Part shown: one piece after another, positions 1 to 64,000 of the stretch
How positions within the stretch are numbered: the stretch's first letter is position 1
How the letters are laid out: the number at the start of each line of letters is the position of its first letter
Assembly (NCBI GenBank): GCA_020353195.1
Contig: CP070691.1
Span: 1,705,894-1,769,893, forward strand
Source of the DNA: Phycisphaerales bacterium
Lineage (GTDB): Bacteria > Planctomycetota > Phycisphaerae > UBA1845
DNA length: 64,000 bases
Direction: 5' to 3'
Made by a program: the position numbers and the translations under genes
The notes under the pieces: generated by a model
What the model was told of the DNA's origin: nothing
The model's database searches: none
The model's input: only the letters and a program-made list of their open reading frames with translations

Positions 1-525
1 CTGCTGCCAGCCGTCCGCATCCAGTCGTTGATGGAAGTAACCTTCCGTGTACAGCAGGCCGACGCCGACAATCGGGACCCCCAGGTCGGACGCACTCTTG
101 AGATGGTCACCGGCGAGGATGCCAAGCCCACCCGCATAGGTCGGCAGCGACTCATGCAGCCCGAACTCGAATGAGAAGTACGCTACCGGCCAGACCCGCA
201 GTTTCGAGGCCCGCGGGCGGCACCAGGCGTCGAGCCCCTTGCAGTACGACTCCAGGCGGTGGGCAGCCTCGTTGATGCGGGCCTCAATCGCCCAGTCGCG
301 CGCCCGTGCCAGCATCCGATTCTCCTCGAGCCGCTGCAGAAGCAGGATCGGGTTGTGATTCACTTCCCGCCACAGCTCCGCGTCCAGGTCCCGGAAGATC
401 GCCACCACCTCGGGATGCCAGGTCCACCACAAGTTCAGGGCCAAGTTCCTCAGCTTGGCCAGCAGCCCGGCGGGCTCGACCGCCGGGGGCGCCAACGTGC
501 CGGTTTGTACCTCAGCCTTACGCAT
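1..525 (-). CDS. glgP: alpha-glucan (glycogen) phosphorylase, N-terminal part, cut by window edge
   Basis: Phosphorolysis of alpha-1,4-glucans to glucose-1-phosphate in the cytoplasm. The reading frame opens with ATG at 525 and stays open to base 1, giving about 175 N-terminal residues. Early in the frame is an LALNLWWTWHPE stretch typical of the short (DUF3417-type) N-terminus of bacterial alpha-glucan phosphorylases. It is followed by YFSFEFGLHESLPTYAGGLG and then by GDHLKSASDLGVP and GVGLLYTEGYF, which are signature blocks of the GT35 phosphorylase core. The catalytic lysine/PLP half lies outside the window. It sits 62 bases downstream of a GH57 branching-type gene on the same strand, so it is probably the distal gene of a glycogen operon. 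Confidence 0.93.
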   Translation of the reverse strand, partial: MRKAEVQTGTLAPPAVEPAGLLAKLRNLALNLWWTWHPEVVAIFRDLDAELWREVNHNPILLLQRLEENRMLARARDWAIEARINEAAHRLESYCKGLDAWCRPRASKLRVWPVAYFSFEFGLHESLPTYAGGLGILAGDHLKSASDLGVPIVGVGLLYTEGYFHQRLDADGWQQ

Positions 526-587
526 GGTCGTTGGATCCTTCTGTCCGCAGGAAACCAACCGCTTCGAGTGGGGATAGCTCGGCGAGT

Positions 588-2222
588 CTACCGATACGCA
601 TCCGTCCGGATGTCTTCAAAAATCGGCCACTCCCGCTCCAACGCTTCGATCTCTACCGCGTTGATTCGTTTCGCCCCGATCTGCCAAGCCACCCGCGCGA
701 AGTTCGAGAGGTGCTGCTCCAGCCGTTCCCGACCGTAGGATTTCTGCTCCGGACTGCGCATCATCGTCAGCCAATCACCCGACTGCGCCAAGACCAGTTG
801 CCGGCCCGCCGCCCGCAGCGCCCGCGACGACAAATCGTCCCCGTTGCCGCCCGAATCGTCCGCCCGGCCTTTGCCGTTCCCGCCGGCGTGATCGGCCGCA
901 ACGACCTCCGTCAGGTGCTGCATCACGCGAGCGGCACGCGACAAATGGTGGTAGACCCAGACCGTCTCCTGATCAACCCACTCCTCGAAATACCCCCGCT
1001 TGCCCCAGGACGAAGCCGCGGGAACCGTCATCTGGTTACACCGGTGCCGACCCAGGTACTCCGCCGGCGTGATCGTCTCCAAAACCTGCTGGTCAAAATG
1101 CGTCTTGCGAAGCAGGTAATCCAGAAACTCGATCCCCTCGAACCAACGATACCCGAACACGTGCATGTCGTACGCGGAGACGAACACCGGCGGCCGGTCC
1201 ATCGTCCCGGCTGCGGATTGCGCCCGGCCCATGCGCTCGCGCATCCACCGCTCCGCGTGTTGCGCCGCCCGATCCAATGCCTCGATCCGGGCGTAACTCC
1301 TCGACTCTCCGTTCTCGCCCCCGATGCGCTGATACCGAATCCCCGTCCCCACACGCACCCCTGCGTCCGGCATGAAGGGACGCAGATAGTCCGACGGCAG
1401 CTCGTCCGCGATATCAGTACTGTTATCGCGGTACGCCGGGTCCGTCGGATGACCGAACGCATCGCAGCCCATCAGCCAGGCCCCCGTCCGGTCGCGCCCG
1501 AACGCCGCCACGCCCGACGGGCAGTACACCGGAGCGTGGACCCCGTGGAACGCCGGCGGCGACGCGTGCTCGAGGGCCCGGCCGTCCACGATGATGTAGC
1601 CGACCCCCTCCCTGCCGAGAATGTCGTCCAGCTCGGGCGAGTACGCGCACTCCGGGAGCCAGAACCCCGCCGGACGGTGACCGAACGCCCTCTCGAACGC
1701 GTCGAGCCCCAGGCGCACCTGGCATCGAGCCGCCTGCGGCTGCATCGCCACCAACCCGGGAAGGAACGCGTGCGACGCCGGGCACGTGATCAACTCCAGC
1801 TGCCCTCGCGACTCCATCTCCGCGAACGCCCGAAGCAGATTGCCCCCGCACCGCTGAACCAACGCGTTGTGAACCTGAAGCAGGCGAAGATGATACGTAC
1901 CCGCCACGTTGCGCAGCTCGGGCATCAGCGCGGTGCGGTTCAGCTCCCGCGCCGACAGCTCGACCATGCGGTCCACATGCTCGGCCAACCGCTCCTGAAT
2001 GAGCGGATCGCGCAGGATACCGATCAGCGTGGGCGACAGCGATAGCGTGATTCGCGTCCGCACCCCGTCCCGCTGCAGTCCATCCAGGATCCGGATCAGC
2101 GGCAGGTAACACTCGCGGGCCCGTTCGTGGAACCAGAACTCGCTCGCGTCGGGGCGACGCCCGGCGGACCGCACGTAGGGCAGGTGAGCGTGCAAGACAA
2201 TCGAAAGGTATCCGCCGGCCAT
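588..2222 (-). CDS. glycoside hydrolase family 57, 1,4-alpha-glucan branching enzyme type
   Basis: A 544-residue cytoplasmic enzyme expected to create alpha-1,6 branches in glycogen. The GH57 motif 1 HAHLPYVR stands close to the N-terminus. The nucleophile motif is FWLPECAYSPE, with the catalytic Glu in LPEC. The acid/base Asp sits in SAYDMHVFGYRWFEG, the position of the usual YDxxLFGHWWxEG block. I chose ATG 2222 because AGGAGG lies 11 bases upstream; the longer frame from 2273 adds 17 unsupported residues. It follows the DUF4912 gene by 14 bases, and this pairing is common in bacteria that use GH57 rather than GH13 branching enzymes. Family is certain; branching rather than amylase activity is inferred from length and context. 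Confidence 0.9.
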   Translation of the reverse strand: MAGGYLSIVLHAHLPYVRSAGRRPDASEFWFHERARECYLPLIRILDGLQRDGVRTRITLSLSPTLIGILRDPLIQERLAEHVDRMVELSARELNRTALMPELRNVAGTYHLRLLQVHNALVQRCGGNLLRAFAEMESRGQLELITCPASHAFLPGLVAMQPQAARCQVRLGLDAFERAFGHRPAGFWLPECAYSPELDDILGREGVGYIIVDGRALEHASPPAFHGVHAPVYCPSGVAAFGRDRTGAWLMGCDAFGHPTDPAYRDNSTDIADELPSDYLRPFMPDAGVRVGTGIRYQRIGGENGESRSYARIEALDRAAQHAERWMRERMGRAQSAAGTMDRPPVFVSAYDMHVFGYRWFEGIEFLDYLLRKTHFDQQVLETITPAEYLGRHRCNQMTVPAASSWGKRGYFEEWVDQETVWVYHHLSRAARVMQHLTEVVAADHAGGNGKGRADDSGGNGDDLSSRALRAAGRQLVLAQSGDWLTMMRSPEQKSYGRERLEQHLSNFARVAWQIGAKRINAVEIEALEREWPIFEDIRTDAYR

Positions 2223-2236
2223 CGTCCTGGTCCCTC

Positions 2237-2710
2237 CTACGGGTACTGCCCCTGCTGCTCGCAGATCATCCACCGAATTCGCCCGTCACCCGAGGGCGCC
2301 TCGCACAAGGGCATCCGCACGCGCCGGGACCGGGCCAGCGGCCTCTTCCCATTCGCACGCGACGAGCGAATCAGCTCCGCGCACACCGTCAACCCCGGAC
2401 GGTCCAGATCGATCATGCATCCGGTCTGGCCCTCCCCCAACTCATAGACCCACTGGCGATTGCAGCGGTCCTCCAGGATGTCGACCCCGCTGACCTCGCG
2501 GACCCGCAACCGGTAATGACCATTCGATTCCTTCCCGCCGTGACGGCGGCGCCCGTTCCGCTTGCGCCGCCCGTTCCCGTTGTGGCCCGGCGAACCTGGC
2601 GCCGCCGACCAGGTGGCCAGCAGCCGCCGCGGCGAAACCGGCAACAACGTCACCTCCGGCACGAGCTTCGATTCGCCCGGGTATTTCAGCTCGCCCAACG
2701 GATCAGTCAT
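2237..2710 (-). CDS. DUF4912 domain protein
   Basis: A 157-residue soluble protein of unknown biochemical role. The first half holds LVPEVTLLPVSPRRLLATWSAA, which matches the 'L.P..P..L.A.W' opening of DUF4912, and the C-terminal part ends with RPLARSRRVRMP, the usual closing block. Between them is a basic low-complexity stretch (NGNGRRKRNGRRRHGGK). ATG 2710 is preceded by GAGGGG; a GTG at 2716 is possible. DUF4912 genes often lie next to GH57 glycan enzymes, and here the gene stands between a GT4 glycogen-synthase-like gene and the GH57 gene in one minus-strand operon. A carbohydrate-binding accessory role is only an inference. Confidence 0.75.
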   Translation of the reverse strand: MTDPLGELKYPGESKLVPEVTLLPVSPRRLLATWSAAPGSPGHNGNGRRKRNGRRRHGGKESNGHYRLRVREVSGVDILEDRCNRQWVYELGEGQTGCMIDLDRPGLTVCAELIRSSRANGKRPLARSRRVRMPLCEAPSGDGRIRWMICEQQGQYP

Positions 2711-2783
2711 CCCCACACCCCTCTTCGTAACCCACCATCAAAGGCGAAAAGCAACCCCTATGCAAGACAAACTTCCGGTTATC

Positions 2784-3950
2784 TCAACCCGCCTCTGCAT
2801 AGACCTCTTCGGTCTGCCGGGCGATATTGTCCCAACTGAACTGCGCCCGGGCCTTGTGGCGCCCGTTCTCCCCCATCCACCGCGCCCGGTCGAAGTCGTT
2901 CAGCAACGTTCCCAACCCCCAGCCGATCGAGTCCGGGTGGTCGATCGTCATCATCCCGTCGTAACCGTGCTCAACGAACTCCGCCGGCCCCCCGTTGCGG
3001 GTCGCCACCACCGGCTTGCCCGACGCCCACCCTTCGAGGATCACGATCCCGAACGGCTCGTTGCGGCTCGGCACGCAGACGATGTCGGCGCTCTTGAACA
3101 GGTCGACCAGTTCGCGCCCAGCCCGGTACCCCACAAAGCGCACGGCATGCGCCACGCCCAGCTCCGCCGCACGCCTCTCAAGCATGGGCAGCATGTCCCC
3201 CTGCCCGACGAACACGAATTTGACCTGCCCCTGATGCCCCACCAGCGCCGGCACGCATTCCAGCAGAAGGTCCGGGCCCTTCTGTGTCGACATCCGCCCG
3301 GCAAACAGGATCATCGGGTCCAGCGGCCCGATCCCGTATCGCCGCTTGACGGCACCGGCATCCAGCGGCCCGTCGAACTGGTGCGAGCTGACACCGTTGA
3401 AAATCACGACGACCCTCTCATCGGGCACGGCATACAGCCCCTGCGCCTCCTGCCGCAATACGCCCGACACGCAAATGGTCTTGTCGGCGGCCTGCATTCC
3501 CTCCCACTCCATGTGACTGATACGGTCAGACAGCCCCCCCCGATGCTCGTTGCCGCACCGCCCGTACTCCGTCGAATGCGTCGTCATGATCGCGCACCGG
3601 CGCCCGCCCCGCTTGGCCTGGACCAGCGCCGGGACGCACAGCCAATCGTGCCCGTGGATCACGTCGAAACCCGCACCCGAGAAACGTTCCGTCTCGCCCA
3701 GCCGCCACATGAACGCCTCGCACATTCGCTCGATGTCGTGCACGAAGTCGTGGTGGCCGCTGTGCGGGCACCTGTGGTAGTGCACACCCTCCACGCAGGC
3801 GTAGTCGCTCTGCCCGGGCCCGATTCGGGTAAAGACGTGGACCTCGTGCCCCCGACGCTGAAGAGCCGCCCCCAACTCGGTGACGTGGGCGGCCACACCC
3901 CCCACCGGGATCGAGTGAAGAGTCTCCCAGGATAGAAACGCGATTCTCAC
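2784..3950 (-). CDS. glycosyltransferase family 4, glycogen-synthase-like
   Basis: A 388-residue retaining GT-B glycosyltransferase. The N-terminal Rossmann domain begins RIAFLSWETLHSIPVGGVA, with the glycine-rich acceptor loop, and the C-terminal domain has LFAGRMSTQKGPDLLLE and the E-x7-E motif EPFGIVILE. This type often acts as glycogen or glucan synthase in operons with GH57 enzymes, as here. I chose GTG 3950 because it gives the usual family N-terminus and has AAGGGG about 10 bases upstream; the frame could extend to an ATG at 4127 but that extension has no family look. The exact donor (ADP-, UDP- or GDP-glucose) cannot be read from the sequence. Confidence 0.85.
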   Translation of the reverse strand: MRIAFLSWETLHSIPVGGVAAHVTELGAALQRRGHEVHVFTRIGPGQSDYACVEGVHYHRCPHSGHHDFVHDIERMCEAFMWRLGETERFSGAGFDVIHGHDWLCVPALVQAKRGGRRCAIMTTHSTEYGRCGNEHRGGLSDRISHMEWEGMQAADKTICVSGVLRQEAQGLYAVPDERVVVIFNGVSSHQFDGPLDAGAVKRRYGIGPLDPMILFAGRMSTQKGPDLLLECVPALVGHQGQVKFVFVGQGDMLPMLERRAAELGVAHAVRFVGYRAGRELVDLFKSADIVCVPSRNEPFGIVILEGWASGKPVVATRNGGPAEFVEHGYDGMMTIDHPDSIGWGLGTLLNDFDRARWMGENGRHKARAQFSWDNIARQTEEVYAEAG

Positions 3951-4201
3951 GCTACCGTCCCCTTGGCCACCGAGGCGCCGCCAGACCCCGCATTGTGGAT
4001 ACTGATCCGTCCCGTGAATCGCAGCCGCCTGCTGGCAACAAGGGGGTGATACCGCCCGGATGGATTCTTCCTGTGGGCCGCACTGCCTGCTTCCCTGCCG
4101 CAGCCGGATGTTGATTCTGCCGCTCACACTTGATCCGCCGTGGCGCCGGCAAGCATGACCGGTCCCAAGGGCTCCTTCCCCGGCCCCCGCAAACCCATCG
4201 C

Positions 4202-4567
4202 CTAGGCTTTCGGCAGCACGTCGGCCATATCCGACACCAGCCGATCGCCGAGGTTCGACAACCGCAGCAGCAGCCCTTCCGTTCCACTTTCCGGACAGAC
4301 GACCGTCTCCGCCGACATCAGCTCCGCCTTCATCCGGAGCTCCCGTGATCGGTTCGGCGCCTTGCGGTCAGGAACGATGGCCACCGCGTTCCAATGCTGC
4401 CGTACCGAGCGAGCGGTCCCGTAGGGAACCACCACGTACGCCCGGTCCGAGGTCATCCACTCCGCCCGCCCGTGCACAGGGACGCTCTCAGTACTGCTAA
4501 GCACGATCGTGCAGGGAGAGCCAGGGAGCTCGGATCCTATGCGCATGTCCGATTCGGTTGGGCCCAT
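4202..4567 (-). CDS. hypothetical protein, upstream gene of the glycogen cluster
   Basis: A 121-residue frame that I do not recognise. It contains a small beta-rich segment (PCTIVLSSTESVPVHGRAEW...RAYVVVP) and has no signal peptide, membrane segment or metal motif. Its position and strand make it a possible first gene of the glycogen operon, but 251 bases separate it from the GT4 start and no ribosome binding site precedes ATG 4567 (alternative ATG 4546). The overlapping plus-strand frames here are weaker. A distant PilZ-like fold was considered, but neither the RxxxR nor the DxSxxG motif is present. Confidence 0.45.
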   Translation of the reverse strand: MGPTESDMRIGSELPGSPCTIVLSSTESVPVHGRAEWMTSDRAYVVVPYGTARSVRQHWNAVAIVPDRKAPNRSRELRMKAELMSAETVVCPESGTEGLLLRLSNLGDRLVSDMADVLPKA

Positions 4568-5225
4568 AGCCGTTACACCTTACTCAACAGGACTCACCCA
4601 CCGCGCGGTGGGGCGCTCGTCGGAAATTCGGGCTTCGGCCCCCAGCTTCGCGCTGGCTGCATCCGCGAGTCCGAAAAAATCACAGCCCTCAACCGTCGCG
4701 ATCCAGAAAGCCACCGCCACTTCAATACTTTTCGTCAACTCTGCCGGTCAGTCAAAAGGAAAAATCACGCGTGGACTCGAAAACCCTTCCACGCGGCCTG
4801 CACAACGTCCCGGGCCACCGATATCATTCGACCGACGGCGCCGCTCGAAACAAAGCGTCCCGAATTCCGCTGCGAACCCCTAGCCGCCCCATCGAGAAGC
4901 GCGCCGGCGGCGTGACGATCTTACGATTTGGCAATACCCGGAACCTGTGGAGATTATGGAGGCAGTTGCCGAGGTTTTCAAGCGCACTGTTCCCCGCAAA
5001 ACGATCTTTTTCTCAGAAACTCACACGACCGCGCCGCGCTTCCAACCGGGCCGTCGCCGGACCCCGCCCGCCACCGGTAACGCCCACACACCGGCAGCCC
5101 CGAACTCGCCGGCGGCGAGGGAATGAGGTAGACTTCGCATTGCGGACGAGCCCGACCGGCCGGGTTTGCCACCCGCTTGGTGTCAACCGGCTTGGTCCAC
5201 GGTGACTCTCTAGGACGCGACAACC
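4568..5225. other. 658-base intergenic region between divergent genes
   Basis: This stretch separates the minus-strand glycogen cluster from the plus-strand GH57 gene and presumably carries both promoters. I see no gene with a plausible ribosome binding site and no clear hairpin with a T tract. The middle part (about 4670-4990) is somewhat richer in A/T than the surroundings. Confidence 0.4.
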
Positions 5226-6701
5226 ATGGCGCAGACGCGATGTGGGGCGATGGAAGCCGGGTCGATCATCAACGGCCTGCCGAACATCTGCGGACACGAG
5301 GAGTCGGTCGTTCCGGACGGTCCGACGCCGCCGCCAGCGGTGTTCGCGCCGTGCTCCGATGTCGACCTGGCCCGCGTGCGGTCGGCCTTCGCCCTGGCCC
5401 TGCATATGCATCAGCCCACGATCCCTGCAGGCACCGGCGATATCAGCACGGCGCCGCTCATCGGCCACCTGCAATACATGCTTGAGCACCCGAAGGACGG
5501 GGACAACCACAACGCCCCGGTCTTTGCCCGGTGCTACACCCGGATCGCGGATTTCGTCCGAACCCTCTGCGACGCGGGCCACAGCCCCCGGATCATGCTC
5601 GACTACTCCGGAAACCTGCTGTGGGGCCTCGAACAGATGGGGCGAGGCGATATCCTCGACAACCTCCGCAGCATCACCTGCGACACGCGGTACAACCGTC
5701 ATGTCGAATGGCTCGGGACTCTGTGGGGGCATGCCGTCGTGCCGTCCACCCCGGTGCCGGACATCATCCGCCACGTCCGTGCCTGGCGCCACCACTTCGC
5801 CTCGATCTTCGGTTTGCAGGCGTTGCAGCGCGTTCGCGGGTTCTCCCCGCCGGAGATGCACCTGCCCAACGATCCGGACGTCGCCTACGCCTTCGTCGAC
5901 GCCCTGATGAAGTGCGGATACACCTGGATCCTCGTCCAAGAGCACTCGGTCGAGAACCCGGACGGATCCGCCGTCCGGCACGCTCATCTGCCCCATCGCC
6001 TGGTAGCCCGCAATTCCAGCGGTGAGGAGCTCTCGATCACCGCTCTCGTCAAGACCCAGGGGTCCGACACGAAGCTGGTGGCACAGATGCAACCGCTGGC
6101 GGAAGCGCAGACCCTCGACCGGATGAGGCTTGGAGAGGTCTCGGTCCCCCCGCTGGTGACGCAGATCGGCGACGGCGAAAACGGCGGCGTGATGATGAAT
6201 GAGTTCCCGGCCGCGTACAACTCGGCCATGGCGTCGCTGTCCCGCGAAGGTGTGACGGCGCTGAACGGGACCGAATACCTGGAACTGATCGGCGCCGCCG
6301 GCGCCAAGCCGGCTGACTATCTTCCGATCCAGCCGGTCCTCCAGCACCGGCTCTGGCAGCACTACGCCGGCGGGGGTCGGCGGGATCTTGACCGGGTCAT
6401 CGAGAAGTTCAAGTCCAAAGACCAGCGGTTTCACATGGACGGCGGCTCCTGGACCAACAACCTCAGCTGGGTCCGGGGCTACGAGAACGTCCTGACCCCG
6501 ATGCAGCGGCTCAGCGTCCGGTTCGACCAGAAAGTCCGGCAGTGCAGACCCGACCCCGATGCCCACGCCTACCGCAACGCCCTGCTGCACCTGCTGTGCT
6601 CGCAGACCAGCTGTTTCCGGTACTGGGGCCAGGGAGGCTGGACGGATTACGCGATTGAGATCTGCCGGCGAGGGTCGGCGATCCTGGACCATGACGTCTG
6701 A
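5226..6701 (+). CDS. glycoside hydrolase family 57 protein
   Basis: A 491-residue protein of the GH57 superfamily, likely an alpha-glucan hydrolase or transferase. The first conserved motif is ALHMHQPTIP (around residue 58). The nucleophile-type motif is RGFSPPEMHLPN. The later block GGSWTNNLSWVRGYENVL is typical of the uncharacterised GH57 branch found in cyanobacteria and planctomycetes. It lacks the HAHLPYV motif of the branching enzyme at 588-2222, so the two GH57 genes are from different subfamilies rather than a recent duplication. ATG 5226 has a weak TAGGA upstream; a start at an in-frame ATG eight codons on is possible. It is divergent from the other glycogen genes. Confidence 0.87.
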   Translation: MAQTRCGAMEAGSIINGLPNICGHEESVVPDGPTPPPAVFAPCSDVDLARVRSAFALALHMHQPTIPAGTGDISTAPLIGHLQYMLEHPKDGDNHNAPVFARCYTRIADFVRTLCDAGHSPRIMLDYSGNLLWGLEQMGRGDILDNLRSITCDTRYNRHVEWLGTLWGHAVVPSTPVPDIIRHVRAWRHHFASIFGLQALQRVRGFSPPEMHLPNDPDVAYAFVDALMKCGYTWILVQEHSVENPDGSAVRHAHLPHRLVARNSSGEELSITALVKTQGSDTKLVAQMQPLAEAQTLDRMRLGEVSVPPLVTQIGDGENGGVMMNEFPAAYNSAMASLSREGVTALNGTEYLELIGAAGAKPADYLPIQPVLQHRLWQHYAGGGRRDLDRVIEKFKSKDQRFHMDGGSWTNNLSWVRGYENVLTPMQRLSVRFDQKVRQCRPDPDAHAYRNALLHLLCSQTSCFRYWGQGGWTDYAIEICRRGSAILDHDV

Positions 6702-6821
6702 TGGGCCGGCCCCGGACGGGCGGCCCCGCTGTCCAGGCGGTGCGGCGCAGGGCCGACTGCAGCCGGCGCTGTGACATGGTGAGCAGCGGGTGGTCCGTCG
6801 GACCCCGGGCCCGTTTCCTTC

Positions 6822-7166
6822 TCAGCTGACGCTACTTCCCGGCGGGATGTCGCGTTCCGTGGTGAGCAGGACGATTTCGGCGTCGCCCGGCGTGCAAGCG
6901 GCAAGAAGCATGCCCTGGCTCTCGTATCCGCGCATCTTCCTCGGCGCGAGGTTTTGCACGACGATGATGTTCTTGCCCACCAGGTCCTCGGGCCTGTAAT
7001 GCTTCTTGATCCCGGCTACGACCTGCCGCTGCTCGGTCCCCAGGTCGACCTTGAGGACCAGCAGTTTGTCGGCGTCCGGATGGTCCGTCACGTCGAGCAC
7101 TTTGGCCACTTTGAGCTTGACCTTCAGGAAATCGTCGAAGGTAATCGTCTCCGGCTGCTCAGGCAT
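6822..7166 (-). CDS. MetG-type tRNA-binding domain protein
   Basis: A 114-residue single-domain protein of the OB-fold tRNA-binding family (Trbp111 / C-terminal domain of methionyl-tRNA synthetase). Diagnostic blocks are FDDFLKVKLKVAKVLDVTDHPDADKLL cut into DFLKVKLKVAKV and HPDADKLLVLKVDLG, then QVVAGIKKHY, and NLAPRKMRGYESQGMLLAA. ATG 7166 follows AAGGAG at good spacing. It can act as a free tRNA-binding subunit for a MetRS that lacks this domain. The gene stands alone, divergent from the DUF4139 gene. Length and motifs are complete. Confidence 0.92.
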   Translation of the reverse strand: MPEQPETITFDDFLKVKLKVAKVLDVTDHPDADKLLVLKVDLGTEQRQVVAGIKKHYRPEDLVGKNIIVVQNLAPRKMRGYESQGMLLAACTPGDAEIVLLTTERDIPPGSSVS

Positions 7167-7300
7167 GGTTTCTCTTCTCCTTGTATGGTCACGAGTCGGA
7201 GAGTGTAAGCGGAGCCCCCCGGCGCCGCAACCCGTCCGGGCCGATCGCACCGGCAAGGCACAACCGCCGTTCCCGGTCGGCAGCCGGAGGGGATTTTCTC

Positions 7301-7331
7301 TTGACAGGGGGAACCGTGGGGGGGGTGATGT
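7301..7331 (+). promoter_or_regulatory. possible promoter of the DUF4139 gene
   Basis: A perfect TTGACA stands at 7301-7306 in the divergent spacer, 110 bases before ATG 7416. The best -10 candidate downstream (TGATGT, 7326-7331) is weak and 19 bases away, so this is only suggestive. Confidence 0.25.
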
Positions 7332-7415
7332 GTCTAACCGGTAGGAACGGAACGTATCAGCCGGCACCGGTGGTTGCCGGCTATGCCCAACCGTCAACTA
7401 CGAGGAGATCGTGCC

Positions 7416-9482
7416 ATGAGGCGTTCAATCCTTGTCGCTGCGCTGGCGACTTTGGTTTCTTCCGTTTGCGTGTCCGCCCAGGAGTTGCCAGTCAAGCGGG
7501 TCACGCTCTTCAGCAGCGGGGTGGCCTTTTTTGAGCGGGCCGGTGACGTCGACAGCGATGTCACGATTGAGTTGCCGTTCAAGACCAGCCAGATCAACGA
7601 CATCCTCAAATCCCTCGTGCTGCAGGACCTGGGCGGCGGGACGATCCGCCCCGTCGTCTACGCGCCGAAGGACCCCATCGAGAAGGCGTTGCGCTCGTTC
7701 GGCATCGACCTGACGGGCAAGCCGACGCTGGGGGCCCTGCTCGACCAGATTCGCGGGGTCCCGGTGGAGTTGGCGGTGCACGGCGATCCGAACGCTGTGC
7801 GGGGCACGATCCTGGGTATCGAGAAGCACCGCACGTTCGTCGACAAGCACGTGATCGAAGAAGACGTGCTGAACGTGGTGTGCGACGACGGGATCCGTTC
7901 GTACAAGCTGCGCGACCTCGGGCGGGTCAAGCTGACCGACGAGAAGCTCGACGCCGAGCTGGCCAAGGCCCTGGCGGTGCTGGCCGGCGCCCACGACGCC
8001 GACAAGAAGCCGGTGCGGCTCGAGTTCGCCGGAACCGGGACACGGGCGGTCCGAGTGTCGTACATTCTGGAAGCCCCGATCTGGAAGACGAGCTACCGCC
8101 TGGTGCTCGAAGGCGACGAGCCCTTCCTGCAGGGCTGGGCGACCGTCGACAACACGACCGACGAAGACTGGAGCGCCGTGGAGCTGACGCTGGTGTCGGG
8201 CCGCCCCATTTCGTTCATCCAGGACCTGTATCAGCCCATTTACATTCCCCGCCCGGAGGTCGAGCCCGAGCTGTACGCGTCGCTGAAGCCGCAGACGTAC
8301 GAGGGGACTGTGGGTGAACCGTCAGCCGAAGCGGCTGCTGAACTTCCGCAGAGGGGCAGAAGAAAAGCCGCATACACCCCCGCCGAAGAACTGCTCGGGG
8401 ACTTAAAGGCAGCCAAGGTGCCCCTCGCCGCCGGCCGCCGCGCCGGAGTCGCCGGCGTTGCCGAAGCCAGGCTCGGGATCGCGCTGGCCGGCGCGGGGGT
8501 GGCCTCGGTCGCCGCCGCCACCGAAGCCGGGGAGATGTTCAACTATACGATCGCCACGCCGGTGACCCTGCCCCGTCAGAAGTCGGCCATGCTGCCCATC
8601 GTGAACGAAGCGATCGGAGCCGAGAAGTTCTCGATCTACGCCCCGGGCGTTCACGCGAAGTATCCGCTGAACGGGCTGCAACTGGAGAACACGACCGACC
8701 TGCACCTGATGCAGGGTCCGGTCACGGTATTTGAAGAGAACACCTATGCCGGCGACGCCCAGTTGCCCGACGTGACGCCGGGTGAGAAGCGGCTCATCTC
8801 GTATTCACTCGATCTCAAGCGAGAGGTCGAGACGATCACCAAGGCGGCCCCGGAGGTGCTGACGAAAGTGCGGATCGCCAAGGGCACGCTGATTGCGACC
8901 CGCAAGTACGCCGAGGATCGGACGTACAACGTCAAGAACAAGGACGACCGTCCGCGGTCGGTCCTGATCGAGCAGCCGTTCCGGGCGGACTGGGACCTCG
9001 TCGAGCCGGCCGACCCGTTCGAGCGCACGCCGCAGGTCTACCGGTTCCGCGTCGAGGCGAAGCCGGGGGCAACGACCAAGCTCGTGGTGCGTGAGGAGCG
9101 CCAGGGCGACCAGCACATCGCTCTGAGCAACACCGGACTGGACAACATCCACTTCTACTTGCGGGCCAAGGTGATCAGCCCGAAGGTCCGGGACGCTTTG
9201 CAGCAGGTGGCTCGGATGCGGAGCGAACTCGACGAGACGCAGCATCTCAAGAAGCAGCATGAAGCCCGCATCGAGGAGATCACGCGCGACCAGGCCCGCA
9301 TCCGCGAGAACCTCCGTACCGTCCGCCAGGGAACCGACTTGTACAACCGGTACATCAAGAAGCTCGAAGCGCAGGAAACCGAGTTGGACGAGGCCAGGGA
9401 AGTGATTGTCAGCCTGACCGATCGTGAAGCGCAGCAGCGACGGACCCTGGACGAGTACCTGCTCAAGTTGACGGTGGATTAG
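7416..9482 (+). CDS. secreted DUF4139 domain protein
   Basis: A 688-residue exported protein of unknown function. Residues 1-22 are a Sec signal peptide (basic RR, hydrophobic core, VSA|QE site). The N-terminal part opens with KRVTLFSSGVAFFER and KTSQINDILKSLVLQD, and the centre has VSYILEAPIWKTSYRLVL and WATVDNTTDEDWSAVELTLVSG, the hallmark of DUF4139 (mucoidy-inhibitor-like) proteins. A low-complexity Ala/Arg-rich insert lies near residues 300-370, and the last ~100 residues form a charged coiled coil. ATG 7416 has GAGGAG seven bases upstream and fits the signal peptide better than the upstream ATG 7374. Role inferred only as periplasmic or surface located. Confidence 0.85.
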   Translation: MRRSILVAALATLVSSVCVSAQELPVKRVTLFSSGVAFFERAGDVDSDVTIELPFKTSQINDILKSLVLQDLGGGTIRPVVYAPKDPIEKALRSFGIDLTGKPTLGALLDQIRGVPVELAVHGDPNAVRGTILGIEKHRTFVDKHVIEEDVLNVVCDDGIRSYKLRDLGRVKLTDEKLDAELAKALAVLAGAHDADKKPVRLEFAGTGTRAVRVSYILEAPIWKTSYRLVLEGDEPFLQGWATVDNTTDEDWSAVELTLVSGRPISFIQDLYQPIYIPRPEVEPELYASLKPQTYEGTVGEPSAEAAAELPQRGRRKAAYTPAEELLGDLKAAKVPLAAGRRAGVAGVAEARLGIALAGAGVASVAAATEAGEMFNYTIATPVTLPRQKSAMLPIVNEAIGAEKFSIYAPGVHAKYPLNGLQLENTTDLHLMQGPVTVFEENTYAGDAQLPDVTPGEKRLISYSLDLKREVETITKAAPEVLTKVRIAKGTLIATRKYAEDRTYNVKNKDDRPRSVLIEQPFRADWDLVEPADPFERTPQVYRFRVEAKPGATTKLVVREERQGDQHIALSNTGLDNIHFYLRAKVISPKVRDALQQVARMRSELDETQHLKKQHEARIEEITRDQARIRENLRTVRQGTDLYNRYIKKLEAQETELDEAREVIVSLTDREAQQRRTLDEYLLKLTVD

Positions 9483-9821
9483 CCCGTCGCACGTCGTGAA
9501 TCGGTCGGTCCATTCAGCGCGGGGTGTCCCGCCCCTAGAGAAGCGACTCCCCTTGGTCGGGACCGAAGGAGGGGCCTCGGTGCAGCCACACCGATGCGGA
9601 GCCTTCGCGCACTACTCAGCATTGTCGTACGCCTCACGAAACACATCACGACGCGGGCGGACCTTCCAAGCCCCTGAGGCGAGTCGGCGTCCGAGCCCTG
9701 CTTTTCTCGGACGTTGCCCTGACCGGGCGAAACGCCCGGCGCCGAGATCATCTGCGCCCCGCCATTTGCCGATTTCATTATGGTTCTTGGCCTCAAATCG
9801 GCAAAGACGGTGCTCATCGTG
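9483..9821. other. 339-base intergenic region
   Basis: Spacer between the DUF4139 gene and the response regulator. A small GC hairpin (GCGGG-GTGT-CCCGC, just after the DUF4139 stop) lacks a T tract. If the regulator starts at the upstream ATG 9780, the spacer is 297 bases. Nothing else recognised. Confidence 0.4.
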
Positions 9822-11453
9822 ATGCCCGAGACCGGAAAAGTTCTGTTCGTCGACGACGACGGTCAACTGCGGCTTGTCGTCGCCGCTCACTTGAAGAACG
9901 CCGGTTTCGACGTACGGACGGCGGAGAACGGGCGCGAGGGCGTCGAGATCGCCACCACGTATCAGCCGGATGTCATCGTCATGGATTACGCCATGCCGGT
10001 CATGGACGGCCTGAAAGCGACCACGCAGCTCAAGGCCCTGCCCGCTACCGAGAAGATCCCGATCATCATCCTGACCGGAGACCATCGGACCGAGAATCTG
10101 GTGTTGGGCCTGGAGGCGGGTGCCCAGGAATACGTACTCAAGCCCTTTGCCATGGAGGAACTGATCGCCCGTGTCCGTTCCATGCATCGTTTGGCCGTCA
10201 CCGGCCGCGCCCTGGACAACCTGGCCAACCGCCTGACTGACGAAAACAACCGCAAGACCCAGCGTCTTCAGTTGCTCTACGACTTTGCCAAGCAGTTGAA
10301 CAAAGCCTCGACGCTGAATGAGGTGCTCGACCTGATCATTCCCTGCGCCCAGGGAGCGACGAGCGCCAACCGAATCTCCGTGCTCCTTCGCGACGACCAT
10401 GACGATCGCTACCTGGTGTGCCGGCGGGCGATCGGCATTCCTGCCGATCTGGTGGAGCGGATTCGAATCACGGCCATCGAGGGCATCGCCGGCCAGGTCT
10501 ATACCACCGGCAAGATGATGAAAGCCGAAGCCCTGGACATGGGCGTGCCCGGCGACGTTCGGGGGTACGCTGCTGCCGCGTTTGTCTGCGCCCCGCTGGT
10601 CCTGAACTCCGACCGTTACGGTCGCGAGGTGCTGGGCGTGCTGAACATCACCGACAAAGCCGGCGGGCGGCCGTTCAGCGACGAGGAGGTCGCCTGCATC
10701 CAGTCCCTGGCTGACTCGGCAGCCATCGCGATCCACAACCACTGCACCCGCACGCGGCTCGAGCGCTCGGTTCACGTCTTGCTCATGACGGTGGGTCGGC
10801 TGGCGGAGTTCCGCGACGAGGAGACCGCCGGTCATCTCGAGCGGGTTCAGGAGTACGTCCGATTGCTGGGCGAGCAGCTGGCAAGGAACGAGAAGTGCAA
10901 GGCCGTCCTGACCCCGGAGTACATCGAGAACCTCTTCCTGGCGGCGCCGCTCCACGACATCGGCAAGGTGGGGATCCCCGACGACATCCTAACCAAGGAG
11001 GGGCCGCTGACGAAGCGCGAATTCCAGGTCATGCAGACCCACACCACGATCGGGCGGCAGACGCTGGAACTGGCGCAGGAGCAGACCGGCCACACGCCCC
11101 TGCTACAGATGTGCATCGACATCGCGCACTGTCACCACGAGAAGTATGACGGAAGCGGATACCCGCGAGGACTCTCCAACGGTGCGATTCCGCTGCCCGC
11201 CCGTATCATCGCGTTGGCGGATGCGTATGACGCCGTCACGAGTCGACGGCGCTACAAGGCCCCCGTGCCCCACGATGCGGCGGTGAGGCTGCTTCGAGCG
11301 GGAACGGGGCGGCACTTCGACCCCGATGTGGTCGCCGCCTTCGAAGGCTGCCTCAGGCAGTTCGATCACATTCGCCGGGAGAGGGGTGCGGCCACCGAGT
11401 TCGCCCCCGAGCCCGTGGCCGCCGGATCGGTCCAGGCGGGTTTTCCCGCGTGA
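9822..11453 (+). CDS. response regulator with REC, GAF and HD-GYP domains
   Basis: A 543-residue cytoplasmic regulator, likely a cyclic-di-GMP phosphodiesterase under two-component control. Residues 5-125 form a receiver domain with acidic triad FVDDD, phospho-acceptor D55 in VMDYAMPVMDG and the conserved KPF lysine. A GAF domain covers about 160-315. The HD-GYP domain follows with HLERV, HDIGKVGIPDDI, HHEKYDGSGYP and ALADAYDAVTSRRRYK, all metal and GYP residues intact. A start at ATG 9780 adds 14 residues; neither has a clear ribosome binding site, and MPETGKVLFVDDD is the natural family start. Its stop is 4 bases from the convergent TPR gene. No histidine kinase is adjacent. Confidence 0.93.
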   Translation: MPETGKVLFVDDDGQLRLVVAAHLKNAGFDVRTAENGREGVEIATTYQPDVIVMDYAMPVMDGLKATTQLKALPATEKIPIIILTGDHRTENLVLGLEAGAQEYVLKPFAMEELIARVRSMHRLAVTGRALDNLANRLTDENNRKTQRLQLLYDFAKQLNKASTLNEVLDLIIPCAQGATSANRISVLLRDDHDDRYLVCRRAIGIPADLVERIRITAIEGIAGQVYTTGKMMKAEALDMGVPGDVRGYAAAAFVCAPLVLNSDRYGREVLGVLNITDKAGGRPFSDEEVACIQSLADSAAIAIHNHCTRTRLERSVHVLLMTVGRLAEFRDEETAGHLERVQEYVRLLGEQLARNEKCKAVLTPEYIENLFLAAPLHDIGKVGIPDDILTKEGPLTKREFQVMQTHTTIGRQTLELAQEQTGHTPLLQMCIDIAHCHHEKYDGSGYPRGLSNGAIPLPARIIALADAYDAVTSRRRYKAPVPHDAAVRLLRAGTGRHFDPDVVAAFEGCLRQFDHIRRERGAATEFAPEPVAAGSVQAGFPA

Positions 11454-11457
11454 GAGT

Positions 11458-13362
11458 CTACGGTTCAGGGTCGGTCGATTGGCCGGTCTGCTCGGGAATC
11501 GGGTCATTCGGCGCGTCGGTTTTGCGCGGCGCGCCCGTTTCGCGCACGTCCCGGTACTTTTTTCCCGCCCGGTAGAGGGCAAGCCGCTCAAGGAAACCGG
11601 GGTCCACTTCTCCTCCGCCCGCTGTCAGGGCGTCGACAACTTCCTGCTGTCTTTTGACGGCCTCTTCGAAGTTTCCCGCCTCGGCATAGGCCGCCGCGAG
11701 CGTGTCTACGCAACCCGGGTTGCGGTACTCGGTCTGCGTGCAGGCTGCCAGGGCGAGCGCGACGGCCTCCCGACCGTTCCGGTACAGCGGATCGGGGCAG
11801 GTCGCCCGCAACCACGCCAGGGCATTGCGCAGGTCGGGTGACAACGGCACTCGTTGCAGGCCCGCCTGCAACGTCTCATCGACGAACCCAAACTGCCCCA
11901 GCTTAGAATACTCTTGGGACAGGACGGCATAAGCAGCCACTCCATCCGGGTCCGCCTCAATGGCCGACTGCAAATGCGCGATCGCCAGTTCCGGTTCGCC
12001 TCGCTGACTGTACAACGATCCCAAAGAGAATTGCGCCAGCGCGTGAGTCGGCATCTCCGTGACAACCAGGCGCAGCTGCTCCAGAGCTTCATCCTGCTTG
12101 CGCTGTGTACTCAACATCCTGGCCAGAAGAGTCCGCGCACCGAAGTGGCTCGGATCGTTCTCGATCACCCGTCGAAGATGGCTGATGGCCTCCTCGATGT
12201 TGCCCTGGTCCGCGAGGTACTGAGCCAGCCCGATATGCGCTTCAGGCGAGTTCGGATCCGCTGCCAGCGCCCTGTCGTACAGGCCCGGGATCTCGTCCGT
12301 GTTCTTCCCGGTCCTGCGCAAGGCCTCCGCCAGTCGACACAGTGCCCGAGTGTCGTGAGGCGCCATCTCCACCGTCTTGCGATAGGTGTTGATCCCCTCG
12401 TCGGTCTTGTCGGAGCGCAGAAGAATCTCAGCCTTGAGAATCCTGGGCAGCACTGAGTTCGGGGCGAACTCGATCGCTTTGTCAACGTGGACCATGGCTT
12501 GATCCACAACATCGTCCATGGTTTGGTCCGGCCGGCGGGCACTCAGGACCCGTTCCGCCCGGGCCAGCTCAGACTCCGACCCGGTCGCCAGTTCCGGGAA
12601 CTCCGCCAGTTCCGCAGCCATCAGCGGCGGCACGCTGCCGCGGCTGCACCCGAGGATACGATGCCTGGCCGCACGCTCCCCCTGCCCGAGGTCCTCATAA
12701 GCCTGGGCCAGCGCCTGGTGAACCTCGCCCGCCCGCGGCGCCGCCTTCTCCGCGTCGCGGAGGTACTCGATCGCCGGTTCGGGCTGACCGTCCTTCAGGC
12801 AGGCCTGCCCCAGGCCGAACAGCACCTGCGGAGCCTCCGGTTCCAACCCGCGTGCTTTCTCGAGGGCCTCCCGCGCCTGGCCGTACTGCGCCTTATCAAT
12901 CAAGCAGAATCCGAGGGCAGACCAGCCCGGCGCGAAATCGGGCTTGACTTTGACCGCGGCGCGAAGGGCGTCGATTGCCTCGTCCGGCTTCCCGGCCGCG
13001 GACAGGCAGTGCCCAAGGTGAAACTGCCATCGATGCGTCTTGGGGTCGAGGCTTGCCGCCCGCCGGTACATGGCGACGGCCTCGTCGGGCAGCCCGTACA
13101 ACTGATACAGCATGCCCAACCGGCCGTTGACGTCGGCTCCTTTGGGATCGGCGGTGAATTCCTGCCGGGCCTGGTTGATCTGTTCCTGAATGACCGGCTC
13201 CAGACCGCTGATGTCCGGCGTGACCGCATCGGGTAAAGACTGTGCCGGCGCCGCCTTCTCTTGTTCGTCCCGGGAGCAGCCTGCGAACGCCAGAAGCGCC
13301 CCGACGGTCGGAAGTGCCGCCGCACAGAGCCAGAATCCGTGTTGTTTGCCGAGCGTTGACAT
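11458..13362 (-). CDS. TPR-repeat lipoprotein
   Basis: A 634-residue predicted lipoprotein. The N-terminus has a hydrophobic segment ending in LLAFAGC, a lipobox with Cys at about residue 29, followed by a charged spacer. The rest is built of tandem 34-residue tetratricopeptide repeats, recognisable by repeated W/L..G.........A.......A....P patterns (for example FHLGHCLSAAGKPDEAI, LFGLGQACLKDGQPEPAIEYL, HIGLAQYLADQGNIEEAI). TPR arrays act as protein-protein scaffolds; the partner is unknown. The C-terminal tail is rich in Pro, Thr and Asp. The gene is convergent with the HD-GYP regulator and followed upstream by a 268-base spacer. Confidence 0.88.
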   Translation of the reverse strand: MSTLGKQHGFWLCAAALPTVGALLAFAGCSRDEQEKAAPAQSLPDAVTPDISGLEPVIQEQINQARQEFTADPKGADVNGRLGMLYQLYGLPDEAVAMYRRAASLDPKTHRWQFHLGHCLSAAGKPDEAIDALRAAVKVKPDFAPGWSALGFCLIDKAQYGQAREALEKARGLEPEAPQVLFGLGQACLKDGQPEPAIEYLRDAEKAAPRAGEVHQALAQAYEDLGQGERAARHRILGCSRGSVPPLMAAELAEFPELATGSESELARAERVLSARRPDQTMDDVVDQAMVHVDKAIEFAPNSVLPRILKAEILLRSDKTDEGINTYRKTVEMAPHDTRALCRLAEALRRTGKNTDEIPGLYDRALAADPNSPEAHIGLAQYLADQGNIEEAISHLRRVIENDPSHFGARTLLARMLSTQRKQDEALEQLRLVVTEMPTHALAQFSLGSLYSQRGEPELAIAHLQSAIEADPDGVAAYAVLSQEYSKLGQFGFVDETLQAGLQRVPLSPDLRNALAWLRATCPDPLYRNGREAVALALAACTQTEYRNPGCVDTLAAAYAEAGNFEEAVKRQQEVVDALTAGGGEVDPGFLERLALYRAGKKYRDVRETGAPRKTDAPNDPIPEQTGQSTDPEP

Positions 13363-13630
13363 GGTTTCACATCTACCGTTTGAGCGTTGATTCTGATGAG
13401 TCCGAGGATCGCTCGTGTGCCGGGCGGGTGACCCGATCGCTCGATCCTACAGCCTGTCGAACAGGTACCCGTTTCATACCATGCTGATCTGCGGATCGCA
13501 ACTACCGGAAGGACGCTCAAACAGCCGTCGGCGTGGAACCGGACCACCGCAGAGGGTGCACAGCCGCCTCCGGCCGATCAGTGCCGAGTCTACGGAAGCA
13601 TGCAGGAGGGGCGGCTCACTGTCGCAGGTC

Positions 13631-14278
13631 TTACGCGCAGCGCAACTGCCCGTCGACGACCGTGTACCGGCGCCCGCATGACGAGCAGCGCAAGTGGTCG
13701 TCCAACGGACGTCCGCACCGGCTTACCCACGCCACGATGCGCGCGGGGTTTCCCACGACGAGCCGATGGTCGGGAACGTCGTGTGTCACGACCGCCCCGG
13801 CGCCGACTGTAGCGAACCGGCCGACCGTATGCCCGCAGACGATCACGGCCCCGGCGCCGATTGAGGCTCCACTGCGCACGGTGGTCCTGATCAGCCACTC
13901 GTCCACGCGCCGGCGGGGTGCATTGGGGTCGCGGTGGCTGCGCGGATAGAGGTCGTTGGTGAAGACGGCTCCCGGTCCGACGAAGACGTCATCCTCGATG
14001 ACGACGCCGTCCCAGATCATGGCGCGGTTCTTGATCGTCACGCGGTCACCGACGACCGCACCGGACTCGATGAACGCGTGATCGCAGACGTTGCAGTGCG
14101 AACCGACCACCGATCCCTTCATAACGTGAGCGAAGGCCCATATCCTCGTCCCGGGACCGACCTGATCGCTTTCGCAGATAGCCTGGGGATGAATGAAGGT
14201 GGTCTGCTCGGCCTCGATCAGGGCCGACCCGCCGCCTCCTCCGGTTGGAGGTTTCGTTGACACCGTCGGATTCTCCAC
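13631..14278 (-). CDS. WbpD-like hexapeptide N-acetyltransferase with C-terminal zinc-ribbon-like tail
   Basis: A 215-residue left-handed beta-helix acyltransferase resembling UDP-2-acetamido-3-amino-2,3-dideoxyglucuronate N-acetyltransferase (WbpD). Hexapeptide repeats run from about residue 27 to 175 (GTRIWAFAHVMKGSVVG, RVTIKNRAMIWDGVVIEDDV, GAVFTNDLYPRSH). The block ASIGAGAVIVCGHTVGRFATV leads into the usual C-terminal helix HRLVVGNPARIVAWVSRCG. The last ~30 residues carry CG...CSSCGRRY...C, a zinc-ribbon-like appendix seen in some WbpD relatives. It is the promoter-distal gene of the operon that also holds the WbpE-like aminotransferase and WbpB-like dehydrogenase, which supports the specific assignment. 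Confidence 0.82.
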   Translation of the reverse strand: MENPTVSTKPPTGGGGGSALIEAEQTTFIHPQAICESDQVGPGTRIWAFAHVMKGSVVGSHCNVCDHAFIESGAVVGDRVTIKNRAMIWDGVVIEDDVFVGPGAVFTNDLYPRSHRDPNAPRRRVDEWLIRTTVRSGASIGAGAVIVCGHTVGRFATVGAGAVVTHDVPDHRLVVGNPARIVAWVSRCGRPLDDHLRCSSCGRRYTVVDGQLRCA

Positions 14279-14296
14279 TGCCTCGACGACCCGGGT

Positions 14297-15328
14297 TTAC
14301 GTGGGGGCGGTCGTCAACTCCCCCGGTGTTCGGCCGGCCGGATCATAGTGACTCATGTGTCGGGACCGAACGGCCTGCCGCCGCCATGCTACCAGGCGGC
14401 GAAGTCCCTCTTCCAAGCTCACCTGCGCCTGGAACCCGAGCAGCGAAGCCGCCTTTGCAGTGTCCGCGAGTCGACGCCGCACAGGATTGACCGCCCGGGC
14501 CGGCAGGTAGGTCGGCTTGATGTCCGGATGCTCGGTCACCAGAAGCAGCGTCCGCAGCAGCTCGCTGAGGCTGGTCTCGGTCCCCGACGCGACGTTGAAC
14601 ACCTGGTCGCTCACGTCGCTGGTGGCGGCCAGGATGTTGGCCCGGGCCACATCCTCGCTGAACACGAAGTCCATTGTCTGCGACCCGTCACCGAAGATCG
14701 CCGGCCGCTGCCCCTGATCGAGGCAATCGAGCCATCGGATCAGCACCTCCGTGTACTTTCCGAACACGTCCATCCGCGGGCCGTACACGTTGAAGTACCG
14801 CAGCGCGACGTAGTCGAGTCCCGTCATGTCGTGAAAGGCCCGGTAGAGCGCCTCGTTGGCGATTTTGGCGGCCCCGTACCAGGTGCGGTTGTTGTACAGC
14901 GGATGCCCTTCCGGCGTCGGGAAGGTGTCAGCCAGGCCGTACACGGACGCGGAACTCGCCGCCACCAGCTTCCGCACGCCCGCCTGCACACAGGCCTCCG
15001 CCACGTTGAACGTCCCGTCGACCAGCACTTCCTGGCACTCGCGCCACTGCTCGGCGCAGGCGGTGATGCGGATCGCCGCCTGGTGGAACACCACGTCCAC
15101 CCCGTCGAAGTGGGGGCGGATCGCGTCGAACGCGCGGATATCCTCTTGAATGACGTCCACGCTTCCGTTCGCGCGGGCCCATTCGACGTTCAACAGCGTG
15201 CCACGCGTGAGGTTGTCGATGATCCGCACCTGTCCGACGTCCTCGTCCCGTACGAGCTGGTCGAGAATCGTCGACCCGATGAGGCCGCACCCCCCGGTGA
15301 TCAAGATCGTTTTGCCCCGCAGATCCAC
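14297..15328 (-). CDS. NAD-dependent epimerase/dehydratase (extended SDR)
   Basis: A 343-residue nucleotide-sugar epimerase or dehydratase. The Rossmann motif is TILITGGCGLIGS, the active site carries ASSASVYG and YGAAKIANE (YxxxK), and RYFNVYGPRM is the substrate-side signature of UDP-glucose-4-epimerase-type SDRs. I start it at GTG 15328 because AGGAG lies seven bases upstream and VDLRGKTILITGG is the natural N-terminus; the open frame extends to 15385. It follows the radical SAM gene by 34 bases in the sugar operon. The precise substrate is not readable; a UDP-hexose or UDP-N-acetylhexosamine is likely. Confidence 0.87.
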   Translation of the reverse strand: MDLRGKTILITGGCGLIGSTILDQLVRDEDVGQVRIIDNLTRGTLLNVEWARANGSVDVIQEDIRAFDAIRPHFDGVDVVFHQAAIRITACAEQWRECQEVLVDGTFNVAEACVQAGVRKLVAASSASVYGLADTFPTPEGHPLYNNRTWYGAAKIANEALYRAFHDMTGLDYVALRYFNVYGPRMDVFGKYTEVLIRWLDCLDQGQRPAIFGDGSQTMDFVFSEDVARANILAATSDVSDQVFNVASGTETSLSELLRTLLLVTEHPDIKPTYLPARAVNPVRRRLADTAKAASLLGFQAQVSLEEGLRRLVAWRRQAVRSRHMSHYDPAGRTPGELTTAPT

Positions 15329-15362
15329 TCGGTGTCTCCTGTCGGCGGTCGGCGCCGCCCCG

Positions 15363-16907
15363 TCACACGGGGGCCACCGTGTCACCGTATTTGGCTTCGT
15401 TCATCTCCGGGTCGGCAGCGGCGATCCGGCGATCGCCGATCGTCCTCTGGAGCATGGCGGACCACCGCTCCCTGTTCCGCAGAAACCGCGTCTTCCGCAG
15501 CGCCGGGTTCACGGCGAAGATCTTCACGTGGGTAAGCAGCTGGCGGGCCGTAATCCGCTCGAACTTGAACACGTAGTAGCTGAAGTGCGCCATGAACAGA
15601 AGATCAAACAGCAGCGGAATCCGGGACTTCGTCAACCACACCAGCACCGGCGTGAGCCCGGGCGACAGCATGCACAGGTAATACACCTTCTTCAGGTTGA
15701 CCAGCCGGTCCCGATCAGGCAGATCCAGGTACATGTCGTGGTGCAGAGTGGCCTCGAACGGTTTCTTCGCGGGCACGAACCGCTTTACGCTCGGGTGTTC
15801 CGCCAGGGAGACGCCAGGATAGGGCTGGAAGAAGGTCGTCCACAGGTAGGTCGGTCTGATCTTCCGGAAGAAGCCGAGCCGATCCACGTGGTCCTGGACG
15901 GTATCGCCCGGCAGCCCGAAGAAGGCGCTGGTGACATAGCTGATCTTGTGCTTGCGAAGCCACCGCGTAATCTGCAGGATGTGGTCATCGCCCACGGACT
16001 TGTTCATCAGTTTCCGGCGCTGGCTCTCGTCGCCGGTCTCGGCGGAGATTACCAGATTCTCGGCACCCGCCTCCGCCATCAGCCGGATGTCATCCTCCGT
16101 GATGCCTCCCCCGAACCGGTATTCCGCATAGAACGGCACGCGGATCCGCTGTTTGTACAGGGTCAGGAATTCCCTCAGCCAATCGTTCTTGACCCAGAAA
16201 ACCTCGTCAATGAACGACACGTAGCGAACATCCCGCCGTTGGAGATGGAACTCCAGTTCCCGAATCACCAGTTCGGGACTCCGCCGACGGAGGTACTTCT
16301 TGCCGCCGTAGTGCTCCAGCAGCACCGGATTCGTGCAGAACGAGCAGCGAAACGGGCAGCCCCGGCCGGCGAGCATGAACAGGTACTTGCTGTTGCGGAA
16401 GAATCGGTACTTGTCATACAGCGATCGGTCGTGAAACGGCAGCGTATTCAGGTCGAGCATTTCGTCGGGAAGCGGGTTCTTCACGATCCCCTCGGCGGTC
16501 TTGGCCCAGAAGCTCCGGATATGCGTGTATGGTTCACCCCGGTCCACGCACGCAGCCAACTCCAGCATGGGCCGCTCGCCTTCGCCCCGGCACACGATAT
16601 CCACACCCGGCTGATCGATGATCTGCGGGCAGACGATGGCGTGGACGTTCCCGTATACCGTGACGGCTCCGATCGTCTCCTTGACCCGACGCCCCGTCTC
16701 CAACGCCCATGGTACGCTCGGTGTGAGTATGGAGAACCCCACGATATCCGGCTCGAAGGACGCCAGTTCCGCCAGGAACCGTCGCTCGTCGGTCTGCTCG
16801 TCGATGAACACCTCGACCACGTGCCCCGCCTCCTTGAGGACGGCGGAGATGGACATCAAGCCCATGCACTCGACCATCAGATCCTGACATAGCGCGATCC
16901 TGGCCAA
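15363..16907 (-). CDS. B12-binding-type radical SAM protein
   Basis: A 514-residue radical SAM enzyme. The N-terminal ~130 residues resemble a cobalamin-binding domain (LMSISAVLKEAGHVVEVF, DIVGFSILTP, VYGNVHAIVCP). The core has the cluster motif GRGCPFRCSFC (CxxxCxxC) and a TIM-barrel with SAETGDESQRRKLMNKS. The C-terminus holds a hydrophobic stretch (LTPVLVWLTKSRIPLLFDLLF), so membrane association is possible. TTG 16907 is the start (MARIALCQDL), preceded by AAGGGG, and follows the GT2 stop by 12 bases. In this operon it may methylate or rearrange a sugar or its lipid carrier; that is inference. Confidence 0.85.
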   Translation of the reverse strand: MARIALCQDLMVECMGLMSISAVLKEAGHVVEVFIDEQTDERRFLAELASFEPDIVGFSILTPSVPWALETGRRVKETIGAVTVYGNVHAIVCPQIIDQPGVDIVCRGEGERPMLELAACVDRGEPYTHIRSFWAKTAEGIVKNPLPDEMLDLNTLPFHDRSLYDKYRFFRNSKYLFMLAGRGCPFRCSFCTNPVLLEHYGGKKYLRRRSPELVIRELEFHLQRRDVRYVSFIDEVFWVKNDWLREFLTLYKQRIRVPFYAEYRFGGGITEDDIRLMAEAGAENLVISAETGDESQRRKLMNKSVGDDHILQITRWLRKHKISYVTSAFFGLPGDTVQDHVDRLGFFRKIRPTYLWTTFFQPYPGVSLAEHPSVKRFVPAKKPFEATLHHDMYLDLPDRDRLVNLKKVYYLCMLSPGLTPVLVWLTKSRIPLLFDLLFMAHFSYYVFKFERITARQLLTHVKIFAVNPALRKTRFLRNRERWSAMLQRTIGDRRIAAADPEMNEAKYGDTVAPV

Positions 16908-16919
16908 GGCAGCGACCCC

Positions 16920-17954
16920 TTACTGTGCGACCGCGGCCGCCGCATCGTTGCGGCATCCGCACGCGGCGGCGGGCCCGGTTTCGATCGGCTCCGAGCAGTC
17001 GCGCCCGCAGGGCGAAGCGCTGGTTCGCCGACCATACTCCTCCTCGACGATGTAATTCGGGCGTCCCCGGGTCTCGTCGAGCACCCTCCAGAGGTACTCT
17101 CCCAGCACACCGACCATGACCATCAGGATGCCCATTCCCAACAACATGACCGAGGCGAGGGTGGCGAATCCCCGCACCTCGATGCGCCCGCACAGCGCCT
17201 CGTAGACCACGTAGGCCAGGAAACCGAAGCCGACTCCGGCGCAGCTCAAGCCGAGGAGGCTCATGGCGCGGATCGGCCAATACGAGAACCCTACCACGCT
17301 GTCGACCAGGAGCTTGACCTTCTTGGCCAGCGTCCAGCCGCTTCGCCCATGGGCGCGGGCGGCCTTGTCATAGCGGACGTACGCGGCGTCAAACCCCAAC
17401 CAGCAGACCGACGCCAGCACCGAGTCGTTGCGGGTGTTCACGCGTTTGAAGGCGTCGAGCACCTTGCGGTCGATCAGGGCAGCGTCGGCGGCGACCGACG
17501 GGGCCGCGTTCGGCGCTGCAGCCCGCATCAGCCGCCAGTAGACGGCTGATGTCAGACGGGTGGCCCACGACCGGGCTTGCCTCGCTGCTCTAGCCGCCCA
17601 GACCACCGGGTATCCATCCTCCCATTTGCGGATCAAGGCGGGAATCATCTCGGGCGGGTCTTGCAGATCGGCGGACAGGAAGACCGCGCCGTCACCGGTG
17701 GCGGTCCGCAGACCCGCCGACAGCGCGGCGTGGGCACCGAAGTTCCGTGAGAAACGCAGATAGCGGACCCGCCCGTCGCCCCTGGCCCACGCCCGGGCGA
17801 CGGTCCGCGTATCGTCCGTCGAATGGTCGTCCACCAGGACGATCTCGAACCTGTACTCGTTCAGGCTGTCGATCACGGCGCAGACGCGCCGCCGAAGGGC
17901 CTCCAGGTTGGCCGCCTCGTTATACATGGGGAACACCAGCGACACGCGTTTCAT
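16920..17954 (-). CDS. polyprenyl-phosphate-type glycosyltransferase family 2 (GtrB/DPM1-like)
   Basis: A 344-residue membrane GT2. The N-terminal catalytic domain has LVFPMYNEAANL, VLVDDHSTDDT and FLSADLQDPPE (the DxD-type site). Two C-terminal membrane helices follow at about residues 230-262 and 268-293, then YLWRVLDETRGRPNYIVEE, the standard ending of polyprenyl-phosphate glycosyltransferases. These enzymes transfer a sugar to the lipid carrier on the inner face of the cytoplasmic membrane. The ATG at 17954 overlaps the stop of the upstream aminotransferase gene (TGATG), so translation is probably coupled. The C-terminus is Cys-rich (PAAACGCRN). Confidence 0.9.
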   Translation of the reverse strand: MKRVSLVFPMYNEAANLEALRRRVCAVIDSLNEYRFEIVLVDDHSTDDTRTVARAWARGDGRVRYLRFSRNFGAHAALSAGLRTATGDGAVFLSADLQDPPEMIPALIRKWEDGYPVVWAARAARQARSWATRLTSAVYWRLMRAAAPNAAPSVAADAALIDRKVLDAFKRVNTRNDSVLASVCWLGFDAAYVRYDKAARAHGRSGWTLAKKVKLLVDSVVGFSYWPIRAMSLLGLSCAGVGFGFLAYVVYEALCGRIEVRGFATLASVMLLGMGILMVMVGVLGEYLWRVLDETRGRPNYIVEEEYGRRTSASPCGRDCSEPIETGPAAACGCRNDAAAAVAQ

Positions 17955-19159
17955 CAATCGCTCCCCTGGTCAGCCGGCACGACTGCGACGGTTTCCGGCA
18001 GACCGAACGCCTCGTAGAGCCCGTCAATGGCGCGCCGCTGCTGTGCGTCCGTCATCTCGGGGAACATGGGCAGCAGCACCATCCGCCGGGCCAGTCGTTC
18101 ACTGTGGGGCAGAGTGGGGCGCAGGTCGTTCGCCCGGTAGCAGGGCTCGTGGTGTACGCAGGCCAAACCGGGCAACGCCGCGACCCCCCGTTCGCGCAGC
18201 GCGTCGACGAGCGCCTCGCGTCCCAGCGGAGCATCGTCGCGGAGCGTAACGGCGTAGGATTGCCGGTTCGTCTGTGCATCGTAGGGCCAGCGGCAAGGTG
18301 ACAGATAGGGATGAGCGCGGACGGCGGCGTCGTATCGATCGCCCAGCCGTCGGCGCGCCTCGATCAGTTCGTCGATGCGTGTCATCTGGACCGTCCCCAC
18401 CGCGGCCGCTATGTCACTCATGCGGTAGTTGTGTCCCAACTCGACGTACGACTCGCGTTGACGGCCGGCCTCACGGTGTCGCTGCCAGTCGGCCACGTCC
18501 CGACCATGGTTGCGCAGCCGGCAAAGCCGCTGGGCCAGGTCTGAATCGTCCGTGACCACGATCCCGCCTTCTCCCGTGGTGATGATCTTACGCGGGTGAA
18601 ACGAGAAGCATGCCAGTGGCGTGTGTGTTCCGATCCGCTGGCCCCCGTATCGGGACCCGAGGGCGCAGGCGGCGTCCTCGATCAGCGGGCACGCGTGCTT
18701 GTCGGCGACCGCCTGCAGGCGGTGCAGGTCCGCCGGCAGTCCGAACTGGTGGACGGCGACAATCGCTTTCGTGCGGTGCGTGCAGGCCTGGTCGACGGAC
18801 TTCGGATCGATGTTGAAGGTGTTCGGGTCCACGTCGGCGAACACGGGCGTAGCCCCGCAGTATCGCACGGCGTTCGCGGTGGCGATGAACGTGAGCGAGG
18901 GCACGACCACTTCGTGGTCCGGCCCGACATCCAGGACCCGCAGCGCCAGATGGAGGGCAGCCGTCCCATTCGAAACCGCCACAGCGTATGGCGCGCCCAC
19001 GTAATCCGCCACCGCCCGCTCGAATCGCCTCACCATCGGCCCCTGCGTAACCCAGCCGCTGCGCAGCACGTCGGCGACGGCGGCATACTCCGCTTCGCCC
19101 ATCACGGGCTTAGCCAATGGAACCGTAATGGCTCGGGACGATGTTACAGTGTCAGACAC
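17954..19159 (-). CDS. DegT/DnrJ/EryC1/StrS aminotransferase, WbpE-like
   Basis: A 401-residue PLP-dependent sugar aminotransferase. It has the family opening VPLAKPVMGEAEY, SGWVTQGPMVRRFE, the cofactor block AVSNGTAALHLAL and PSLTFIATANAV. LIEDAACALGSRYGG precedes the PLP lysine in FSFHPRKIITTGEGG. It would form the 3-amino group on a nucleotide 3-ketosugar. GTG 19159 is chosen because AGAGGG lies just upstream; the open frame continues to 19207. It lies 84 bases downstream of the oxidoreductase that would supply its keto substrate and overlaps the GT2 start by one base. Confidence 0.92.
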   Translation of the reverse strand: MSDTVTSSRAITVPLAKPVMGEAEYAAVADVLRSGWVTQGPMVRRFERAVADYVGAPYAVAVSNGTAALHLALRVLDVGPDHEVVVPSLTFIATANAVRYCGATPVFADVDPNTFNIDPKSVDQACTHRTKAIVAVHQFGLPADLHRLQAVADKHACPLIEDAACALGSRYGGQRIGTHTPLACFSFHPRKIITTGEGGIVVTDDSDLAQRLCRLRNHGRDVADWQRHREAGRQRESYVELGHNYRMSDIAAAVGTVQMTRIDELIEARRRLGDRYDAAVRAHPYLSPCRWPYDAQTNRQSYAVTLRDDAPLGREALVDALRERGVAALPGLACVHHEPCYRANDLRPTLPHSERLARRMVLLPMFPEMTDAQQRRAIDGLYEAFGLPETVAVVPADQGSD

Positions 19160-19243
19160 CGTCACCCTCTTGCAGGAAGCGTAGTTGCGTGGTCTCGGTA
19201 TCGGCACACTGCCGTGTGACGGCCGGTCGACCGGCTACGGTCG

Positions 19244-20308
19244 TCAGCTCGCGCCGGCCAGGACCGGCTCCGCGCCTGCCGCCGCCGGATGCGCCAGCAC
19301 CACCCTCGCGCCGTCCTCTCTCAGGCTCCGGTCGCACGCCTCGAGGACGCGGACGACCCGCAGGCCCGCCTCCCCGTCGACGCGCAAGGGCGTCGAGCTT
19401 TCGACGGCCGACACCAGGTGCTGCGCCTCGGCGCTCAGTGCTTCCCGCAGCGGGATGTGCGGCGTCCAGATATCGCCGATGCGATAATCGACCCGCCGGA
19501 GGCGCTTGCCGTTGGCTCCGGACGTGTTCGCGATCGGCTCGGCGCCGCTGTCGTAGACGCGGATTTTCTCGCTGTTCGACAGATCGTCGAAGATGATCAT
19601 CTTGCGGTCGCCTCCGAAAATCATCCGGCGCACCTTGACCGGGCTGAGCCAGTTCACGTGGAAGTTCGCGATGAGACCGTCGCCAAAGTCCAGATTGATG
19701 TAGGCGACGTCGGCCTGCCCGCCGATGGTGTGACAGGATCCGGTTGCCACCACGCGTTCCGGCGAGCGCCCGATCACGTAATCGACTATGGAAAGATCAT
19801 GCGGGGCCAGGTCCCAGACGACGTTGATCTCTTCCTGGATGAGCCCCAGGTTGATGCGCACGGAATCGACGTAGTTGACCCTTCCGATCTCGCCCGCCTG
19901 AATCAGGGCTTTGATCTTCTCCACGGCGGGCGTGAACAGGAACGTGTGATCGACGGCGAGCAACACACCTTTCCGCCGGGCCCGATCGATGAGTTCCTCC
20001 GCGTCCTCGCTGTCGTCGGTGAACGGTTTCTCCACCAGCACGTGCTTTCCCCGGTCGATCGCTTCACGGGCCAGCACGTAGTGGGAATCCACCGGAGTGG
20101 CCACCGCCACCAGATCCACGTCATCCCGCGCGATCAGCTCGCGGGCATCGCCGTGCCCCTCGATGGTCGGATATCGAGCGCAGATGCGCTTCCACCGATC
20201 CGAGACCGTGTCGCAGATGGCCGTAACCGTGGAACCATCACACTCCATGAACACCCGGACCAGATTCGGCCCCCAGTATCCGCAGCCGATCACACCCACA
20301 CGCAACAT
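19244..20308 (-). CDS. Gfo/Idh/MocA family oxidoreductase, WbpB/WlbA-like
   Basis: A 354-residue NAD(P)-dependent nucleotide-sugar dehydrogenase. The Rossmann motif VGVIGCGYWGPNLVR is followed by GKHVLVEKPFTDD, the family EKP signature, and by the catalytic-side WDLAPHDLSIVDYVIG. Fingerprint and size fit the enzyme that oxidises C3 of UDP-GlcNAcA before transamination. ATG 20308 has GGAGAG upstream and yields the standard N-terminus; the frame upstream is not conserved in style. It is the first gene of the WbpB-WbpE order, a strong context match. Two CCGATAAC octamers lie in the 345-base spacer upstream. Confidence 0.9.
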   Translation of the reverse strand: MLRVGVIGCGYWGPNLVRVFMECDGSTVTAICDTVSDRWKRICARYPTIEGHGDARELIARDDVDLVAVATPVDSHYVLAREAIDRGKHVLVEKPFTDDSEDAEELIDRARRKGVLLAVDHTFLFTPAVEKIKALIQAGEIGRVNYVDSVRINLGLIQEEINVVWDLAPHDLSIVDYVIGRSPERVVATGSCHTIGGQADVAYINLDFGDGLIANFHVNWLSPVKVRRMIFGGDRKMIIFDDLSNSEKIRVYDSGAEPIANTSGANGKRLRRVDYRIGDIWTPHIPLREALSAEAQHLVSAVESSTPLRVDGEAGLRVVRVLEACDRSLREDGARVVLAHPAAAGAEPVLAGAS

Positions 20309-20370
20309 GGCGTTTTCTCTCCATTTTCGGACCGTCATTGCGTCCGCCACTGCCGACGCTTTCCCACAAG

Positions 20371-20378
20371 GTTATCGG
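20371..20378 (-). promoter_or_regulatory. CCGATAAC octamer, copy 1
   Basis: Reads GCCGATAAC on the minus strand, about 63 bases upstream of the oxidoreductase ATG. GCCGATAA equals the known -10 consensus of sigma-28/WhiG-type promoters, but no TAAA is seen at the -35 position (CAAG stands there). Confidence 0.35.
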
Positions 20379-20497
20379 CGGTGCAGGGAGCGGACTTGCC
20401 CAGTAGCCAAGAAAGATCGCAGACAACTGCGGATGCACGATGGCCGGCGTGGCAGAGCACCGCCGGGCCGGCGCAGCTCGGTCGAGAGGCACCGACT

Positions 20498-20505
20498 GTT
20501 ATCGG
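20498..20505 (-). promoter_or_regulatory. CCGATAAC octamer, copy 2
   Basis: Reads CCCGATAACAGT on the minus strand, 127 bases further upstream of copy 1 in the same spacer. It shares GATAACAGT with the copy at 39400. Confidence 0.3.
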
Positions 20506-20653
20506 GCGTTGACGCTCCGCCGGGAACCGTCTTGACCGGGAACCGCTTGTCTTCACCCGCGTCGTTCGAGGCTGAGCATGCGCAGAAGCAAGCGCGTCGG
20601 TGTGAAGCTCGGGGGTCGATTGGCCGCCGGACCGGAGAATCAGGCGACTTCCT

Positions 20654-21352
20654 TCAGCCCCGATCGTATCCATCCCGCCAGCGCAGAAAACGGGCCGGCA
20701 CACCAGCCACAATCGCGAATGCCGGAACATCCGAGGTCACCACGGCGCCGGCCCCCACGATGCTCCCCTTGCCCACGGTCACCCCGGGGAGGATTACCGC
20801 ATTGACGCCGATATCCGCCCACGCCCCGATGCGCACCGGTTTGATCTGCAGGTCCGTCTGGATGATCGGCACATCCACGGGCATCGCCGTGTGGCGCGAC
20901 CCGAGGACCTTCGCCCCGGGGCCCCACCCGACATGGTCCTCGATGACCAGGTCACGGGCGTCGAAGTAGCTTTGTGGGCCGATCCATACGTGGTCCCCGA
21001 TCGCGCACGTCCCGTCGAACCAGCCCTGAATGTACGCCCCGGCGCCGATGAACACGCCGCCGCCGATCTCGAACGTCTCGGGATGCTTGAACCCGACGCC
21101 GGTACCGATGTGGACGCCGTGGCCGAAACGCCGCGCCAGGCCACGCAAGATCGCACGCCGCATCCGCTGATCCAGATCCCCCTCGCCACACGCGAAACGC
21201 GAGTACATTTCGATCAGAGCATCAGGGCCGTAGTGGTCGCGCAGGTAATCAGCCAATCCGGTCTCGAAGACCGGATCAGGAACGGTTTCCCTGGACCCAT
21301 GGACGGCTTGGACGCACCGCGGCCCGGCGTCCGGCACTTTCAGCATGGCCAC
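20654..21352 (-). CDS. hexapeptide-repeat acyltransferase
   Basis: A 232-residue left-handed beta-helix O- or N-acyltransferase. After a ~70-residue helical N-terminus ([18 protein letters not shown]) come hexapeptide turns ([51 protein letters not shown]) with the catalytic-type histidine in SRHTAMPVD. The helix ends with [20 protein letters not shown] and the tail [20 protein letters not shown], standard for maltose/galactoside O-acetyltransferase-like enzymes. It heads the minus-strand sugar cluster. A start at the next ATG, 21346, is equally possible. A 17-base element shared with the promoter region at 48827-48843 lies 63 bases upstream. Confidence 0.85.
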
Positions 21353-21740
21353 CCTCGCTCCCGGCAGCAGGCACGCGTCAGACGCAGGGGGGCCGGCGAA
21401 GGCCCCACGAATACCGTAGTTATCGGAATCCGCCCGGCTCTATCTTAGAATCCCTGACCGAAACTGGGACCCGCTCGCCGAACCGGTCAGACCGGAAGGA
21501 TCGTCGCGATCACTCGCCGGACGATGGGCCCGCGCCCGTGTGGACGGGCGCAGCGGGCGACGCCGCGGAGACGGTCTGGGCGTCGCATCGCCGTCTGCCG
21601 ACGGGCGATTCGTGCCGTCGCCGTTGAAATCCGGGTGCCGCCGGGGGCCTGTTTCTGTCGATACTGGGTTATTCGGTGCGTTATGCGGACGTGTTCGGGG
21701 AGTACCGCCGCACGCCGATACGCAAGGCTCCGCGTCGGCC
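21353..21740. other. 388-base divergent intergenic region
   Basis: Separates the minus-strand acyltransferase from the plus-strand flavin-reductase-like gene. It contains the 17-base element at 21415-21431. Open frames here have no ribosome binding site and continue into the plus-strand gene; I take the gene start as ATG 21741. Confidence 0.4.
21415..21431 (-). promoter_or_regulatory. 17-base element containing CCGATAAC, copy 3
   Basis: Reads GGATTCCGATAACTACG on the minus strand and is identical to 48827-48843. It lies 63-79 bases upstream of the acyltransferase start. A TAAG is present 16 bases before TCCGATAA, loosely like a sigma-28-type -35. Confidence 0.45.
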
Positions 21741-23180
21741 ATGGACGAATCACTGAGGCCCTATCGCTATCGCTGGCCCCGCGATTGGCTGCGCCGGTCG
21801 CCGCACTGGCGGCCGCTGCGTCCCACCCGTTTCCTCGCCCGGTCGATGCCCGAACCGGCTGACGAGCTCGCCGGCGACAGCCGCTGGCCGGCGTTCTTCC
21901 CCTCGCCCATCAGCCTGGTCACCACCACCGACGGCTCGCGGACGGGGCTGGAGAAGGTCGTCGCGGCGACGGTCGTCAACCGATTCCCCTATGTTCTGGC
22001 TGTCAGCCTCTGCCGCCAGCCGCTCTCGCAGCGGCATCACGTGCGCCGAGAGTTCATGAACATGCTCGAGCGCAGTGGCAGCGCCGCGGTTCAGTTTCTG
22101 CCTCCCGGGGCTGATCTGGACCGCGTGATCGACGTGATCCAGAGTGTTCCGGATGAGCGGACCGACCAGCGCGTTGCGCATTGCGGGCTGCAGGTGCGCG
22201 ATGCGTTGACAGGCGGCGCGCCGGTATTCGAGTCGGCCTATATGGTATACGAAGCCCGCCTCGCCGAGCCGGGCCGGGACTTCCAGGGCGACCCGATCTA
22301 TTCGACACCGTGGATCGACGCAGGAAGCCACCGCGTTTACTTCCTCGAAATCAAGGCGATTCAGCTTCGCGAAGACATCGCGCGCGGGCGCAGTCAAATC
22401 CACTGGCGAGCCCTGCCCGCCTGGGCACCGCGATTGGCCCCGCAACCGTCCCTGGCCGCTGAGGTCGACCGCGTGCGGACGGATCGCTACCAGAAAGGGT
22501 ACACGCCCCACTACGTGTTCCCTTCGGCGGGCACGGCCGCGTTCGAAGCCGACGCCATTGAAAACGGCATGGCCGTCAAACACCTGCCCCCCCTGCCGCA
22601 GGACCAGGTGGAGGTGGACAACGACCGAGCGCGCTGGCCCTGCTTTTTCCCGTCGTCCGCCGGTATGATCACCACCTGGGCGGCGCCTCATGTGCCCAAC
22701 GTGATGCCGTGCGGTTCGACAATGGTTGTCAGCCGCCACCCGCTGATCGTCGCCCCGTGCATTTCCTATGCGGCGATCAACGAGCGCTACGCGCCTCGCG
22801 GCACGCTTGACCTCGTCCGCCGGGCGGGTCGATTCGGCTGCAGCGTGCCGTTCGCCCACGATTGCGTCGTCAACGCGATCACCTACACCGGCAACATCTC
22901 GATCCGCGACGACCGCGACAAGATCGCCCACGCCGGGCTGGGGGTGTATCCGGCTGACCGGGCGCCGGTTCTCAGCGATCTGCCGGTTCACTTTGACTGC
23001 GAAGTGGCGCGTGAGGTCCGCCTCGGCACGCACGCCATGTTCCTCGGCCAGGTCCGCCGCATCCTGGTCCGCGACGACGTCAGTCCGCAGAACCCGCTGG
23101 ACTGGTGCCCGTGGGCAGCCATTCGCAGCGTCAAACCCGCCGAGGACCCCGCTCCCGTCACGCCCGCCGCCGCCGTCTGA
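21741..23180 (+). CDS. tandem flavin-reductase-like domain protein
   Basis: A 479-residue protein made of two related halves, each resembling the FMN-binding split-barrel flavin reductase family. The halves open with near-identical strands, RWPAFFPSPISLVTT (about residue 50) and RWPCFFPSSAGMITT (about residue 298). The second ends with the family-typical VHFDCEVAREVRLGTHAMFLG near the C-terminus, and the first with VYFLEIKAIQLRED at the same relative place. No signal peptide is seen. A start at ATG 21741 gives a sensible N-terminus, though the frame stays open to 21540. It stands 259 bases before a radical SAM gene on the same strand; function and electron partner are unknown. Confidence 0.72.
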   Translation: MDESLRPYRYRWPRDWLRRSPHWRPLRPTRFLARSMPEPADELAGDSRWPAFFPSPISLVTTTDGSRTGLEKVVAATVVNRFPYVLAVSLCRQPLSQRHHVRREFMNMLERSGSAAVQFLPPGADLDRVIDVIQSVPDERTDQRVAHCGLQVRDALTGGAPVFESAYMVYEARLAEPGRDFQGDPIYSTPWIDAGSHRVYFLEIKAIQLREDIARGRSQIHWRALPAWAPRLAPQPSLAAEVDRVRTDRYQKGYTPHYVFPSAGTAAFEADAIENGMAVKHLPPLPQDQVEVDNDRARWPCFFPSSAGMITTWAAPHVPNVMPCGSTMVVSRHPLIVAPCISYAAINERYAPRGTLDLVRRAGRFGCSVPFAHDCVVNAITYTGNISIRDDRDKIAHAGLGVYPADRAPVLSDLPVHFDCEVAREVRLGTHAMFLGQVRRILVRDDVSPQNPLDWCPWAAIRSVKPAEDPAPVTPAAAV

Positions 23181-23439
23181 GACCGGTCACCCGGGAAGAC
23201 CGCGATGTGCGGTCTGGTTGTACAGCCCGGCGTGCGTAGACCGCACTGTGTGACTGCGTCGGGGCCGTCCCCTCTTTCCTCGGCGGCCATGTCGCCATGT
23301 CGCTTCGTCCCGTTGTCTGCGCCTGACGTTTCGCGGGAGCACGCCCACTGGCTACCGACGCCGTCGTTGAGTTATCTTCGATTCCGAGTTTTCAATTTCC
23401 GGGTTTCCGCTACGATCTTCGCTGACGGAGGCCCACAGC

Positions 23440-24903
23440 TTGATCCACGCCGAACCCAGAGCCCGCGCCCGCATTCGGTTCATCAATCCGAACTGCCCGC
23501 TGTCCACCGTCACCATGCCGGGGTTGATCAGGCACATGACGTTTTCGCGGAAGGGCATCTTCATGCCCGTGGGAGTAGCGGTGTGCGCCGCCGCGGTGCC
23601 TGACGACTGGACGGTCGAGATTGTCGACGAGTGTATCAGCGAGACCCCTCACCAACCGAAGGGCGACGTCGATGTGGTGGGCATCTCGGCCATGACCACC
23701 CAGGCCCGGCGCGCCTATGCGCTGGCTGACGCATACCGGCGGCTGGGAGTCACGGTGCTGATGGGCGGGATTCACCCGTCGGTGATGCCTGATGAGGCAC
23801 TCGGCCACTGCGACGCGGTCTGCATCGGCGACGGGGAGACGTGCCTGCCCCGCATGCTGGGCGACTGGCAGCGCGGCCGATTGAAAGCGCGTTATGACTG
23901 GGTCGACTACCCGGCGGCGCCCATCGGCACGCCGCGCAAGGACCTGCTTGACCCGGCCGACTATCTGGTCTTCAATCCGATTCAGACCACGCGAGGCTGC
24001 CCGCACAACTGCAGCTTCTGTACGACGCCGGGGGTGTTCGGCCGGAAGTTTCGCCAGCGGGCCATCCCGGACATCATCGACGAGGTTTGCGAAGCCAAGG
24101 AGCGCTTTCGCACGCGGGTATTCATTTTTTCGGACGACGACTTCGCCGGGAATCACGGCTGGGCGATCGAGCTTTGCGCTGCGCTGGAACCGCTGAAGGT
24201 GCGGTGGGCCAGCCAGTGTGACATTCTCATCAGCAACAATGACAAGCTGTTGTCAGCCATGCAGCGGAGCGGTTGCCTCGGGTTGATCCTCGGCCTGGAA
24301 AGCCCGGACCCGGCCACCCTGGCCGAGGCGGGCAAGCGATACGTCGACCCGGGCACGTACGCCTGGAGGATCCGCAAGATCCGCAGCTACAACATCAGTC
24401 TATGGGGTGCGTTCATCTTCGGGTTTGACACTGATGACTGGCGAGCGTGCATGGAAACCACGCGGTTTGCGCAGCGGGCCGACCTGTCGATGAGCTGCTT
24501 TCCGATCCTCACGCCCTATCCCGGCACGGGTCTGTGGAACACGTACCGCAGGCAAGGACGCATTCTGTCGGAGGATTGGGACCGCTATAACGGGGCGAGT
24601 GTGGTGTACCGGCCCAAGCGTATGACGCCGGACGCGTTGCGCCACGCCCAGATGGCCGCCTTCGCCGAGTTCTATTCGTTCCGGTCGTGCTCACGCCGGT
24701 TGGGGGTCTGGCCGCTCAAGAAGTACGGGTGGCTCGCGAACCTGGCCATCTGGCGCGGCATCCACTACTACTACCACCGCAAGGGCCGACGGATTCCCGC
24801 GTTCAGCGATTTCGCGGGCGCCGGGCGCAGGGGATTCCGACTGTCCTGTCAAGACGGTGAGCAGGATTCCGTCAGTGTTCAGACTACAGGTTCGGGTTCT
24901 TGA
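23440..24903 (+). CDS. B12-binding-type radical SAM protein
   Basis: A 487-residue enzyme with an N-terminal cobalamin-binding-like domain (FINPNCPLSTVTMPGL, VDVVGISAMTTQARRAYALA, GVTVLMGGIHPSVMPDEAL). The radical SAM core follows with TRGCPHNCSFCTTPG (CxxxCxxC), the ED-type FIFSDDDFAGN and LILGLESPDPATLAEAGK. The TTG start at 23440 is supported by GGAGG nine bases upstream. It differs clearly from the radical SAM protein at 15363-16907. The 3' end overlaps the convergent tadC gene by 20 bases. Substrate unknown; candidates are lipids or cell-surface compounds. Confidence 0.87.
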   Translation: MIHAEPRARARIRFINPNCPLSTVTMPGLIRHMTFSRKGIFMPVGVAVCAAAVPDDWTVEIVDECISETPHQPKGDVDVVGISAMTTQARRAYALADAYRRLGVTVLMGGIHPSVMPDEALGHCDAVCIGDGETCLPRMLGDWQRGRLKARYDWVDYPAAPIGTPRKDLLDPADYLVFNPIQTTRGCPHNCSFCTTPGVFGRKFRQRAIPDIIDEVCEAKERFRTRVFIFSDDDFAGNHGWAIELCAALEPLKVRWASQCDILISNNDKLLSAMQRSGCLGLILGLESPDPATLAEAGKRYVDPGTYAWRIRKIRSYNISLWGAFIFGFDTDDWRACMETTRFAQRADLSMSCFPILTPYPGTGLWNTYRRQGRILSEDWDRYNGASVVYRPKRMTPDALRHAQMAAFAEFYSFRSCSRRLGVWPLKKYGWLANLAIWRGIHYYYHRKGRRIPAFSDFAGAGRRGFRLSCQDGEQDSVSVQTTGSGS

Positions 24904-25825
24904 TCCACTTGTCCAGCACGTTGATGACCGCGGGGCCGGCCAACACGACGAAGATGGCCGGGAAGATGCACAGGATGAGCGGTGCCATCAGCTTGACGGT
25001 GGTTTTCTGGGCTTTCTCTTCGGCGGCCTGACGGCGTCTGACGCGCATCGCATCCGACTGGTTGCGGAGCACGCGGGCGATGCTGGTCCCAAACCTTTCC
25101 GCCTGATTGACGACGCCGACCAGTGCCCTGACCTCGGCGACGGAGGTGCGCGTGGCCAGGTTGTCGAGGGCTTCGGCCCGTGGAATGCCCATTTGGCTTT
25201 CCCAGCTTGCGATCTGAAACTCCTCGCTGAGGACGGGGTGGACGTTTTTCAGCTCGTCACCGACCCGCTGGATGGCGGCGTCGAGCCCCAGTCCTGCTTC
25301 CACGGAGATCACCATCAGGTCCAGGCCGTCGGGCAAGCCATTACGGATCTGTTCCGACCGCCTTGCCGCCGCCAGGGTCAGCCACACGTTGGGTGCCATG
25401 AACGCCAGTCCGGCCGCGAATACGGAGTAGCCGAACAGGTGCATCATGTCCATGTGCTTGGTGTAGCAGATGAGCAAGGCCACGAGGCCAAACCCTATGC
25501 CCAGGACCGTCTTGCTGGACAGGAACAGCACGGGTGCCCGTTCGCGCCGGAACCCGGCGGTGGAGAGTTTGATGCGCAGCTTGGACATTTCCGCATCGGA
25601 CTGCGGCATCACGGGCTTCACGGCGATCGGAGCGACTTTGTCAACCATCTTGGACGCCACCGATTCGCGTGCCTGTCGCCGCAGAGCGTCCAGCTCGCTT
25701 CCGCCCTTCGATCCGCTCATGCGGCGCCGAACGGTGTCTCGCTCATCCGATTTTCGCGGCATCAGCGCGTATATGATCAGGGCCAAGCTGAACATGCCCA
25801 GGCCTGCCAACGTGATGAAAGTCAT
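24884..25825 (-). CDS. tadC: Tad pilus assembly membrane protein TadC (GspF-like)
   Basis: A 313-residue integral inner-membrane platform protein of the tight-adherence pilus machine. A helix lies at the N-terminus (FITLAGLGMFSLALIIYAL), two in the middle (VLGIGFGLVALLICY and YSVFAAGLAFMAPNVWLTLA), and one at the end (LMAPLILCIFPAIFVVLAG). The cytoplasmic T2SSF domain has LPDGLDLMVISVEAGLGLDAAI and ALVGVVNQAERFGTSIARVL, typical of TadB/TadC. I use ATG 25825 because GGGAG stands eight bases upstream; the longer frame begins at 25864. It closes the tad operon, just after tadB. Confidence 0.92.
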   Translation of the reverse strand: MTFITLAGLGMFSLALIIYALMPRKSDERDTVRRRMSGSKGGSELDALRRQARESVASKMVDKVAPIAVKPVMPQSDAEMSKLRIKLSTAGFRRERAPVLFLSSKTVLGIGFGLVALLICYTKHMDMMHLFGYSVFAAGLAFMAPNVWLTLAAARRSEQIRNGLPDGLDLMVISVEAGLGLDAAIQRVGDELKNVHPVLSEEFQIASWESQMGIPRAEALDNLATRTSVAEVRALVGVVNQAERFGTSIARVLRNQSDAMRVRRRQAAEEKAQKTTVKLMAPLILCIFPAIFVVLAGPAVINVLDKWIKNPNL

Positions 25826-25867
25826 GATCGGTCTCCCGGAATCCGCCGGAGGCGGCGGACACAAGCG

Positions 25868-26887
25868 TCATACCTTGATATTGACGATCCATCGGATCAT
25901 CGCGATCCCCATCAGCGCCATGCCGCCGGCGCAGAACAGCATCATCTTGCCTCGCGGGTCGTACAGCATGGTTTCGGCGTAGCCCGGGCTGAGGAACATC
26001 GCTGCCAGAAACGCCACGACCGGCAGCCCGAACAACACCCACCCGGACAAGCGCCCCTCGGCGGTCAGGGCCTGCACCATCCCGTACAGTTCGATCCGTT
26101 GTCGAATCAGCCCGCTGATCTTGTCGAGCACCTCGGCCAGATCGCCGCCGGTGGTCCGCTGGATCAGCACGGCGGTGACGAAGAAACGGACATCCAGTGA
26201 GTCGACGCGATCCGCCATGCTCAGCAGCGCGTCCTCGATCTTGATGCCCAGGTTTTGCTCGTGGAACACCCGCCCGAACTCGCGTGCGATCGGGTCCGGC
26301 ATCTGCTCGTGAATGAGTTGAATGGAGCCGGCGAGTGAATGCCCGGCACGCAGAGCCTGACTCATCATCTCGAAGACCTCAGGCAACTGATACGTGAGCT
26401 TCTTCATGCGGTTCCGGCGACGATAGGAGAGGTACATCAGCGGCACGAGGACGATGGCGCCGCCGCAGCCGGCGGCGGTGAGCAGGTCAAAACCGAACAT
26501 CAACAAGCCCACCAGCACGACGCCGGCTGCTCCGAAGAGGTTAGCCATCATGCGGCTCGCCGACCAATCGACGTTCGCCTGGTCCAGCAGGACCTGGACC
26601 TTGGGGATGAAGCTCAGCCGCCCGATGGTCTGCCCGATGATGTCCTTGGCTTCCTCGCGCGCCTCTCGACGCAGGATGGACTGGATCTCCTTGCTCTCTC
26701 GTACCTTGGACCCGGATCCGCCACGAAGCCGTTGCTCCAGTCGCCTGCGCTCGCCCTGCCCGGTCTCCATGATCACCTGGAAGATACCGTACACCAGCAG
26801 AACCGATCCCGCCGCCGGCAGAATGAAGAACAGGTAGGCACTTATTGACCACGCCACAAGTAGTCCTACTCCCATGATGACCCCCAT
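25868..26887 (-). CDS. tadB: Tad pilus assembly membrane protein TadB (GspF-like)
   Basis: A 339-residue inner-membrane partner of TadC. N-terminal helices occupy about residues 5-40, a central pair lies near 130-165 (NLFGAAGVVLVGLLMFGFDLL, AIVLVPLMYLSYRRRNR), and a C-terminal pair includes LSGWVLFGLPVVAFLAAMF. The T2SSF core shows LPEVFEMMSQALRAGHSLAGSI and TAVLIQRTTGGDLAEVLDKI, which are diagnostic. The start may be ATG 26887 or ATG 26875; the latter has GGGGG at better spacing. It sits 18 bases after tadA. Confidence 0.92.
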   Translation of the reverse strand: MGVIMGVGLLVAWSISAYLFFILPAAGSVLLVYGIFQVIMETGQGERRRLEQRLRGGSGSKVRESKEIQSILRREAREEAKDIIGQTIGRLSFIPKVQVLLDQANVDWSASRMMANLFGAAGVVLVGLLMFGFDLLTAAGCGGAIVLVPLMYLSYRRRNRMKKLTYQLPEVFEMMSQALRAGHSLAGSIQLIHEQMPDPIAREFGRVFHEQNLGIKIEDALLSMADRVDSLDVRFFVTAVLIQRTTGGDLAEVLDKISGLIRQRIELYGMVQALTAEGRLSGWVLFGLPVVAFLAAMFLSPGYAETMLYDPRGKMMLFCAGGMALMGIAMIRWIVNIKV

Positions 26888-26905
26888 CTCCGCTCAGGGC
26901 GGACT

Positions 26906-28348
26906 CTACTCCGGTTCATCCTCAAACAGCACCTGCCGTTCGAACCAGCCCGTATCCACCTCCGCCCCCGAAGCTTTCATGCGCTCCAGGCACGAGGGGC
27001 GAATGCCCGTGGCCACAAAGCGCCCGTACGCCTTCCCCGATACACCGATTCCCAACTGCTCGTACGCGAAGATGTCCTGCATCGTGATGATGTCACCTTC
27101 CATCCCCTGCACCTCGGTGATACTGACCATTTTCCGAGGCCCGCCCGTCAACCGCTGAGCCTGCACGATAATGTTGATCGCCGACGCAAACTGTTGCCGG
27201 ATCGCGCGCAACGGCAACTCGAATCCCGCCATCATCACCATGGTTTCGACCCGGGCCACGGCGTCCCGCGTGCTGTTGGCGTGTATCGTCGTAAGCGATC
27301 CGTCGTGCCCCGTGTTCATCGCCTGCAACATGTCCAGCGTCTCCGGTCCGCGGCATTCACCAACCACGATCCGGTCCGGGCGCATCCGCAGACTGTTGAT
27401 CAAAAGCTCCCGAATCGACACCCGCCCCCGCCCCTCGATGTTCGCCGGACGCGATTCGAGCCGGACGACGTGCGGCTGACGAAGCTGCAACTCAGCGGCG
27501 TCCTCGATCGTCACGATCCGCTCCGACTCCGGGATGAACGTCGAGAGGTTGTTGAGCAGCGTCGTCTTTCCCGACCCGGTCCCCCCCACGATCAGGACGT
27601 TAAACCGCGACAGCACGCACGCATTCAGGAAATCGCGCATCTGCTCGGTGCACGATCCCAGGGTGATGTAGTCATCCCAGGTGAGCGGGTCCGCCCCGAA
27701 CCGCCGTATGGACATGGTCGCGCCGTCGATCGCCAGCGGCGGAATCACCGCGTTGACCCGGCTCCCGTCCGCGAGCCGCGCGTCAACCATGGGCGACACC
27801 TCGTCGCAGCGTCTCCCCACGGCAGACACGATCTTGTCGATGACGTGCATGAGGTGTGCTTCGTCCCGGAACCGCACGTCGGTCAGGGTCAGGCGCCCCT
27901 TGCGCTCCACGTAAATCTGCTTGGGGCCGTTGATCAGGACGTCGCTGATCGACGGGTCGGCCAGCAACACCTCGAGTGGGCCGAGACCGAACGTCTCATC
28001 GAGAACCTCGCTGATCAGGCGCTGGCGTTCACTGAGGTTCAACAGGGTGTGTTCCTGCTCGCAGAGATGCTCGACCACGTCTCGGACCTGGCGGCGGACC
28101 GAATCATCGTCATCCGCCATGCGAGCCATGTCCAACTGCTCAACCAGCTTGCGGTGGATCTTCGATTTAAGCTGGTTGAAGGCCTCCAGCCTCTCGTCGG
28201 CTACCCTGCCCCTCGGCTCGCCGCTGCCCGGCTTCTTCGATGAGGGCTTGATGGGGCTTTGTGGCCGGGGGCTCTCGGGACGTACGGGTTGCTGTTGTGC
28301 TTTCGGTGGAAGCTTGATCGTTGTGGTTGCGCGTTTTCCAAACACCAT
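26906..28348 (-). CDS. tadA: Tad pilus ATPase TadA/CpaF
   Basis: A 480-residue secretion ATPase that powers Flp pilus assembly. The N-terminal ~60 residues are a Pro/Lys-rich variable segment. The GspE-type domain then has SDVLINGPKQIYVERKGRL, the Walker A motif VGGTGSGKTTLLNN, the Asp box IVTIEDAAELQL, the Walker B region RPDRIVVGECRGPE and the His box TGHDGSLTTIHAN. All catalytic boxes look intact. It acts as a cytoplasmic hexamer on TadB/TadC. ATG 28348 has AGG upstream; 103 bases separate it from tadZ. Confidence 0.95.
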   Translation of the reverse strand: MVFGKRATTTIKLPPKAQQQPVRPESPRPQSPIKPSSKKPGSGEPRGRVADERLEAFNQLKSKIHRKLVEQLDMARMADDDDSVRRQVRDVVEHLCEQEHTLLNLSERQRLISEVLDETFGLGPLEVLLADPSISDVLINGPKQIYVERKGRLTLTDVRFRDEAHLMHVIDKIVSAVGRRCDEVSPMVDARLADGSRVNAVIPPLAIDGATMSIRRFGADPLTWDDYITLGSCTEQMRDFLNACVLSRFNVLIVGGTGSGKTTLLNNLSTFIPESERIVTIEDAAELQLRQPHVVRLESRPANIEGRGRVSIRELLINSLRMRPDRIVVGECRGPETLDMLQAMNTGHDGSLTTIHANSTRDAVARVETMVMMAGFELPLRAIRQQFASAINIIVQAQRLTGGPRKMVSITEVQGMEGDIITMQDIFAYEQLGIGVSGKAYGRFVATGIRPSCLERMKASGAEVDTGWFERQVLFEDEPE

Positions 28349-28451
28349 TCACCTGCTTTCGACGTCAACAACTCCTTGAGGTCGTTCAACGGTCCGGCCC
28401 CTGAGGGTATGCCCCGCGGAGGTGGCCGGCATGCTGGGCAGCTACGCGCTG

Positions 28452-29633
28452 CTAGGGAACCTTGCTTAGCCGTCCTGCCTTTCTCGTCCCTTCGAGATCA
28501 TCATCTCCCTCGGCGCCACCGTGCAACCGCCGGGCCAGGTCGACGATCGCCAGACGCGCCTTCGACCGCGCATGCCCCCTGGCCAGCGGCTCGCCCAGAT
28601 TGATGGCCGCACTGACACTGGGCCAATCATGCGGTATCGATGCGTAGACATTGACGTTCAGCGTTGCTTCGATATCGGCCGTTGAGAGGTTAGCCGACTC
28701 GTTACCCAGGCGATTGCACACCACGCGAACGCGGTCCAGATCGAATCCGGCCTGTCTCATGGAGTCCAGCATGCGTTGGACGTTCCGAACGTCAGGCACG
28801 AGCAGCTCCAGGACCAGAAGAATGGAGTCCGCTATGTCGAGGACGGCTTTGGCTCCCGGGTCGTAGCGTGACGGCCCATCCACCACCACGTAGTCGAACA
28901 TCGAGACCAGCCCGGACAGTGCCCCGAGGCAGTGAACCGCGGTGATCGTGTCCGCCTGCTCGAAGGACGGGGGGCGGCACAGCACGCGCACGCCGCTACC
29001 ATGGCTGGCCAACGCTTTCTCGATGACCTGGGGCTCCAGGCGCTCCGGGGTCTCGCACAGATCCGCGATGCTGTAGACCGGTTCGAGGTCCAGCATCGTT
29101 CCCACTTGGCCGAATCGGTAGTCGAGGTCCACGAGGCAGACCCCCCCCGACGCGAACGAGGCCAGTTCCACTGCCAGATTCGTGGCCAGCGTCGTCGCGC
29201 CCACGCCGCCCGCCCCGCCGACCACGGCGATCAAGTTGCCTTGTTTCCAGCTGCTGCTGATCCGGTCGGCGATACGCTGCATCGCCTCGCCCAACACCTG
29301 TGGATCAATCGGCTTGGCGATGAATTCCTTGACGCCCTGGCGCATGGCCGACAGGATCAATTGCCCGTCCGTGGAGTTGGACACGGCAAAAATCGCCAGG
29401 TCGGGATGGGCGCTGGTCAGCTTCCCGGCGACGGGTAGGATCACGTCGGGAACCGGGTCGACATTGACGATCAATACGTGGGCCGGGATTTGCTGGATGG
29501 CCTGGGGCAGCAAGGCCGGTTCGTCAACCTCGGCGACGATTTTCACCCCGTTCAGCGCAAGGACAGACTTGCGCAGTGCCGCGCCGTAGTTCTCCTCCGC
29601 ATTGAACAGGATGACCCGGAGGCCGGGCGCCAT
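28452..29633 (-). CDS. tadZ: Tad pilus localisation ATPase TadZ/CpaE
   Basis: A 393-residue MinD/ParA-superfamily protein that positions the Tad machine. The N-terminal ~125 residues form a receiver-like domain (LRVILFNAEENYGAALRKSV) in which the phospho-acceptor site is atypical (VLIVNVDPVPD). The ATPase domain begins IAVVGGAGGVGATTLATNLA, a deviant Walker A with Ala in place of the lysine usually before TT, as in many CpaE proteins. It continues with VCLVDLDYRFGQVGTMLDL. ATG 29633 has GAGGGA nine bases upstream; the frame extends to 29738 without support. It lies between the TadG-like gene and tadA. Confidence 0.9.
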   Translation of the reverse strand: MAPGLRVILFNAEENYGAALRKSVLALNGVKIVAEVDEPALLPQAIQQIPAHVLIVNVDPVPDVILPVAGKLTSAHPDLAIFAVSNSTDGQLILSAMRQGVKEFIAKPIDPQVLGEAMQRIADRISSSWKQGNLIAVVGGAGGVGATTLATNLAVELASFASGGVCLVDLDYRFGQVGTMLDLEPVYSIADLCETPERLEPQVIEKALASHGSGVRVLCRPPSFEQADTITAVHCLGALSGLVSMFDYVVVDGPSRYDPGAKAVLDIADSILLVLELLVPDVRNVQRMLDSMRQAGFDLDRVRVVCNRLGNESANLSTADIEATLNVNVYASIPHDWPSVSAAINLGEPLARGHARSKARLAIVDLARRLHGGAEGDDDLEGTRKAGRLSKVP

Positions 29634-29934
29634 CAGACGGTTCCCTCGGTGCAGGTCCGGCGCAACGGGGACGCTCGCCAACGCGCGGTGGCACGCCCCG
29701 CGCGTTCTTGCCAGCCTAAGACAGACGCTCCGGACCACACGCTGACGGTCTGCGAGCCGTGCCGACTACGATCGTTGGCCCTGCTTGTGTCCCCTGCGCA
29801 CATCACGTTTACTCGATCAACCTCAAGGACCGGGCTCTGGCCAAGCCGACGAGAGCCTGCCTCAACTCGATGGTGCCCTGGGCGACCGCCCCTGGCACCT
29901 GGGAACGGGCGCGCCCGTCCGGTTCGGCGATCGT

Positions 29935-30405
29935 CTATGTCGGCTGCCGGCCGGCGCCCACGGTCACGGCGAGAATCCGGAATTCCCGGTCGACGGCCGC
30001 CCGGCCCCGGTTCAGGGTGTGGGCAAGAGCCGCGTCCGGGACCGCCTGCGCTACAGCGAAACCGTGGCCGCCGGCGAAGTCGTCGCGAACCGCGCGCCCG
30101 AATTCAGCGTCGTCGACCCTGAAGGCCGATATGCGGTCGCCGGCCGGACGTCGCCCCGGGCACTTGTCGGTCACCGGGGGCAGTACCGTCGACTCGGCGA
30201 CGTCATCCTGCGAGAGCGTGACCGAAGCCGCGAGCGACGCCGCATCGGTTGCTCTCTGCAGATCGGCCTTGGCGTTATGCAGTGCGCCGGTACCAAACGC
30301 CAGCGCGGAGACGCCGGGCAACACCGTTGTCATCAGAGCCGTTTCGATCGCCCGTGTGCTCTGGTATCGGCGGCGATCGGCGTTTCGTCGTCTCCGCGCT
30401 TCCAT
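29935..30405 (-). CDS. short TadG-like pilus assembly protein, possibly truncated
   Basis: A 156-residue protein whose N-terminal half matches TadG-type pseudopilin-like proteins. After a very basic start (MEARRRRNADRRRYQ) comes a hydrophobic helix (ALMTTVLPGVSALAFG) and then NAKADLQRATDAASLAASV, the classic 'AELQRAADAAALA' block. The following ~90 residues have no match to the normal TadG periplasmic or von Willebrand region, so the gene is a short variant or is shifted out of frame. I looked at the other two minus-strand frames and did not find a continuing TadG sequence. ATG 30405 has GGGAGG eight bases upstream, indicating active translation. Confidence 0.6.
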   Translation of the reverse strand: MEARRRRNADRRRYQSTRAIETALMTTVLPGVSALAFGTGALHNAKADLQRATDAASLAASVTLSQDDVAESTVLPPVTDKCPGRRPAGDRISAFRVDDAEFGRAVRDDFAGGHGFAVAQAVPDAALAHTLNRGRAAVDREFRILAVTVGAGRQPT

Positions 30406-30498
30406 GGCTTTCACCCTCCCTCGCACTGCATGGGATTGAACGTCCTGTTGCGGCGGGTCACGACCGTTTCGCCTCATCCACGTCCGCCCCGCTGGTCT

Positions 30499-32139
30499 CT
30501 ACAATCCCCACACGGTTTCGTGCCCCCAGGGCCCGTGGATGGAAAGCTCGTCGGCCTGCGATTTCAATCCCACACGCGCCGGCGTCGCGGTTTTGTACAC
30601 GTCGGTCCGGATACTCGGATCCTGCGCCGGCTCGCCCTCTAACAGCCCCAGGGCGTACAGCTGATAATCGTTCGGCGGCGTGATGAACTGCCCGGGCACC
30701 GGCGAGACCTGGTCCGGATTCAATGGAGCGATAATCTCCGGCGTAACGAGGATCACCAGTTCCGTGACTCGCCGGCGATACTCGACCGATCGGAACAGGG
30801 CCCCGAGAATGGGGACGTCCCCCACTCCAGGAACCCGGCTCACCACGCCTCGCACTTCGTCATCCAGCAATCCGGCAATCGCGATCGTCTGACCGTTGCC
30901 GACTTCCACGGTCGTCTCCGCGCGCCGTTGCGTCAGGCCGGGCACCGAGATGCCCTGGACCTGCATCGCGCTGGAGAAATCGGTCTCGCTGACCTCCGGC
31001 GCCACGCGCAGGCGGATCCGCTGGTGGTCCAGCACGACCGGGGTGAACTGCAGACGGATCCCGAATTCCCGGAACTCGATCGCGATGGCCCCGAGGGCCT
31101 GGGGAATCGGGTACGGGAACTCGCCGCCGGCCAGGAACGACGCCGTCTCCCCGCTGATCGCGGTCAGGTTCGGCTCAGCGAGGATTCGCAACAGGGAGTT
31201 GTCGGCGAGTGCCCGCAGGAAAACCTGCATTTGCACCCGCGGGAACCCAAGCGCCAGCGTGGTGGAATCGCTGATCACGTTGTCGCCGGTCACGAACGGA
31301 ATCGTGCTCCGCGCGTTCACGTCACTCAACGGACTGATGTTCGTCGGATTGAGCCCGCCCAGATTGTTGACGACGAACACGTCCTGAAAATCATCGCCGG
31401 CCAGGAAGCCGTTGATGCCCAGCGCCCGGACGGCCGACCGGTTCACCTCGGCGACCGTACACCGCAGGAGCACCTGTTGCTCACCGGCCACCGTCAGGTG
31501 ATTCTGCACTCCGTCAGGCCCGCCGCGACCGGCCTCCTGCGCGAAGATCTGCGCTATCTGCTCCATGCGCTGCGCCATTTCCGGGCCGCTGACGGTCCCC
31601 GAGAGGACGATGTTTCCCAGGAACGACGTGGCTTCCGCAGTCGATTGCGGGTCGATCTTGCGCAGGGTTTCGTTCAGGGCCGTCAGGTCCAGTTCGACCG
31701 TCACCTCGAAGATGTGCTGCTCGCCGTTTGACCAGGCGATCACCTGCGTGGCGCCGTAATCGGCTCCGGTGATGAGCAGTTGCATCGGGCTGATCGTCTG
31801 GACGTAGGCGATGTCCGCCGAGATCGCCTGCACTCGTTCCAGGGGCACGCTCGTCTCAACGATGACGCTCTTGTGCAGTGGGACCGTGATCCGGAGCGTC
31901 TCGGCGGAGAGGTCGCGCACCTCGGCCGCGAATTGACCACCCGGGGCGATCGCGCCCACTGCCGGCGTGGACGGCTCAGCGGCCGGCTCTTCCTGGGCGT
32001 GGGCCGGGCAGATCCACACGGCGATCAGCCACGCGGCGGCCAGACAGGCCCGCTTGCAGCGCCGCTTCCTCAGAAGCATGCGCCACGGCACGGGATTCCA
32101 CACTCTTCGCCGATCGCACTCTATGTTGGGCAGGGACAT
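30499..32139 (-). CDS. cpaC: Tad outer-membrane secretin CpaC/RcpA
   Basis: A 546-residue secretin forming the outer-membrane channel of the Tad pilus. A signal peptide lies at about residues 20-48 (RKRRCKRACLAAAWLIAVW, cleavage near AHA|QE). A BON/pilus-associated domain near 75-150 includes AQVIAWSNGEQHIFEV. The secretin core has LRCTVAEVNRSAVRALG, RILAEPNLTAISGETASFLAGGE, the VGNGQTIAIAGLL motif and GDVPILGALFRSVEYRR. ATG 32139 is supported by AAGGAGG ten bases upstream and overlaps the CpaB stop (TAATG), giving coupled translation. Confidence 0.94.
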   Translation of the reverse strand: MSLPNIECDRRRVWNPVPWRMLLRKRRCKRACLAAAWLIAVWICPAHAQEEPAAEPSTPAVGAIAPGGQFAAEVRDLSAETLRITVPLHKSVIVETSVPLERVQAISADIAYVQTISPMQLLITGADYGATQVIAWSNGEQHIFEVTVELDLTALNETLRKIDPQSTAEATSFLGNIVLSGTVSGPEMAQRMEQIAQIFAQEAGRGGPDGVQNHLTVAGEQQVLLRCTVAEVNRSAVRALGINGFLAGDDFQDVFVVNNLGGLNPTNISPLSDVNARSTIPFVTGDNVISDSTTLALGFPRVQMQVFLRALADNSLLRILAEPNLTAISGETASFLAGGEFPYPIPQALGAIAIEFREFGIRLQFTPVVLDHQRIRLRVAPEVSETDFSSAMQVQGISVPGLTQRRAETTVEVGNGQTIAIAGLLDDEVRGVVSRVPGVGDVPILGALFRSVEYRRRVTELVILVTPEIIAPLNPDQVSPVPGQFITPPNDYQLYALGLLEGEPAQDPSIRTDVYKTATPARVGLKSQADELSIHGPWGHETVWGL

Positions 32140-33218
32140 TATTCACCAACCTCCTTAATGGCGGGCTCGCTGTAATCCGAATCCCAATCCGATCCCGTCG
32201 ACCCTGCGCCGCTGCGACGCAGAAGGCGCTCTTGAGGACTCAACGCACTGCGGCGACCGGGATCGACACGGGGATACGACGGTCCGGCGGGTACGAACGT
32301 CGCCCCGGAATCACCTTCAGTCAGCCCCCGCTGGACACCCTTGACCGCCATGGACCGGATCCCGTCGTACATGATGCGGATCACGTCGGGTCCGTTGATC
32401 ACGGTCACCGTCGCATCCCGATCCTGGGCGGCATCGGCGACGGGCGGCGCCATCGGACCACCGGCGAGCGGCCCGATAAACGGCCCGGGCTGAGGGCGCC
32501 GCTCTCCGAGCACCTCGTCCTGATGGGCTTCCGCGTTGTCGGTGATCAGTGTGTCGTCCTCGGATCGCATGGCCAGCGTCAACCGGCCCTTCGTCTGCGC
32601 CAGGTGCAGTTTCGGAACGTCGGCTTCGGGAACGATCAGCGTCACGGAGCGGACGCGCACGGGACCGTCCTCGGTCGTGGTTTCGCTCAGCATCTGTCCC
32701 ACGGCCCCGACTTTGACCCGCTGCAGGAACACCCGGCTCGTCGTTTCCTTCTTGCGTCCGGGCTTGACCACGTCCATGACCACGATCACGTCGACGAAGC
32801 ACCCCGGACGGAGCAGGTAGGCCACACCGGTCGACTCGTCGACTTTCACCGCCATCGCCCGATAGCCTTCCTCGATGCGCTCTTCGATTCCCGGGAGCGT
32901 TCCCTCCTCCGCGATCATGGCCGAGGTGACCACCGCTCCCTGGGGAATGAACTTCTTGCTGACGCGCCCGACGAGCCCGTCGATGCTCGCGTAAGCATCG
33001 GGCGGCAACAGTGGCGTCTTGGGGGTCCTTCTCACCATGAGCATGTCGGGCGTAATGCGGATCGACGAGGCGATGTCCGAACTGGCGATCACCGCGTCAA
33101 CTTCTTCCATGTCCACACGCGAGCCCTTTGCCTTCTGAATGGCATCCACGCTGAACTTGACCGCCAACACTCCGACCACAAGTCCCAACACCAACGGAAT
33201 AATCGCTCGGTTCTTCAT
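32139..33218 (-). CDS. cpaB: Tad pilus assembly protein CpaB/RcpC (SAF domain)
   Basis: A 359-residue periplasmic pilus assembly protein anchored by an N-terminal helix (IIPLVLGLVVGVLAVKFSV). The SAF domain follows with VDAVIASSDIASSIRITPDML and FIPQGAVVTSAMIA, and the RcpC-type domain has YRAMAVKVDESTGVAYLLRPG and VDVIVVMDV. The C-terminal ~90 residues are Pro/Gly-rich with low complexity. It overlaps cpaC by one base and is preceded by a 487-base spacer. CpaB is thought to work with the secretin at the outer membrane. Confidence 0.92.
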   Translation of the reverse strand: MKNRAIIPLVLGLVVGVLAVKFSVDAIQKAKGSRVDMEEVDAVIASSDIASSIRITPDMLMVRRTPKTPLLPPDAYASIDGLVGRVSKKFIPQGAVVTSAMIAEEGTLPGIEERIEEGYRAMAVKVDESTGVAYLLRPGCFVDVIVVMDVVKPGRKKETTSRVFLQRVKVGAVGQMLSETTTEDGPVRVRSVTLIVPEADVPKLHLAQTKGRLTLAMRSEDDTLITDNAEAHQDEVLGERRPQPGPFIGPLAGGPMAPPVADAAQDRDATVTVINGPDVIRIMYDGIRSMAVKGVQRGLTEGDSGATFVPAGPSYPRVDPGRRSALSPQERLLRRSGAGSTGSDWDSDYSEPAIKEVGE

Positions 33219-33429
33219 GATTCCCTCACACTACACAGTTGTGGCGGCCCGCCGCGTCCGGCACGGGCGGATCCGCCCGGCCCACGATCTGCCACCTAAG
33301 GTCTCGTCGTTCCCGACAACGCAGGTATGTTCTATATCGGTTGGATGCAGGCTCTGACGAACCTGATCAAATGAAAATCTCCGGGAAGCCAATTTCGGCA
33401 GGACGTCGCGGGCATTTGATTCCCGCAAT

Positions 33430-33437
33430 CCGATAAC
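33430..33437 (+). promoter_or_regulatory. CCGATAAC octamer, copy 7
   Basis: The only copy in plus orientation (context ATCCGATAACCAGC), in the spacer between tadE and cpaB. No plus-strand gene follows, so its role as a promoter is doubtful. Confidence 0.2.
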
Positions 33438-33568
33438 CAGCAGCGAGGTTCCAATAAACCAGGCGCCTCTTCAACGTAGCCGTTCATCTTCCGAGAATGT
33501 TCGTGTTCCAAGGTGGGCCGCGCATACCTGCGCGGGGGCACTCAAGATGTTCATGCGACGCGCGCCGG

Positions 33569-33589
33569 CGGCGGCGCCAAGCGCCGCCG
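33569..33589 (-). terminator. GC hairpin downstream of tadE
   Basis: Perfect 9-bp stem CGGCGGCGC / GCGCCGCCG with a three-base loop, 117 bases after the tadE stop. No T tract follows on the minus strand, so it may be a pause or processing signal rather than an intrinsic terminator. Confidence 0.35.
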
Positions 33590-33705
33590 GATACCGTCGC
33601 CGCTATGAACACGGCCAGTGCCCCCGTGGCGGCCTGCAGGCACCGTCGATGCCGCGCCGGGCAACATCGGGCGCCTCACGGTCAGACCGCCTCCGGCCCC
33701 GGGCA

Positions 33706-34143
33706 CTAGCTGGTTGGGGTTGTGACCGACGCGCCTTCTTTGCGCATCGAGCACGCGCCGACGACCGGGCTGTCTCCGTGGGGGAACATGAAGCCCACTA
33801 ACGAGACTTCATTCGCGGGAATGGAAACCTGCACGGTTTCCATCGGGCTGCCCCCCGGGACGGCGTGGGTCATGGTCACCGTGTAGTTCGTGATGCCGGT
33901 CCCGCTCATGATCTCCGCCACGCGACCCGTCACCTCGGTGTATGGCTCGGTCGTCGTTTGGAGCACGGCGATCCGGCAACCTTCGCGGGCGGCATGGACC
34001 ACGGTCTGGCGAACCATGAACACGTACCCGTATTCGATGATCCCGAACAGCAGTGTAAGCAGCAACGGAGCCACAACGGCAAACTCGACCAGCGCAGCTG
34101 CTCGCCGTCGCCCCACCTTGCTTCCGTTCCCTATCGCACGCAT
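33706..34143 (-). CDS. tadE: Tad minor pseudopilin TadE
   Basis: A 145-residue TadE-family pseudopilin. The N-terminus RRRAAALVEFAVVAPLLLTLLFG is the TadE signature: basic, then A-L-V-E-F with the conserved Glu at +5 and a hydrophobic helix. It is followed by IIEYGYVFMVRQTVVHAAREGCR. The rest is a small periplasmic domain ending in a Thr/Ser-rich tail. ATG 34143 overlaps the stop of the prepilin peptidase gene (TAATG), so I prefer it to ATG 34158. It would be processed by that peptidase and help initiate the pilus. Confidence 0.88.
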   Translation of the reverse strand: MRAIGNGSKVGRRRAAALVEFAVVAPLLLTLLFGIIEYGYVFMVRQTVVHAAREGCRIAVLQTTTEPYTEVTGRVAEIMSGTGITNYTVTMTHAVPGGSPMETVQVSIPANEVSLVGFMFPHGDSPVVGACSMRKEGASVTTPTS

Positions 34144-34694
34144 TACAGTGCCCACCAATGAAAGACCTGACCCGCAAGCACGATCAGCGAACCGACGGTC
34201 AACGGTACGCCGTAGGGAAGTAACTGCGACGTCGAGCCGAAGCTCTTGGCCGAACCGAACTCCCCGAACATCGTGTTACGGCTGGACATCTTGACCACGA
34301 TCGTACCCATGTTCGCCCACGCGTGGCGGATCCGACCGGAGCCTACGATCATGATCACCGCAACAATACCGCCGATGATGCCACCGACGCAGAATGAAAT
34401 CAGTGTCATCCACGGGCCGAACCACACGCCGATGGCTGCCATCAGCTTGACGTCGCCGGCCCCCATCCCGTGCATCATCCACGGAACGATCAGAACACCG
34501 AATCCGACCAGCAACCCCAGCAACCCGCTCACCAGACCGGCCCCCCCGTGGAATATCCCCTGCATGGCGAAGCCGCACAGTATCAGTGTCGCGTTCAACC
34601 AGTTGGGGACCCTGCGCTGAGCGTAATCCGTCCATGACGCCAACAGAACACCGGGCACCAGAATCGCACACGTCGCGCCCCAGTACGGCTCCAT
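34143..34694 (-). CDS. tadV: prepilin peptidase TadV/CpaA (A24 family)
   Basis: A 183-residue membrane aspartyl protease that cleaves Flp prepilin and TadE. The two catalytic aspartates are in WTDYAQRRVPNWL (about D23) and GMGAGDVKLMAAIG. Hydrophobic segments alternate through the chain, about six in all, and the protein lacks the N-terminal methylase domain of PilD, as usual for the Tad type. It overlaps tadE by one base and lies downstream of a strong hairpin that follows flp. Confidence 0.92.
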   Translation of the reverse strand: MEPYWGATCAILVPGVLLASWTDYAQRRVPNWLNATLILCGFAMQGIFHGGAGLVSGLLGLLVGFGVLIVPWMMHGMGAGDVKLMAAIGVWFGPWMTLISFCVGGIIGGIVAVIMIVGSGRIRHAWANMGTIVVKMSSRNTMFGEFGSAKSFGSTSQLLPYGVPLTVGSLIVLAGQVFHWWAL

Positions 34695-34808
34695 GATCTC
34701 AGTCCTCCCGCAGCTGTCGTTAGCTGTCGTTGATCAACCCCTTGCATCGAATCGGCGGCGAGCGCTGAATGCCGGATCGTGCCGGCGCTGAATCTGATGT
34801 CCCCCGCA

Positions 34809-34858
34809 CCCCAAACAAGGTGATGGGCTCTCGCCCGTTCGGACGAGGCCCATTCACC
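34809..34858 (-). terminator. strong hairpin between flp and tadV, probable attenuating terminator
   Basis: On the minus strand the arms GGTGAATGGGC (34858-34848) and GCCCATCACC (34828-34819) pair with one bulge, and the inner part CTCGTCC-GAAC-GGGCGAG extends the stem. The tail reads TTGTTT. It begins 68 bases after the flp stop, where Tad loci often reduce read-through so that the major pilin is made in excess over the machine. Confidence 0.6.
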
Positions 34859-34925
34859 CTTGTCTGGTCTATCACCTTTCCCGGCTTCGTGCCCTCGGCA
34901 CACGCCGGTACGACTACCCTGCCGA

Positions 34926-35093
34926 CTAGCCCGCAGGGAGCTTGCTCTCGACGTTCTCGAACACACTGGTCACCTTGGTGCCCAGGTTCGTAATCGCCGT
35001 CAGCGCCGCGATGATAATCAGCGCCAGCATCACCGCATACTCAGTTGCGGTAGGGCCATCTTCCGACTTGAGGAACTCACGAATCCGGTCCAT
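34926..35093 (-). CDS. flp: Flp-type major pilin
   Basis: A 55-residue Flp/Fap pilin, the main subunit of the Tad pilus. It reads MDRIREFLKSEDGPTATEY and continues with a hydrophobic helix (AVMLALIIIAALTAI) and a short polar tail. The G-P-T-A-T-E-Y segment corresponds to the prepilin cleavage site (after Gly13) with Glu at +5 and Tyr at +6. ATG 35093 has AAGGGAG eight bases upstream. It is the first gene of the tad locus and the likely substrate of TadV. Confidence 0.93.
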   Translation of the reverse strand: MDRIREFLKSEDGPTATEYAVMLALIIIAALTAITNLGTKVTSVFENVESKLPAG

Positions 35094-35484
35094 AGCTTTT
35101 CTCCCTTCACAAAAGAGGTTCCGGGTCGATATCCGCGACCCGCAGGTGAAACAAACCGTACCGGCGCCACTCCGTTGCGCAGGTACCTGCTACACTCGAC
35201 TCGGACCTCCACAGGGCTCGAGCATCGCGCCGATCCCTCCCTGGCTCGACGCCGTCCCGATCGATAGCCATCCTTGAACCGATCTCTTTTCATGTAATTT
35301 TCGATTTGCCCGAAAGCAAACCCGCGGGCGGTTTTTTCGCGCTGTTTTACCGGGAACGTCCGCATCACGCATTTTGCGCGCCAAGCTGGGCAAACTTTAG
35401 GAATCAGGACGTGCCCAGGCAACGAGTTCCAAGGAGTCAGCAGCGCGCAAGAGACCGTTTGCGGACCTTGTCCGACACAGCCGG
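35094..35484. other. 391-base region upstream of flp
   Basis: Spacer between the MBL hydrolase gene and flp, expected to hold the tad promoter. It contains a sigma-54-like -24/-12 element at 35369-35384 on the minus strand, and an A/T-richer part at about 35280-35360. No gene with ribosome binding site found. Confidence 0.45.
35369..35384 (-). promoter_or_regulatory. possible sigma-54 (-24/-12) promoter for the tad locus
   Basis: Minus strand reads TTGGCGCGCAAAATGC, which keeps GG and GC exactly ten bases apart and matches the sigma-54 consensus TTGGCACG-N4-TTGC at most positions. It lies about 276 bases upstream of flp. No activator site was identified. Confidence 0.35.
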
Positions 35485-36276
35485 TCAGGCCTGCCGGGCC
35501 ATAATCACCTGCCCGTCATAGGCGAGGGCCATGCTCTCCGGTAGCTCGAGGTTGGTCTCGGTGTGCTTGAGGGCGTGGGCGATGTGCGTGAAGTAGGTCC
35601 GCCTCGCGCCGACGTGCCGGGCGGCCTGCACCGCCTGGTCGAGGTTGAAATGCGTGGGATGGGGCCTGCGCCGCAACCCGTCGAGAATCAACGTGTCCAA
35701 GCCATGCAGCAACTCCATCGACGCCTCCGGAATGAAGTTGCAGTCCGTACAGTAGGCGATCGGCCCGAACCGGTAGCCCAGCACCGCCAGCGGTCCGTGC
35801 ATCAGGGGGATGGGGATGATCGTCTTCCCAGAAACATCCAGGGGGCGCTCGTCGATCGGAAGCAGCTCGAGTTCCGGCTTCTGCGAAGGATACTCCGGAT
35901 CGTCTTCAAAGGCGTACCGAAACGACCGTCGGATGACGTCCACCGTGTGCGGCAGCCCGTAGCAGCGGATCGGGCGGTCCATCAGCCAGTTGAACCGCCG
36001 CAGATCGTCCAGACCGGATACGTGGTCCGCGTGATGGTGAGTGAACAACACGGCGTCCAGCCGACGGATGTTGTTGGCCACACACTGGAGCCGCAGCTCC
36101 GGTGCGGTGTCGACCAGAAACATCCGGTCACCGTAGTCTACAGCGATGCCCGGGCGCGTTCGCTTGTCCCGCGGATCGTCCGACGTGCACACGGGACAGT
36201 CACACCCGATCATCGGTATCCCGTGCGACGTCCCGCTTCCCAGTATGATCACCCTGATGGTATCGACCGGTTTCAT
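35485..36276 (-). CDS. MBL-fold metallohydrolase, PhnP-like
   Basis: A 263-residue metallo-beta-lactamase-fold phosphodiesterase. It begins IRVIILGSGTSHGIPMIGCDCPVCTSDD, of which the GSGTSxGxP and CDCPVC zinc-structural motif are typical of PhnP-type cyclic phosphodiesterases. The metal site is HHHADHVSGLDDLRRF, with later HG in LMHGPLAVLGYRFG, D in YCTDCNF and H in FTHIAHALKH. No phn genes are near, so a general housekeeping role is more likely. Complete, soluble, cytoplasmic. Confidence 0.88.
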   Translation of the reverse strand: MKPVDTIRVIILGSGTSHGIPMIGCDCPVCTSDDPRDKRTRPGIAVDYGDRMFLVDTAPELRLQCVANNIRRLDAVLFTHHHADHVSGLDDLRRFNWLMDRPIRCYGLPHTVDVIRRSFRYAFEDDPEYPSQKPELELLPIDERPLDVSGKTIIPIPLMHGPLAVLGYRFGPIAYCTDCNFIPEASMELLHGLDTLILDGLRRRPHPTHFNLDQAVQAARHVGARRTYFTHIAHALKHTETNLELPESMALAYDGQVIMARQA

Positions 36277-36421
36277 CCCTACCCGTCAGACCAACGCAAC
36301 GCGGCGCCATCGGCCAGCCGCCGCAAGCGGACCATTATACACGCGCGCCACGCTTGACGCACCGGGCCGGCGCTGATACCGTCTCGCGCCCGCGTGTGCG
36401 GTCGGGCACCGGATACACAAC

Positions 36422-37525
36422 ATGACTCCGACTCAAACCGAAACCGGCCTGGCCCGTCGTGCGATCTGCACCTGGATGCTGCTTGCCTTGACGGCGTGCA
36501 CGGGATCCGCGGGTTGCCGCGCCGGGCGTCCCGCCTCCGGCCGGCGGGTCGACGAGGCATGGGCAGCCGCCGAACGAAGTCTCCCGCCGGAACGCGAAAC
36601 GGCACCAGCACCCGCCCAAACCGTGGATCCACCCGCTGACGACGCGATCGCCACGGTGAACGGCCGGCCGATCCCGCGATACCGCATAGTGGATCTCCTG
36701 CTGGCCGGGCATGGGCCGGGCGTTCTTGAACAGCTTGTCGTGCTGGAAGCGGCCAAGACGCTCGCCGCCGAGCGCGGGCTCGTCGTGACCGAGGCCGACG
36801 TGGAGGCGGAATACACTCGCTCGTTGAAGCAACTGACGTCGGCGCTGCCCGGGGGCGAGCCGGACATCTTCGATCGCAAAGCGGGCGAGACGATCCTGGC
36901 GGACATCCTGTCGCGGCGCAACATATCGGCCCGCGAATACCGCTTGGCCGTGGAACGTAACGCCCATCTGCGCAAAATCGTCACCGACCGGCTGCGATTC
37001 ACTGAGCAGCAGCTTCGCGAGGAGTTTGACGGCGTGTACAGCCAAGGGGCACAGGTCCGCCATATCCAGCTCGCCGATCTGTCCCAGGCTCAGGAGGTCC
37101 GTCGCCGGCTCGACGCCGGCGCTGACTTCGCCGAGCTGGCGAGGCAGTTCAGCACCAACGCCGACACTGCCCGCAATGGTGGGCGCCTCCCGCTGCTGAC
37201 CCCAGACGATCCCGACATACCGGCCGTGCTGAGGGAGGTGGCATTCGCGTTGAACGACGGCGACGTCTCCAATCCCGTGCGCGTGGAAGGCGAGTACCAT
37301 ATCCTCTTCCGCGAGCGGACGGTGTCACGACGGCCGGTCGACTTCGCCGCCGTTCGTGATGAGCTGGAACAGCGCCTCCGGGACCGGGCCACGACACCGG
37401 CGATGCAACAATTGTACAGAACCTTGTACGAGCAGGCCGATATCACCATCTACGATCCGGTCCTGCGATCAGCCGTCGAGCGAAAGCGGGGCCAGCAGCC
37501 GCCCGCCGGTCAAGGGCCCGAGTGA
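36422..37525 (+). CDS. PpiC/parvulin-type peptidyl-prolyl isomerase, probable lipoprotein
   Basis: A 367-residue exported chaperone of the SurA/PrsA kind. The N-terminal segment ICTWMLLALTAC resembles a lipoprotein signal (Cys near residue 26; a second candidate Cys follows in SAGC). A SurA-like N-domain (ATVNGRPIPRYRIVDLL, VLEAAKTLAAERGLVV) precedes the parvulin domain with VRHIQLADLSQAQEVRRRL, FAELARQFSTNADTARNGG and VAFALNDGDVSNPV. It likely assists folding of outer-membrane or secreted proteins. The adenylate-kinase gene follows after 108 bases. Confidence 0.88.
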   Translation: MTPTQTETGLARRAICTWMLLALTACTGSAGCRAGRPASGRRVDEAWAAAERSLPPERETAPAPAQTVDPPADDAIATVNGRPIPRYRIVDLLLAGHGPGVLEQLVVLEAAKTLAAERGLVVTEADVEAEYTRSLKQLTSALPGGEPDIFDRKAGETILADILSRRNISAREYRLAVERNAHLRKIVTDRLRFTEQQLREEFDGVYSQGAQVRHIQLADLSQAQEVRRRLDAGADFAELARQFSTNADTARNGGRLPLLTPDDPDIPAVLREVAFALNDGDVSNPVRVEGEYHILFRERTVSRRPVDFAAVRDELEQRLRDRATTPAMQQLYRTLYEQADITIYDPVLRSAVERKRGQQPPAGQGPE

Positions 37526-37633
37526 CGGCCTTGGAGACTCCGACCCCGGGGCAGATCGTACGCATCGCTCGAGAACCGGGATCGCATGCAGAGCCGCCGA
37601 ACCGTCGGCCCCTGGTAGCGAAAGGAAGGCAAC

Positions 37634-38242
37634 GTGCACGACGCAGCGAAGTACAAGGCCGTGCTGTTGTTCGGTTGTCCAGGATCGGGCAAGGGGACCC
37701 AGGGGGCGGCGCTCGCCGGGATGCCCAACCTCTACCACCTGGCGATGGGCGACATCTTCCGGGGGTTGGACAAACAAAGCGAAATCGGAAAGGAGTTTCT
37801 GTCCTATTCCACGCAGGGCCTGCTCGTGCCGGATGAGCTCACCGTCCGCGTCTGGAAGCAGCACGTGGAGTCGCTCGTCGGGCGAGGCAAGATCAAGCCG
37901 GACTACCACGTGCTTCTGCTGGACGGTATCCCACGCACGCCCGCCCAGGTCGAGCTGCTGCGCGAGTGCCTGACCATCGTCAAGGTGATTCATCTGGTGA
38001 TCGACAACATCGACGGGCTGGTCACTCGTCTGAGCCTGCGCGCGAGAAAGGCCGACCGCCCCGACGACGCCGACGAGAGCGTCATCCAAAAGCGGATCGA
38101 AGTGTACGAACGCGAAACCGCCCCCGTGCTCGAATCATTCGACGACGACCTGATCAGCGAGATCAACGCCGATCAACACCCACTGGCCGTGCTCCGCGAC
38201 ATCGCCGATTGCCTGAGCACGCGCGTGGACGGAAACATCTAG
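37634..38242 (+). CDS. adk: adenylate kinase-like nucleoside monophosphate kinase
   Basis: A 202-residue P-loop kinase. The Walker A loop GCPGSGKGTQ is at residues 14-23, the NMP-binding part has HLAMGDIFRGLD and GLLVPDELTVRVW, and LLLDGIPRTPAQVELL is the diagnostic adenylate-kinase block. The LID is of the short type (RLSLRARKADRPDD) with no zinc cysteines, followed by VIQKRIEVYERETAPVLESF. GTG 37634 is the start, with AAGGAAGG upstream. Adenylate kinase is most likely, though a UMP/CMP kinase-like specificity cannot be excluded. Confidence 0.88.
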   Translation: MHDAAKYKAVLLFGCPGSGKGTQGAALAGMPNLYHLAMGDIFRGLDKQSEIGKEFLSYSTQGLLVPDELTVRVWKQHVESLVGRGKIKPDYHVLLLDGIPRTPAQVELLRECLTIVKVIHLVIDNIDGLVTRLSLRARKADRPDDADESVIQKRIEVYERETAPVLESFDDDLISEINADQHPLAVLRDIADCLSTRVDGNI

Positions 38243-38249
38243 TGGCGTC

Positions 38250-39266
38250 ATGAACCAGCGCATACGATCAGCCCTGGCCGCCGCCTGCCCCGCCCTGGTA
38301 ATCACTTCAGGGTGTTATCCGTTCGGAGGCGGGGACGAACCCCGCACGATGACCGTCGTGACGCCGTTGGTGGAGTCTCTGAATAACCCGACCGCCGTTC
38401 TCGTCGCCGCCGACGGCCGCCTGTTCGTGGCTGAAAGCGGTGCCGGTCGGATCCTCGCCGTCGACGCGGATGGAAACGTCTCCACGTTGATCGAGGGGTT
38501 TCCGCTGGGAACCTACACCCCCTTCGACATCGGGCCGCTGTCGCTGGCCACCGCCGCCGACGGCACGCTGATCGTAGGCGAAGGCGGCAACCGGGCCGGA
38601 CGCGACCGGGTGTCGTTCTACTCCACCGACGGAGTCCGTACCGCCGAACCGCTGACACCGGTCGCGGGCAGCGATCTTTTCGACGTCGTTGTCGAGCCGT
38701 CTTCGGGAAACCTGTACATCGCCGGTACCGGAAGCAACCGCATCTACGTGGCCGCCCCCGCCGACACCGGCGGGTTTGAGCAAGCCACGGATTTCGTAAC
38801 CGACACCACCGCGGACCCCATCCGCGCGGCAGCCCCCTCTGCCCTCGCCTTCGACGCTCAGGGCCGACTGCTGGCCGGATTCGCCGACGATGCCGGGGGG
38901 AAAATCGTCGCCCTCAACACCGACGCGCAGGCACAGTCGCTTCTCATCGAAACGCTGGTTTCGGAGGCGGCGCCGATCATGTCGATCGCGATTCGGCCGT
39001 CCGACAACGCAATTGCCTACGCCGAACAGGACGGGCCGCACTCCGGGAGCGTCGTCATCATCGCCCCGGAGGGAATCGCATCGACCTTCGCCAGCGGGTT
39101 GGCCGGCCCGACCGATATCGTCTTTGCCGCTGATGATCTCATGTATGCCGCGCTCATGGGCGACCCTCCCAACGGCAATGCCGGCCAAGTCGTCACCATC
39201 GAGGTCGTCGACATCACCACCAACGGCATCGAGGAGGAGCCCGACACCGCTGGCCCGCAGGCGTAG
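38250..39266 (+). CDS. NHL/SMP-30-type beta-propeller lipoprotein
   Basis: A 338-residue exported protein. The leader ALAAACPALVITSGC gives a lipobox with Cys at about residue 22. The chain then repeats propeller-blade patterns such as NNPTAVLVAADGRLFVAESGAGRILAVD cut at LFVAESGAGRILAVD, LSLATAADGTLIVGEGG, FDVVVEPSSGNLYIAGTGSN and ALAFDAQGRLLAGF, typical of NHL or gluconolactonase-like repeats. No catalytic residues can be assigned. It starts 7 bases after the adenylate kinase stop without a clear ribosome binding site. Confidence 0.78.
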   Translation: MNQRIRSALAAACPALVITSGCYPFGGGDEPRTMTVVTPLVESLNNPTAVLVAADGRLFVAESGAGRILAVDADGNVSTLIEGFPLGTYTPFDIGPLSLATAADGTLIVGEGGNRAGRDRVSFYSTDGVRTAEPLTPVAGSDLFDVVVEPSSGNLYIAGTGSNRIYVAAPADTGGFEQATDFVTDTTADPIRAAAPSALAFDAQGRLLAGFADDAGGKIVALNTDAQAQSLLIETLVSEAAPIMSIAIRPSDNAIAYAEQDGPHSGSVVIIAPEGIASTFASGLAGPTDIVFAADDLMYAALMGDPPNGNAGQVVTIEVVDITTNGIEEEPDTAGPQA

Positions 39267-39399
39267 CGTGCCAACCGAGCCGCGACGCGAAACGCGTCCG
39301 GGGCGGAGCTTCTGCGCACGTCACCAAGGACCCGCAAGACCACATGCCAAGCACGGGGCGCGAATGCCCGTTGCATCGAAACGCGGACTCGCGCACACT

Positions 39400-39407
39400 G
39401 TTATCGG
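39400..39407 (-). promoter_or_regulatory. CCGATAAC octamer, copy 4
   Basis: Reads GGCCGATAACAGTGTG on the minus strand in the 185-base spacer before the phosphoesterase gene. Its direction points away from that gene, so a promoter role is uncertain. Confidence 0.2.
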
Positions 39408-39451
39408 CCTTTGTTGACCATTACGAGCGGGGATGATTACGGAGGAGCATC

Positions 39452-41008
39452 GTGAAGGGCATCAGCTTGCTGTGGGGTCTGGTCGCAATCTTCCTGTCGG
39501 CAGGGAACGCGTATTCGGATGAAGACACGGCACGCGGCGTGGTGTTCGAGGACGTCAACGGCAACGGCCTGTGCGACCCGGGCGAACCGGGTGTCGCCGG
39601 TGTGGCCGTCTCCAACCAGGAGCAGGTCGTCGTGACCGGGGAAGACGGGCGCTACGCCCTTCCCGTCACGGACGACACGATCATCTTCGTCACCAAGCCC
39701 TCGGGCTATGCGGTCCCCCTGGGCAAAGACAATCTGCCCCGCTTCTACTACGTCCACAAGCCGAACGGCTCACCCAAGCTGTATCATCGCGGCGTCGGCC
39801 CGACGGGGCCGCTGCCGGAATCGATCAACTTCCCGTTGAATCGCCGGAGCGAACCGTCCGCTTTCAAGGTCATCGCGATGGCCGATCCACAACCCGAAAC
39901 GTCGCAGGAGGCCGACTACGTCCGCGACGACGTGCTCAACGAACTGGTCGGCACCGACGCCGCATTCGGCGTCACGCTCGGCGACATCATGTTCGATCAT
40001 CTCTGGCTGTATGACCGGTACAACGACTACGTGGGGAAGATCGGGATTCCCTTCTACAACATCATCGGCAACCACGACATGAACTACGACGCCGATGACG
40101 ATGATGATTCGGACGAGACGTTCCACCGCTACTTCGGTCCCAATTACTGTTCATGGGACTACGCCCGGCTTCACTTCGTCGCGCTGGACACCATCATCTG
40201 GGGCGGAGCGGGCCAGGGCACCGGCCGTTACCGCGAAGGCATCACCGATCGCCAGCTCACCTGGTTGGCCAACGACGTCGGGCACGTCGCGCAGGACAAG
40301 CTGATCGTGCTGCTCATGCACGCCCCGCTGCACACGTTCCGAAAAGACGAGCCCATCCCCGGCACGAAGCGGCTGTTCGACATCCTGAAACACCGCCCGA
40401 AAGTGCTCGCCCTGGCCGGTCACACCCACTTGCACGAACACGTGTTCTTCGACAAGAGACACGGATGGGAAGGCGAGGGCGGGTTTCACCTGCTGATCTG
40501 CGCGGCCGTGTGCGGATCGTGGTGGGGTGGCCCGAAGGATTACCGCGGGATCCCCGTCGCCGACCAGCGCGACGGCATCCCCAACGGTTACGTCATCCTC
40601 GACGTCAACGGAACCGACTACGTGACGACCTACAAGGCTGCCGGCTTCGACCGCGATTACCGGATGCGCATCTATCCACCGGGCAGCACGGGCAGCAGCC
40701 CGCCGGCACGGAGGGAGCTTCTCGTCAACGTCTTCGACGGCAGCGAGCGGTCGAATGTGGAGTACAGCCTGGACGGCGCCGAGTTCGTTTCCATGACGCG
40801 AACTCCGCAGCTCGATCCTCTGGCCGAGGCGATGCTGTCGGGCGTGATGAAGTCCAGCAAATCCTGGGCCGGTCCCGCGCCCTGCCCGCATATGTGGGAA
40901 ACCACCCTGCCCGAACCGCCCTCCCGCGGAACACACGTGGTGACGATCCGTGTCACCGATCATTACGACCGCACGTACGAGCAGTCGAAGATCTTCGTCT
41001 ACCGGTGA
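39452..41008 (+). CDS. secreted calcineurin-like metallophosphoesterase, three domains
   Basis: A 518-residue exported phosphoesterase. A signal peptide (ISLLWGLVAIFLSAGNAYS) is followed by a small SdrD/Cna-B-like beta domain (GVVFEDVNGNGLCDPGEPG, DGRYALPV). The calcineurin core has ADPQP, GDIMFDHLWLYD, IGNHDMNYD, LLMHAPLH and GHTHLHEH, all metal ligands present. The C-terminal ~140 residues are a beta domain ending in THVVTIRVTDHYDRTYEQ. This N-core-C layout is known for Metallophos_N / Metallophos_C proteins of Bacteroidetes and Planctomycetes. GTG 39452 has GGAGGAG upstream. Substrate unknown. Confidence 0.9.
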   Translation: MKGISLLWGLVAIFLSAGNAYSDEDTARGVVFEDVNGNGLCDPGEPGVAGVAVSNQEQVVVTGEDGRYALPVTDDTIIFVTKPSGYAVPLGKDNLPRFYYVHKPNGSPKLYHRGVGPTGPLPESINFPLNRRSEPSAFKVIAMADPQPETSQEADYVRDDVLNELVGTDAAFGVTLGDIMFDHLWLYDRYNDYVGKIGIPFYNIIGNHDMNYDADDDDDSDETFHRYFGPNYCSWDYARLHFVALDTIIWGGAGQGTGRYREGITDRQLTWLANDVGHVAQDKLIVLLMHAPLHTFRKDEPIPGTKRLFDILKHRPKVLALAGHTHLHEHVFFDKRHGWEGEGGFHLLICAAVCGSWWGGPKDYRGIPVADQRDGIPNGYVILDVNGTDYVTTYKAAGFDRDYRMRIYPPGSTGSSPPARRELLVNVFDGSERSNVEYSLDGAEFVSMTRTPQLDPLAEAMLSGVMKSSKSWAGPAPCPHMWETTLPEPPSRGTHVVTIRVTDHYDRTYEQSKIFVYR

Positions 41009-41056
41009 TCTCCCACTCGATCCCGCGGCGCAGCAGCACCAGCCGCCGGCGGGCCG

Positions 41057-42016
41057 CTAATTCACGCAGTTCAACACTTCGCCCGTTTCCTTGAACGTCT
41101 TGACGATGCGGACCGTCTCCTCGGCGACGGCCAGTTGAGCCTGCTCGGTGGACGCTCCGATGTGGTGGGTTCCGTAGACCATGTCCGCCTTGACGACGGG
41201 ATCGGAGAATTCTCTGTCGCTGGCCCCGGGCTCGATCTCGTAGACGTCCAGCCCTGCGCCCCGAATCCGGCCCGACGCGATCGCCTGGGCGAGTGCCTGT
41301 TCATCCACGACTCCGCCGCGGCTGCAGTTGATTACGCAAGCGGCCGGCTTCATGAGGGCGAACTGCTCGGTGCTCAGCAGGTGCTTGGTCTCCTCGCCGC
41401 CGGGTGTGTGCAGGGAGACGAAATCCGATTCGCGCAGCAGGGTGTCCATCTTGACTTTGCGGATGCCCAACTCGCGTTCCGCCGTCTCATTGGCCACCAC
41501 ATCGCAGTAGATGAGGTTCATCTCAAACGCCCGGGCCCGCCGGGCGAGCAGGACCCCGATCCGGCCCAGACCAACGATGCCCAGGGTGCGCCCCTTCAGC
41601 CCCCGCGCCTTGCCGTACTCCTTCTTGTGCCAGATGCCGGCTCGGAGGTCGACGGCGTTGTGGACGATCCTGCGATCGAGGGCGATGATCAGGCCCATCG
41701 CCAGTTCCGCCACCGCAGTCGAGTTCATCCCCGGGCAGTTGGCGACGCGGATGCCCTTGGCCGCCGCTGCCGCCGTGTCGATCGTGTCGTACCCGGCGCC
41801 GGCGCGGATGATCAGCTTCAACTCCCCGGCCGCATCGATGACGTCAGGTGTTACCCTGGTCGACCGAACGATGAGAATGTTACAGCCCGTTCTGCCCACA
41901 GTCGCGACCAGGGTGTCCCCGGACAGGTCCGGGTCCTGCGTAACCTTGCACCCCGCGACCTGAAGTTGTTCGATTCCGGCGGCCTCAAACTTGTCGGCAA
42001 TCAACACGTTCATCAT
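41057..42016 (-). CDS. D-2-hydroxyacid (3-phosphoglycerate-type) dehydrogenase
   Basis: A 319-residue NAD-dependent dehydrogenase. The substrate-binding domain has ILIVRSTRVTPDVID and IIRAGAGYDTIDTAAAAAKGI, typical of SerA. The cofactor domain has RTLGIVGLGRIGVLLARRA, and the catalytic triad appears as INCSRGGVVDE (Arg), LDVYEIEP (Glu) and THHIGAST (His). It ends at the core, without a C-terminal ACT or ASB domain, so it is the short form. The first step of serine synthesis is most likely; another 2-hydroxyacid is possible. ATG 42016 has GAGG five bases upstream. Confidence 0.88.
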   Translation of the reverse strand: MMNVLIADKFEAAGIEQLQVAGCKVTQDPDLSGDTLVATVGRTGCNILIVRSTRVTPDVIDAAGELKLIIRAGAGYDTIDTAAAAAKGIRVANCPGMNSTAVAELAMGLIIALDRRIVHNAVDLRAGIWHKKEYGKARGLKGRTLGIVGLGRIGVLLARRARAFEMNLIYCDVVANETAERELGIRKVKMDTLLRESDFVSLHTPGGEETKHLLSTEQFALMKPAACVINCSRGGVVDEQALAQAIASGRIRGAGLDVYEIEPGASDREFSDPVVKADMVYGTHHIGASTEQAQLAVAEETVRIVKTFKETGEVLNCVN

Positions 42017-42178
42017 TGCACCTCACGAGACTCGCTGTTGAGAACGAACGACGGACAGGCTGCCCCTCGAACCTCCGCCGCGCGTTCCGTCACGAAACGG
42101 CTGCGGATTGTAGCATCCCTGCGCCGCTCAGCCTAGCCCGGCATCTGGCAGGTACACGACGGCCGGGGCGCTCGCGGG

Positions 42179-45100
42179 CTAATCCGTTGAGAACAGCCGC
42201 TGGAACACCCAGAAGTCGGCCAGGTCGATGTTGTCGTCCACGTCAGCATCGAAGGGTTCGCAGCCGGCGGGTGGTTCGGTGGCGCCTGGACCTGTGACGC
42301 AGGACTCAAAGGCCGCGTAGTCGGCTAAGTCGACGTCGCCGTCGGCATCGGAATCGCCGAACGGGACACTCACCGCCGGGACCCGCGCGATGCGGAAGCC
42401 CAGCTGATCCAGTGCCCAGCCCGGACCCGCGAACTTCCGCTCCGTCGTATCCACACCTGGCCCGGAGCTGTCGCCGTAATTCCAGCCGCCGCCGCGCATG
42501 GCCCGCGTCGTCAGTCCGTAATGGTCCTGCATCCATTCGAACACGTTGCCCGTCATGTCATACAGGCCATACCCGTTGCTCGTGGCGTTGGTCACGAAGC
42601 CGTCGTGGGTGGAGCCGTCGTAATACGCCACGAAGGTGGTGCCATTGTCGAACGGGTCGCCGCTGTCCTTCCAGTTCCCGTCGGCAGAGGTAGGAGGTCC
42701 GCTTCGGCCGTAGCCGTAGATCGTATTCTGGTTGAGGTCGGAGCGCCATGCGGCGGCCTTGTACCATTCGTTGTACGCGTCGGCCCCGAACGCATTGTTG
42801 TCCATCGGCAGGCGAAACCCGCAGTAGCCGGTGACGAGAGCCTGCCGTTCGGCATCGTTCATGAAGCGGCTGGTCCAGTCGGCCTGCGTCACGGTGACCG
42901 GCCTCCAGGCGTCCAGGTCCGCGCTGCTGCCTTCTCCGTAACAGCGCTGACCGGGGCCGTACTCCTGGTCAATGGTGAGCCAGTTGCAGAATTTCACTGC
43001 GCCGTACCACGAGACGCCGGCGACGGGATGCTGCTCGAACTCGGCGCCGGTCATCTCGTACGACACGCCGTTGAACGATATGCGCCCGCTGACCCCGGCG
43101 TCAAAAACGAGCGTGCCTGATCCGTCGCTGCCCACGGCACCCGTCGGCTGCGAATGGATGTACACGTTGCCGCTGTCAGTATCGTGATAGAGGTATTGGC
43201 CCCGTTCGTCACCCGGGTTGCTCAGAGCGTCGTTCAAGAAGGTGAGGAACTGCGCATTGGTGATCTCACAAACGCCGATGGTGAAGTCATAGGTGGGCCC
43301 GTTGGGCTGGGTGTCGGCGGCGGGAACGGTCGCCATCACCGGTGGAACCATCACCGCCTGGGGGAGCGTCACGGTCATCGCCAGATCGGTCGTCCCCATC
43401 CCGTTGCTGGTGACGTTCTCGAACCTGACCTGGCATGCCTGGTCCGTCGAGAACGTGCTCGCGACGGAGGCATCGAGGGTGACCCGCACGCGGGCCGATT
43501 CGTAGGGCCCCAACACACCGGCCGCTCCCAGACCGTAATTGATCCACACCCAGTCGCACTCCGGTTCGACGATGGTTACGGCGTAGGCGTTGGCGTCCGC
43601 GTCATAGTTGGTGATGGTGTAGACCTGCTCGAATGGGACCAGCGTTCCGTCAGTGGCGAGGTGGGCGTGGATACCCTCCGGCGGATCGACGGCGATGTGC
43701 GGCCCGATGGTCAGGATGACGCTGCGTGTCTGAACGGCCCCCGTGTCGAGGTCTTCGAAGCTCACCGTGGCTTCGTGCATGCCCTCGGTAAGCGTGGCGG
43801 CTTGTTCGCCGTCAATCGCTACGGTGACGGTGACGGGCAGCCCCGGGGACACGCTGCCGCCGGCCGTCGCCTGTCCGTTGATCAGGACCCAGTTCGCATC
43901 GCACGATGCGATCCAGTCTATGGGGTAGTCGAACCGGTTTTCGATCGTGTAGTCCTTGCTCAGCGGACTGATGACGCCGCCGTATTCGCCGGCGGCATAC
44001 AAGGCGCCGGGCGGGGTGATCTTGAGCGGGTCTTCGATGATCAACGTCACGGTTCGTGTGATCTCGCTGCCGGCGGTGACGTTAGCGAACGTAACCGTGC
44101 CGAGGTAGGTGCCGACCGCCAGCACCTCAGCCCCGGAGTTCACGGAGACGGAGACCGTCTGGGTGTTTGCCGGTCCGGGGTCCAGCGTCGTGTTCGGGAC
44201 CGACACGCCGCCGTTGAGGCTGATCCAACTCCGGTCCGACGTGACCGAGTACGTGATGGGCATGGTGAGCACGTTGGTCAGGTCGTAATCCTTCGGGTCG
44301 GCAGCGACGGGCGTTTCGAAGAGCGTGGTGACCTCATAGCCTTCGTCGGGGCTGACCTGGAGGGGCTCTCCGACGGAAAGCTCGACGGCGCGGGTTTCGG
44401 CATAGCCGGTGGTCAGGTTCTCGAGCGTGATGGTGGCGGCGTACTCGCCGGGGGCAAGCGTACCGGCGTCCGCGTTGAACGCGACCTCGACCGACGGCGT
44501 GTCCGCCGACGTCAGCTCGCCCGTCTGCTCGCTCAAGCCGTCGACTGCAACCCACGGCTCGTCCGAGTTGACGCGCCATTGCATCGTCGAGGCCGACTCG
44601 CTCCGAATGTCATACGTGATGCCGCCGGGGACGAATGGACCGCCGAAGAGTCCCGACGCAATCAAACCATCGTCGGGCGTGAACGACAGAGGCTCCCACA
44701 CGAGCAAGCGGGCCTGGCGCGTGAACGTCTCGCCGGTCGTGATGTCCGAGACACTCAGTGTGGCGACATAGTCGAGTTTGGCCTGTACGACGCGGAAGCC
44801 GGTGAACGCATCCACCTGCCCGGGCGGTCGGGTCTCGCGCCCGTCGGCCCGCAGCGCGAAAGCCGATACGTCGTCACCCCAGCTGCCGCCGCGAACGGCG
44901 CGATCGGACGGCCCTGCGCCGAAGTCCTGCATCCATTCGCGGACGTTGCCGGTAAGGTCGTAGAAGCCGTTGCTGGTCGCGGTCGTCACGAACCCCTCGT
45001 GCGTGGATCCGTCAAAATAGCCGACGGCCGTGGTGCCGTTGTCCATCGGGTCGCCGCTGTTGCCGTAGTTGGCATCGGCGCCGGTCAGCGCGTTCCGTCC

Positions 45101-48100
45101 GAACCCGTAGAGGGTATTCGACGTTCCGTTCCAGGCCGCGGCTTTGTACCACTCGTTGTAGCGAGACGCGCCCGCGGACGCGTGGTCCATGGGCAGGCGG
45201 TATCCGGCGTAGTGCTCCACCAGCGCCAGGCGCTCGTCGTCGTTCAGATCGCGAAATCCGGAGCTCGTTGCGTCGATGACGACGGGATGCCAATCGGCCG
45301 GATCATTCCCCTCGGTATACGCGCGTTGGCCCGGACCGAGTCCGTCCGCCAGCGTCAACCAGTTGCAGAACTTGACCGCGCCATACCAGCTCACGCCGAC
45401 CACCGGATGGTTTTCTAGGCCGTTGGTCGACACGTACCGGGATTCATCTTCGTCGTAGACGATAGCTCCGCCGGTCGCTCCGTCGAACACGAGCGTTCCT
45501 GAGCCGTCGGTGCCCACCTGCCCGTCCACGCCGCCGGCGTTGATGTAGACGCGGTCGTCATCCGTGTCGTGGTAGAGGTATTGGCCGCGGGCGTTGGCGC
45601 AGTTGACCAGCGCATCGTTGAGGAACTCCACGAAGTCGACGTTCGTGATCTCGAAGCCGGCCATCCGGAACGAATACCGCGGGCCGCCCGGCTGGTCCTC
45701 GGTGACCGGTACGGTGGTCATGATCAGATACGGCGTCTCGGGGGGCATCAGGTTCGCGGCGTCCGGCGCCAGGGCGATTGTCAGGTCTCTGCTGCCGCCC
45801 CAGGGAATGACGCCCGACACCTGCTGCCCGCCGTCGATCGTGACCCAGGGTTGATCGACGCAGGCCGACCATTCGATCGGCGCGTCCGACTCGTTCTCGA
45901 GCGTATAAGCAAACTGCGGCGGCTCGAAGGCGCCGCCCGCCGGACCCGCAGCACCGTAATTGCAGTCCGGTTCGCTCCCGCAGGCCGTCGAGGTGACGGA
46001 CACCGGCGTCAGCGTGCCGGCCTGCAGCACGCGGAAGCCCGTCCACGCGCGCGTCTGCCACGTGTTATCGATGCTTACAGCGAGGTTGTTCAGGGCGGCG
46101 GCGGCCGTGTTGGACCAGTGCCCGCCTCGGGTCGCCCGGGTGTCCGACGCGATGCCCCAGTCCTGCACCCATTCGCTGACGTTGCCGCAGAGGTCATACA
46201 GGCCGTACCGGTTACTCGTGTCGTTGGTGGCAAACGCGCCGTACGTCGTGCCGTCGTAATAGCCCACGGGGGTCGGACCGTCGTCGTACGGATCGCCGCT
46301 GTTCTCGTAGTTCGCGTCGGCTGCGGTCAACGTGTCGCGCCCGAATCCGTATACGCTGTTCGCCGTGCCGTTCCACGCCGCCGCCTTGTACCATTCGTTG
46401 TAGAGGCTCGCCCCGGCCGCACCGTCGTCCATGGGCAGGCGGTAGCCGGTGTAATCGATGACCAAATCGAGTCGCTCGGCGTCGGTCAGGTCGTCATCCG
46501 GGACGGTGGCCACGACAGGATACCAGTCTTCCGGCGCGGTGCCTTCGTTGTAGACCCGCTGCAATTCATCGCCGCCCTGAACGAGTGTCAGCCAGTTGCA
46601 GAACTTCGCCGCGCCGTACCAGCTCACACCGACGACCGGCAGCTCCTCGTCTCCCGGCGCCACCGTGTACCCGTCGGTGACGAATGAGATCGCCTGGCCG
46701 TCACTCGCATCGAACAGCAGCGTGCCCGAACCGGTCGTCCCGTCGTCCCCGACGGACCCGTTACTGTTGATGTAGACGTCACCGGTGTCGGTGTCGTGAT
46801 ACATGTACTCGCCGCGGCCGTTCGTGCGGCTGTCGGCGCGGAACGCGCTGTTGAGGAACGCGGCGAACTCGGCGTTGGTGATTTCGTACAGCCCGATGCG
46901 GAACGTGTGCAGGGGCCCGCCGGGCTGACCATCGTCTGCGGGCACGATGGCCATCGGGATCGTCAGCGGCGCGTCGCCCACCGTGAGGGTGACCGTGCGC
47001 ACCGCGCTGCGCCCTTCAGTGGTTTCCTCGAACACGACCGTCGTGTTCAGCACCGTACCCGCGGGCAGGGCGCTGACCTGGGCACCATCAAACGATAGCG
47101 TGACGTCGGCACTGACGTCGGGGCTCAGAAAGCCGCTCGCCTGCGCCTGACCGTTGGCAAGCACCCACGAAGCGCCCGGCGTCACCGTCCAGCTCATCGG
47201 GCGGCTCGGTTCGAGATCGTTGACGATCCGGTACAGCTTCGTCGCGGGAACGAACGGGCCGCCCACCGGACCGGCGGAGTCGAACGGGGCTGCCGGCGTG
47301 ACCGTCAGTGAATCTGTCAGGCTGAGTTCGACGGTGAACACCGCGAACGTGCCCTCCAGATCGCTGAAGGTCAGCGTCGCGGTCTGGGATTCGGTCAATG
47401 AGTTGGCGATGGTCTCATCCAGCGTGACGGACACGCTCACGCTTTCGAAGGCGTCGAGTTGCCCCGAGCAGGACGGTGCCCCATCTACGAGCAGCCAACT
47501 CCGGTCGGACACGATGTCCCAGTCGATCATCTTCCAGCATGCGTTTGTGACGGTGTATTGAAGCGACGCCGGGGCAAACGGACCGCCCTGCGGACCGCTG
47601 AACCCCGTAGTCGTCACGTCAACCGGCTCGGCGGCGGGAGAAATGTACGGCGACGAGTGGGCGACCCGGAAGCCATGCCAGTATCCCGGCCCGGCCATGA
47701 TCGAACTCTCGATCGTCGTCGTGGTCGTGATGCCCGCGACGCCGAACTCGTAGTAACCGCCACGGGCTCGCCGCCAGGTCGGCGAGCCGATCTGATCCTG
47801 CACCCATTCGAAGACGTTCCCGCTCACGTCGTACAGACCATAGAGATTGTCCGTGTCGTGTGTCGCAAACGCAGGCGAGCCCGGAAAGAAGTGATCAGCC
47901 GGATAAGCCGTGCCGTCATACATTCCCGCAGGCGTGGTGCCCGGCTCAAACGGATCGCCGCTGCTCCAGTAATTGGCGTCCTGGGCGTCGGCGACGTCCC
48001 TTCCGAACCCGTACTGCGTGTTGCCGGTCCCGTTCCAGGCGGCGGCCTTGTACCACTCGTTGTACGGACTCGCCGTGATCGAGTATTCGTCCATGGGCAG

Positions 48101-48724
48101 GCGATACCCGAGTACGTCGCTGACCAGTGCATCACGTTCGCCGGCGTTGAGGTCCCGCGTCTGCCAGTCCGGCGTCGTGATGCTGACAGGATGCCAGTCC
48201 TGCGTAGTGCCGCCCTCGGTATACGCCCGTCGTTCCGCTCCGAGTCCGCGGTCCAGCGTCAACCAGTTGCAGAATTTCACGGCCCCGAACCAGCTTACGC
48301 CCGTGACCGGATGATCCCCGTCCGCGGCGTCAACCACGTAGACCCCGGCCTGATACTCGATCACGGCGCTGGCCGCCTCGAACATCAGCGTGCCGGAACC
48401 CCCGGTCCCCGCAACACCCGTCTGCGCGGCGTGAATGTACACGTCGCCGCTGTCGGTGTCGAAGTACATGTAGTGACCGCGCTCGTTGGTCAGGTTGTTC
48501 AGGGCGTCGTTGAGAAATGCGGTGAACTGGGCGTTGGTGACCTCGTAGAGTCCGATGGCGAAGTCGTACGTCGGGCCGTTCGGCTGAGCATCGCCGCCCG
48601 GGACGTCGGCCACCTCCATGACGACCTGCGGGTCGGCCAGGGCACCGGCTGGCACGGTTACTGACAACATCAGCGTGCCGACGGACCGCAGAAGCAGTCG
48701 GTGCCGGAGTCTGGACGCATCCAT
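42179..48724 (-). CDS. giant secreted protein with four SUMF1/FGE-like modules, BACON-like domains and dockerin-like tail
   Basis: A 2181-residue exported protein. A signal peptide (LRSVGTLMLSVTVPAGALA) opens it. Four SUMF1/FGE-sulfatase-fold modules lie at about 41-356, 585-901, 1000-1315 and 1790-2118. Each has E(V/I)TNxxFxxFLN, VGVSWxGAxKFCNWLT, YRLPMD, NEWYKAAAWNGT, a D(V/L)(S/C)GNVxEW block and GFR(V/I). Between them are about seven ~110-residue beta domains with a repeated GGPF.P...Y...N....W....W.....G pattern, like BACON domains. The tail has two loops, DSDADGDVDLADYAAF and DADVDDNIDLADFWVF, resembling dockerin repeats. The C-terminal Cys pair needed for FGE catalysis is absent from all modules, so formylglycine synthesis is unlikely; a binding or structural surface role is inferred. 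ATG 48724 is chosen because the frame beyond it overlaps another gene. Confidence 0.88.
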   Translation of the reverse strand: MDASRLRHRLLLRSVGTLMLSVTVPAGALADPQVVMEVADVPGGDAQPNGPTYDFAIGLYEVTNAQFTAFLNDALNNLTNERGHYMYFDTDSGDVYIHAAQTGVAGTGGSGTLMFEAASAVIEYQAGVYVVDAADGDHPVTGVSWFGAVKFCNWLTLDRGLGAERRAYTEGGTTQDWHPVSITTPDWQTRDLNAGERDALVSDVLGYRLPMDEYSITASPYNEWYKAAAWNGTGNTQYGFGRDVADAQDANYWSSGDPFEPGTTPAGMYDGTAYPADHFFPGSPAFATHDTDNLYGLYDVSGNVFEWVQDQIGSPTWRRARGGYYEFGVAGITTTTTIESSIMAGPGYWHGFRVAHSSPYISPAAEPVDVTTTGFSGPQGGPFAPASLQYTVTNACWKMIDWDIVSDRSWLLVDGAPSCSGQLDAFESVSVSVTLDETIANSLTESQTATLTFSDLEGTFAVFTVELSLTDSLTVTPAAPFDSAGPVGGPFVPATKLYRIVNDLEPSRPMSWTVTPGASWVLANGQAQASGFLSPDVSADVTLSFDGAQVSALPAGTVLNTTVVFEETTEGRSAVRTVTLTVGDAPLTIPMAIVPADDGQPGGPLHTFRIGLYEITNAEFAAFLNSAFRADSRTNGRGEYMYHDTDTGDVYINSNGSVGDDGTTGSGTLLFDASDGQAISFVTDGYTVAPGDEELPVVGVSWYGAAKFCNWLTLVQGGDELQRVYNEGTAPEDWYPVVATVPDDDLTDAERLDLVIDYTGYRLPMDDGAAGASLYNEWYKAAAWNGTANSVYGFGRDTLTAADANYENSGDPYDDGPTPVGYYDGTTYGAFATNDTSNRYGLYDLCGNVSEWVQDWGIASDTRATRGGHWSNTAAAALNNLAVSIDNTWQTRAWTGFRVLQAGTLTPVSVTSTACGSEPDCNYGAAGPAGGAFEPPQFAYTLENESDAPIEWSACVDQPWVTIDGGQQVSGVIPWGGSRDLTIALAPDAANLMPPETPYLIMTTVPVTEDQPGGPRYSFRMAGFEITNVDFVEFLNDALVNCANARGQYLYHDTDDDRVYINAGGVDGQVGTDGSGTLVFDGATGGAIVYDEDESRYVSTNGLENHPVVGVSWYGAVKFCNWLTLADGLGPGQRAYTEGNDPADWHPVVIDATSSGFRDLNDDERLALVEHYAGYRLPMDHASAGASRYNEWYKAAAWNGTSNTLYGFGRNALTGADANYGNSGDPMDNGTTAVGYFDGSTHEGFVTTATSNGFYDLTGNVREWMQDFGAGPSDRAVRGGSWGDDVSAFALRADGRETRPPGQVDAFTGFRVVQAKLDYVATLSVSDITTGETFTRQARLLVWEPLSFTPDDGLIASGLFGGPFVPGGITYDIRSESASTMQWRVNSDEPWVAVDGLSEQTGELTSADTPSVEVAFNADAGTLAPGEYAATITLENLTTGYAETRAVELSVGEPLQVSPDEGYEVTTLFETPVAADPKDYDLTNVLTMPITYSVTSDRSWISLNGGVSVPNTTLDPGPANTQTVSVSVNSGAEVLAVGTYLGTVTFANVTAGSEITRTVTLIIEDPLKITPPGALYAAGEYGGVISPLSKDYTIENRFDYPIDWIASCDANWVLINGQATAGGSVSPGLPVTVTVAIDGEQAATLTEGMHEATVSFEDLDTGAVQTRSVILTIGPHIAVDPPEGIHAHLATDGTLVPFEQVYTITNYDADANAYAVTIVEPECDWVWINYGLGAAGVLGPYESARVRVTLDASVASTFSTDQACQVRFENVTSNGMGTTDLAMTVTLPQAVMVPPVMATVPAADTQPNGPTYDFTIGVCEITNAQFLTFLNDALSNPGDERGQYLYHDTDSGNVYIHSQPTGAVGSDGSGTLVFDAGVSGRISFNGVSYEMTGAEFEQHPVAGVSWYGAVKFCNWLTIDQEYGPGQRCYGEGSSADLDAWRPVTVTQADWTSRFMNDAERQALVTGYCGFRLPMDNNAFGADAYNEWYKAAAWRSDLNQNTIYGYGRSGPPTSADGNWKDSGDPFDNGTTFVAYYDGSTHDGFVTNATSNGYGLYDMTGNVFEWMQDHYGLTTRAMRGGGWNYGDSSGPGVDTTERKFAGPGWALDQLGFRIARVPAVSVPFGDSDADGDVDLADYAAFESCVTGPGATEPPAGCEPFDADVDDNIDLADFWVFQRLFSTD
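42370..48600 (-). repeat. four in-gene copies of the SUMF1/FGE-like module
   Basis: Module copies at about 47655-48600, 46020-46970, 44780-45725 and 42370-43350 share strong protein similarity and many identical DNA stretches (for example the YNEWYKAAAW coding segment). They are interleaved with seven beta-domain copies. Such repeats may recombine and are prone to misassembly. Confidence 0.75.
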
Positions 48725-48826
48725 GACAGGCCGTGCTCCCCTGGGCCTTTCGCCGCGCCGGGCGCAGGCTGCCGGCAGACTACACCCGCTCACACGCCGG
48801 GATCGTAGGTCCGGGCGGAGGCCTGT

Positions 48827-48843
48827 CGTAGTTATCGGAATCC
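48827..48843 (-). promoter_or_regulatory. 17-base element containing CCGATAAC, copy 5
   Basis: GGATTCCGATAACTACG on the minus strand, identical to 21415-21431. It lies 103-119 bases upstream of the giant protein's ATG. No TAAA-type -35 is present at the expected place. Confidence 0.45.
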
Positions 48844-49168
48844 AAGCGGGCCCGCCAAGAGCGGTTTTCATCCCTGGGAACGGGAATAAGGGAGTGCGTG
48901 GGGCGGCGCGGCGGCAGAGGCAGACTGCATGCGATTGCAAAGACGCGCAGACCAGTGGAGAATCGCCGGCGCAACGTTGGCGCGGGCGCTGCGTTCGACG
49001 CCACACACGCCGCTCAAGGTGAACATGGGAAAACCACCGTTGCGGCGCGCGCCTTGCGATTGAAACGCTCGCGGCGGATACTCGGTTGCCCGCTGCGGCC
49101 GGGCGATCGATCGTCGCCTTGCTCTCGGCGAATCCGGGCGGAGGAGCGCCCGGCCTGGACGTTCGCGA

Positions 49169-49176
49169 GTTATCGG
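49169..49176 (-). promoter_or_regulatory. CCGATAAC octamer, copy 6
   Basis: Reads ACCGATAACTCG on the minus strand, just before the flippase start and about 445 bases upstream of the giant protein gene. Confidence 0.2.
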
Positions 49177-49217
49177 TCGTGCCCGCGCAAGGGATGGATA
49201 CCGGAGCCAGAAACCCG

Positions 49218-50681
49218 ATGAGCTTGCGGCAACGTGCAGTACAGGGGGTGGTCTGGTCCGCGATCCAGAACTGGGGTTCCAATCTGCTGTCGATGGCGGT
49301 CTTCCTCGTGCTGGCGCGTCTGCTGATGCCCGAGGCGTTCGGGCTGGTGGCTCTCGCATCTGCGTTCACGGGGTTCTTGGCCGTTTTTCTTACGCAGGGG
49401 TTCGGTGGAGCCATCGTCCAGCGGTCGGAGCTGGAACCGGAGCACCTCGACACGGCGTTCTGGATCAACGTGCTCAGCGGTGTCGCGCTGACGGCCATCT
49501 GTATCGCTTGCGCCGGCGTGGTCGCCCGGTTGTTCGGTGAACCGCAGCTCAAACCGCTTGTCCGGTGGCTTTCGCTGAGCTTGCTGATCGGCGCGTTCAG
49601 CGCCACGCAGGAGGCGATCCTCATGCGTCGCCTGGCCTTCAAGAGCCTGGCGATTCGCAGGCTTGTGGCCTCCGCAGCCGGGGGATGCGTGGGGATCGGG
49701 ATGGCGGTGGGTGGCCTCGGCGTCTGGAGCCTGGTCGGGCAGAACCTCGCCGGCGGTCTGGTCGGCGTTGCCGCATTGTGGCAGGCCTCTGAGTGGCGTC
49801 CGGGCTTCAACGTCTCTGCGAAGCACGCCAGAGACCTGTTCTCCTTTGGCATCAATATGCTCGGGATCCAAATCCTGCGCTTCGTGAACCGACGAGCGGA
49901 TACCATGTTGATCGGGTATTTCCTCGGGCCGGTGGCACTGGGCTATTACACCGTTGCCTACGGGCTGCTCTTACGAATGACACAGATGTTGATGCAAACG
50001 GTCTCGTCCGTCTCGCTGCCAACGTTCTCCCGCCTCCAGCATGACCCCGGCCAGATGCGCCATGCCTTTTTCACCGCCATCCGCATGACGAGCCTGCTGG
50101 CTTTTCCCGCCTTCATCGGCGTCGCGACGCTGGCACCGGAGCTGGTCCCGGGGCTGTTCGGATCAAAATGGACGCCGAGTATCCCGGTGATGCAGATTCT
50201 CGCGCTGATCGGGATTCTCCAGTCCGTCCAGTACTTCAACGGGTCCGTCATCCTCGCCATGGGGAAACCTTCGTGGCTGCTCGCACTGAGGGCCTTGAGC
50301 ACGGTCGTACATGTGACGGCCTTCGCTGTAGCCGTACGTTGGGGAATCGTGGCCGTCGCCGGAGCCTTTGTGATGTCCGGATACATCCTCTCACCCCTTC
50401 CGGCATGGATGGTCCACAAGCTTATCGGTGTCAAGCTGACGAGGTGCTTCTGGGAGTGCGCGGCCCCGCTGGCCGCGTCCCTCACCATGATGGTCTGTAT
50501 CTTGATCAGCAGGGCGCTGCTGGATGAGTCGATGAACTTGTATGCCGTGCTTAGCTTCTATATAATTTCAGGGGCTCTGGTGTACGTGAGCGCGATCCTC
50601 GTGATTGCACCCAATCTGCCGCGGGAGGTAATGGACCTGGCTCGTTTGGCTGTTTCCGGTCAGACGACAGACAACGCATGA
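49218..50681 (+). CDS. Wzx-type polysaccharide flippase (MOP superfamily)
   Basis: A 487-residue polytopic inner-membrane exporter for lipid-linked oligosaccharide units. Beginning SLRQRAVQGVVWSAIQNWG, with LVLARLLMPEAFGLVALA soon after, it matches the Wzx/RfbX/PST branch. About 12-14 hydrophobic helices can be counted, including SYNTENY-neutral markers such as GPVALGYYTVAYGLLLRM and VMQILALIGILQSVQYF. ATG 49218 has GGAG eleven bases upstream; ATG 49194 is an alternative. It starts a plus-strand run with FkbM, GT2 and sulfotransferase genes, consistent with export of a modified surface glycan. Confidence 0.9.
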   Translation: MSLRQRAVQGVVWSAIQNWGSNLLSMAVFLVLARLLMPEAFGLVALASAFTGFLAVFLTQGFGGAIVQRSELEPEHLDTAFWINVLSGVALTAICIACAGVVARLFGEPQLKPLVRWLSLSLLIGAFSATQEAILMRRLAFKSLAIRRLVASAAGGCVGIGMAVGGLGVWSLVGQNLAGGLVGVAALWQASEWRPGFNVSAKHARDLFSFGINMLGIQILRFVNRRADTMLIGYFLGPVALGYYTVAYGLLLRMTQMLMQTVSSVSLPTFSRLQHDPGQMRHAFFTAIRMTSLLAFPAFIGVATLAPELVPGLFGSKWTPSIPVMQILALIGILQSVQYFNGSVILAMGKPSWLLALRALSTVVHVTAFAVAVRWGIVAVAGAFVMSGYILSPLPAWMVHKLIGVKLTRCFWECAAPLAASLTMMVCILISRALLDESMNLYAVLSFYIISGALVYVSAILVIAPNLPREVMDLARLAVSGQTTDNA

Positions 50682-51006
50682 TCTCCGGACGGGAGCTTGC
50701 CCCGTGTCCGCTGGAGCGGGAGGGATGGAGTGCATCTCCGCAAGACGTAATGGGGTCGCGCGACTTCCGGCGTCGCCCCGAAGTTCTGGAAGGACCCCGG
50801 CGACGCTTGCGGAGAGACGCCCGAGACGATCCCGTTCGCGGCCCGCCGACACGGTGTACGGCCCCAAGCCGGCGCGCACTCCCGCACGGATGACAAGGTG
50901 GCAAGGTTCAGGGGCCCACGGTCCTCCCGTGCCGCACCCACGCGAGTGATTGACAAGGCCTGGCACCGGCGTTCCGGTCCGACACGTGACCCGGTCGCTC
51001 GAGTGT
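50682..51006. other. 325-base spacer, flippase to FkbM gene
   Basis: No gene recognised. If the FkbM frame is taken from its TTG at 50950 the spacer shrinks to 268 bases. Short frames on both strands look like chance. Confidence 0.35.
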
Positions 51007-51903
51007 ATGCCAGGGGTGGTCCGTTATGTTGCGGTTGATTCCGGATTCAGAGGACGTGAGGTGATCGGCGGGCGTCCCAGATACTACAGCCAAGCCGGGG
51101 AAGACTTCCTGCTGTGGAAGCTCTTCAAGTTCAGACCCAGTGGGTTCTATGTGGACGTAGGCGCCTTCGATGGCGTTCATCTCAGCAACAGCTACTCGTT
51201 CGAGCTGGCCGGCTGGCAGGGAATCTGTATCGAGGCGAATCCCGACATGCTCGAGCGATGCAAGGTCGCTCGCCCGCGCTCGACGTGCCTGGGCTGCGCC
51301 TGCGTCGCGACCGACCAGATCGAGCCGGTCGAGTTCTGGTGCGAACCGCTCGGGCTGCTCTCCAGCCTGCACCCTGACGCCGCAGACGTTTCCGCCCGAT
51401 ATGAAAAGCGCGGTCTCACGTTCGAGGGGTTCGAGAGAATCAGGGTGCCGGCGATGACGCTCGACACGATCCTCGACGAACAGCTTCCGGAGGGCACCCC
51501 GCTTGACTTCGTCTCGATCGACGTGGAAGGCACGGAACTCGACGTCCTGCGCGGATTCGACCTCAAACGGTATCGCCCTCGCGTGGTTGTGATCGAAGCC
51601 AACACCGAAGAGCGACGCCAGGCACTTTGCCAGCACCTGGTCGACGAGAACGACTACATTGAAGCGCGTCGGCTCGAAGTGAACCTGTTCTTCGCTCGGG
51701 ACCGCCGGGACGCGGAACGGCTGAGGCGCATTCGGGTTGCATGCTGGATCGAGCCGACGATCCACCCACTGGGAGACAAGTTCACAATGAAGGAACGTCG
51801 CCGCCGGCGGTACATCGGGCGGACCAGAACGCAACAGTGGCTCTCATGGCGGCGCCCCATGGGCATCATCCGGAAACTGCACGCCATGCTCCGCTCCCCA
51901 TAA
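51007..51903 (+). CDS. FkbM family methyltransferase
   Basis: A 298-residue SAM-dependent methyltransferase. The family start SQAGEDFLLWKLFKF leads into the SAM loop FYVDVGAFDGVHLSNSYSFE and GICIEANPDMLERC. The later block RVPAMTLDTILDEQL and DFVSIDVEGTELDVLRGFDL is the FkbM signature. It likely O-methylates a sugar in the surface glycan. The start is uncertain: ATG 51007, TTG 50950 and GTG 51061 (with AGAGGA upstream) are all in frame. The C-terminal ~45 residues are strongly basic. Confidence 0.87.
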   Translation: MPGVVRYVAVDSGFRGREVIGGRPRYYSQAGEDFLLWKLFKFRPSGFYVDVGAFDGVHLSNSYSFELAGWQGICIEANPDMLERCKVARPRSTCLGCACVATDQIEPVEFWCEPLGLLSSLHPDAADVSARYEKRGLTFEGFERIRVPAMTLDTILDEQLPEGTPLDFVSIDVEGTELDVLRGFDLKRYRPRVVVIEANTEERRQALCQHLVDENDYIEARRLEVNLFFARDRRDAERLRRIRVACWIEPTIHPLGDKFTMKERRRRRYIGRTRTQQWLSWRRPMGIIRKLHAMLRSP

Positions 51904-51920
51904 ACGATACAAGGGCGACA

Positions 51921-52796
51921 ATGAGCTCAGGAGACAGCCTCAAGATAAGCATCGTGATGGTGGATGGCGCCTTCAGGGAGCAGTTTCACACGGTTGACTT
52001 CCTCGCAAGGCAGACCATTCCTGCGGATCAGTACGAGTTGCTTTGGATTGAATACTACGACACCGTCAAGGCGGCTCTCGAGGAAAAGATCCGGCGCCAG
52101 CCCGGCTTTCGGATCGTAACGCTCGGGAGACAGGGAACCTATCACTCCTCGTACTGCTTCAATGCGGGCATCGAGGCGGCTCGGGGCGAGTTACTCGTCA
52201 TTCTCGACGCGGATGTCGTGGTTGAGGACGATTTCCTTGAAACCGTGCTTCGGGAGCATCGAGCCAATCCGAGGCTCGTCATGTATGTTTCCCGCTATGA
52301 CGAGCCGGAGGACCAGCACCTCCCCGATACTCACCGCGACCGTCTACGCAACGTCTGCCTCTTGAAAAACCCCACGAACTACGGCGGGTGCCTGACGGTC
52401 CGGAAAAAATGGTTGATGAAGATCAACGGGTATGAACAACATCCCGTTTTCGGGACGGGTTTTCACGCGAATGGACTCGATGTGTACACGCGGTTGAAGA
52501 ACCTCGGGTTGCACGTGATGTGGCACCCGGAACTGAAGCTCTATCATCCCTGGCACGAAAGCACAGTGACCAAGGCCGATTCCTACAAGCTGCAACAGCT
52601 CGTTATCAGACATAGGGCCCTCAGCAAGGAGGTTCTTGCCTTTCAGGGCATCGACTCCAGCCGTGACCACGAGATCCCGGCGACGTTGGCAGCAAGGTTG
52701 GAGTCCGCCCGACAAGGCAAGTCCGGGCTCGCGCGGCGCTTCTGCGCGAGAGTCAGAACCGCGCTTCAACGGCATCCAGGAAGTGGATGTGACTGA
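51921..52796 (+). CDS. glycosyltransferase family 2
   Basis: A 291-residue GT-A glycosyltransferase. It shows SIVMVDGAFREQFHTVDFLA at the start, the acceptor-side CFNAGIEAARGELLVILDADV with a DAD metal site, and a late GLDVYTRLKNLGLHVMWHP block of galactosyltransferase-like C-termini. The N-terminal 'VMVDGAFRE' deviates from the usual SVVIPTYN motif. No membrane segments. The gene starts 17 bases after the FkbM stop, with AAGGGCGAC before ATG 51921, so the two are probably co-transcribed. Confidence 0.82.
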   Translation: MSSGDSLKISIVMVDGAFREQFHTVDFLARQTIPADQYELLWIEYYDTVKAALEEKIRRQPGFRIVTLGRQGTYHSSYCFNAGIEAARGELLVILDADVVVEDDFLETVLREHRANPRLVMYVSRYDEPEDQHLPDTHRDRLRNVCLLKNPTNYGGCLTVRKKWLMKINGYEQHPVFGTGFHANGLDVYTRLKNLGLHVMWHPELKLYHPWHESTVTKADSYKLQQLVIRHRALSKEVLAFQGIDSSRDHEIPATLAARLESARQGKSGLARRFCARVRTALQRHPGSGCD

Positions 52797-52920
52797 TCGG
52801 GCGCGGCATGACGTCGCCGTGCAATCGGCGCAGGTGCCCAGCGCAGTCCCGCAGGACCGCACACCGGGCCCCGGGGCCGAACCGAGGTGAAGACCCGCCC
52901 CGGCAGAGGAGTGCCGATTC

Positions 52921-53889
52921 ATGAAACCAGCAACGCGCCTGCCACCCGAAGTCGGGCTGCGGTCGACGCTCAGAGCCGACCGCTTGACCTATCGGCCGAA
53001 AAGACGCCCCTTGACCGCGCGTCGCTTGTGGCGCACGCTCGTCCCGAACTTGCGGTCCCCCATCTTTCTCATCGGGGCACCCCGCTCCGGAACCACGTTT
53101 CTCGGAGAGTGCATCAGCGTCCTTCCGGAAGTCTCGTACCACTTCGAGCCTCTGATGACAAAGGCGGCAGTACGGCATATTCACGCGGATGAGTGGCCCC
53201 TCGCGGCGGGCCAAGCCCTTTTTCGCCGCGTTTACAGGTGGTTGATGCGCATACACCTCGATGCGGACCTGCGCTTCGCGGAAAAGACGCCGCGCAACAG
53301 CCTCATCGTCTCGTTCCTGCGGGAGGCCTTCCCGGACGCCCAGTTCATCCACATCATCAGAGATGGGCGAGACGTCGCGCTGTCTCTCAGCAGGAAGCCC
53401 TGGCTCCGTGCGTCGACCGGCGAATCCGAGACAAGAACTGGGGGCACCGACGATCACGGCCATCACGCCCACTTCTGGGTCGAGAAGGCGCGAGCCGCGG
53501 AGTTCGAAACCACGACCGATATCCATCGCTGTGCGTGGGCCTGGCGACACTTCACCGAGGCGGCACTCGCCCAGTCGGCCGGCCTGCCCGCGGGGCAGTA
53601 CCACGAACTGCGTTATGAAAGCCTTGTGGACCAACCGCAGCAGGAGGCGGACCGCCTGTTGGATTTCCTGGGGATCAACGATCCCGCGTCGCGCCGCGTG
53701 TTTTGCGAGGCGGCCGCCGGTGCCAGGGCGACGTCCGTCGGGGGCTGGCGCCGCTCGCTGTCACCTGCACAAGTCAAGCAGATCGAAGATGAGGCGGGGC
53801 CACTCCTTTGCACCTTAGGGTATCCCTGCCCCGGCATCCCCGATCAAGACCCTTGCCCCGCGAAGACCCCGCCGGATCAGGCATTGTGA
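52921..53889 (+). CDS. PAPS-dependent sulfotransferase family protein
   Basis: A 322-residue sulfotransferase. The 5'-phosphosulfate-binding loop IGAPRSGTTF is at residues 51-60, and the 3'-phosphate-binding motif FIHIIRDGRDVALSLS follows near 140-155. The motif CAWAWRHF and YHELRYESLVDQPQQEADRLL complete the Sulfotransfer_3 pattern. It would transfer sulfate from PAPS to a surface glycan or a lipid. ATG 52921 has GAGGAG ten bases upstream. It ends the plus-strand polysaccharide run. Confidence 0.9.
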   Translation: MKPATRLPPEVGLRSTLRADRLTYRPKRRPLTARRLWRTLVPNLRSPIFLIGAPRSGTTFLGECISVLPEVSYHFEPLMTKAAVRHIHADEWPLAAGQALFRRVYRWLMRIHLDADLRFAEKTPRNSLIVSFLREAFPDAQFIHIIRDGRDVALSLSRKPWLRASTGESETRTGGTDDHGHHAHFWVEKARAAEFETTTDIHRCAWAWRHFTEAALAQSAGLPAGQYHELRYESLVDQPQQEADRLLDFLGINDPASRRVFCEAAAGARATSVGGWRRSLSPAQVKQIEDEAGPLLCTLGYPCPGIPDQDPCPAKTPPDQAL

Positions 53890-53962
53890 TATCCCGCGAC
53901 GGCGTCAGGCCTGACCCACGCGAGAAGTCACGAGCGACGGAAGGACCGCGCCCGTGCCAATG

Positions 53963-54006
53963 AAAAAGGCAATCCGGCGATGAGCTCGACCCACCGCCGG
54001 ATTGCC
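53963..54006 (-). terminator. rho-independent terminator of the pseudopilin gene
   Basis: On the minus strand, a perfect 12-bp stem GGCAATCCGGCG / CGCCGGATTGCC (54006-53995 and 53979-53968) with a 15-base loop is followed directly by TTTTTCATT. It begins 43 bases after the pseudopilin stop codon. This is the clearest intrinsic terminator in the window. Confidence 0.88.
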
Positions 54007-54048
54007 TGCGAGTTGCGACTGATCCTACCCGTACCGTCCTGTAGACCG

Positions 54049-54963
54049 CTACGGATAGATCAGGGCATCCGTCGTGCAGTATTGCCCGGTCGCGAACGCA
54101 TCCATACCAGGGAACCACGTCGTGATGAAGTCGATCGTCCCTCGTATGCGGACCCAGTTCTTCTCGACACCGGTGTTCGGCACGAACGCCGTGTAAATGT
54201 TGTCGTTGTCGATGCCCGCAATGGGCTTCCGCTCGAACGTGGCATGAGCGTCGGCAAACAGGCAGTTCTGGCCCTCGCCCTGCCCGCGGCCACCGTGGTT
54301 GGGCGAGTTGAAACCGGTCCACTCGCTGGGCGAGGAGTTGATCAGGATGGTGGTCGCGATTTCGTTCAGCTTGTTGGCATCAACCGCGCCGCTGCTGATC
54401 GGCCCCTTGTCGGCGGCGACGATCATTCGACTGTCCAGACTCTCGCTCGGGCGGGTGTCGGTCGGCCCGTAGGGAACCTGGTAACCGTAGCTGATGTGCC
54501 CCAGCCGGTAGAAATCGTAGTACATGTCAATCGGCGACGTCGGGTCCGTGGTGTCGCCGGAACTCGGGCAGATGAACTGTTTCGGCGTCACCTCGCCCGT
54601 CCGGACCAGGATCCAGAAGCACCGCGTCGTCGACAAGGTCGTCGCCGTGGCGTTGGATATGACCGCGCGGCCGGGAGCCGGATTCGCCGCCGTACCTTCA
54701 TCCGCGGAGTCGGTGGGCAGATCCACCCAGTACTTCGGCACGTCCTTGGCGACATTGAACTCCGCCAGAGGCCAGGACTCCTCGTTCTCGTTCGCATAGA
54801 TCTTGCACGAGGTTCCCAGACCCTTGATGTTCGCTGCACATACCAACCGCTTGCTGAGCTCGCGCGCCCGCGACAAGCTGGGCAGGAGGATGGAGATCAG
54901 CAGCGCGATGATCGCCACCACCACCAGCAGCTCAATCAGTGTGAACGCCTTCCTACCTTTCAC
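54049..54963 (-). CDS. planctomycete-type pseudopilin with H-x-G-x-G / FADxH C-terminal motif
   Basis: A 304-residue type II secretion-like pseudopilin. The N-terminus [20 protein letters not shown] is a prepilin cleavage/methylation motif with Glu at +5. [20 protein letters not shown] follows, as in the large planctomycete family with N-terminal methylation sites. Near the C-terminus [19 protein letters not shown] is the H-x9-DG-type block. It is probably cut by a prepilin peptidase and displayed at the envelope. GTG 54963 has AGGAGG eight bases upstream. It is monocistronic, with its own terminator. Confidence 0.92.
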
Positions 54964-55677
54964 TGGAACACCTCCTGTGCCCTGAGGCACAACTGAGTTT
55001 CCCTCGCCGACGCGCTAGCTGGACAGGGCGGGGATCGATGAATTACATAAGTCCACCGCGCCAGCAATCCGAAAGACAACAACCGAGCGCGGACGTAACG
55101 TGCCCTGTTGCCTGCTCCCGCCGTCGGCTCAACCCACGCCACCGGGACCGCCCCGATGATCCGGGCTGGAGATCACTGCCAAAATCCTGAACCCGGGGCC
55201 AGACGCACCAGGCGCCCGCCGCCATGGACTCAAGAACGCGTTCGCCCTGACTCTGCCGTGACCTTTACCGGTCCGCCGGCATCGCCGTCCGACTCCACCC
55301 CGCTGCCGTCAGCCAGGATGGGCCGCACTTCACCGCTCTGACCGGATGCGTCACCATCCGATCACTGAGCGCAGCGCCAAACTCTATTGGTAGGAGGTAC
55401 GGGTCGAAGGTCGCAAGACGCGGATGAAAGTATTGAGTGCGCTTGTCGCCGCAAAGCGAAAACAAGTATGGATATTGGCGTACGAAAAACCAGTATGTAT
55501 GACCGTACCCGGGATTAATACTCCAATACCCGTTTCCTCACTATCCATCTGAATTCTACTGGCACCGGCCAGACACGTCAATCAGAATCCGCGGTCTCTG
55601 CCGCAATACGACCCCGTGGCCAGTTCAGGCTCGCCCCCCTCCGAACACGCGGCGACGGCCGCCGGCCCCCGACCGCC
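54964..55677. other. 714-base intergenic region with an A/T-richer core
   Basis: The largest gene-free stretch of the window, upstream of the pseudopilin gene. The part at about 55380-55570 is visibly richer in A and T than the rest and carries several ATATTGG/AATAC words and a near-palindrome around CGGGATT...AATACCCG (about 55510-55532). A 42-codon frame at 55424-55552 is not supported by a well-placed ribosome binding site. Confidence 0.5.
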
Positions 55678-56682
55678 CTACGCCTGGAGGAGCCGCTTGG
55701 CCACTTCGATCCTGTGCAGCCTGGAGCAGCCCAGACCCCGCTCGGACGCCGCCCCAAGGTACGCCACCTTCCCTTGACGCCTGTCAACATAGGGCAGGCG
55801 CAAGGATTTCCGGGTGCGGTTGAGTAATTCCAGCCCAACTGTATCTACGGCCACCGGGTCGAAGCCGGCGATCACGATGCCGCTTTCCCAGGTCAGGTCG
55901 TCGCGCGCTTCGGGGCCGCCGTCGAACACCAGCCGCAGGGCGTTCACGATGTTCAGCTTGAGCTTGTCGCGAATCTGGGGCAGGGCGACGATGTCACCGA
56001 TGTACGGGCAGCAGTTGTTGTCGTGAAATCGGGCCGGGTGCTTTACGAGCGCGTGCGACAGATTCTTCAGACAGCCGGTCATTCCGGTGATGTTGTGCGT
56101 CTTGAGAAACGGCACGTTGATCAGTGCGGTGATCTGCCGCAGGACGGACGAGAGCCGGTCCCGACCGCTGCCGAAATCGACCTCCTCGTCGTCCCAATCC
56201 GTGGAGGGGCGCGTGGTTCCCGTGGAACCGTAGACCGTCTCCGGCACCTCAATGGGCACGATGTTCTGCGGCGCCCAACCGGCGTCCGCCAGGCAGCGGA
56301 CCAGCGCCTCGACGAACGCAGGCGTGGTTCCGAGCCCGGCAGCGCCGGACCGATTGAACTTCAGGCCGATCACGTCATCCGGTCTGAGGAACTGACGCCA
56401 CGCCTCTTTCGGGGTCGAGGTCCGAGTGAGGCGGGTGAGGCACCAATCGAGCATCTCCTTCAGCATATGCTCCTGGACGACGCGCCCCTCGACGATGTGC
56501 TCGGATCGCGCTTGGACGACCAGCGAGCGGTCGGGGCGCGCGCCTCGCTGCGCCGGCGGCGTCCGGGCGAGCAGTCCCCGTCCGGCCGTCGCGGCCATTC
56601 CCGCGGCGGCTGCGGTAGCGCCCGCCAGGAAGGTCCGACGCGACAGGTTAGGCTCACCCTGCGTTGTCCCGGAGTCGCCCAC
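55678..56682 (-). CDS. DUF362 protein with Tat signal
   Basis: A 334-residue protein of the DUF362 family. The N-terminus LSRRTFLAGATAAAAGMAA is a twin-arginine signal. The DUF362 domain shows DDVIGLKFNRSGAAGLGTTP, ALINVPFLKTHNITGMTGCLKN and GIVIAGFDPVAVDTVGLELL. These proteins often occur with iron-sulfur domains, but no CxxC cluster is present here. GTG 56682 is chosen because it puts the RR about 15 residues from the start; an extension to 57315 is not credible as it overlaps the divergent pyrophosphorylase gene. Function unknown. Confidence 0.83.
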   Translation of the reverse strand: MGDSGTTQGEPNLSRRTFLAGATAAAAGMAATAGRGLLARTPPAQRGARPDRSLVVQARSEHIVEGRVVQEHMLKEMLDWCLTRLTRTSTPKEAWRQFLRPDDVIGLKFNRSGAAGLGTTPAFVEALVRCLADAGWAPQNIVPIEVPETVYGSTGTTRPSTDWDDEEVDFGSGRDRLSSVLRQITALINVPFLKTHNITGMTGCLKNLSHALVKHPARFHDNNCCPYIGDIVALPQIRDKLKLNIVNALRLVFDGGPEARDDLTWESGIVIAGFDPVAVDTVGLELLNRTRKSLRLPYVDRRQGKVAYLGAASERGLGCSRLHRIEVAKRLLQA

Positions 56683-56860
56683 AGCTCGAATCCGTGTTGA
56701 CAGTCTTGCGGACCAGCCCTTAAGTATCGGCTCGGCGCGGCACCACGGTTTATCTGCAGGTGGGATTGGGCTTGCCATTCGCGGGCCGCAATCGGGAGCG
56801 TGGGGGCAGCGGCGAGTACTCAGCACCCGTCGAACGGGGTGATCTGGAGCAGGAGGTGCC

Positions 56861-58273
56861 GTGAACATCGACGATATCCGAGCATTGCTTCGCGGATGCG
56901 ACCAGACCCATTTGTTGCGGTTTTGGGATGATCTCAGTGCCCGGCAGCGGGAAGAGCTGATCGGCGACCTGCTGCGAGTGGACTTTGAGCAGGTCGCGCG
57001 TCTGATCCCCACCCATGTGCAGAGAGTCCCGGACGCCGCCCCGAAGGCCAGGATCGATCCTGCTCCCGTGATTACAGCGAAGCCCGGTTCGCAGAGGCAT
57101 CGGGAGGGGGCGGCCCGCGGTGCAGCGATGATCACGTCAGGCACGGTGGCGGCCCTGGTGGTGGCCGGCGGGCAGGGATCGCGGCTGGGGTTCGACGGAC
57201 CGAAAGGCATGTACCCCATCTCGCCCGTCAGGAACAAGACCCTCTTCCGGCTGTTCGCGGAATCGATCCTGGCGACGCAACGGCGGTTCGCGGGGACGGT
57301 CCCCTGGTACATCATGACCAGCGAGATGAACGATCGGGCCAGCCGCGATTACTTCGCGGCCAACAAGTACTTCGGGCTGGACTCCGACAATGTCATCTTT
57401 TTCAAACAAGGGGTCATGCCTGCAATCGGTCGCGACGGGAAGATCCTCCTGGACGACAGACATCGCGTCGCCATGTCGCCGGACGGGCACGGGGGGACGC
57501 TGCGCGCCCTCGCCTGCACCGGAGCGCTTCGGGATATGGCCACCCGGGGCATCGAGGCGGTGAGCTACTTTCAGGTGGACAATCCGCTGGTGACGCCGGT
57601 GGACCCCGTGTTCATCGGCCTGCACGACCTGACGGGGTCCGAGGCTTCCAGCCTCGCCGTGCCCAAGGCCGACGATCTGGAGAAGGTCGGCAACTTCGCC
57701 TTGGTCAACGGCAAGATATGCGTGGTGGAGTACTCCGATCTGCCCGAGCACCATGCCCGGGCGAGGAATCCCGACGGATCACGGTGGCTCGACAACGCGA
57801 GCATTGCCATCCACGTGTTTTCGCGGCGCTTCATCGAACGGCTCACCGACGACATCCATGCTGTCAAGCTGCCCTGGCACCGAGCGGTCAAGAAGGTCGC
57901 CCATGTAGATTTGGATAGCGGCCGACGGATCGAGCCCGAATCACCGAACGCGGTGAAGCTGGAGATGTTCGTGTTCGACGCGTTGCCGTTGGCGGACAAG
58001 ACGATGGTCCTGCTCGCCAAGCGGAGTGAGGTATTCAGCCCCGTCAAGAACGCGACCGGCGTGGACAGTGCGGAGACGGCACGGCGCGACATGATCCGTC
58101 GGGCGGCCGACTGGCTGCAGGGGTGCGGCGTCGCGATCCCGGCCCGCAATGACGGCGAGCCGGACGCCGTGCTGGAAATCAGCCCGCTGTATGCGCTGGA
58201 CGCCGCCCAGCTCGCCGAGAGAATCACGGACAAGCCCACCGTGCCCCCGAGCGGCACGTTGTATCTGGAGTGA
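56861..58273 (+). CDS. UDP-N-acetylhexosamine / UTP-sugar pyrophosphorylase (UAP1-like)
   Basis: A 470-residue uridylyltransferase of the eukaryotic-like UDPGP family. The nucleotide loop is ALVVAGGQGSRLGFDGPKGM, and the core continues with FRLFAESILATQRRF, SPDGHGGTLRAL (UTP side), YFQVDNPLVTPVDPVFIG and LEMFVFDALPLADK. It should make UDP-GlcNAc or a related UDP-sugar, matching the sugar operon at 13631-21352. GTG 56861 has AGGAGG seven bases upstream. Bacterial homologues of this type are frequent in Planctomycetes. Confidence 0.9.
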   Translation: MNIDDIRALLRGCDQTHLLRFWDDLSARQREELIGDLLRVDFEQVARLIPTHVQRVPDAAPKARIDPAPVITAKPGSQRHREGAARGAAMITSGTVAALVVAGGQGSRLGFDGPKGMYPISPVRNKTLFRLFAESILATQRRFAGTVPWYIMTSEMNDRASRDYFAANKYFGLDSDNVIFFKQGVMPAIGRDGKILLDDRHRVAMSPDGHGGTLRALACTGALRDMATRGIEAVSYFQVDNPLVTPVDPVFIGLHDLTGSEASSLAVPKADDLEKVGNFALVNGKICVVEYSDLPEHHARARNPDGSRWLDNASIAIHVFSRRFIERLTDDIHAVKLPWHRAVKKVAHVDLDSGRRIEPESPNAVKLEMFVFDALPLADKTMVLLAKRSEVFSPVKNATGVDSAETARRDMIRRAADWLQGCGVAIPARNDGEPDAVLEISPLYALDAAQLAERITDKPTVPPSGTLYLE

Positions 58274-58365
58274 CCCAGGTCATCACATCACCGGCACGTC
58301 CGACATGCCAAAGCGCAGCGGCCGACAGCCGGTGCCGGCGGTTGCGTGCGTGGATACGGAGGTGT

Positions 58366-59337
58366 TCAAGGAACCAGGAACGCGTCGGTGGCGGCCAATT
58401 GCACCTCGGTTCCCTCGTAGGTGGTGACGTCTCCGGCGGTCCAGATGTTGTCGCCGCCGGATCCGAGGACGGGCGAAGTGGTCCATTCGCGATGGCCATC
58501 AGCGAAGAGAACGTTCTGCCCCGTGCCGCGATGGGCCACCGTGTTGGCTTCACGGAGGTTGCCCACGCCATGGACACGCCCGCCCTCGAACAGCGGGTTG
58601 GCATCGCTGACCACCGGGACGCACAAGCGGTCCTGCAGATTGCACGTCGGGCCTGCCATGTTCTGCATGTCGTAGCTGAAGTATCGGCGGTCTGCGACAG
58701 AGGCCGCCGAGAACGCTTGTTCAGGAGGCATAACCTGGTGATCCGGCCGGGACGGACAGATCATGGCATCCGGTCTGACCAGGTGAACGCGAATCAGGAT
58801 GTGCAGGTTGCGCCGATTCGGCGAGTTCCGCAGCCAATTCACGCCCGCCCGCATGCCCGCATTGGGCAGACAGCCGTCGTTGGCCTGGGCATAGGACTGC
58901 AGCCCCGAGAAGATCGACGCCAGATTCGAGGTACATTGCGCCCGTTTGGCCAAGTAGCGCGATCGCGACAGGCTGGGCACGAACACGCCGACGAAGAACA
59001 TGATGCAGGCGGCCAGCGCCACCAACTCCGGCAGCGAGATGATGGGGCGGCGTCCTACGCCGCGGCCCTCGCCCGGCGGCAGCGCCGAGCCCGCCACCAT
59101 ACGGGGGAAGCGTCGCTGCTCAATCCGATCAAGGACGTTGTCCACCAGGTTCGCGGGCGGCGGTGGGGCCGCCCAGGTCTGCAGCGGCTCGAGAATCGCC
59201 CGGATCTTGTTCAGCTCGTCGGTCAGCCCGGGGTCCTCCCGGAGCCTCCTCTCGAGGTCACGTCGGGCCTCCTCGTCGAGTCGGCCGATCGCGTAATCGA
59301 ACAGAAGATCATAAATCGCAGGAAGTTGTGGCGCCAT
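58366..59337 (-). CDS. anti-sigma-like membrane protein fused to a pilin-like domain
   Basis: A 323-residue protein. Residues 1-95 are cytosolic and helical with the layout of an anti-sigma N-terminus (YDLLFDYAIGRLDEEARRDL, LREDPGLTDELNKIRAILE), lacking zinc-binding HxxxCxxC. Residues 99-140, ISLPELVALAACIMFFVG and VFVPSLSRSRYLAKRAQCTS, align position by position with the pseudopilin at 54049-54963 ([39 protein letters not shown]). The outer part has NDGCLPNAG, then ICPS, and AHRGTGQNVLFADGH, the H-x9-DG motif. The Gly -1 site for peptidase cleavage is missing. It lies 88 bases downstream of the ECF sigma gene and is presumably its regulator. Confidence 0.85.
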   Translation of the reverse strand: MAPQLPAIYDLLFDYAIGRLDEEARRDLERRLREDPGLTDELNKIRAILEPLQTWAAPPPPANLVDNVLDRIEQRRFPRMVAGSALPPGEGRGVGRRPIISLPELVALAACIMFFVGVFVPSLSRSRYLAKRAQCTSNLASIFSGLQSYAQANDGCLPNAGMRAGVNWLRNSPNRRNLHILIRVHLVRPDAMICPSRPDHQVMPPEQAFSAASVADRRYFSYDMQNMAGPTCNLQDRLCVPVVSDANPLFEGGRVHGVGNLREANTVAHRGTGQNVLFADGHREWTTSPVLGSGGDNIWTAGDVTTYEGTEVQLAATDAFLVP

Positions 59338-59425
59338 GCCAACGAATCCAGACAGGTCCTGCCCACCTCGTTTGCCAGGTCCGCCCGCACGGGCGGCCCA
59401 TCGGTCCCATCAACAGTACGTCCCG

Positions 59426-60031
59426 TCAGTCCGACAGGTTCTGACCCTTTTTCTGCTCGTGCCGCAAGGCCCTCCCGAACGCCCCTACCGCGGCGTGAAG
59501 GCGGCTTTTCACGGTCCCGAGGGGGATATCCAGGATCTCGGCCATCTCCTTGTAGGTGAACTGGTGGAAGTAGGCCAGGACCAGCGCCTCGCACAAGGCC
59601 GGGGGCAGCCGGTCGATTCCCCGCCGCACTGCGCGCCGCTTCTCCTCAACGTCCATCTGCTGGCCTGGCGCATGCGCCTGGTCGGCCAGAAGGTCGAGGA
59701 ATGTCTGCCCCGCGTCGTCGTCGCCGGCGATTTTCGCGTCGAGCGCGACTTCCCGCTGGCGGGAGCGGGCACGGAGCCAGTCGCGCGCCTTGTTGGCGCC
59801 GATGGTGAAGAGCCAGGGCTTGAAGCGGCGCGACAGATCAAAGCGGTCCGCCGACACGTGGACCTGCAGGAACGATTCCTGCACCACGTCGTCGGCCGCC
59901 GCTGAACTCCGGGTGAATCGAAACACGAAGTCGTACAGCTCGCGGCTGTGGCGCGTGACGATCAGGCGAAAGGCCTCGGGGTCGCCCCTGATGTGATCAG
60001 CCAACAGTTGCTCGTCGGTTCGCCTGCTCAC
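59426..60031 (-). CDS. ECF-type RNA polymerase sigma factor
   Basis: A 201-residue sigma-70 family protein of the extracytoplasmic-function class. Region 2 has AFRLIVTRHSRELYDFVFRFT and DDVVQESFLQVHVSADRFD, and PWLFTIGANKARDWLR. Region 4 has RGIDRLPPALCEALVLAYFH and TYKEMAEILDIPLGTVKSRLH, the helix-turn-helix binding the -35 element. I prefer GTG 60031 over ATG 60061 because VSRRTDEQLLADHIRGD is the usual start. The pilin-fused anti-sigma-like gene follows, so the pair is probably one operon responding to an envelope signal. Confidence 0.93.
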   Translation of the reverse strand: MSRRTDEQLLADHIRGDPEAFRLIVTRHSRELYDFVFRFTRSSAAADDVVQESFLQVHVSADRFDLSRRFKPWLFTIGANKARDWLRARSRQREVALDAKIAGDDDAGQTFLDLLADQAHAPGQQMDVEEKRRAVRRGIDRLPPALCEALVLAYFHQFTYKEMAEILDIPLGTVKSRLHAAVGAFGRALRHEQKKGQNLSD

Positions 60032-60186
60032 GGCGGGTATTGTACACCCGCGCGCAGGCACAGCCAGAGTTCGCCGTCGTGCGATCCCGGCACCGGAACG
60101 GATCGTCTCTCATGGGCAGCACCGGGCCCTGACCCGCCTGGTGTGAATAGACCAAGAGGATGAGCTGATGCCCCATCCGAGGGGTG

Positions 60187-61239
60187 TCACGATTGCAGCA
60201 CTTCGATGAGTTGGTCGGTGTTGCGGCGGAGCCAGTCCACCTTGCGGCGGACCACCTGCATGAATCGGAACCCGTGCCAGCGGCCGAACGAGCCGGTCAT
60301 GGCGATGGGAACCACGCTCTCGGCGATCAGCGCCTCGATCATCAGATGCGGAATGGCCCGGCGCTGCGGCTCGGTGAGCGGCTCCACTTTCTCGTAGGCG
60401 GACAGGAACAGATTCGCGCGCGAGTCGTCGAGGTGGTCCGGCCAGTTTTCCGGCTGATCGCCGGTCAGCATCGAGAACTGCAGCGTGCCGTTGGCGACGT
60501 CAATGATCCGTTTTGACAATCGGGCGGAGTCGTAGTCAATGATGGCGGCCACTCTGTCGTTCTTGAACAGCATGTTGCCGGGGTGCCAGTCGGAGTGGAT
60601 GACCTGGTCGGGATCCCCGTCGATCCCGAAGTTCCGGACCGCGTCCGCCGCCTGGTCGTACGCCTCGTAGAGGGTGTTGATCGTGCCCAGCAGTTCCGCC
60701 TGGTGGCCGACCACGCTTTCGTGCGGACTGATGGACGAGGGGATCGTGTTCAGGCCGGTGCGCACGGCGTTGGCATCGTGGTAGTCCCCCGTCGGGCAGT
60801 CGGGGTCGCGATCGAACCCGCGCGTCGAACGGTGGAACACGCCCAGAATCCGCCCGGCGTCGCGCGTCTCGTCGTGTGTACCGCGGTACGAATGTCCGGA
60901 AACGTACTCGAACAGTTCGTATACGCGATCGCGAAGGACGAGAACCGGCTGGGTCGGATCGTCGCAATGGGCCGGCAGCACGAGGCGGGGCAGGGGGAAC
61001 CCGTTGCCGGCCAGATGGGCTTGCAGGCGATGGGCGAACCCGATCCGGTTGAGATTCGCCCGCTCCGGATCACGGCGCTTGAGCAGGAACTTGCCTTTCG
61101 CGCAGACGATGCCGACCTTCGGGCTTCGCCGCGAACCCCGGGCGAACTCCGTGATCGACTCGATGGCGCCGAGGGAATAGTGGCTGAGCACGATGGCCAG
61201 CTCATCTGCGTCAAAGGTGTCGCGCTGTCGATCTTTCAA
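60187..61239 (-). CDS. aminoglycoside-phosphotransferase / homoserine-kinase-like kinase
   Basis: A 350-residue protein of the APH fold. The phosphate loop region is FARGSRRSPKVGIVCAKGKFLLKR, and the catalytic loop is VIHSDWHPGNMLFKNDRVAAIIDYDSAR, with HxDxxxxN and the DYD metal site. Substrates of this family vary (aminoglycosides, homoserine, choline, fructosamine); no specificity can be read here. The start is TTG 61239 with no strong ribosome site, so a slightly different start is possible. It lies head-to-head with the HD-domain gene. Confidence 0.85.
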   Translation of the reverse strand: MKDRQRDTFDADELAIVLSHYSLGAIESITEFARGSRRSPKVGIVCAKGKFLLKRRDPERANLNRIGFAHRLQAHLAGNGFPLPRLVLPAHCDDPTQPVLVLRDRVYELFEYVSGHSYRGTHDETRDAGRILGVFHRSTRGFDRDPDCPTGDYHDANAVRTGLNTIPSSISPHESVVGHQAELLGTINTLYEAYDQAADAVRNFGIDGDPDQVIHSDWHPGNMLFKNDRVAAIIDYDSARLSKRIIDVANGTLQFSMLTGDQPENWPDHLDDSRANLFLSAYEKVEPLTEPQRRAIPHLMIEALIAESVVPIAMTGSFGRWHGFRFMQVVRRKVDWLRRNTDQLIEVLQS

Positions 61240-61249
61240 GTCGAAGCTC

Positions 61250-61255
61250 TATAAT
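61250..61255 (+). promoter_or_regulatory. possible -10 box upstream of the HD protein
   Basis: A perfect TATAAT lies 134 bases before ATG 61389 in the divergent spacer. No TTGACA-like -35 is seen 16-18 bases upstream. Confidence 0.25.
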
Positions 61256-61388
61256 TGCGCCCCTGATGCCCAATGCGGGGACCTCGCTGCCGGTGGGTGG
61301 GCAGCCGGTATCGGCTCAACGGGTTCGATGATAATCGCCGGCGCGGGCAAGTCAAACCGGGGCCGCTCCCACGGCCCGGAGGTGTGGT

Positions 61389-61946
61389 ATGAATCGAGAG
61401 CAGGCCTGGAAACTACTGAACGAGTACACTCAGAACCAAGCCCTCATCAAGCACGCACTGGCGGTGGAGGCGGCCATGCGCCACTACGCCCGGCTGACCG
61501 GCGAGGACGAGGAGCGGTGGGGCGCGGTCGGGCTCATCCATGATTTCGATTACGAGCGCTGGCCGGAACCGCCCGACCACACGCGAAAAGGCGCCGAGGT
61601 GCTTCGTGCCGCCGGCGTGGATGAGGAAATCGTCGGGGCGATGCTGTCCCACGCCCACTGGAACCAGGACGAGTATCCGCTGGACAGCCCGTTGCGAAAG
61701 ACGCTGTTTGCCGTCGACGAGCTATGCGGGTTCATCATCGCGGTGGCCCTGGTGCGCCCGGAGCGTCTGAACGGAATGACCCCCAAAAGCGTCCGCAAGA
61801 AGATGAAGGACAAGCGGTTCGCCGCGGCCGTGTCACGCGAGGACATCGCCAAAGGCGCGGAGTTGCTCGGCCTCGACATCAACGAGCACATCGCCAACGG
61901 CATCGCCGCTTTGCAGACGGTTCCGCAGCAACTGGGTCTGGAGTGA
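61389..61946 (+). CDS. HD domain hydrolase
   Basis: A 185-residue soluble HD-superfamily metal-dependent hydrolase. Metal ligands appear as KHALAVEAAMRHYA, WGAVGLIHDFDYERWPEPP (HD pair) and the later HTRKGAEVL and AHWNQDEYPLDSPLRKTLFAVDEL. It resembles small HD proteins often called hydrolases or tRNA-nucleotidyltransferase-linked HD, with no other domain. ATG 61389 has GGAGG seven bases upstream. A phosphohydrolase role on a nucleotide is inferred only from the family. Confidence 0.87.
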   Translation: MNREQAWKLLNEYTQNQALIKHALAVEAAMRHYARLTGEDEERWGAVGLIHDFDYERWPEPPDHTRKGAEVLRAAGVDEEIVGAMLSHAHWNQDEYPLDSPLRKTLFAVDELCGFIIAVALVRPERLNGMTPKSVRKKMKDKRFAAAVSREDIAKGAELLGLDINEHIANGIAALQTVPQQLGLE

Positions 61947-62000
61947 TGAAGCGCCGGTTTCGAGCGGACCGCTTCCTTCGCGCCCCCGCGTCAATCGCGC

Positions 62001-64000
62001 TTACGGTCGCGGATCCTTGCGCGACTCGCGAACGACGACCACGTGAACGTTTCCGGGCCCGTGAACGCCGGTGATGAGGATGCCCTCGATGTCGGCGGTC
62101 TTGCTCGGACCGCTGATCAGCGTCAGGTTCGCGGGGAGGCCCGTCGGCAAGCAGGTTGTGAACAGGTCAATCAGATCCGGTACGATCTGCTCCTGCCAGA
62201 CTACGGCCACGTGGACCGGTGGAATCAGACTCAATCCCCGCCACAGCTCGGGGCCACTGACACAGACGAGGCTTCCGGTCTCCGCCACGGCAGCGTACAC
62301 ACCGGTCACCCCGACGTGGGCCGAGAACATGACCTGGTCACCGGCGTGCGGGTCCAGCATCTCCATGCTGCCTGCCAGCGACCGTTCGAGTTCCCGCCGG
62401 CAAACGAGCGACGGCTCGATGACGACTTTTCCGGCGCCGGCGTCCGCGCCGGTGGCGACGTCATGCACCAGCGCCGCCACGTCGCGCGCGAGGGCGTCGG
62501 TCGACGATTGTGTCACGTGCAGACCCAGATCACCGGCGCGGGCGCAGAAGACCGACACGAGGTCATCGTCCGGTGCCGTCTGCCGGACAACGGCGGGGTC
62601 GACTCGCGGCAGGGGGGACGGACGTGATTCTGTGGATCTCCCTATCCGGCTGTCAATGTCCGATTCTTCGTGCGCCCTATCGACGCAGGGGCGCCGAGAG
62701 ATCCCGGTACGTTCCACTGAGTCGCTCTGTGCGCGCACTCCTGCCCTTTCCGTCGGCATGGCTTCTTCTTCCTGCCACACCTGCCGGAAGGGTCTGGCCG
62801 CCGGGCGGGGCAGATCGCGCAACCGGGTGAGCCGGCTGAACGGACCGGGCAGGCTACGAATCCAGTCGCCGTCCGCCCCGAGCCCGGAACAAGCCCGGGC
62901 CAGCTTCTGTCCGAACTGATACGACCACGGTCTCGAGAGCATCTCCGACGCCAATCGAAATGCAATCCGCCGGCCCCACGGCGCCGTCTTGCGGTCGACC
63001 TGGTCCCGGCGCAGGCGGACCAGCATATCCGGGATGTCGATTCGGACCGGGCAGACCTCCAGGCACCGGCCGCACAGGCTCGATGCCTGCGGCAGATCGG
63101 CATAGTGCTCCGGGTCGTTCAAGAGCGGGGCCAGGAGTTTTCCGATCGGTCCCGGGTAGACGTTCTCATACGCATGCCCGCCGATGCGGCGGTACACCGG
63201 GCACGCGTTCAGGCATGCGCCGCAGCGAATGCACCGCAACACGTCGCGGTACTCGCCGGACTCGATTCGCCGGCGTCCCCCGTCGAGGATGACGACGTGG
63301 AGTTGCTCGGGTCCGTCCGGGTCCGCCGGCCGGCGTGGACCGTGGATCAGCGACGTGTAGACGGTGATCGGCTGCCCGGTGCTCGATCGCGCCAGGACCT
63401 TCAGGAAAACCGCCAGGTCCGCCGTTCGCGGAACGACTTTCTCCCTGCCCATCAGCGCGATGTGCACGCGAGGGCGGGTCGTCGAGAGTCGGCCGTTGCC
63501 CTCGTTCGTGCAGATGCAGATCGCCCCGGTCTCGGCGACGGCGAAGTTCACGCCGCTGATCCCCAGGTCGCACCGGCGGAAGACGTCGCGCAGGTATCGC
63601 CGCGCGTGCGTCGTCAGCGCTTGCGGGTCTTCCGTGTATTCAACACCGAGCTTTCGCGCGAAGGCCCGGGCGATCGTCTTTCGGTTCTTGTGGATGATGG
63701 GCGTGACGATGTGGCTGGGGCGATCGTGGTCGATCTGCACGATGAACTCGCCCAGGTCGGTTTCGACCATGCGGACGCCGGCGGCCTCCAACGCGGCGGC
63801 CAGGCCCGTCTCCTCGGTGGTCATCGACTTGACCTTGGCGCACAGCGTCAGGTTGTTGTCACGGGCGATGCGAACAATGCACTCGTTGGCGTCGGCTGGC
63901 GTGGCAACGACATGGACCTTCCCGCCGAGGGCCTCGACCCGTTCGATGAACCGGGTCACATAGCGATCAAGATGGTCCACGGTGTGCTGTTTGATTCCGG
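62001..64000 (-). CDS. lactate-utilisation-type LutB-LutC fusion, cut by right edge
   Basis: At least 666 residues, open to the right edge; the upstream codons read IKQHTVDHLDRY, the usual interior of LutB, so a start inside the window is unlikely. The LutB part has an LUD domain (GISGVNFAVAETGAICICTNEGN), two ferredoxin clusters (CIRCGACLNACPVY and SSLCGRCLEVCPV), and a following helical section. After a Pro/Arg-rich linker comes a LutC-type LUD domain (GVTGVYAAVAETGSLVCVSG and the end TGVHGPGNVHVVVV). LutB and LutC are normally separate subunits of L-lactate oxidation with LutA. Here they form one chain; a lutA gene may lie beyond the edge. Confidence 0.88.
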   Translation of the reverse strand, partial: GIKQHTVDHLDRYVTRFIERVEALGGKVHVVATPADANECIVRIARDNNLTLCAKVKSMTTEETGLAAALEAAGVRMVETDLGEFIVQIDHDRPSHIVTPIIHKNRKTIARAFARKLGVEYTEDPQALTTHARRYLRDVFRRCDLGISGVNFAVAETGAICICTNEGNGRLSTTRPRVHIALMGREKVVPRTADLAVFLKVLARSSTGQPITVYTSLIHGPRRPADPDGPEQLHVVILDGGRRRIESGEYRDVLRCIRCGACLNACPVYRRIGGHAYENVYPGPIGKLLAPLLNDPEHYADLPQASSLCGRCLEVCPVRIDIPDMLVRLRRDQVDRKTAPWGRRIAFRLASEMLSRPWSYQFGQKLARACSGLGADGDWIRSLPGPFSRLTRLRDLPRPAARPFRQVWQEEEAMPTERAGVRAQSDSVERTGISRRPCVDRAHEESDIDSRIGRSTESRPSPLPRVDPAVVRQTAPDDDLVSVFCARAGDLGLHVTQSSTDALARDVAALVHDVATGADAGAGKVVIEPSLVCRRELERSLAGSMEMLDPHAGDQVMFSAHVGVTGVYAAVAETGSLVCVSGPELWRGLSLIPPVHVAVVWQEQIVPDLIDLFTTCLPTGLPANLTLISGPSKTADIEGILITGVHGPGNVHVVVVRESRKDPRP

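Follow-up and report, generated by a model that had tools for sequence, protein, structure and literature searches.

Here we ask what a single secreted bacterial protein might do with four modules of the FGE/SUMF1 type and seven BACON-like domains, a combination encoded by one open frame within the 64,000-nucleotide stretch of DNA that we analysed (the window). We consider it reasonably likely that the product is a secreted, multivalent surface-binding protein, its binding, surface location and docking all being putative. The four FGE-type C-type-lectin folds, each without the cysteine pair of FGE, would act as recognition heads, the seven BACON-like Ig sandwiches would provide stalk and spacers, and dockerin-like calcium loops at the C-terminus may tether the protein to a partner at the cell surface.

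The first-pass annotation of this locus described a secreted protein of 2181 residues, and the frame, the strand (minus) and the length were all borne out. The mechanical ORF extends upstream to 49906; we prefer the ATG at 48724 as the start because a signal peptide, read by eye as MDASRLRHRLLLRSVGTLMLSVTVPAGALA-D, opens there and is preceded by AGGGGAG ∼11 bases upstream. Promoter and terminator scans did no better than on shuffled sequence. The domain order obtained by computation is signal peptide, M1, B1, B2, M2, the first part of B3, M3, the second part of B3, B4, B5, B6, B7, M4 and a dockerin-like tail, with M for modules of the FGE/SUMF1 type and B for BACON-like Ig domains (Table 1).

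Table 1. Features of the gene and its product, in window positions.
Feature	Residues	Window positions	Strand	Basis
Whole gene, secreted multi-module protein	2181 aa	42179..48724	(-)	
Signal peptide	~1-31	48632..48724	(-)	read by eye
M1, FGE-type C-type-lectin module	33-356	47657..48628	(-)	Pfam, module alignment, profile
B1, BACON-like Ig domain	366-470	47315..47629	(-)	beta profile
B2, BACON-like Ig domain	470-583	46976..47317	(-)	beta profile
M2, FGE-type module	584-902	46019..46975	(-)	Pfam, module alignment, profile
B3 first part, beta profile positions 10-87	919-996	45737..45970	(-)	profile, structure
M3, FGE-type module, predicted to be nested inside B3	997-1316	44777..45736	(-)	profile, structure model
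B3 second part, beta profile positions 87-111	1318-1342	44699..44773	(-)	profile, structure
B4, BACON-like Ig domain	1342-1452	44369..44701	(-)	beta profile; modelled
B5, BACON-like Ig domain	1451-1563	44036..44374	(-)	beta profile
B6, BACON-like Ig domain	1563-1674	43703..44038	(-)	beta profile
B7, BACON-like Ig domain	1672-1786	43367..43711	(-)	beta profile
M4, FGE-type module	1788-2116	42377..43363	(-)	Pfam, module alignment, profile
Dockerin-like tail, two EF-hand-like loops	2117-2181	42182..42376	(-)	pattern

Four full-length modules had been proposed from shared blocks of residues, and this reading held: there are four matches to the Pfam family FGE-sulfatase (PF03781), with E 2.9e-75 over the protein as a whole, and ExTN, GVSW, NEWYKAAAW and GFR are present in every module, the one correction being that M4 reads NEWYKAAAWRSD where ...AWNGT had been given. 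Pairwise identity among the modules is 49.0-56.2%, which argues that they are old duplications rather than copies created during assembly, and no tandem array was seen in the DNA.

The beta domains are BACON-like. The Pfam BACON_2 model (PF19190) scores 24.8 bits in this protein, just short of its cut-off of 25; it reaches 41.2 bits in the orthologue L059. With a profile derived from beta domains in this protein and in its relatives, the earlier count of seven proved correct, provided that B3, which M3 splits in two, is counted once. BACON has been proposed as a spacer, and 4ZMH is a GH115 structure with BACON/BACON_2 (PMC11216935). The beta domains described here resemble those of 4ZMH and BoGH5A in fold and probably in Pfam family, but differ from them in being present in seven copies, one of which is split by an inserted module.

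That M3 is nested inside B3, a feature absent from the first-pass annotation, is well supported by profile matches and a structure model. M3 interrupts the beta profile at position 87, and just before M3 the beta match breaks off at profile position 76-86 in 18 of the 20 relatives with a short M2-M3 linker. In 17 of the 19 proteins in which a next beta domain was found, this protein among them but not L062 and L081, 25-27 residues lie between M3 and that domain; of 48 other junctions from a module to a beta domain, 47 have -1 to 7 residues. Joining the two halves of B3 raised the score from 72.3 bits for the first part alone to 90.0 bits, and in 10 of the 18 proteins tested, again including this one, no more than 2 of 200 control joins scored as high as the joined halves or higher; the test was not clear in the other eight, some of which have divergent host domains. 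A first structure model of residues 903-1455, built from 19 rows, had a pLDDT of 72 and was poor in M3 (26-43 in places), and already placed both halves of B3 in one sandwich (107 residues aligned to 4ZMH at 2.4 A). Because M3 was poorly modelled, a deeper alignment of 86 rows was used for a second, AlphaFold model of residues 903-1346, which reached a pLDDT of 93.3 and a pTM of 0.83. Residues 673-788 of 4ZMH, its BACON region, align to this model over 110 residues (2.3 A, Z 13.1) that are spread over model residues 1-444, so that one Ig sandwich is predicted to form from both halves, with M3 in the link that leads into the final two strands of B3. Spliced in at this point, M3 would leave and return to the same place; with both ends meeting, it would project sideways from the stalk and lie close to M2 as a pair. 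We regard this as a well-supported case of an FGE-type head nested inside a BACON-like domain.

Structure prediction of the B3-M3 region also gave the fold neighbours of the module, where rows within 1 Z of each other are treated as ties. The nearest fold to M3 is TvpA (2y3c; Z 23.7, 2.4 A, 214 residues), tied on this rule with CarF (5aoh; Z 23.3), followed by PorK (Z 21.2) and, 2-4 below the leaders, by the true FGEs (Streptomyces FGE, Z 21.1; human FGE, Z 20.0-20.2), then by SUMF2 (19.4), EgtB (19.1) and Mtd (12.9). Sequence profile comparison likewise placed TvpA first; Foldseek alone gave long, high-rmsd rows that were less informative than those of VIA-align. That the FGE, EgtB and PvdO structures score only slightly below TvpA counts against the surface-binding explanation. 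CarF and PorK/GldK share the fold with the modules, but are not four-module arrays on an Ig stalk.

The resemblance to PorK bears on a mainly structural role, in which the protein would form a cell-envelope or S-layer-like fibre and its modules would make protein-protein contacts as PorK/GldK do in the T9SS ring. In its favour, GldK scores best among NCBIfam models, though far below its cut-off, and the array and its order are conserved; we nevertheless find this role unlikely, given the fast divergence of the M1 and M4 tails described below and a patchy presence, with any module at E<=1e-40 in 33 of the 51 family genomes searched (the source genome among them).

A recognition role places weight on the C-terminal segment of each module, between the RGG and GFR motifs. 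In human FGE this segment holds the cysteine pair C336/C341 (C-x4-C; numbering from PDB titles), which binds copper. The pair had been reported missing from all four modules, and we agree: none of M1-M4 has a cysteine after RGG, and C-x4-C occurs in the RGG-GFR tail of 0 of the 102 modules compared, the pattern present in L059_M1 lying outside this tail. The modules are thus like FGE (SUMF1) in Pfam family and fold, but unlike it in lacking the catalytic cysteine pair and in having an active-site segment that is not conserved. Across orthologues, identity in the tails of M1-M4 is 24, 32, 29 and 28%, respectively, as against 55, 51, 49 and 53% for the rest of the module, and the tail is the stretch of lowest or near-lowest identity in M1, M3 and M4; M2 differs in having a loop that varies more than its tail. 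Among three closer relatives, L072 shares 42-46% identity with L067 and L071 in the M1 and M4 tails (rest of the module 75-80%), and 61-68% in the M3 tails (rest 79%). When L067 is compared with L071, identity in the tail departs little or not at all from that in the rest, and M2 has no such difference in any of the three. In the comparisons with L072, NG86 dN of the M1 and M4 tails is ∼2.4 times that of the rest; tail dN/dS is below 1 wherever dS is defined, with dS often saturated, and positive selection on the tails is not supported. The divergence fits a loss of catalysis, and relaxed constraint fits it as well as diversified recognition does; we infer that the variable RGG-GFR face of the modules would be the part that contacts ligand.

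The suggestion that the modules are non-catalytic binding units stands in part: the cysteine pair is absent and the tail unconserved, yet PvdO and EgtB share the fold without that pair and are enzymes. An alternative is that the modules perform some other enzymatic reaction on the FGE fold, so that the scaffold would bear four catalytic units; it draws on the alignment of FGE, EgtB, PvdO and CalU17 structures to M3 at Z 19-21 and on 20 columns that do not vary in 86 rows. We judge it improbable, since the stretch that makes up the active site in FGE belongs to the least conserved parts at all four positions, the cysteine pair is missing, and a Pfam scan of the 2181-residue protein found no other catalytic domain. 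On a practical level, users should be aware that not every FGE-sulfatase match in this phylum is a sulfatase-activating enzyme.

The closeness of M3 to TvpA, a variable protein of a diversity-generating retroelement (DGR), raises the further reading that the modules are targets of such an element. In TvpA the variable region occupies the C-terminal end of the FGE-type fold, ahead of a nonvariant last strand (PMC5006420). The modules are like TvpA of Treponema denticola and other FGE-type C-type-lectin variable proteins in fold and in the placing of a variable stretch at the C-terminal end, and their tails are among the fast-changing parts; they are unlike TvpA in that no retroelement was found, four modules share a chain with stalk domains, and the variation is slow and not targeted. 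M3 has the FGE-type C-type-lectin fold of a DGR variable protein, but no linked reverse transcriptase was found: RVT_1 is absent from the source genome (78% complete) and from a same-genus genome, and among 21 genomes with a frame of at least three modules none has RVT_1 on the contig of that frame. For the two modules checked, M1 and M4, the tail DNA occurs only once in the genome, so that no template repeat was seen for them. A retroelement-driven diversifier is therefore very unlikely, and we rejected it. In two genomes (G060 and G065) RVT_1 lies ∼16-18 kb from shorter module frames.

At least three modules in one open frame occur in 21 of the 51 family genomes, and four in 15; in a draw across the phylum, none of 391 other genomes had a match at E<=1e-60, the source genome being alone among 392. 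The named relatives are mostly metagenome-assembled genomes (MAGs) assigned to Phycisphaerae, Phycisphaerales or Planctomycetota; one Myxococcota MAG has a homologue with a single module, and weaker homologues occur elsewhere. Most multi-module relatives have the same layout, including the predicted nesting of M3. When position labels are placed on a tree of 102 modules, 15 changes are required, as against a mean of 62 for shuffled labels; the modules cluster by position, and the array is therefore old and arose before these lineages spread. Exceptions to the layout include L068, without a detectable M3, L077, with two modules, and L062, without M4. A further one, L061:1886-10960 (3025 aa), has four modules separated by complete beta domains and 13 such domains in all, and its M1 and M3 are paired in the module tree; that it has neither a nested module nor dockerin-like loops counts against the surface-binding explanation. 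In L067, L071 (7651-8001), L072 and L079, M2 is split by an insert of ∼114-164 residues, a galactose-binding-like domain (PF23759) in L071, which is a further type of nesting among these proteins.

That the gene is an assembly artefact fusing shorter genes is scarcely credible and was rejected, as the scaffold has runs of N elsewhere but the window has none, the four modules are only 49-56% identical, and the same architecture, with at least three modules per open frame, is found in other genomes. Frames at or overlapping other FGE-type genes of the source genome (L020, L021, L023 and L026) do abut N runs, and in L020 an N run in the scaffold leaves the frame fused; assemblies of this genome may break at repeated FGE genes.

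The first-pass annotation overstated the rarity of multi-module FGE proteins, which recur in the source genome, in the family and in another planctomycete, where one 1565-aa frame holds three FGE modules. What is distinctive here is the fixed four-position array with its nested head, not the presence of several FGE modules as such. The source genome has a second multi-module FGE protein (L018:4916-7864; G000:C1 342915-345863) of 982 aa, with three modules of another FGE subfamily (EWYKAAYHYNDG) and an N-terminal dockerin-like stretch. A literature search with a limited set of terms in one library listed no paper on such a protein by title or opening of the abstract.

The C-terminal loops noted at first pass were recovered by pattern as two EF-hand-like, calcium-type loops (DSDADGDVDLAD and DADVDDNIDLAD) that close the protein. 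We call the tail dockerin-like only, because the Pfam Dockerin_1 cut-off is not reached: there is no match at E<=1 in this protein, and the orthologue L059 scores 12.4 bits against a cut-off of 22.9. Among 22 multi-module frames that exceed 1200 aa, 17, this protein included, carry a pair of 12-residue calcium-type loops at the end; L065 has one loop by pattern, and L060, L061, L062 and L078, the last cut by a contig end, have none. The source genome contains 41 Dockerin_1-like matches at E<=0.1, 15 of them flagged as over the cut-off, two of these only together with neighbours in frame. No cohesin was detected in the source genome (78% complete) or the same-genus genome, which counts against the surface-binding explanation; cohesins are present in 33 of the 51 family genomes, and in G067 (contig C98, 78537-78827) a cohesin match lies ∼7 kb from a four-module gene and is a candidate docking partner. 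Surface complexes of cohesin and dockerin have been proposed in other, freshwater Planctomycetes (PMC6461901).

The surface-binding reading brings the protein close to the fibrillar adhesins, which combine stalk domains and adhesive domains in one long chain and for which 27 adhesive domains have been listed (PMC8286594). Stalk-like and putative adhesive domains share one long chain here too, but the heads are interleaved with the stalk, and neither FGE nor BACON is named in the main text of that paper. More generally, we tentatively suggest that in an uncultured clade of Phycisphaerae the cysteine-less FGE fold may have become a fixed four-position recognition array, in which each position is its own lineage, the former active-site segment has turned into a diversified binding face without a retroelement, and one head forms a lateral branch of an Ig stalk domain. 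The protein presents the FGE/C-type-lectin fold as four heads in fixed order along an Ig stalk, here in bacteria represented by metagenomes only, and the four heads and one stalk offer test pieces for what planctomycete surface proteins recognise.

The adjoining 2-hydroxyacid dehydrogenase gene recurs beside the same-genus L111 (72%) and partly beside L121; no other flanking cluster was common to more than 4 of the 20 regions compared. A calcineurin-like phosphoesterase with MetallophosN/C, and with an SdrD_B-like stretch below its cut-off, is encoded at window 39452-41008 and is probably secreted. Directly upstream, on the other strand, genes for a polysaccharide flippase, an FkbM methyltransferase, a glycosyltransferase and a sulfotransferase (window 49212-54993) possibly form a cluster for a sulfated surface glycan.

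Follow-up and report, generated by a model that had tools for sequence, protein, structure and literature searches.

The window analysed here is a 64,000-nt stretch of a 3.79 Mb planctomycete genome. At positions 59426–60031 on its minus strand lies a gene for an ECF sigma factor. The product carries Sigma-70 regions 2 and 4 only, matched by Pfam Sigma70_r2 (E=1.5e-16) and Sigma70_r4_2 (E=4e-13), and scores above the cut-off of TIGR02937. The reading frame is open from 60061 (60061–59426), and the most likely start codon is the GTG at 60031, since the N-terminus V-x-x-P-T-D-E-Q-L-L is conserved in relatives. A second gene starts 88 nt downstream on the same strand and encodes a protein of 323 residues, P0001 (58366–59337, minus strand), at the coordinates given by an earlier reading of the DNA made from its letters alone (the sequence-only reading). 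An APH-family gene lies upstream of the two genes and a convergent UDPGP-family gene lies downstream; therefore, the operon in this genome looks like the sigma gene and P0001 only.

We also inspected the surroundings of the pair in relatives. In 30 of 54 large loci of the order, a gene for an enhancer-binding protein with GAF, sigma-54 interaction AAA+ and Fis-type HTH domains is divergent from the ECF sigma gene. Examples are L071:1134-2891 (minus strand) and L137:2442-3953 (minus strand), with 28 more loci of the order, a same-genus genome among them. There is no clear orthologue of this protein in the window's genome, and the APH gene occupies the slot. Immediately upstream of the pair, most Phycisphaerae-type records (L298–L308) carry another ECF sigma gene, which is more distant and lies on the opposite strand.

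Anti-sigma and pilin halves of P0001

The N-terminus of P0001 is, on profile and model evidence, a class I-type anti-sigma domain (residues 7–75; 59113–59319, minus strand), from which we infer that it binds and inhibits the sigma factor. Class I (ASDI) domains are defined by a three-helix bundle, a linker and a helix 4 (PMC7406223). The AlphaFold model of P0001 (pLDDT 85) has this four-helix layout, with helices at residues 7–16, 22–34 and 36–54, a linker, and a helix at 64–75, followed by a disordered stretch (78–95) and a long helix (102–152). Mean pLDDT is above 90 for residues 11–50 and about 60–87 around helix 4. Pfam alone gave no significant match to P0001, and the zinc-binding (ZAS) motif H-x3-C-x2-C is absent from it. 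Residues 11–132 match the NCBIfam model “anti-sigma factor” with E=1.2e-15, at a score of 58 bits that lies below the model's cut-off of 100 bits, and the same model matches 33 of 34 members of the P0001 family. A profile of 34 orthologues searched against the PDB found RskA (4nqw) at residues 7–71 with E=0.0012 and RsiW with E=0.31; this one profile matches solved anti-sigma factors in its N-terminal part and type IV pilins at 103–164. In a Foldseek search, ranks 1–8 were all class I anti-sigma factors (RsiW, RslA, ChrR) at probabilities of 0.75–0.94, and rank 9 was a pilin. Owing to the short length of the domains, the E-values (0.4–3) are weak when taken by themselves. The sequence-only reading had proposed an anti-sigma-like N-terminus of about 95 residues and had named a missing structural match of residues 1–95 to anti-sigma domains as grounds for refutation. 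The proposal survived this test, as the NCBIfam profile, the PDB sequence search, AlphaFold and Foldseek all match these residues to anti-sigma domains, and distant relatives carry zinc-finger versions of the domain.

Two variations of this half were seen in other members. In proteins from other classes (L124, L126 and L205), zinc-finger anti-sigma domains are fused to shorter pilin-like parts; H-x3-C-x2-C is present in L124 and L126, zf-HC2 is above cut-off in L126 and L205, and L124 also matches T2SSG weakly. In Phycisphaeraceae and relatives (L107–L114, L297–L308), two tandem matches to the family profile often fill the anti-sigma region ahead of the pilin part, which looks like a duplication of the anti-sigma domain.

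The C-terminus of P0001 is a complete H-X9-DG pilin-type domain, as judged from alignments and models. The full pilin alpha-1 helix spans residues 102–152 (58882–59034, minus strand) in the AlphaFold model, in agreement with the match of the family profile to PilA (8tj2) at residues 103–164. Its transmembrane part, assigned from hydropathy and column conservation, is residues 105–124 (58966–59025, minus strand), with the hydropathy maximum at 105–123. The +5 Glu of pilins corresponds to residue 104 and the pilin Pro22 to residue 121. The outer domain, residues 153–323 (58369–58881, minus strand), is marked by Cys194, N265-S266, H269-x3-GQNVLxxDG and D318, and the conserved columns of the family include E/D104, P121, C135, Y149, C194, N265-S266, H269, G273-Q274 and D318.

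The best non-self match of P0001 in the whole genome (E=6.8e-8) is the nearest true H-X9-DG pseudopilin, at 54049–54963 on the minus strand, which makes this protein its closest own-genome paralogue. Residues 99–140, where P0001 reads HRGTGQNVLFADGH, align with the pseudopilin N-terminus one-for-one, as the sequence-only reading had stated: the alignment is ungapped with 16 of 42 identities counted by eye, including E(+5), PSLSR, R, C and N. The C-terminal tail of the pseudopilin, TDALIYP, resembles TDAFLVP of P0001. Profile-profile comparison (hhalign) between the 34 orthologues and 19 true pilins from the window's genome gave a probability of 99.5 and E=3e-23 over 201 columns, spanning the helix through the H...GQNVLFADG motif. 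Since the match reaches the H...DG motif, the likeness is more than a shared hydrophobic helix. Furthermore, when the pilin-type domain was modelled alone, AlphaFold returned a pLDDT of 91 and a pTM of 0.87, and its sole convincing match in a fold search was a type IVb pilin at a probability of 0.87, with the next match below 0.1. P0001 itself does not reach the curated cut-off of DUF1559 (PF07596; 12.2 vs 23.3 bits), and family member L125 passes it with 24.5 bits. The earlier claims of a retained outer H...DG motif and of a pilin domain in residues 96–323 thus held, through the conserved columns, the hhalign match and the separate model. Its description of the domain as a “degenerate” pilin was misleading, as the ectodomain is under strong conservation.

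One pilin feature has been lost. The site of a prepilin-peptidase substrate, with Gly or Ala at -1 and an aromatic +1, is absent from P0001, where Ile rather than Gly or Ala precedes +1 (Ile-Ile at -1/+1); the missing cleavage Gly had been noticed from the sequence beforehand. Few of 119 distinct anti-sigma proteins have Gly or Ala at -1, vs 21/21 of the pilins in the window's genome, and most family members have Arg, Val, Leu, Phe, Ile or Trp there. Position +4, Ile in pilins, is usually Arg in Phycisphaerae members and Arg or Lys in most. Of the 33 members from other classes, 24 have an aromatic residue at +1. Pro22 is kept in all 119 proteins and E/D at +5 in 112 of them. By these residues, a P0001-type protein is a pilin that has lost the capacity for processing, and its assembly into a filament without cleavage is unlikely. 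The loss would be understandable if cleavage were to cut off the anti-sigma domain.

Distribution, ancestry and promoter of the pair

About 95 of the 100 order-level relatives have a full-length orthologue of P0001, in most cases as a single copy, and so do nearly all Phycisphaerae genomes sampled. With L125 as the query, a second class gave many full-length matches across many families, and further classes are represented by L124 and by L126/L205. The loci were chosen through the anti-sigma protein and without regard to the sigma gene. All loci inspected, which cover 119 distinct proteins, have an ECF sigma homologue immediately 5' of the anti-sigma gene and in the same orientation: this was seen in 65/65, in all of L095–L114 and L124–L127, in 32/32, and in 12/12 Phycisphaerae/Phycisphaeraceae records. 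The median gap between the two genes is 20 nt. Pilin-only homologues from outside the class had an ECF gene nearby in 0 of 9 cases. The pairing that the sequence-only reading had drawn from this one locus, and the co-occurrence it had asked for elsewhere, were therefore present throughout, and the sigma/anti-sigma-pilin pair is kept in Phycisphaerae and two or more other classes.

In a tree of 102 pilin domains, made by a quick search without bootstraps, all anti-sigma pilin domains form one clade (SH-aLRT 95) that is split by class. Three rows labelled PX inside this clade are the anti-sigma proteins of L177–L179, which were sampled twice. The simplest reading of the tree is a single old recruitment of the pilin domain followed by vertical descent. 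We also considered the pseudopilin at 54049–54963 as a fixed genetic partner of the pair and rejected it. Its orthologues (L249–L260, about 50–67% identity) occur in most genomes of the family, and in most relatives they lie on other contigs or far off.

A promoter of the form GAAC-N15-17-CGTA, the usual shape of ECF promoters, recurs upstream of the sigma genes. It was present in 51 of 67 upstream regions from order-level relatives (shuffled mean 0.42), in 6 of 20 upstream regions from distant orders (shuffled mean 0.04), in 22 of 28 from the second class (shuffled mean 0.20) and in 3 of 3 from other classes (shuffled mean 0.01). These counts overstate the number of separate observations because close relatives are not independent, and the recurrence of the promoter across classes is the stronger point. 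In the window, the region that aligns with this phylum-wide promoter (60035–60072, minus strand) keeps GAAC; its CGTA box is degenerate, with no exact CGTA at that spacing. Since a promoter of the usual ECF shape precedes the sigma genes, autoregulation is likely, and the relatives are consistent with sigma genes that are transcribed by their own products.

We then searched eight relatives for a wider regulon using GAACC-N14-16-CGTAWG. The approximately 100 sites found were not above the reversed control. Most of the 20 promoter-like sites that we inspected fall within coding frames; just one stands before a gene that could be clearly recognised, and that gene is again of the ECF type. We therefore claim no regulon, as there was no excess of sites and they fall mostly inside coding frames. 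Pilin genes were considered as targets and rejected: among those of the window's own genome, 1 of 21 has a sigma promoter site upstream, and the full GAAC-N15-17-CGTA was seen at 0 of 12 orthologue loci of the closest pilin. Pilin genes of two relatives had sites in 3 of 34 cases vs 0.34 expected, a count too small to draw on.

A candidate envelope switch and its alternatives

The pair is very probably a two-gene, self-amplifying envelope switch with P0001 as its sensor. The four-helix anti-sigma domain would hold the ECF sigma factor inactive at the inner membrane. P0001 would cross the membrane once via the pilin alpha-1 helix, with the pilin-type domain exposed outside, and because the prepilin-peptidase site is lost, it would be neither cut nor assembled like a pilin and would remain membrane-bound to act as a sensor. 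When the outer domain or the alpha-1 helix registers a change, the sigma factor would be set free and would then transcribe its own operon from the promoter that is conserved in relatives and degenerate in the window. Against this reading weigh the weak Foldseek E-values, the window's inexact CGTA box, the presence of the motif in only 6 of 20 relatives from distant orders, and the outcome of the searches for a regulon and for pilin genes as targets. Release would probably occur by a conformational change or by regulated proteolysis; the proteolytic route is speculative, and the genome encodes an RseP-like M50 protease.

As for the signal, the pool or assembly state of pilins or pseudopilins is a plausible, if speculative, candidate by analogy with PilS-PilA. 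We favor it because PilC/GspF-type proteins and a large set of pilins are encoded in the genome, and because of the precedent in P. aeruginosa, where PilS senses the levels of the pilin PilA within the membrane, as reported in the account given in PMC6058289 (citing Kilmury and Burrows 2016). A non-cleavable “decoy” pilin with an anti-sigma domain might report on the pool of H-X9-DG pilins, or on their assembly platform, from inside the membrane and free the sigma factor upon a change. Such a phylum-wide checkpoint on the pilus or pseudopilus is an idea that we hold tentatively, at a little short of even confidence. Against direct feedback on the pilins stand their upstream regions, which lack the promoter in the own genome and at the 12 orthologue loci, and the genome-wide search of eight relatives, which found no excess of promoter sites. 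The sequence-only reading had suggested that P0001 perhaps senses pilin or secretion-system assembly and releases the sigma factor by proteolysis; the analysis lends this neither support nor refutation, as the M50 protease and PilC/GspF genes are present but pilin genes do not carry the sigma promoter.

An alternative is a pilin-type domain that has become a mere extracytoplasmic module for sensing a ligand or stress, with no remaining connection to pilins or secretion and with an unrelated envelope signal. In its favor, relatives showed no genetic link between the pair and genes for pili or secretion, the domain's closest pilin lies apart from it in other genomes, the sigma promoter is missing from pilin genes, and Ile at +4 has become Arg in most Phycisphaerae members. 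However, the retention of E/D5, Pro22, C135, C194 and H...GQN..DG exceeds what one would expect a scaffold to need for some arbitrary ligand site, and we consider this explanation possible but rather doubtful.

It is very unlikely that P0001 has remained a (minor) pilin whose leader is very long and whose cleavage and assembly would remove the anti-sigma domain and so free the sigma factor. All structural features of a pilin are indeed present, and the aromatic +1 of most other-class members would suit such a protein, but the Arg, Val, Leu, Phe, Ile or Trp that most members have at -1, where every own-genome pilin has Gly or Ala, and the Arg or Lys at +4 in most Phycisphaerae members speak against it. 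Practically no credence is left for chance neighbours, that is, an ordinary pilin gene beside an unrelated ECF gene with residues 1–95 as a spurious N-terminal extension. The silence of Pfam on P0001 could be read this way, but the reading is refuted by a pairing that recurs at all loci in at least three classes and by a conserved N-terminus that fits anti-sigma profiles and folds.

Relation to known systems

Like the class I anti-sigma factors RseA, RsiW and RskA, P0001 is predicted to have an N-terminal three-helix bundle, a linker, helix 4 and one transmembrane helix, and like them it is encoded directly 3' of an ECF sigma gene and has a conserved, group-specific outer domain (PMC7406223). 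Unlike in those proteins, both the transmembrane helix and the outer domain are of the type IV pilin kind, and our literature search turned up no class I group described as having a domain derived from a pilin. With the planctomycete H-X9-DG/DUF1559 (SBP_bac_10) proteins, P0001 shares the alpha-1 helix with its +5 acid and Pro22, C-x2-N, the distal Cys-Pro and H-x-G-x-G-Q-N-x-L-F-x-D-G. It differs from them in having an anti-sigma domain of about 95 residues in place of the short prepilin leader, in the lost -1 Gly/Ala, in the change of +4 Ile to Arg in most Phycisphaerae members, and in being a single copy beside a sigma gene, whereas they have many paralogues.

Two further systems offer partial parallels. 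PilS-PilR/PilA is a precedent for transcriptional control via intramembrane sensing of pilin; PilS, as outlined in PMC6058289, is a pilin-binding histidine kinase with six TM segments, unlike P0001, which is itself a relative of pilins, is coupled to an ECF sigma factor, and for which a pilin signal is speculative. In RsiV, the lysozyme-receptor anti-sigma factor, the outer domain is likewise a dedicated receptor for one partner, although, going by the description of RsiV in PMC6958937, domain and ligand are unrelated to those of P0001. A search for anti-sigma factors with pilins in Planctomycetes found no earlier report in the literature covered; the pair may already be listed among the ECF groups of Casas-Pastor 2021, in an unnamed group or under a group number. 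The parts are thus known, and their combination was not found in the literature searched.

The H-X9-DG/DUF1559 family is the largest paralogue family of the model planctomycete Planctopirus limnophila, with 68 copies, two of them essential (PMC10632474). A single-copy pair whose sensor descends from this family gives a concrete handle on its role, as the regulon of the sigma factor and the partners of the sensor are measurable in cultured planctomycetes. The pair also suggests how a pilin can turn into a signalling protein: the leader is swapped and the processing site is lost, and the topology of a pilin, with a cytoplasmic N-terminus and an outward C-terminus, already fits that of an anti-sigma factor. 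Its conservation across at least three classes points to a dedicated, so far undescribed envelope sensor. Another ECF sigma/anti-sigma-like pair was observed at G000:C1 112.4–114.8 kb (L093:2369-4775, minus strand); its outer part is large and does not resemble a pilin, and the pair adjoins an aspartyl-tRNA-synthetase-like gene on the other strand.
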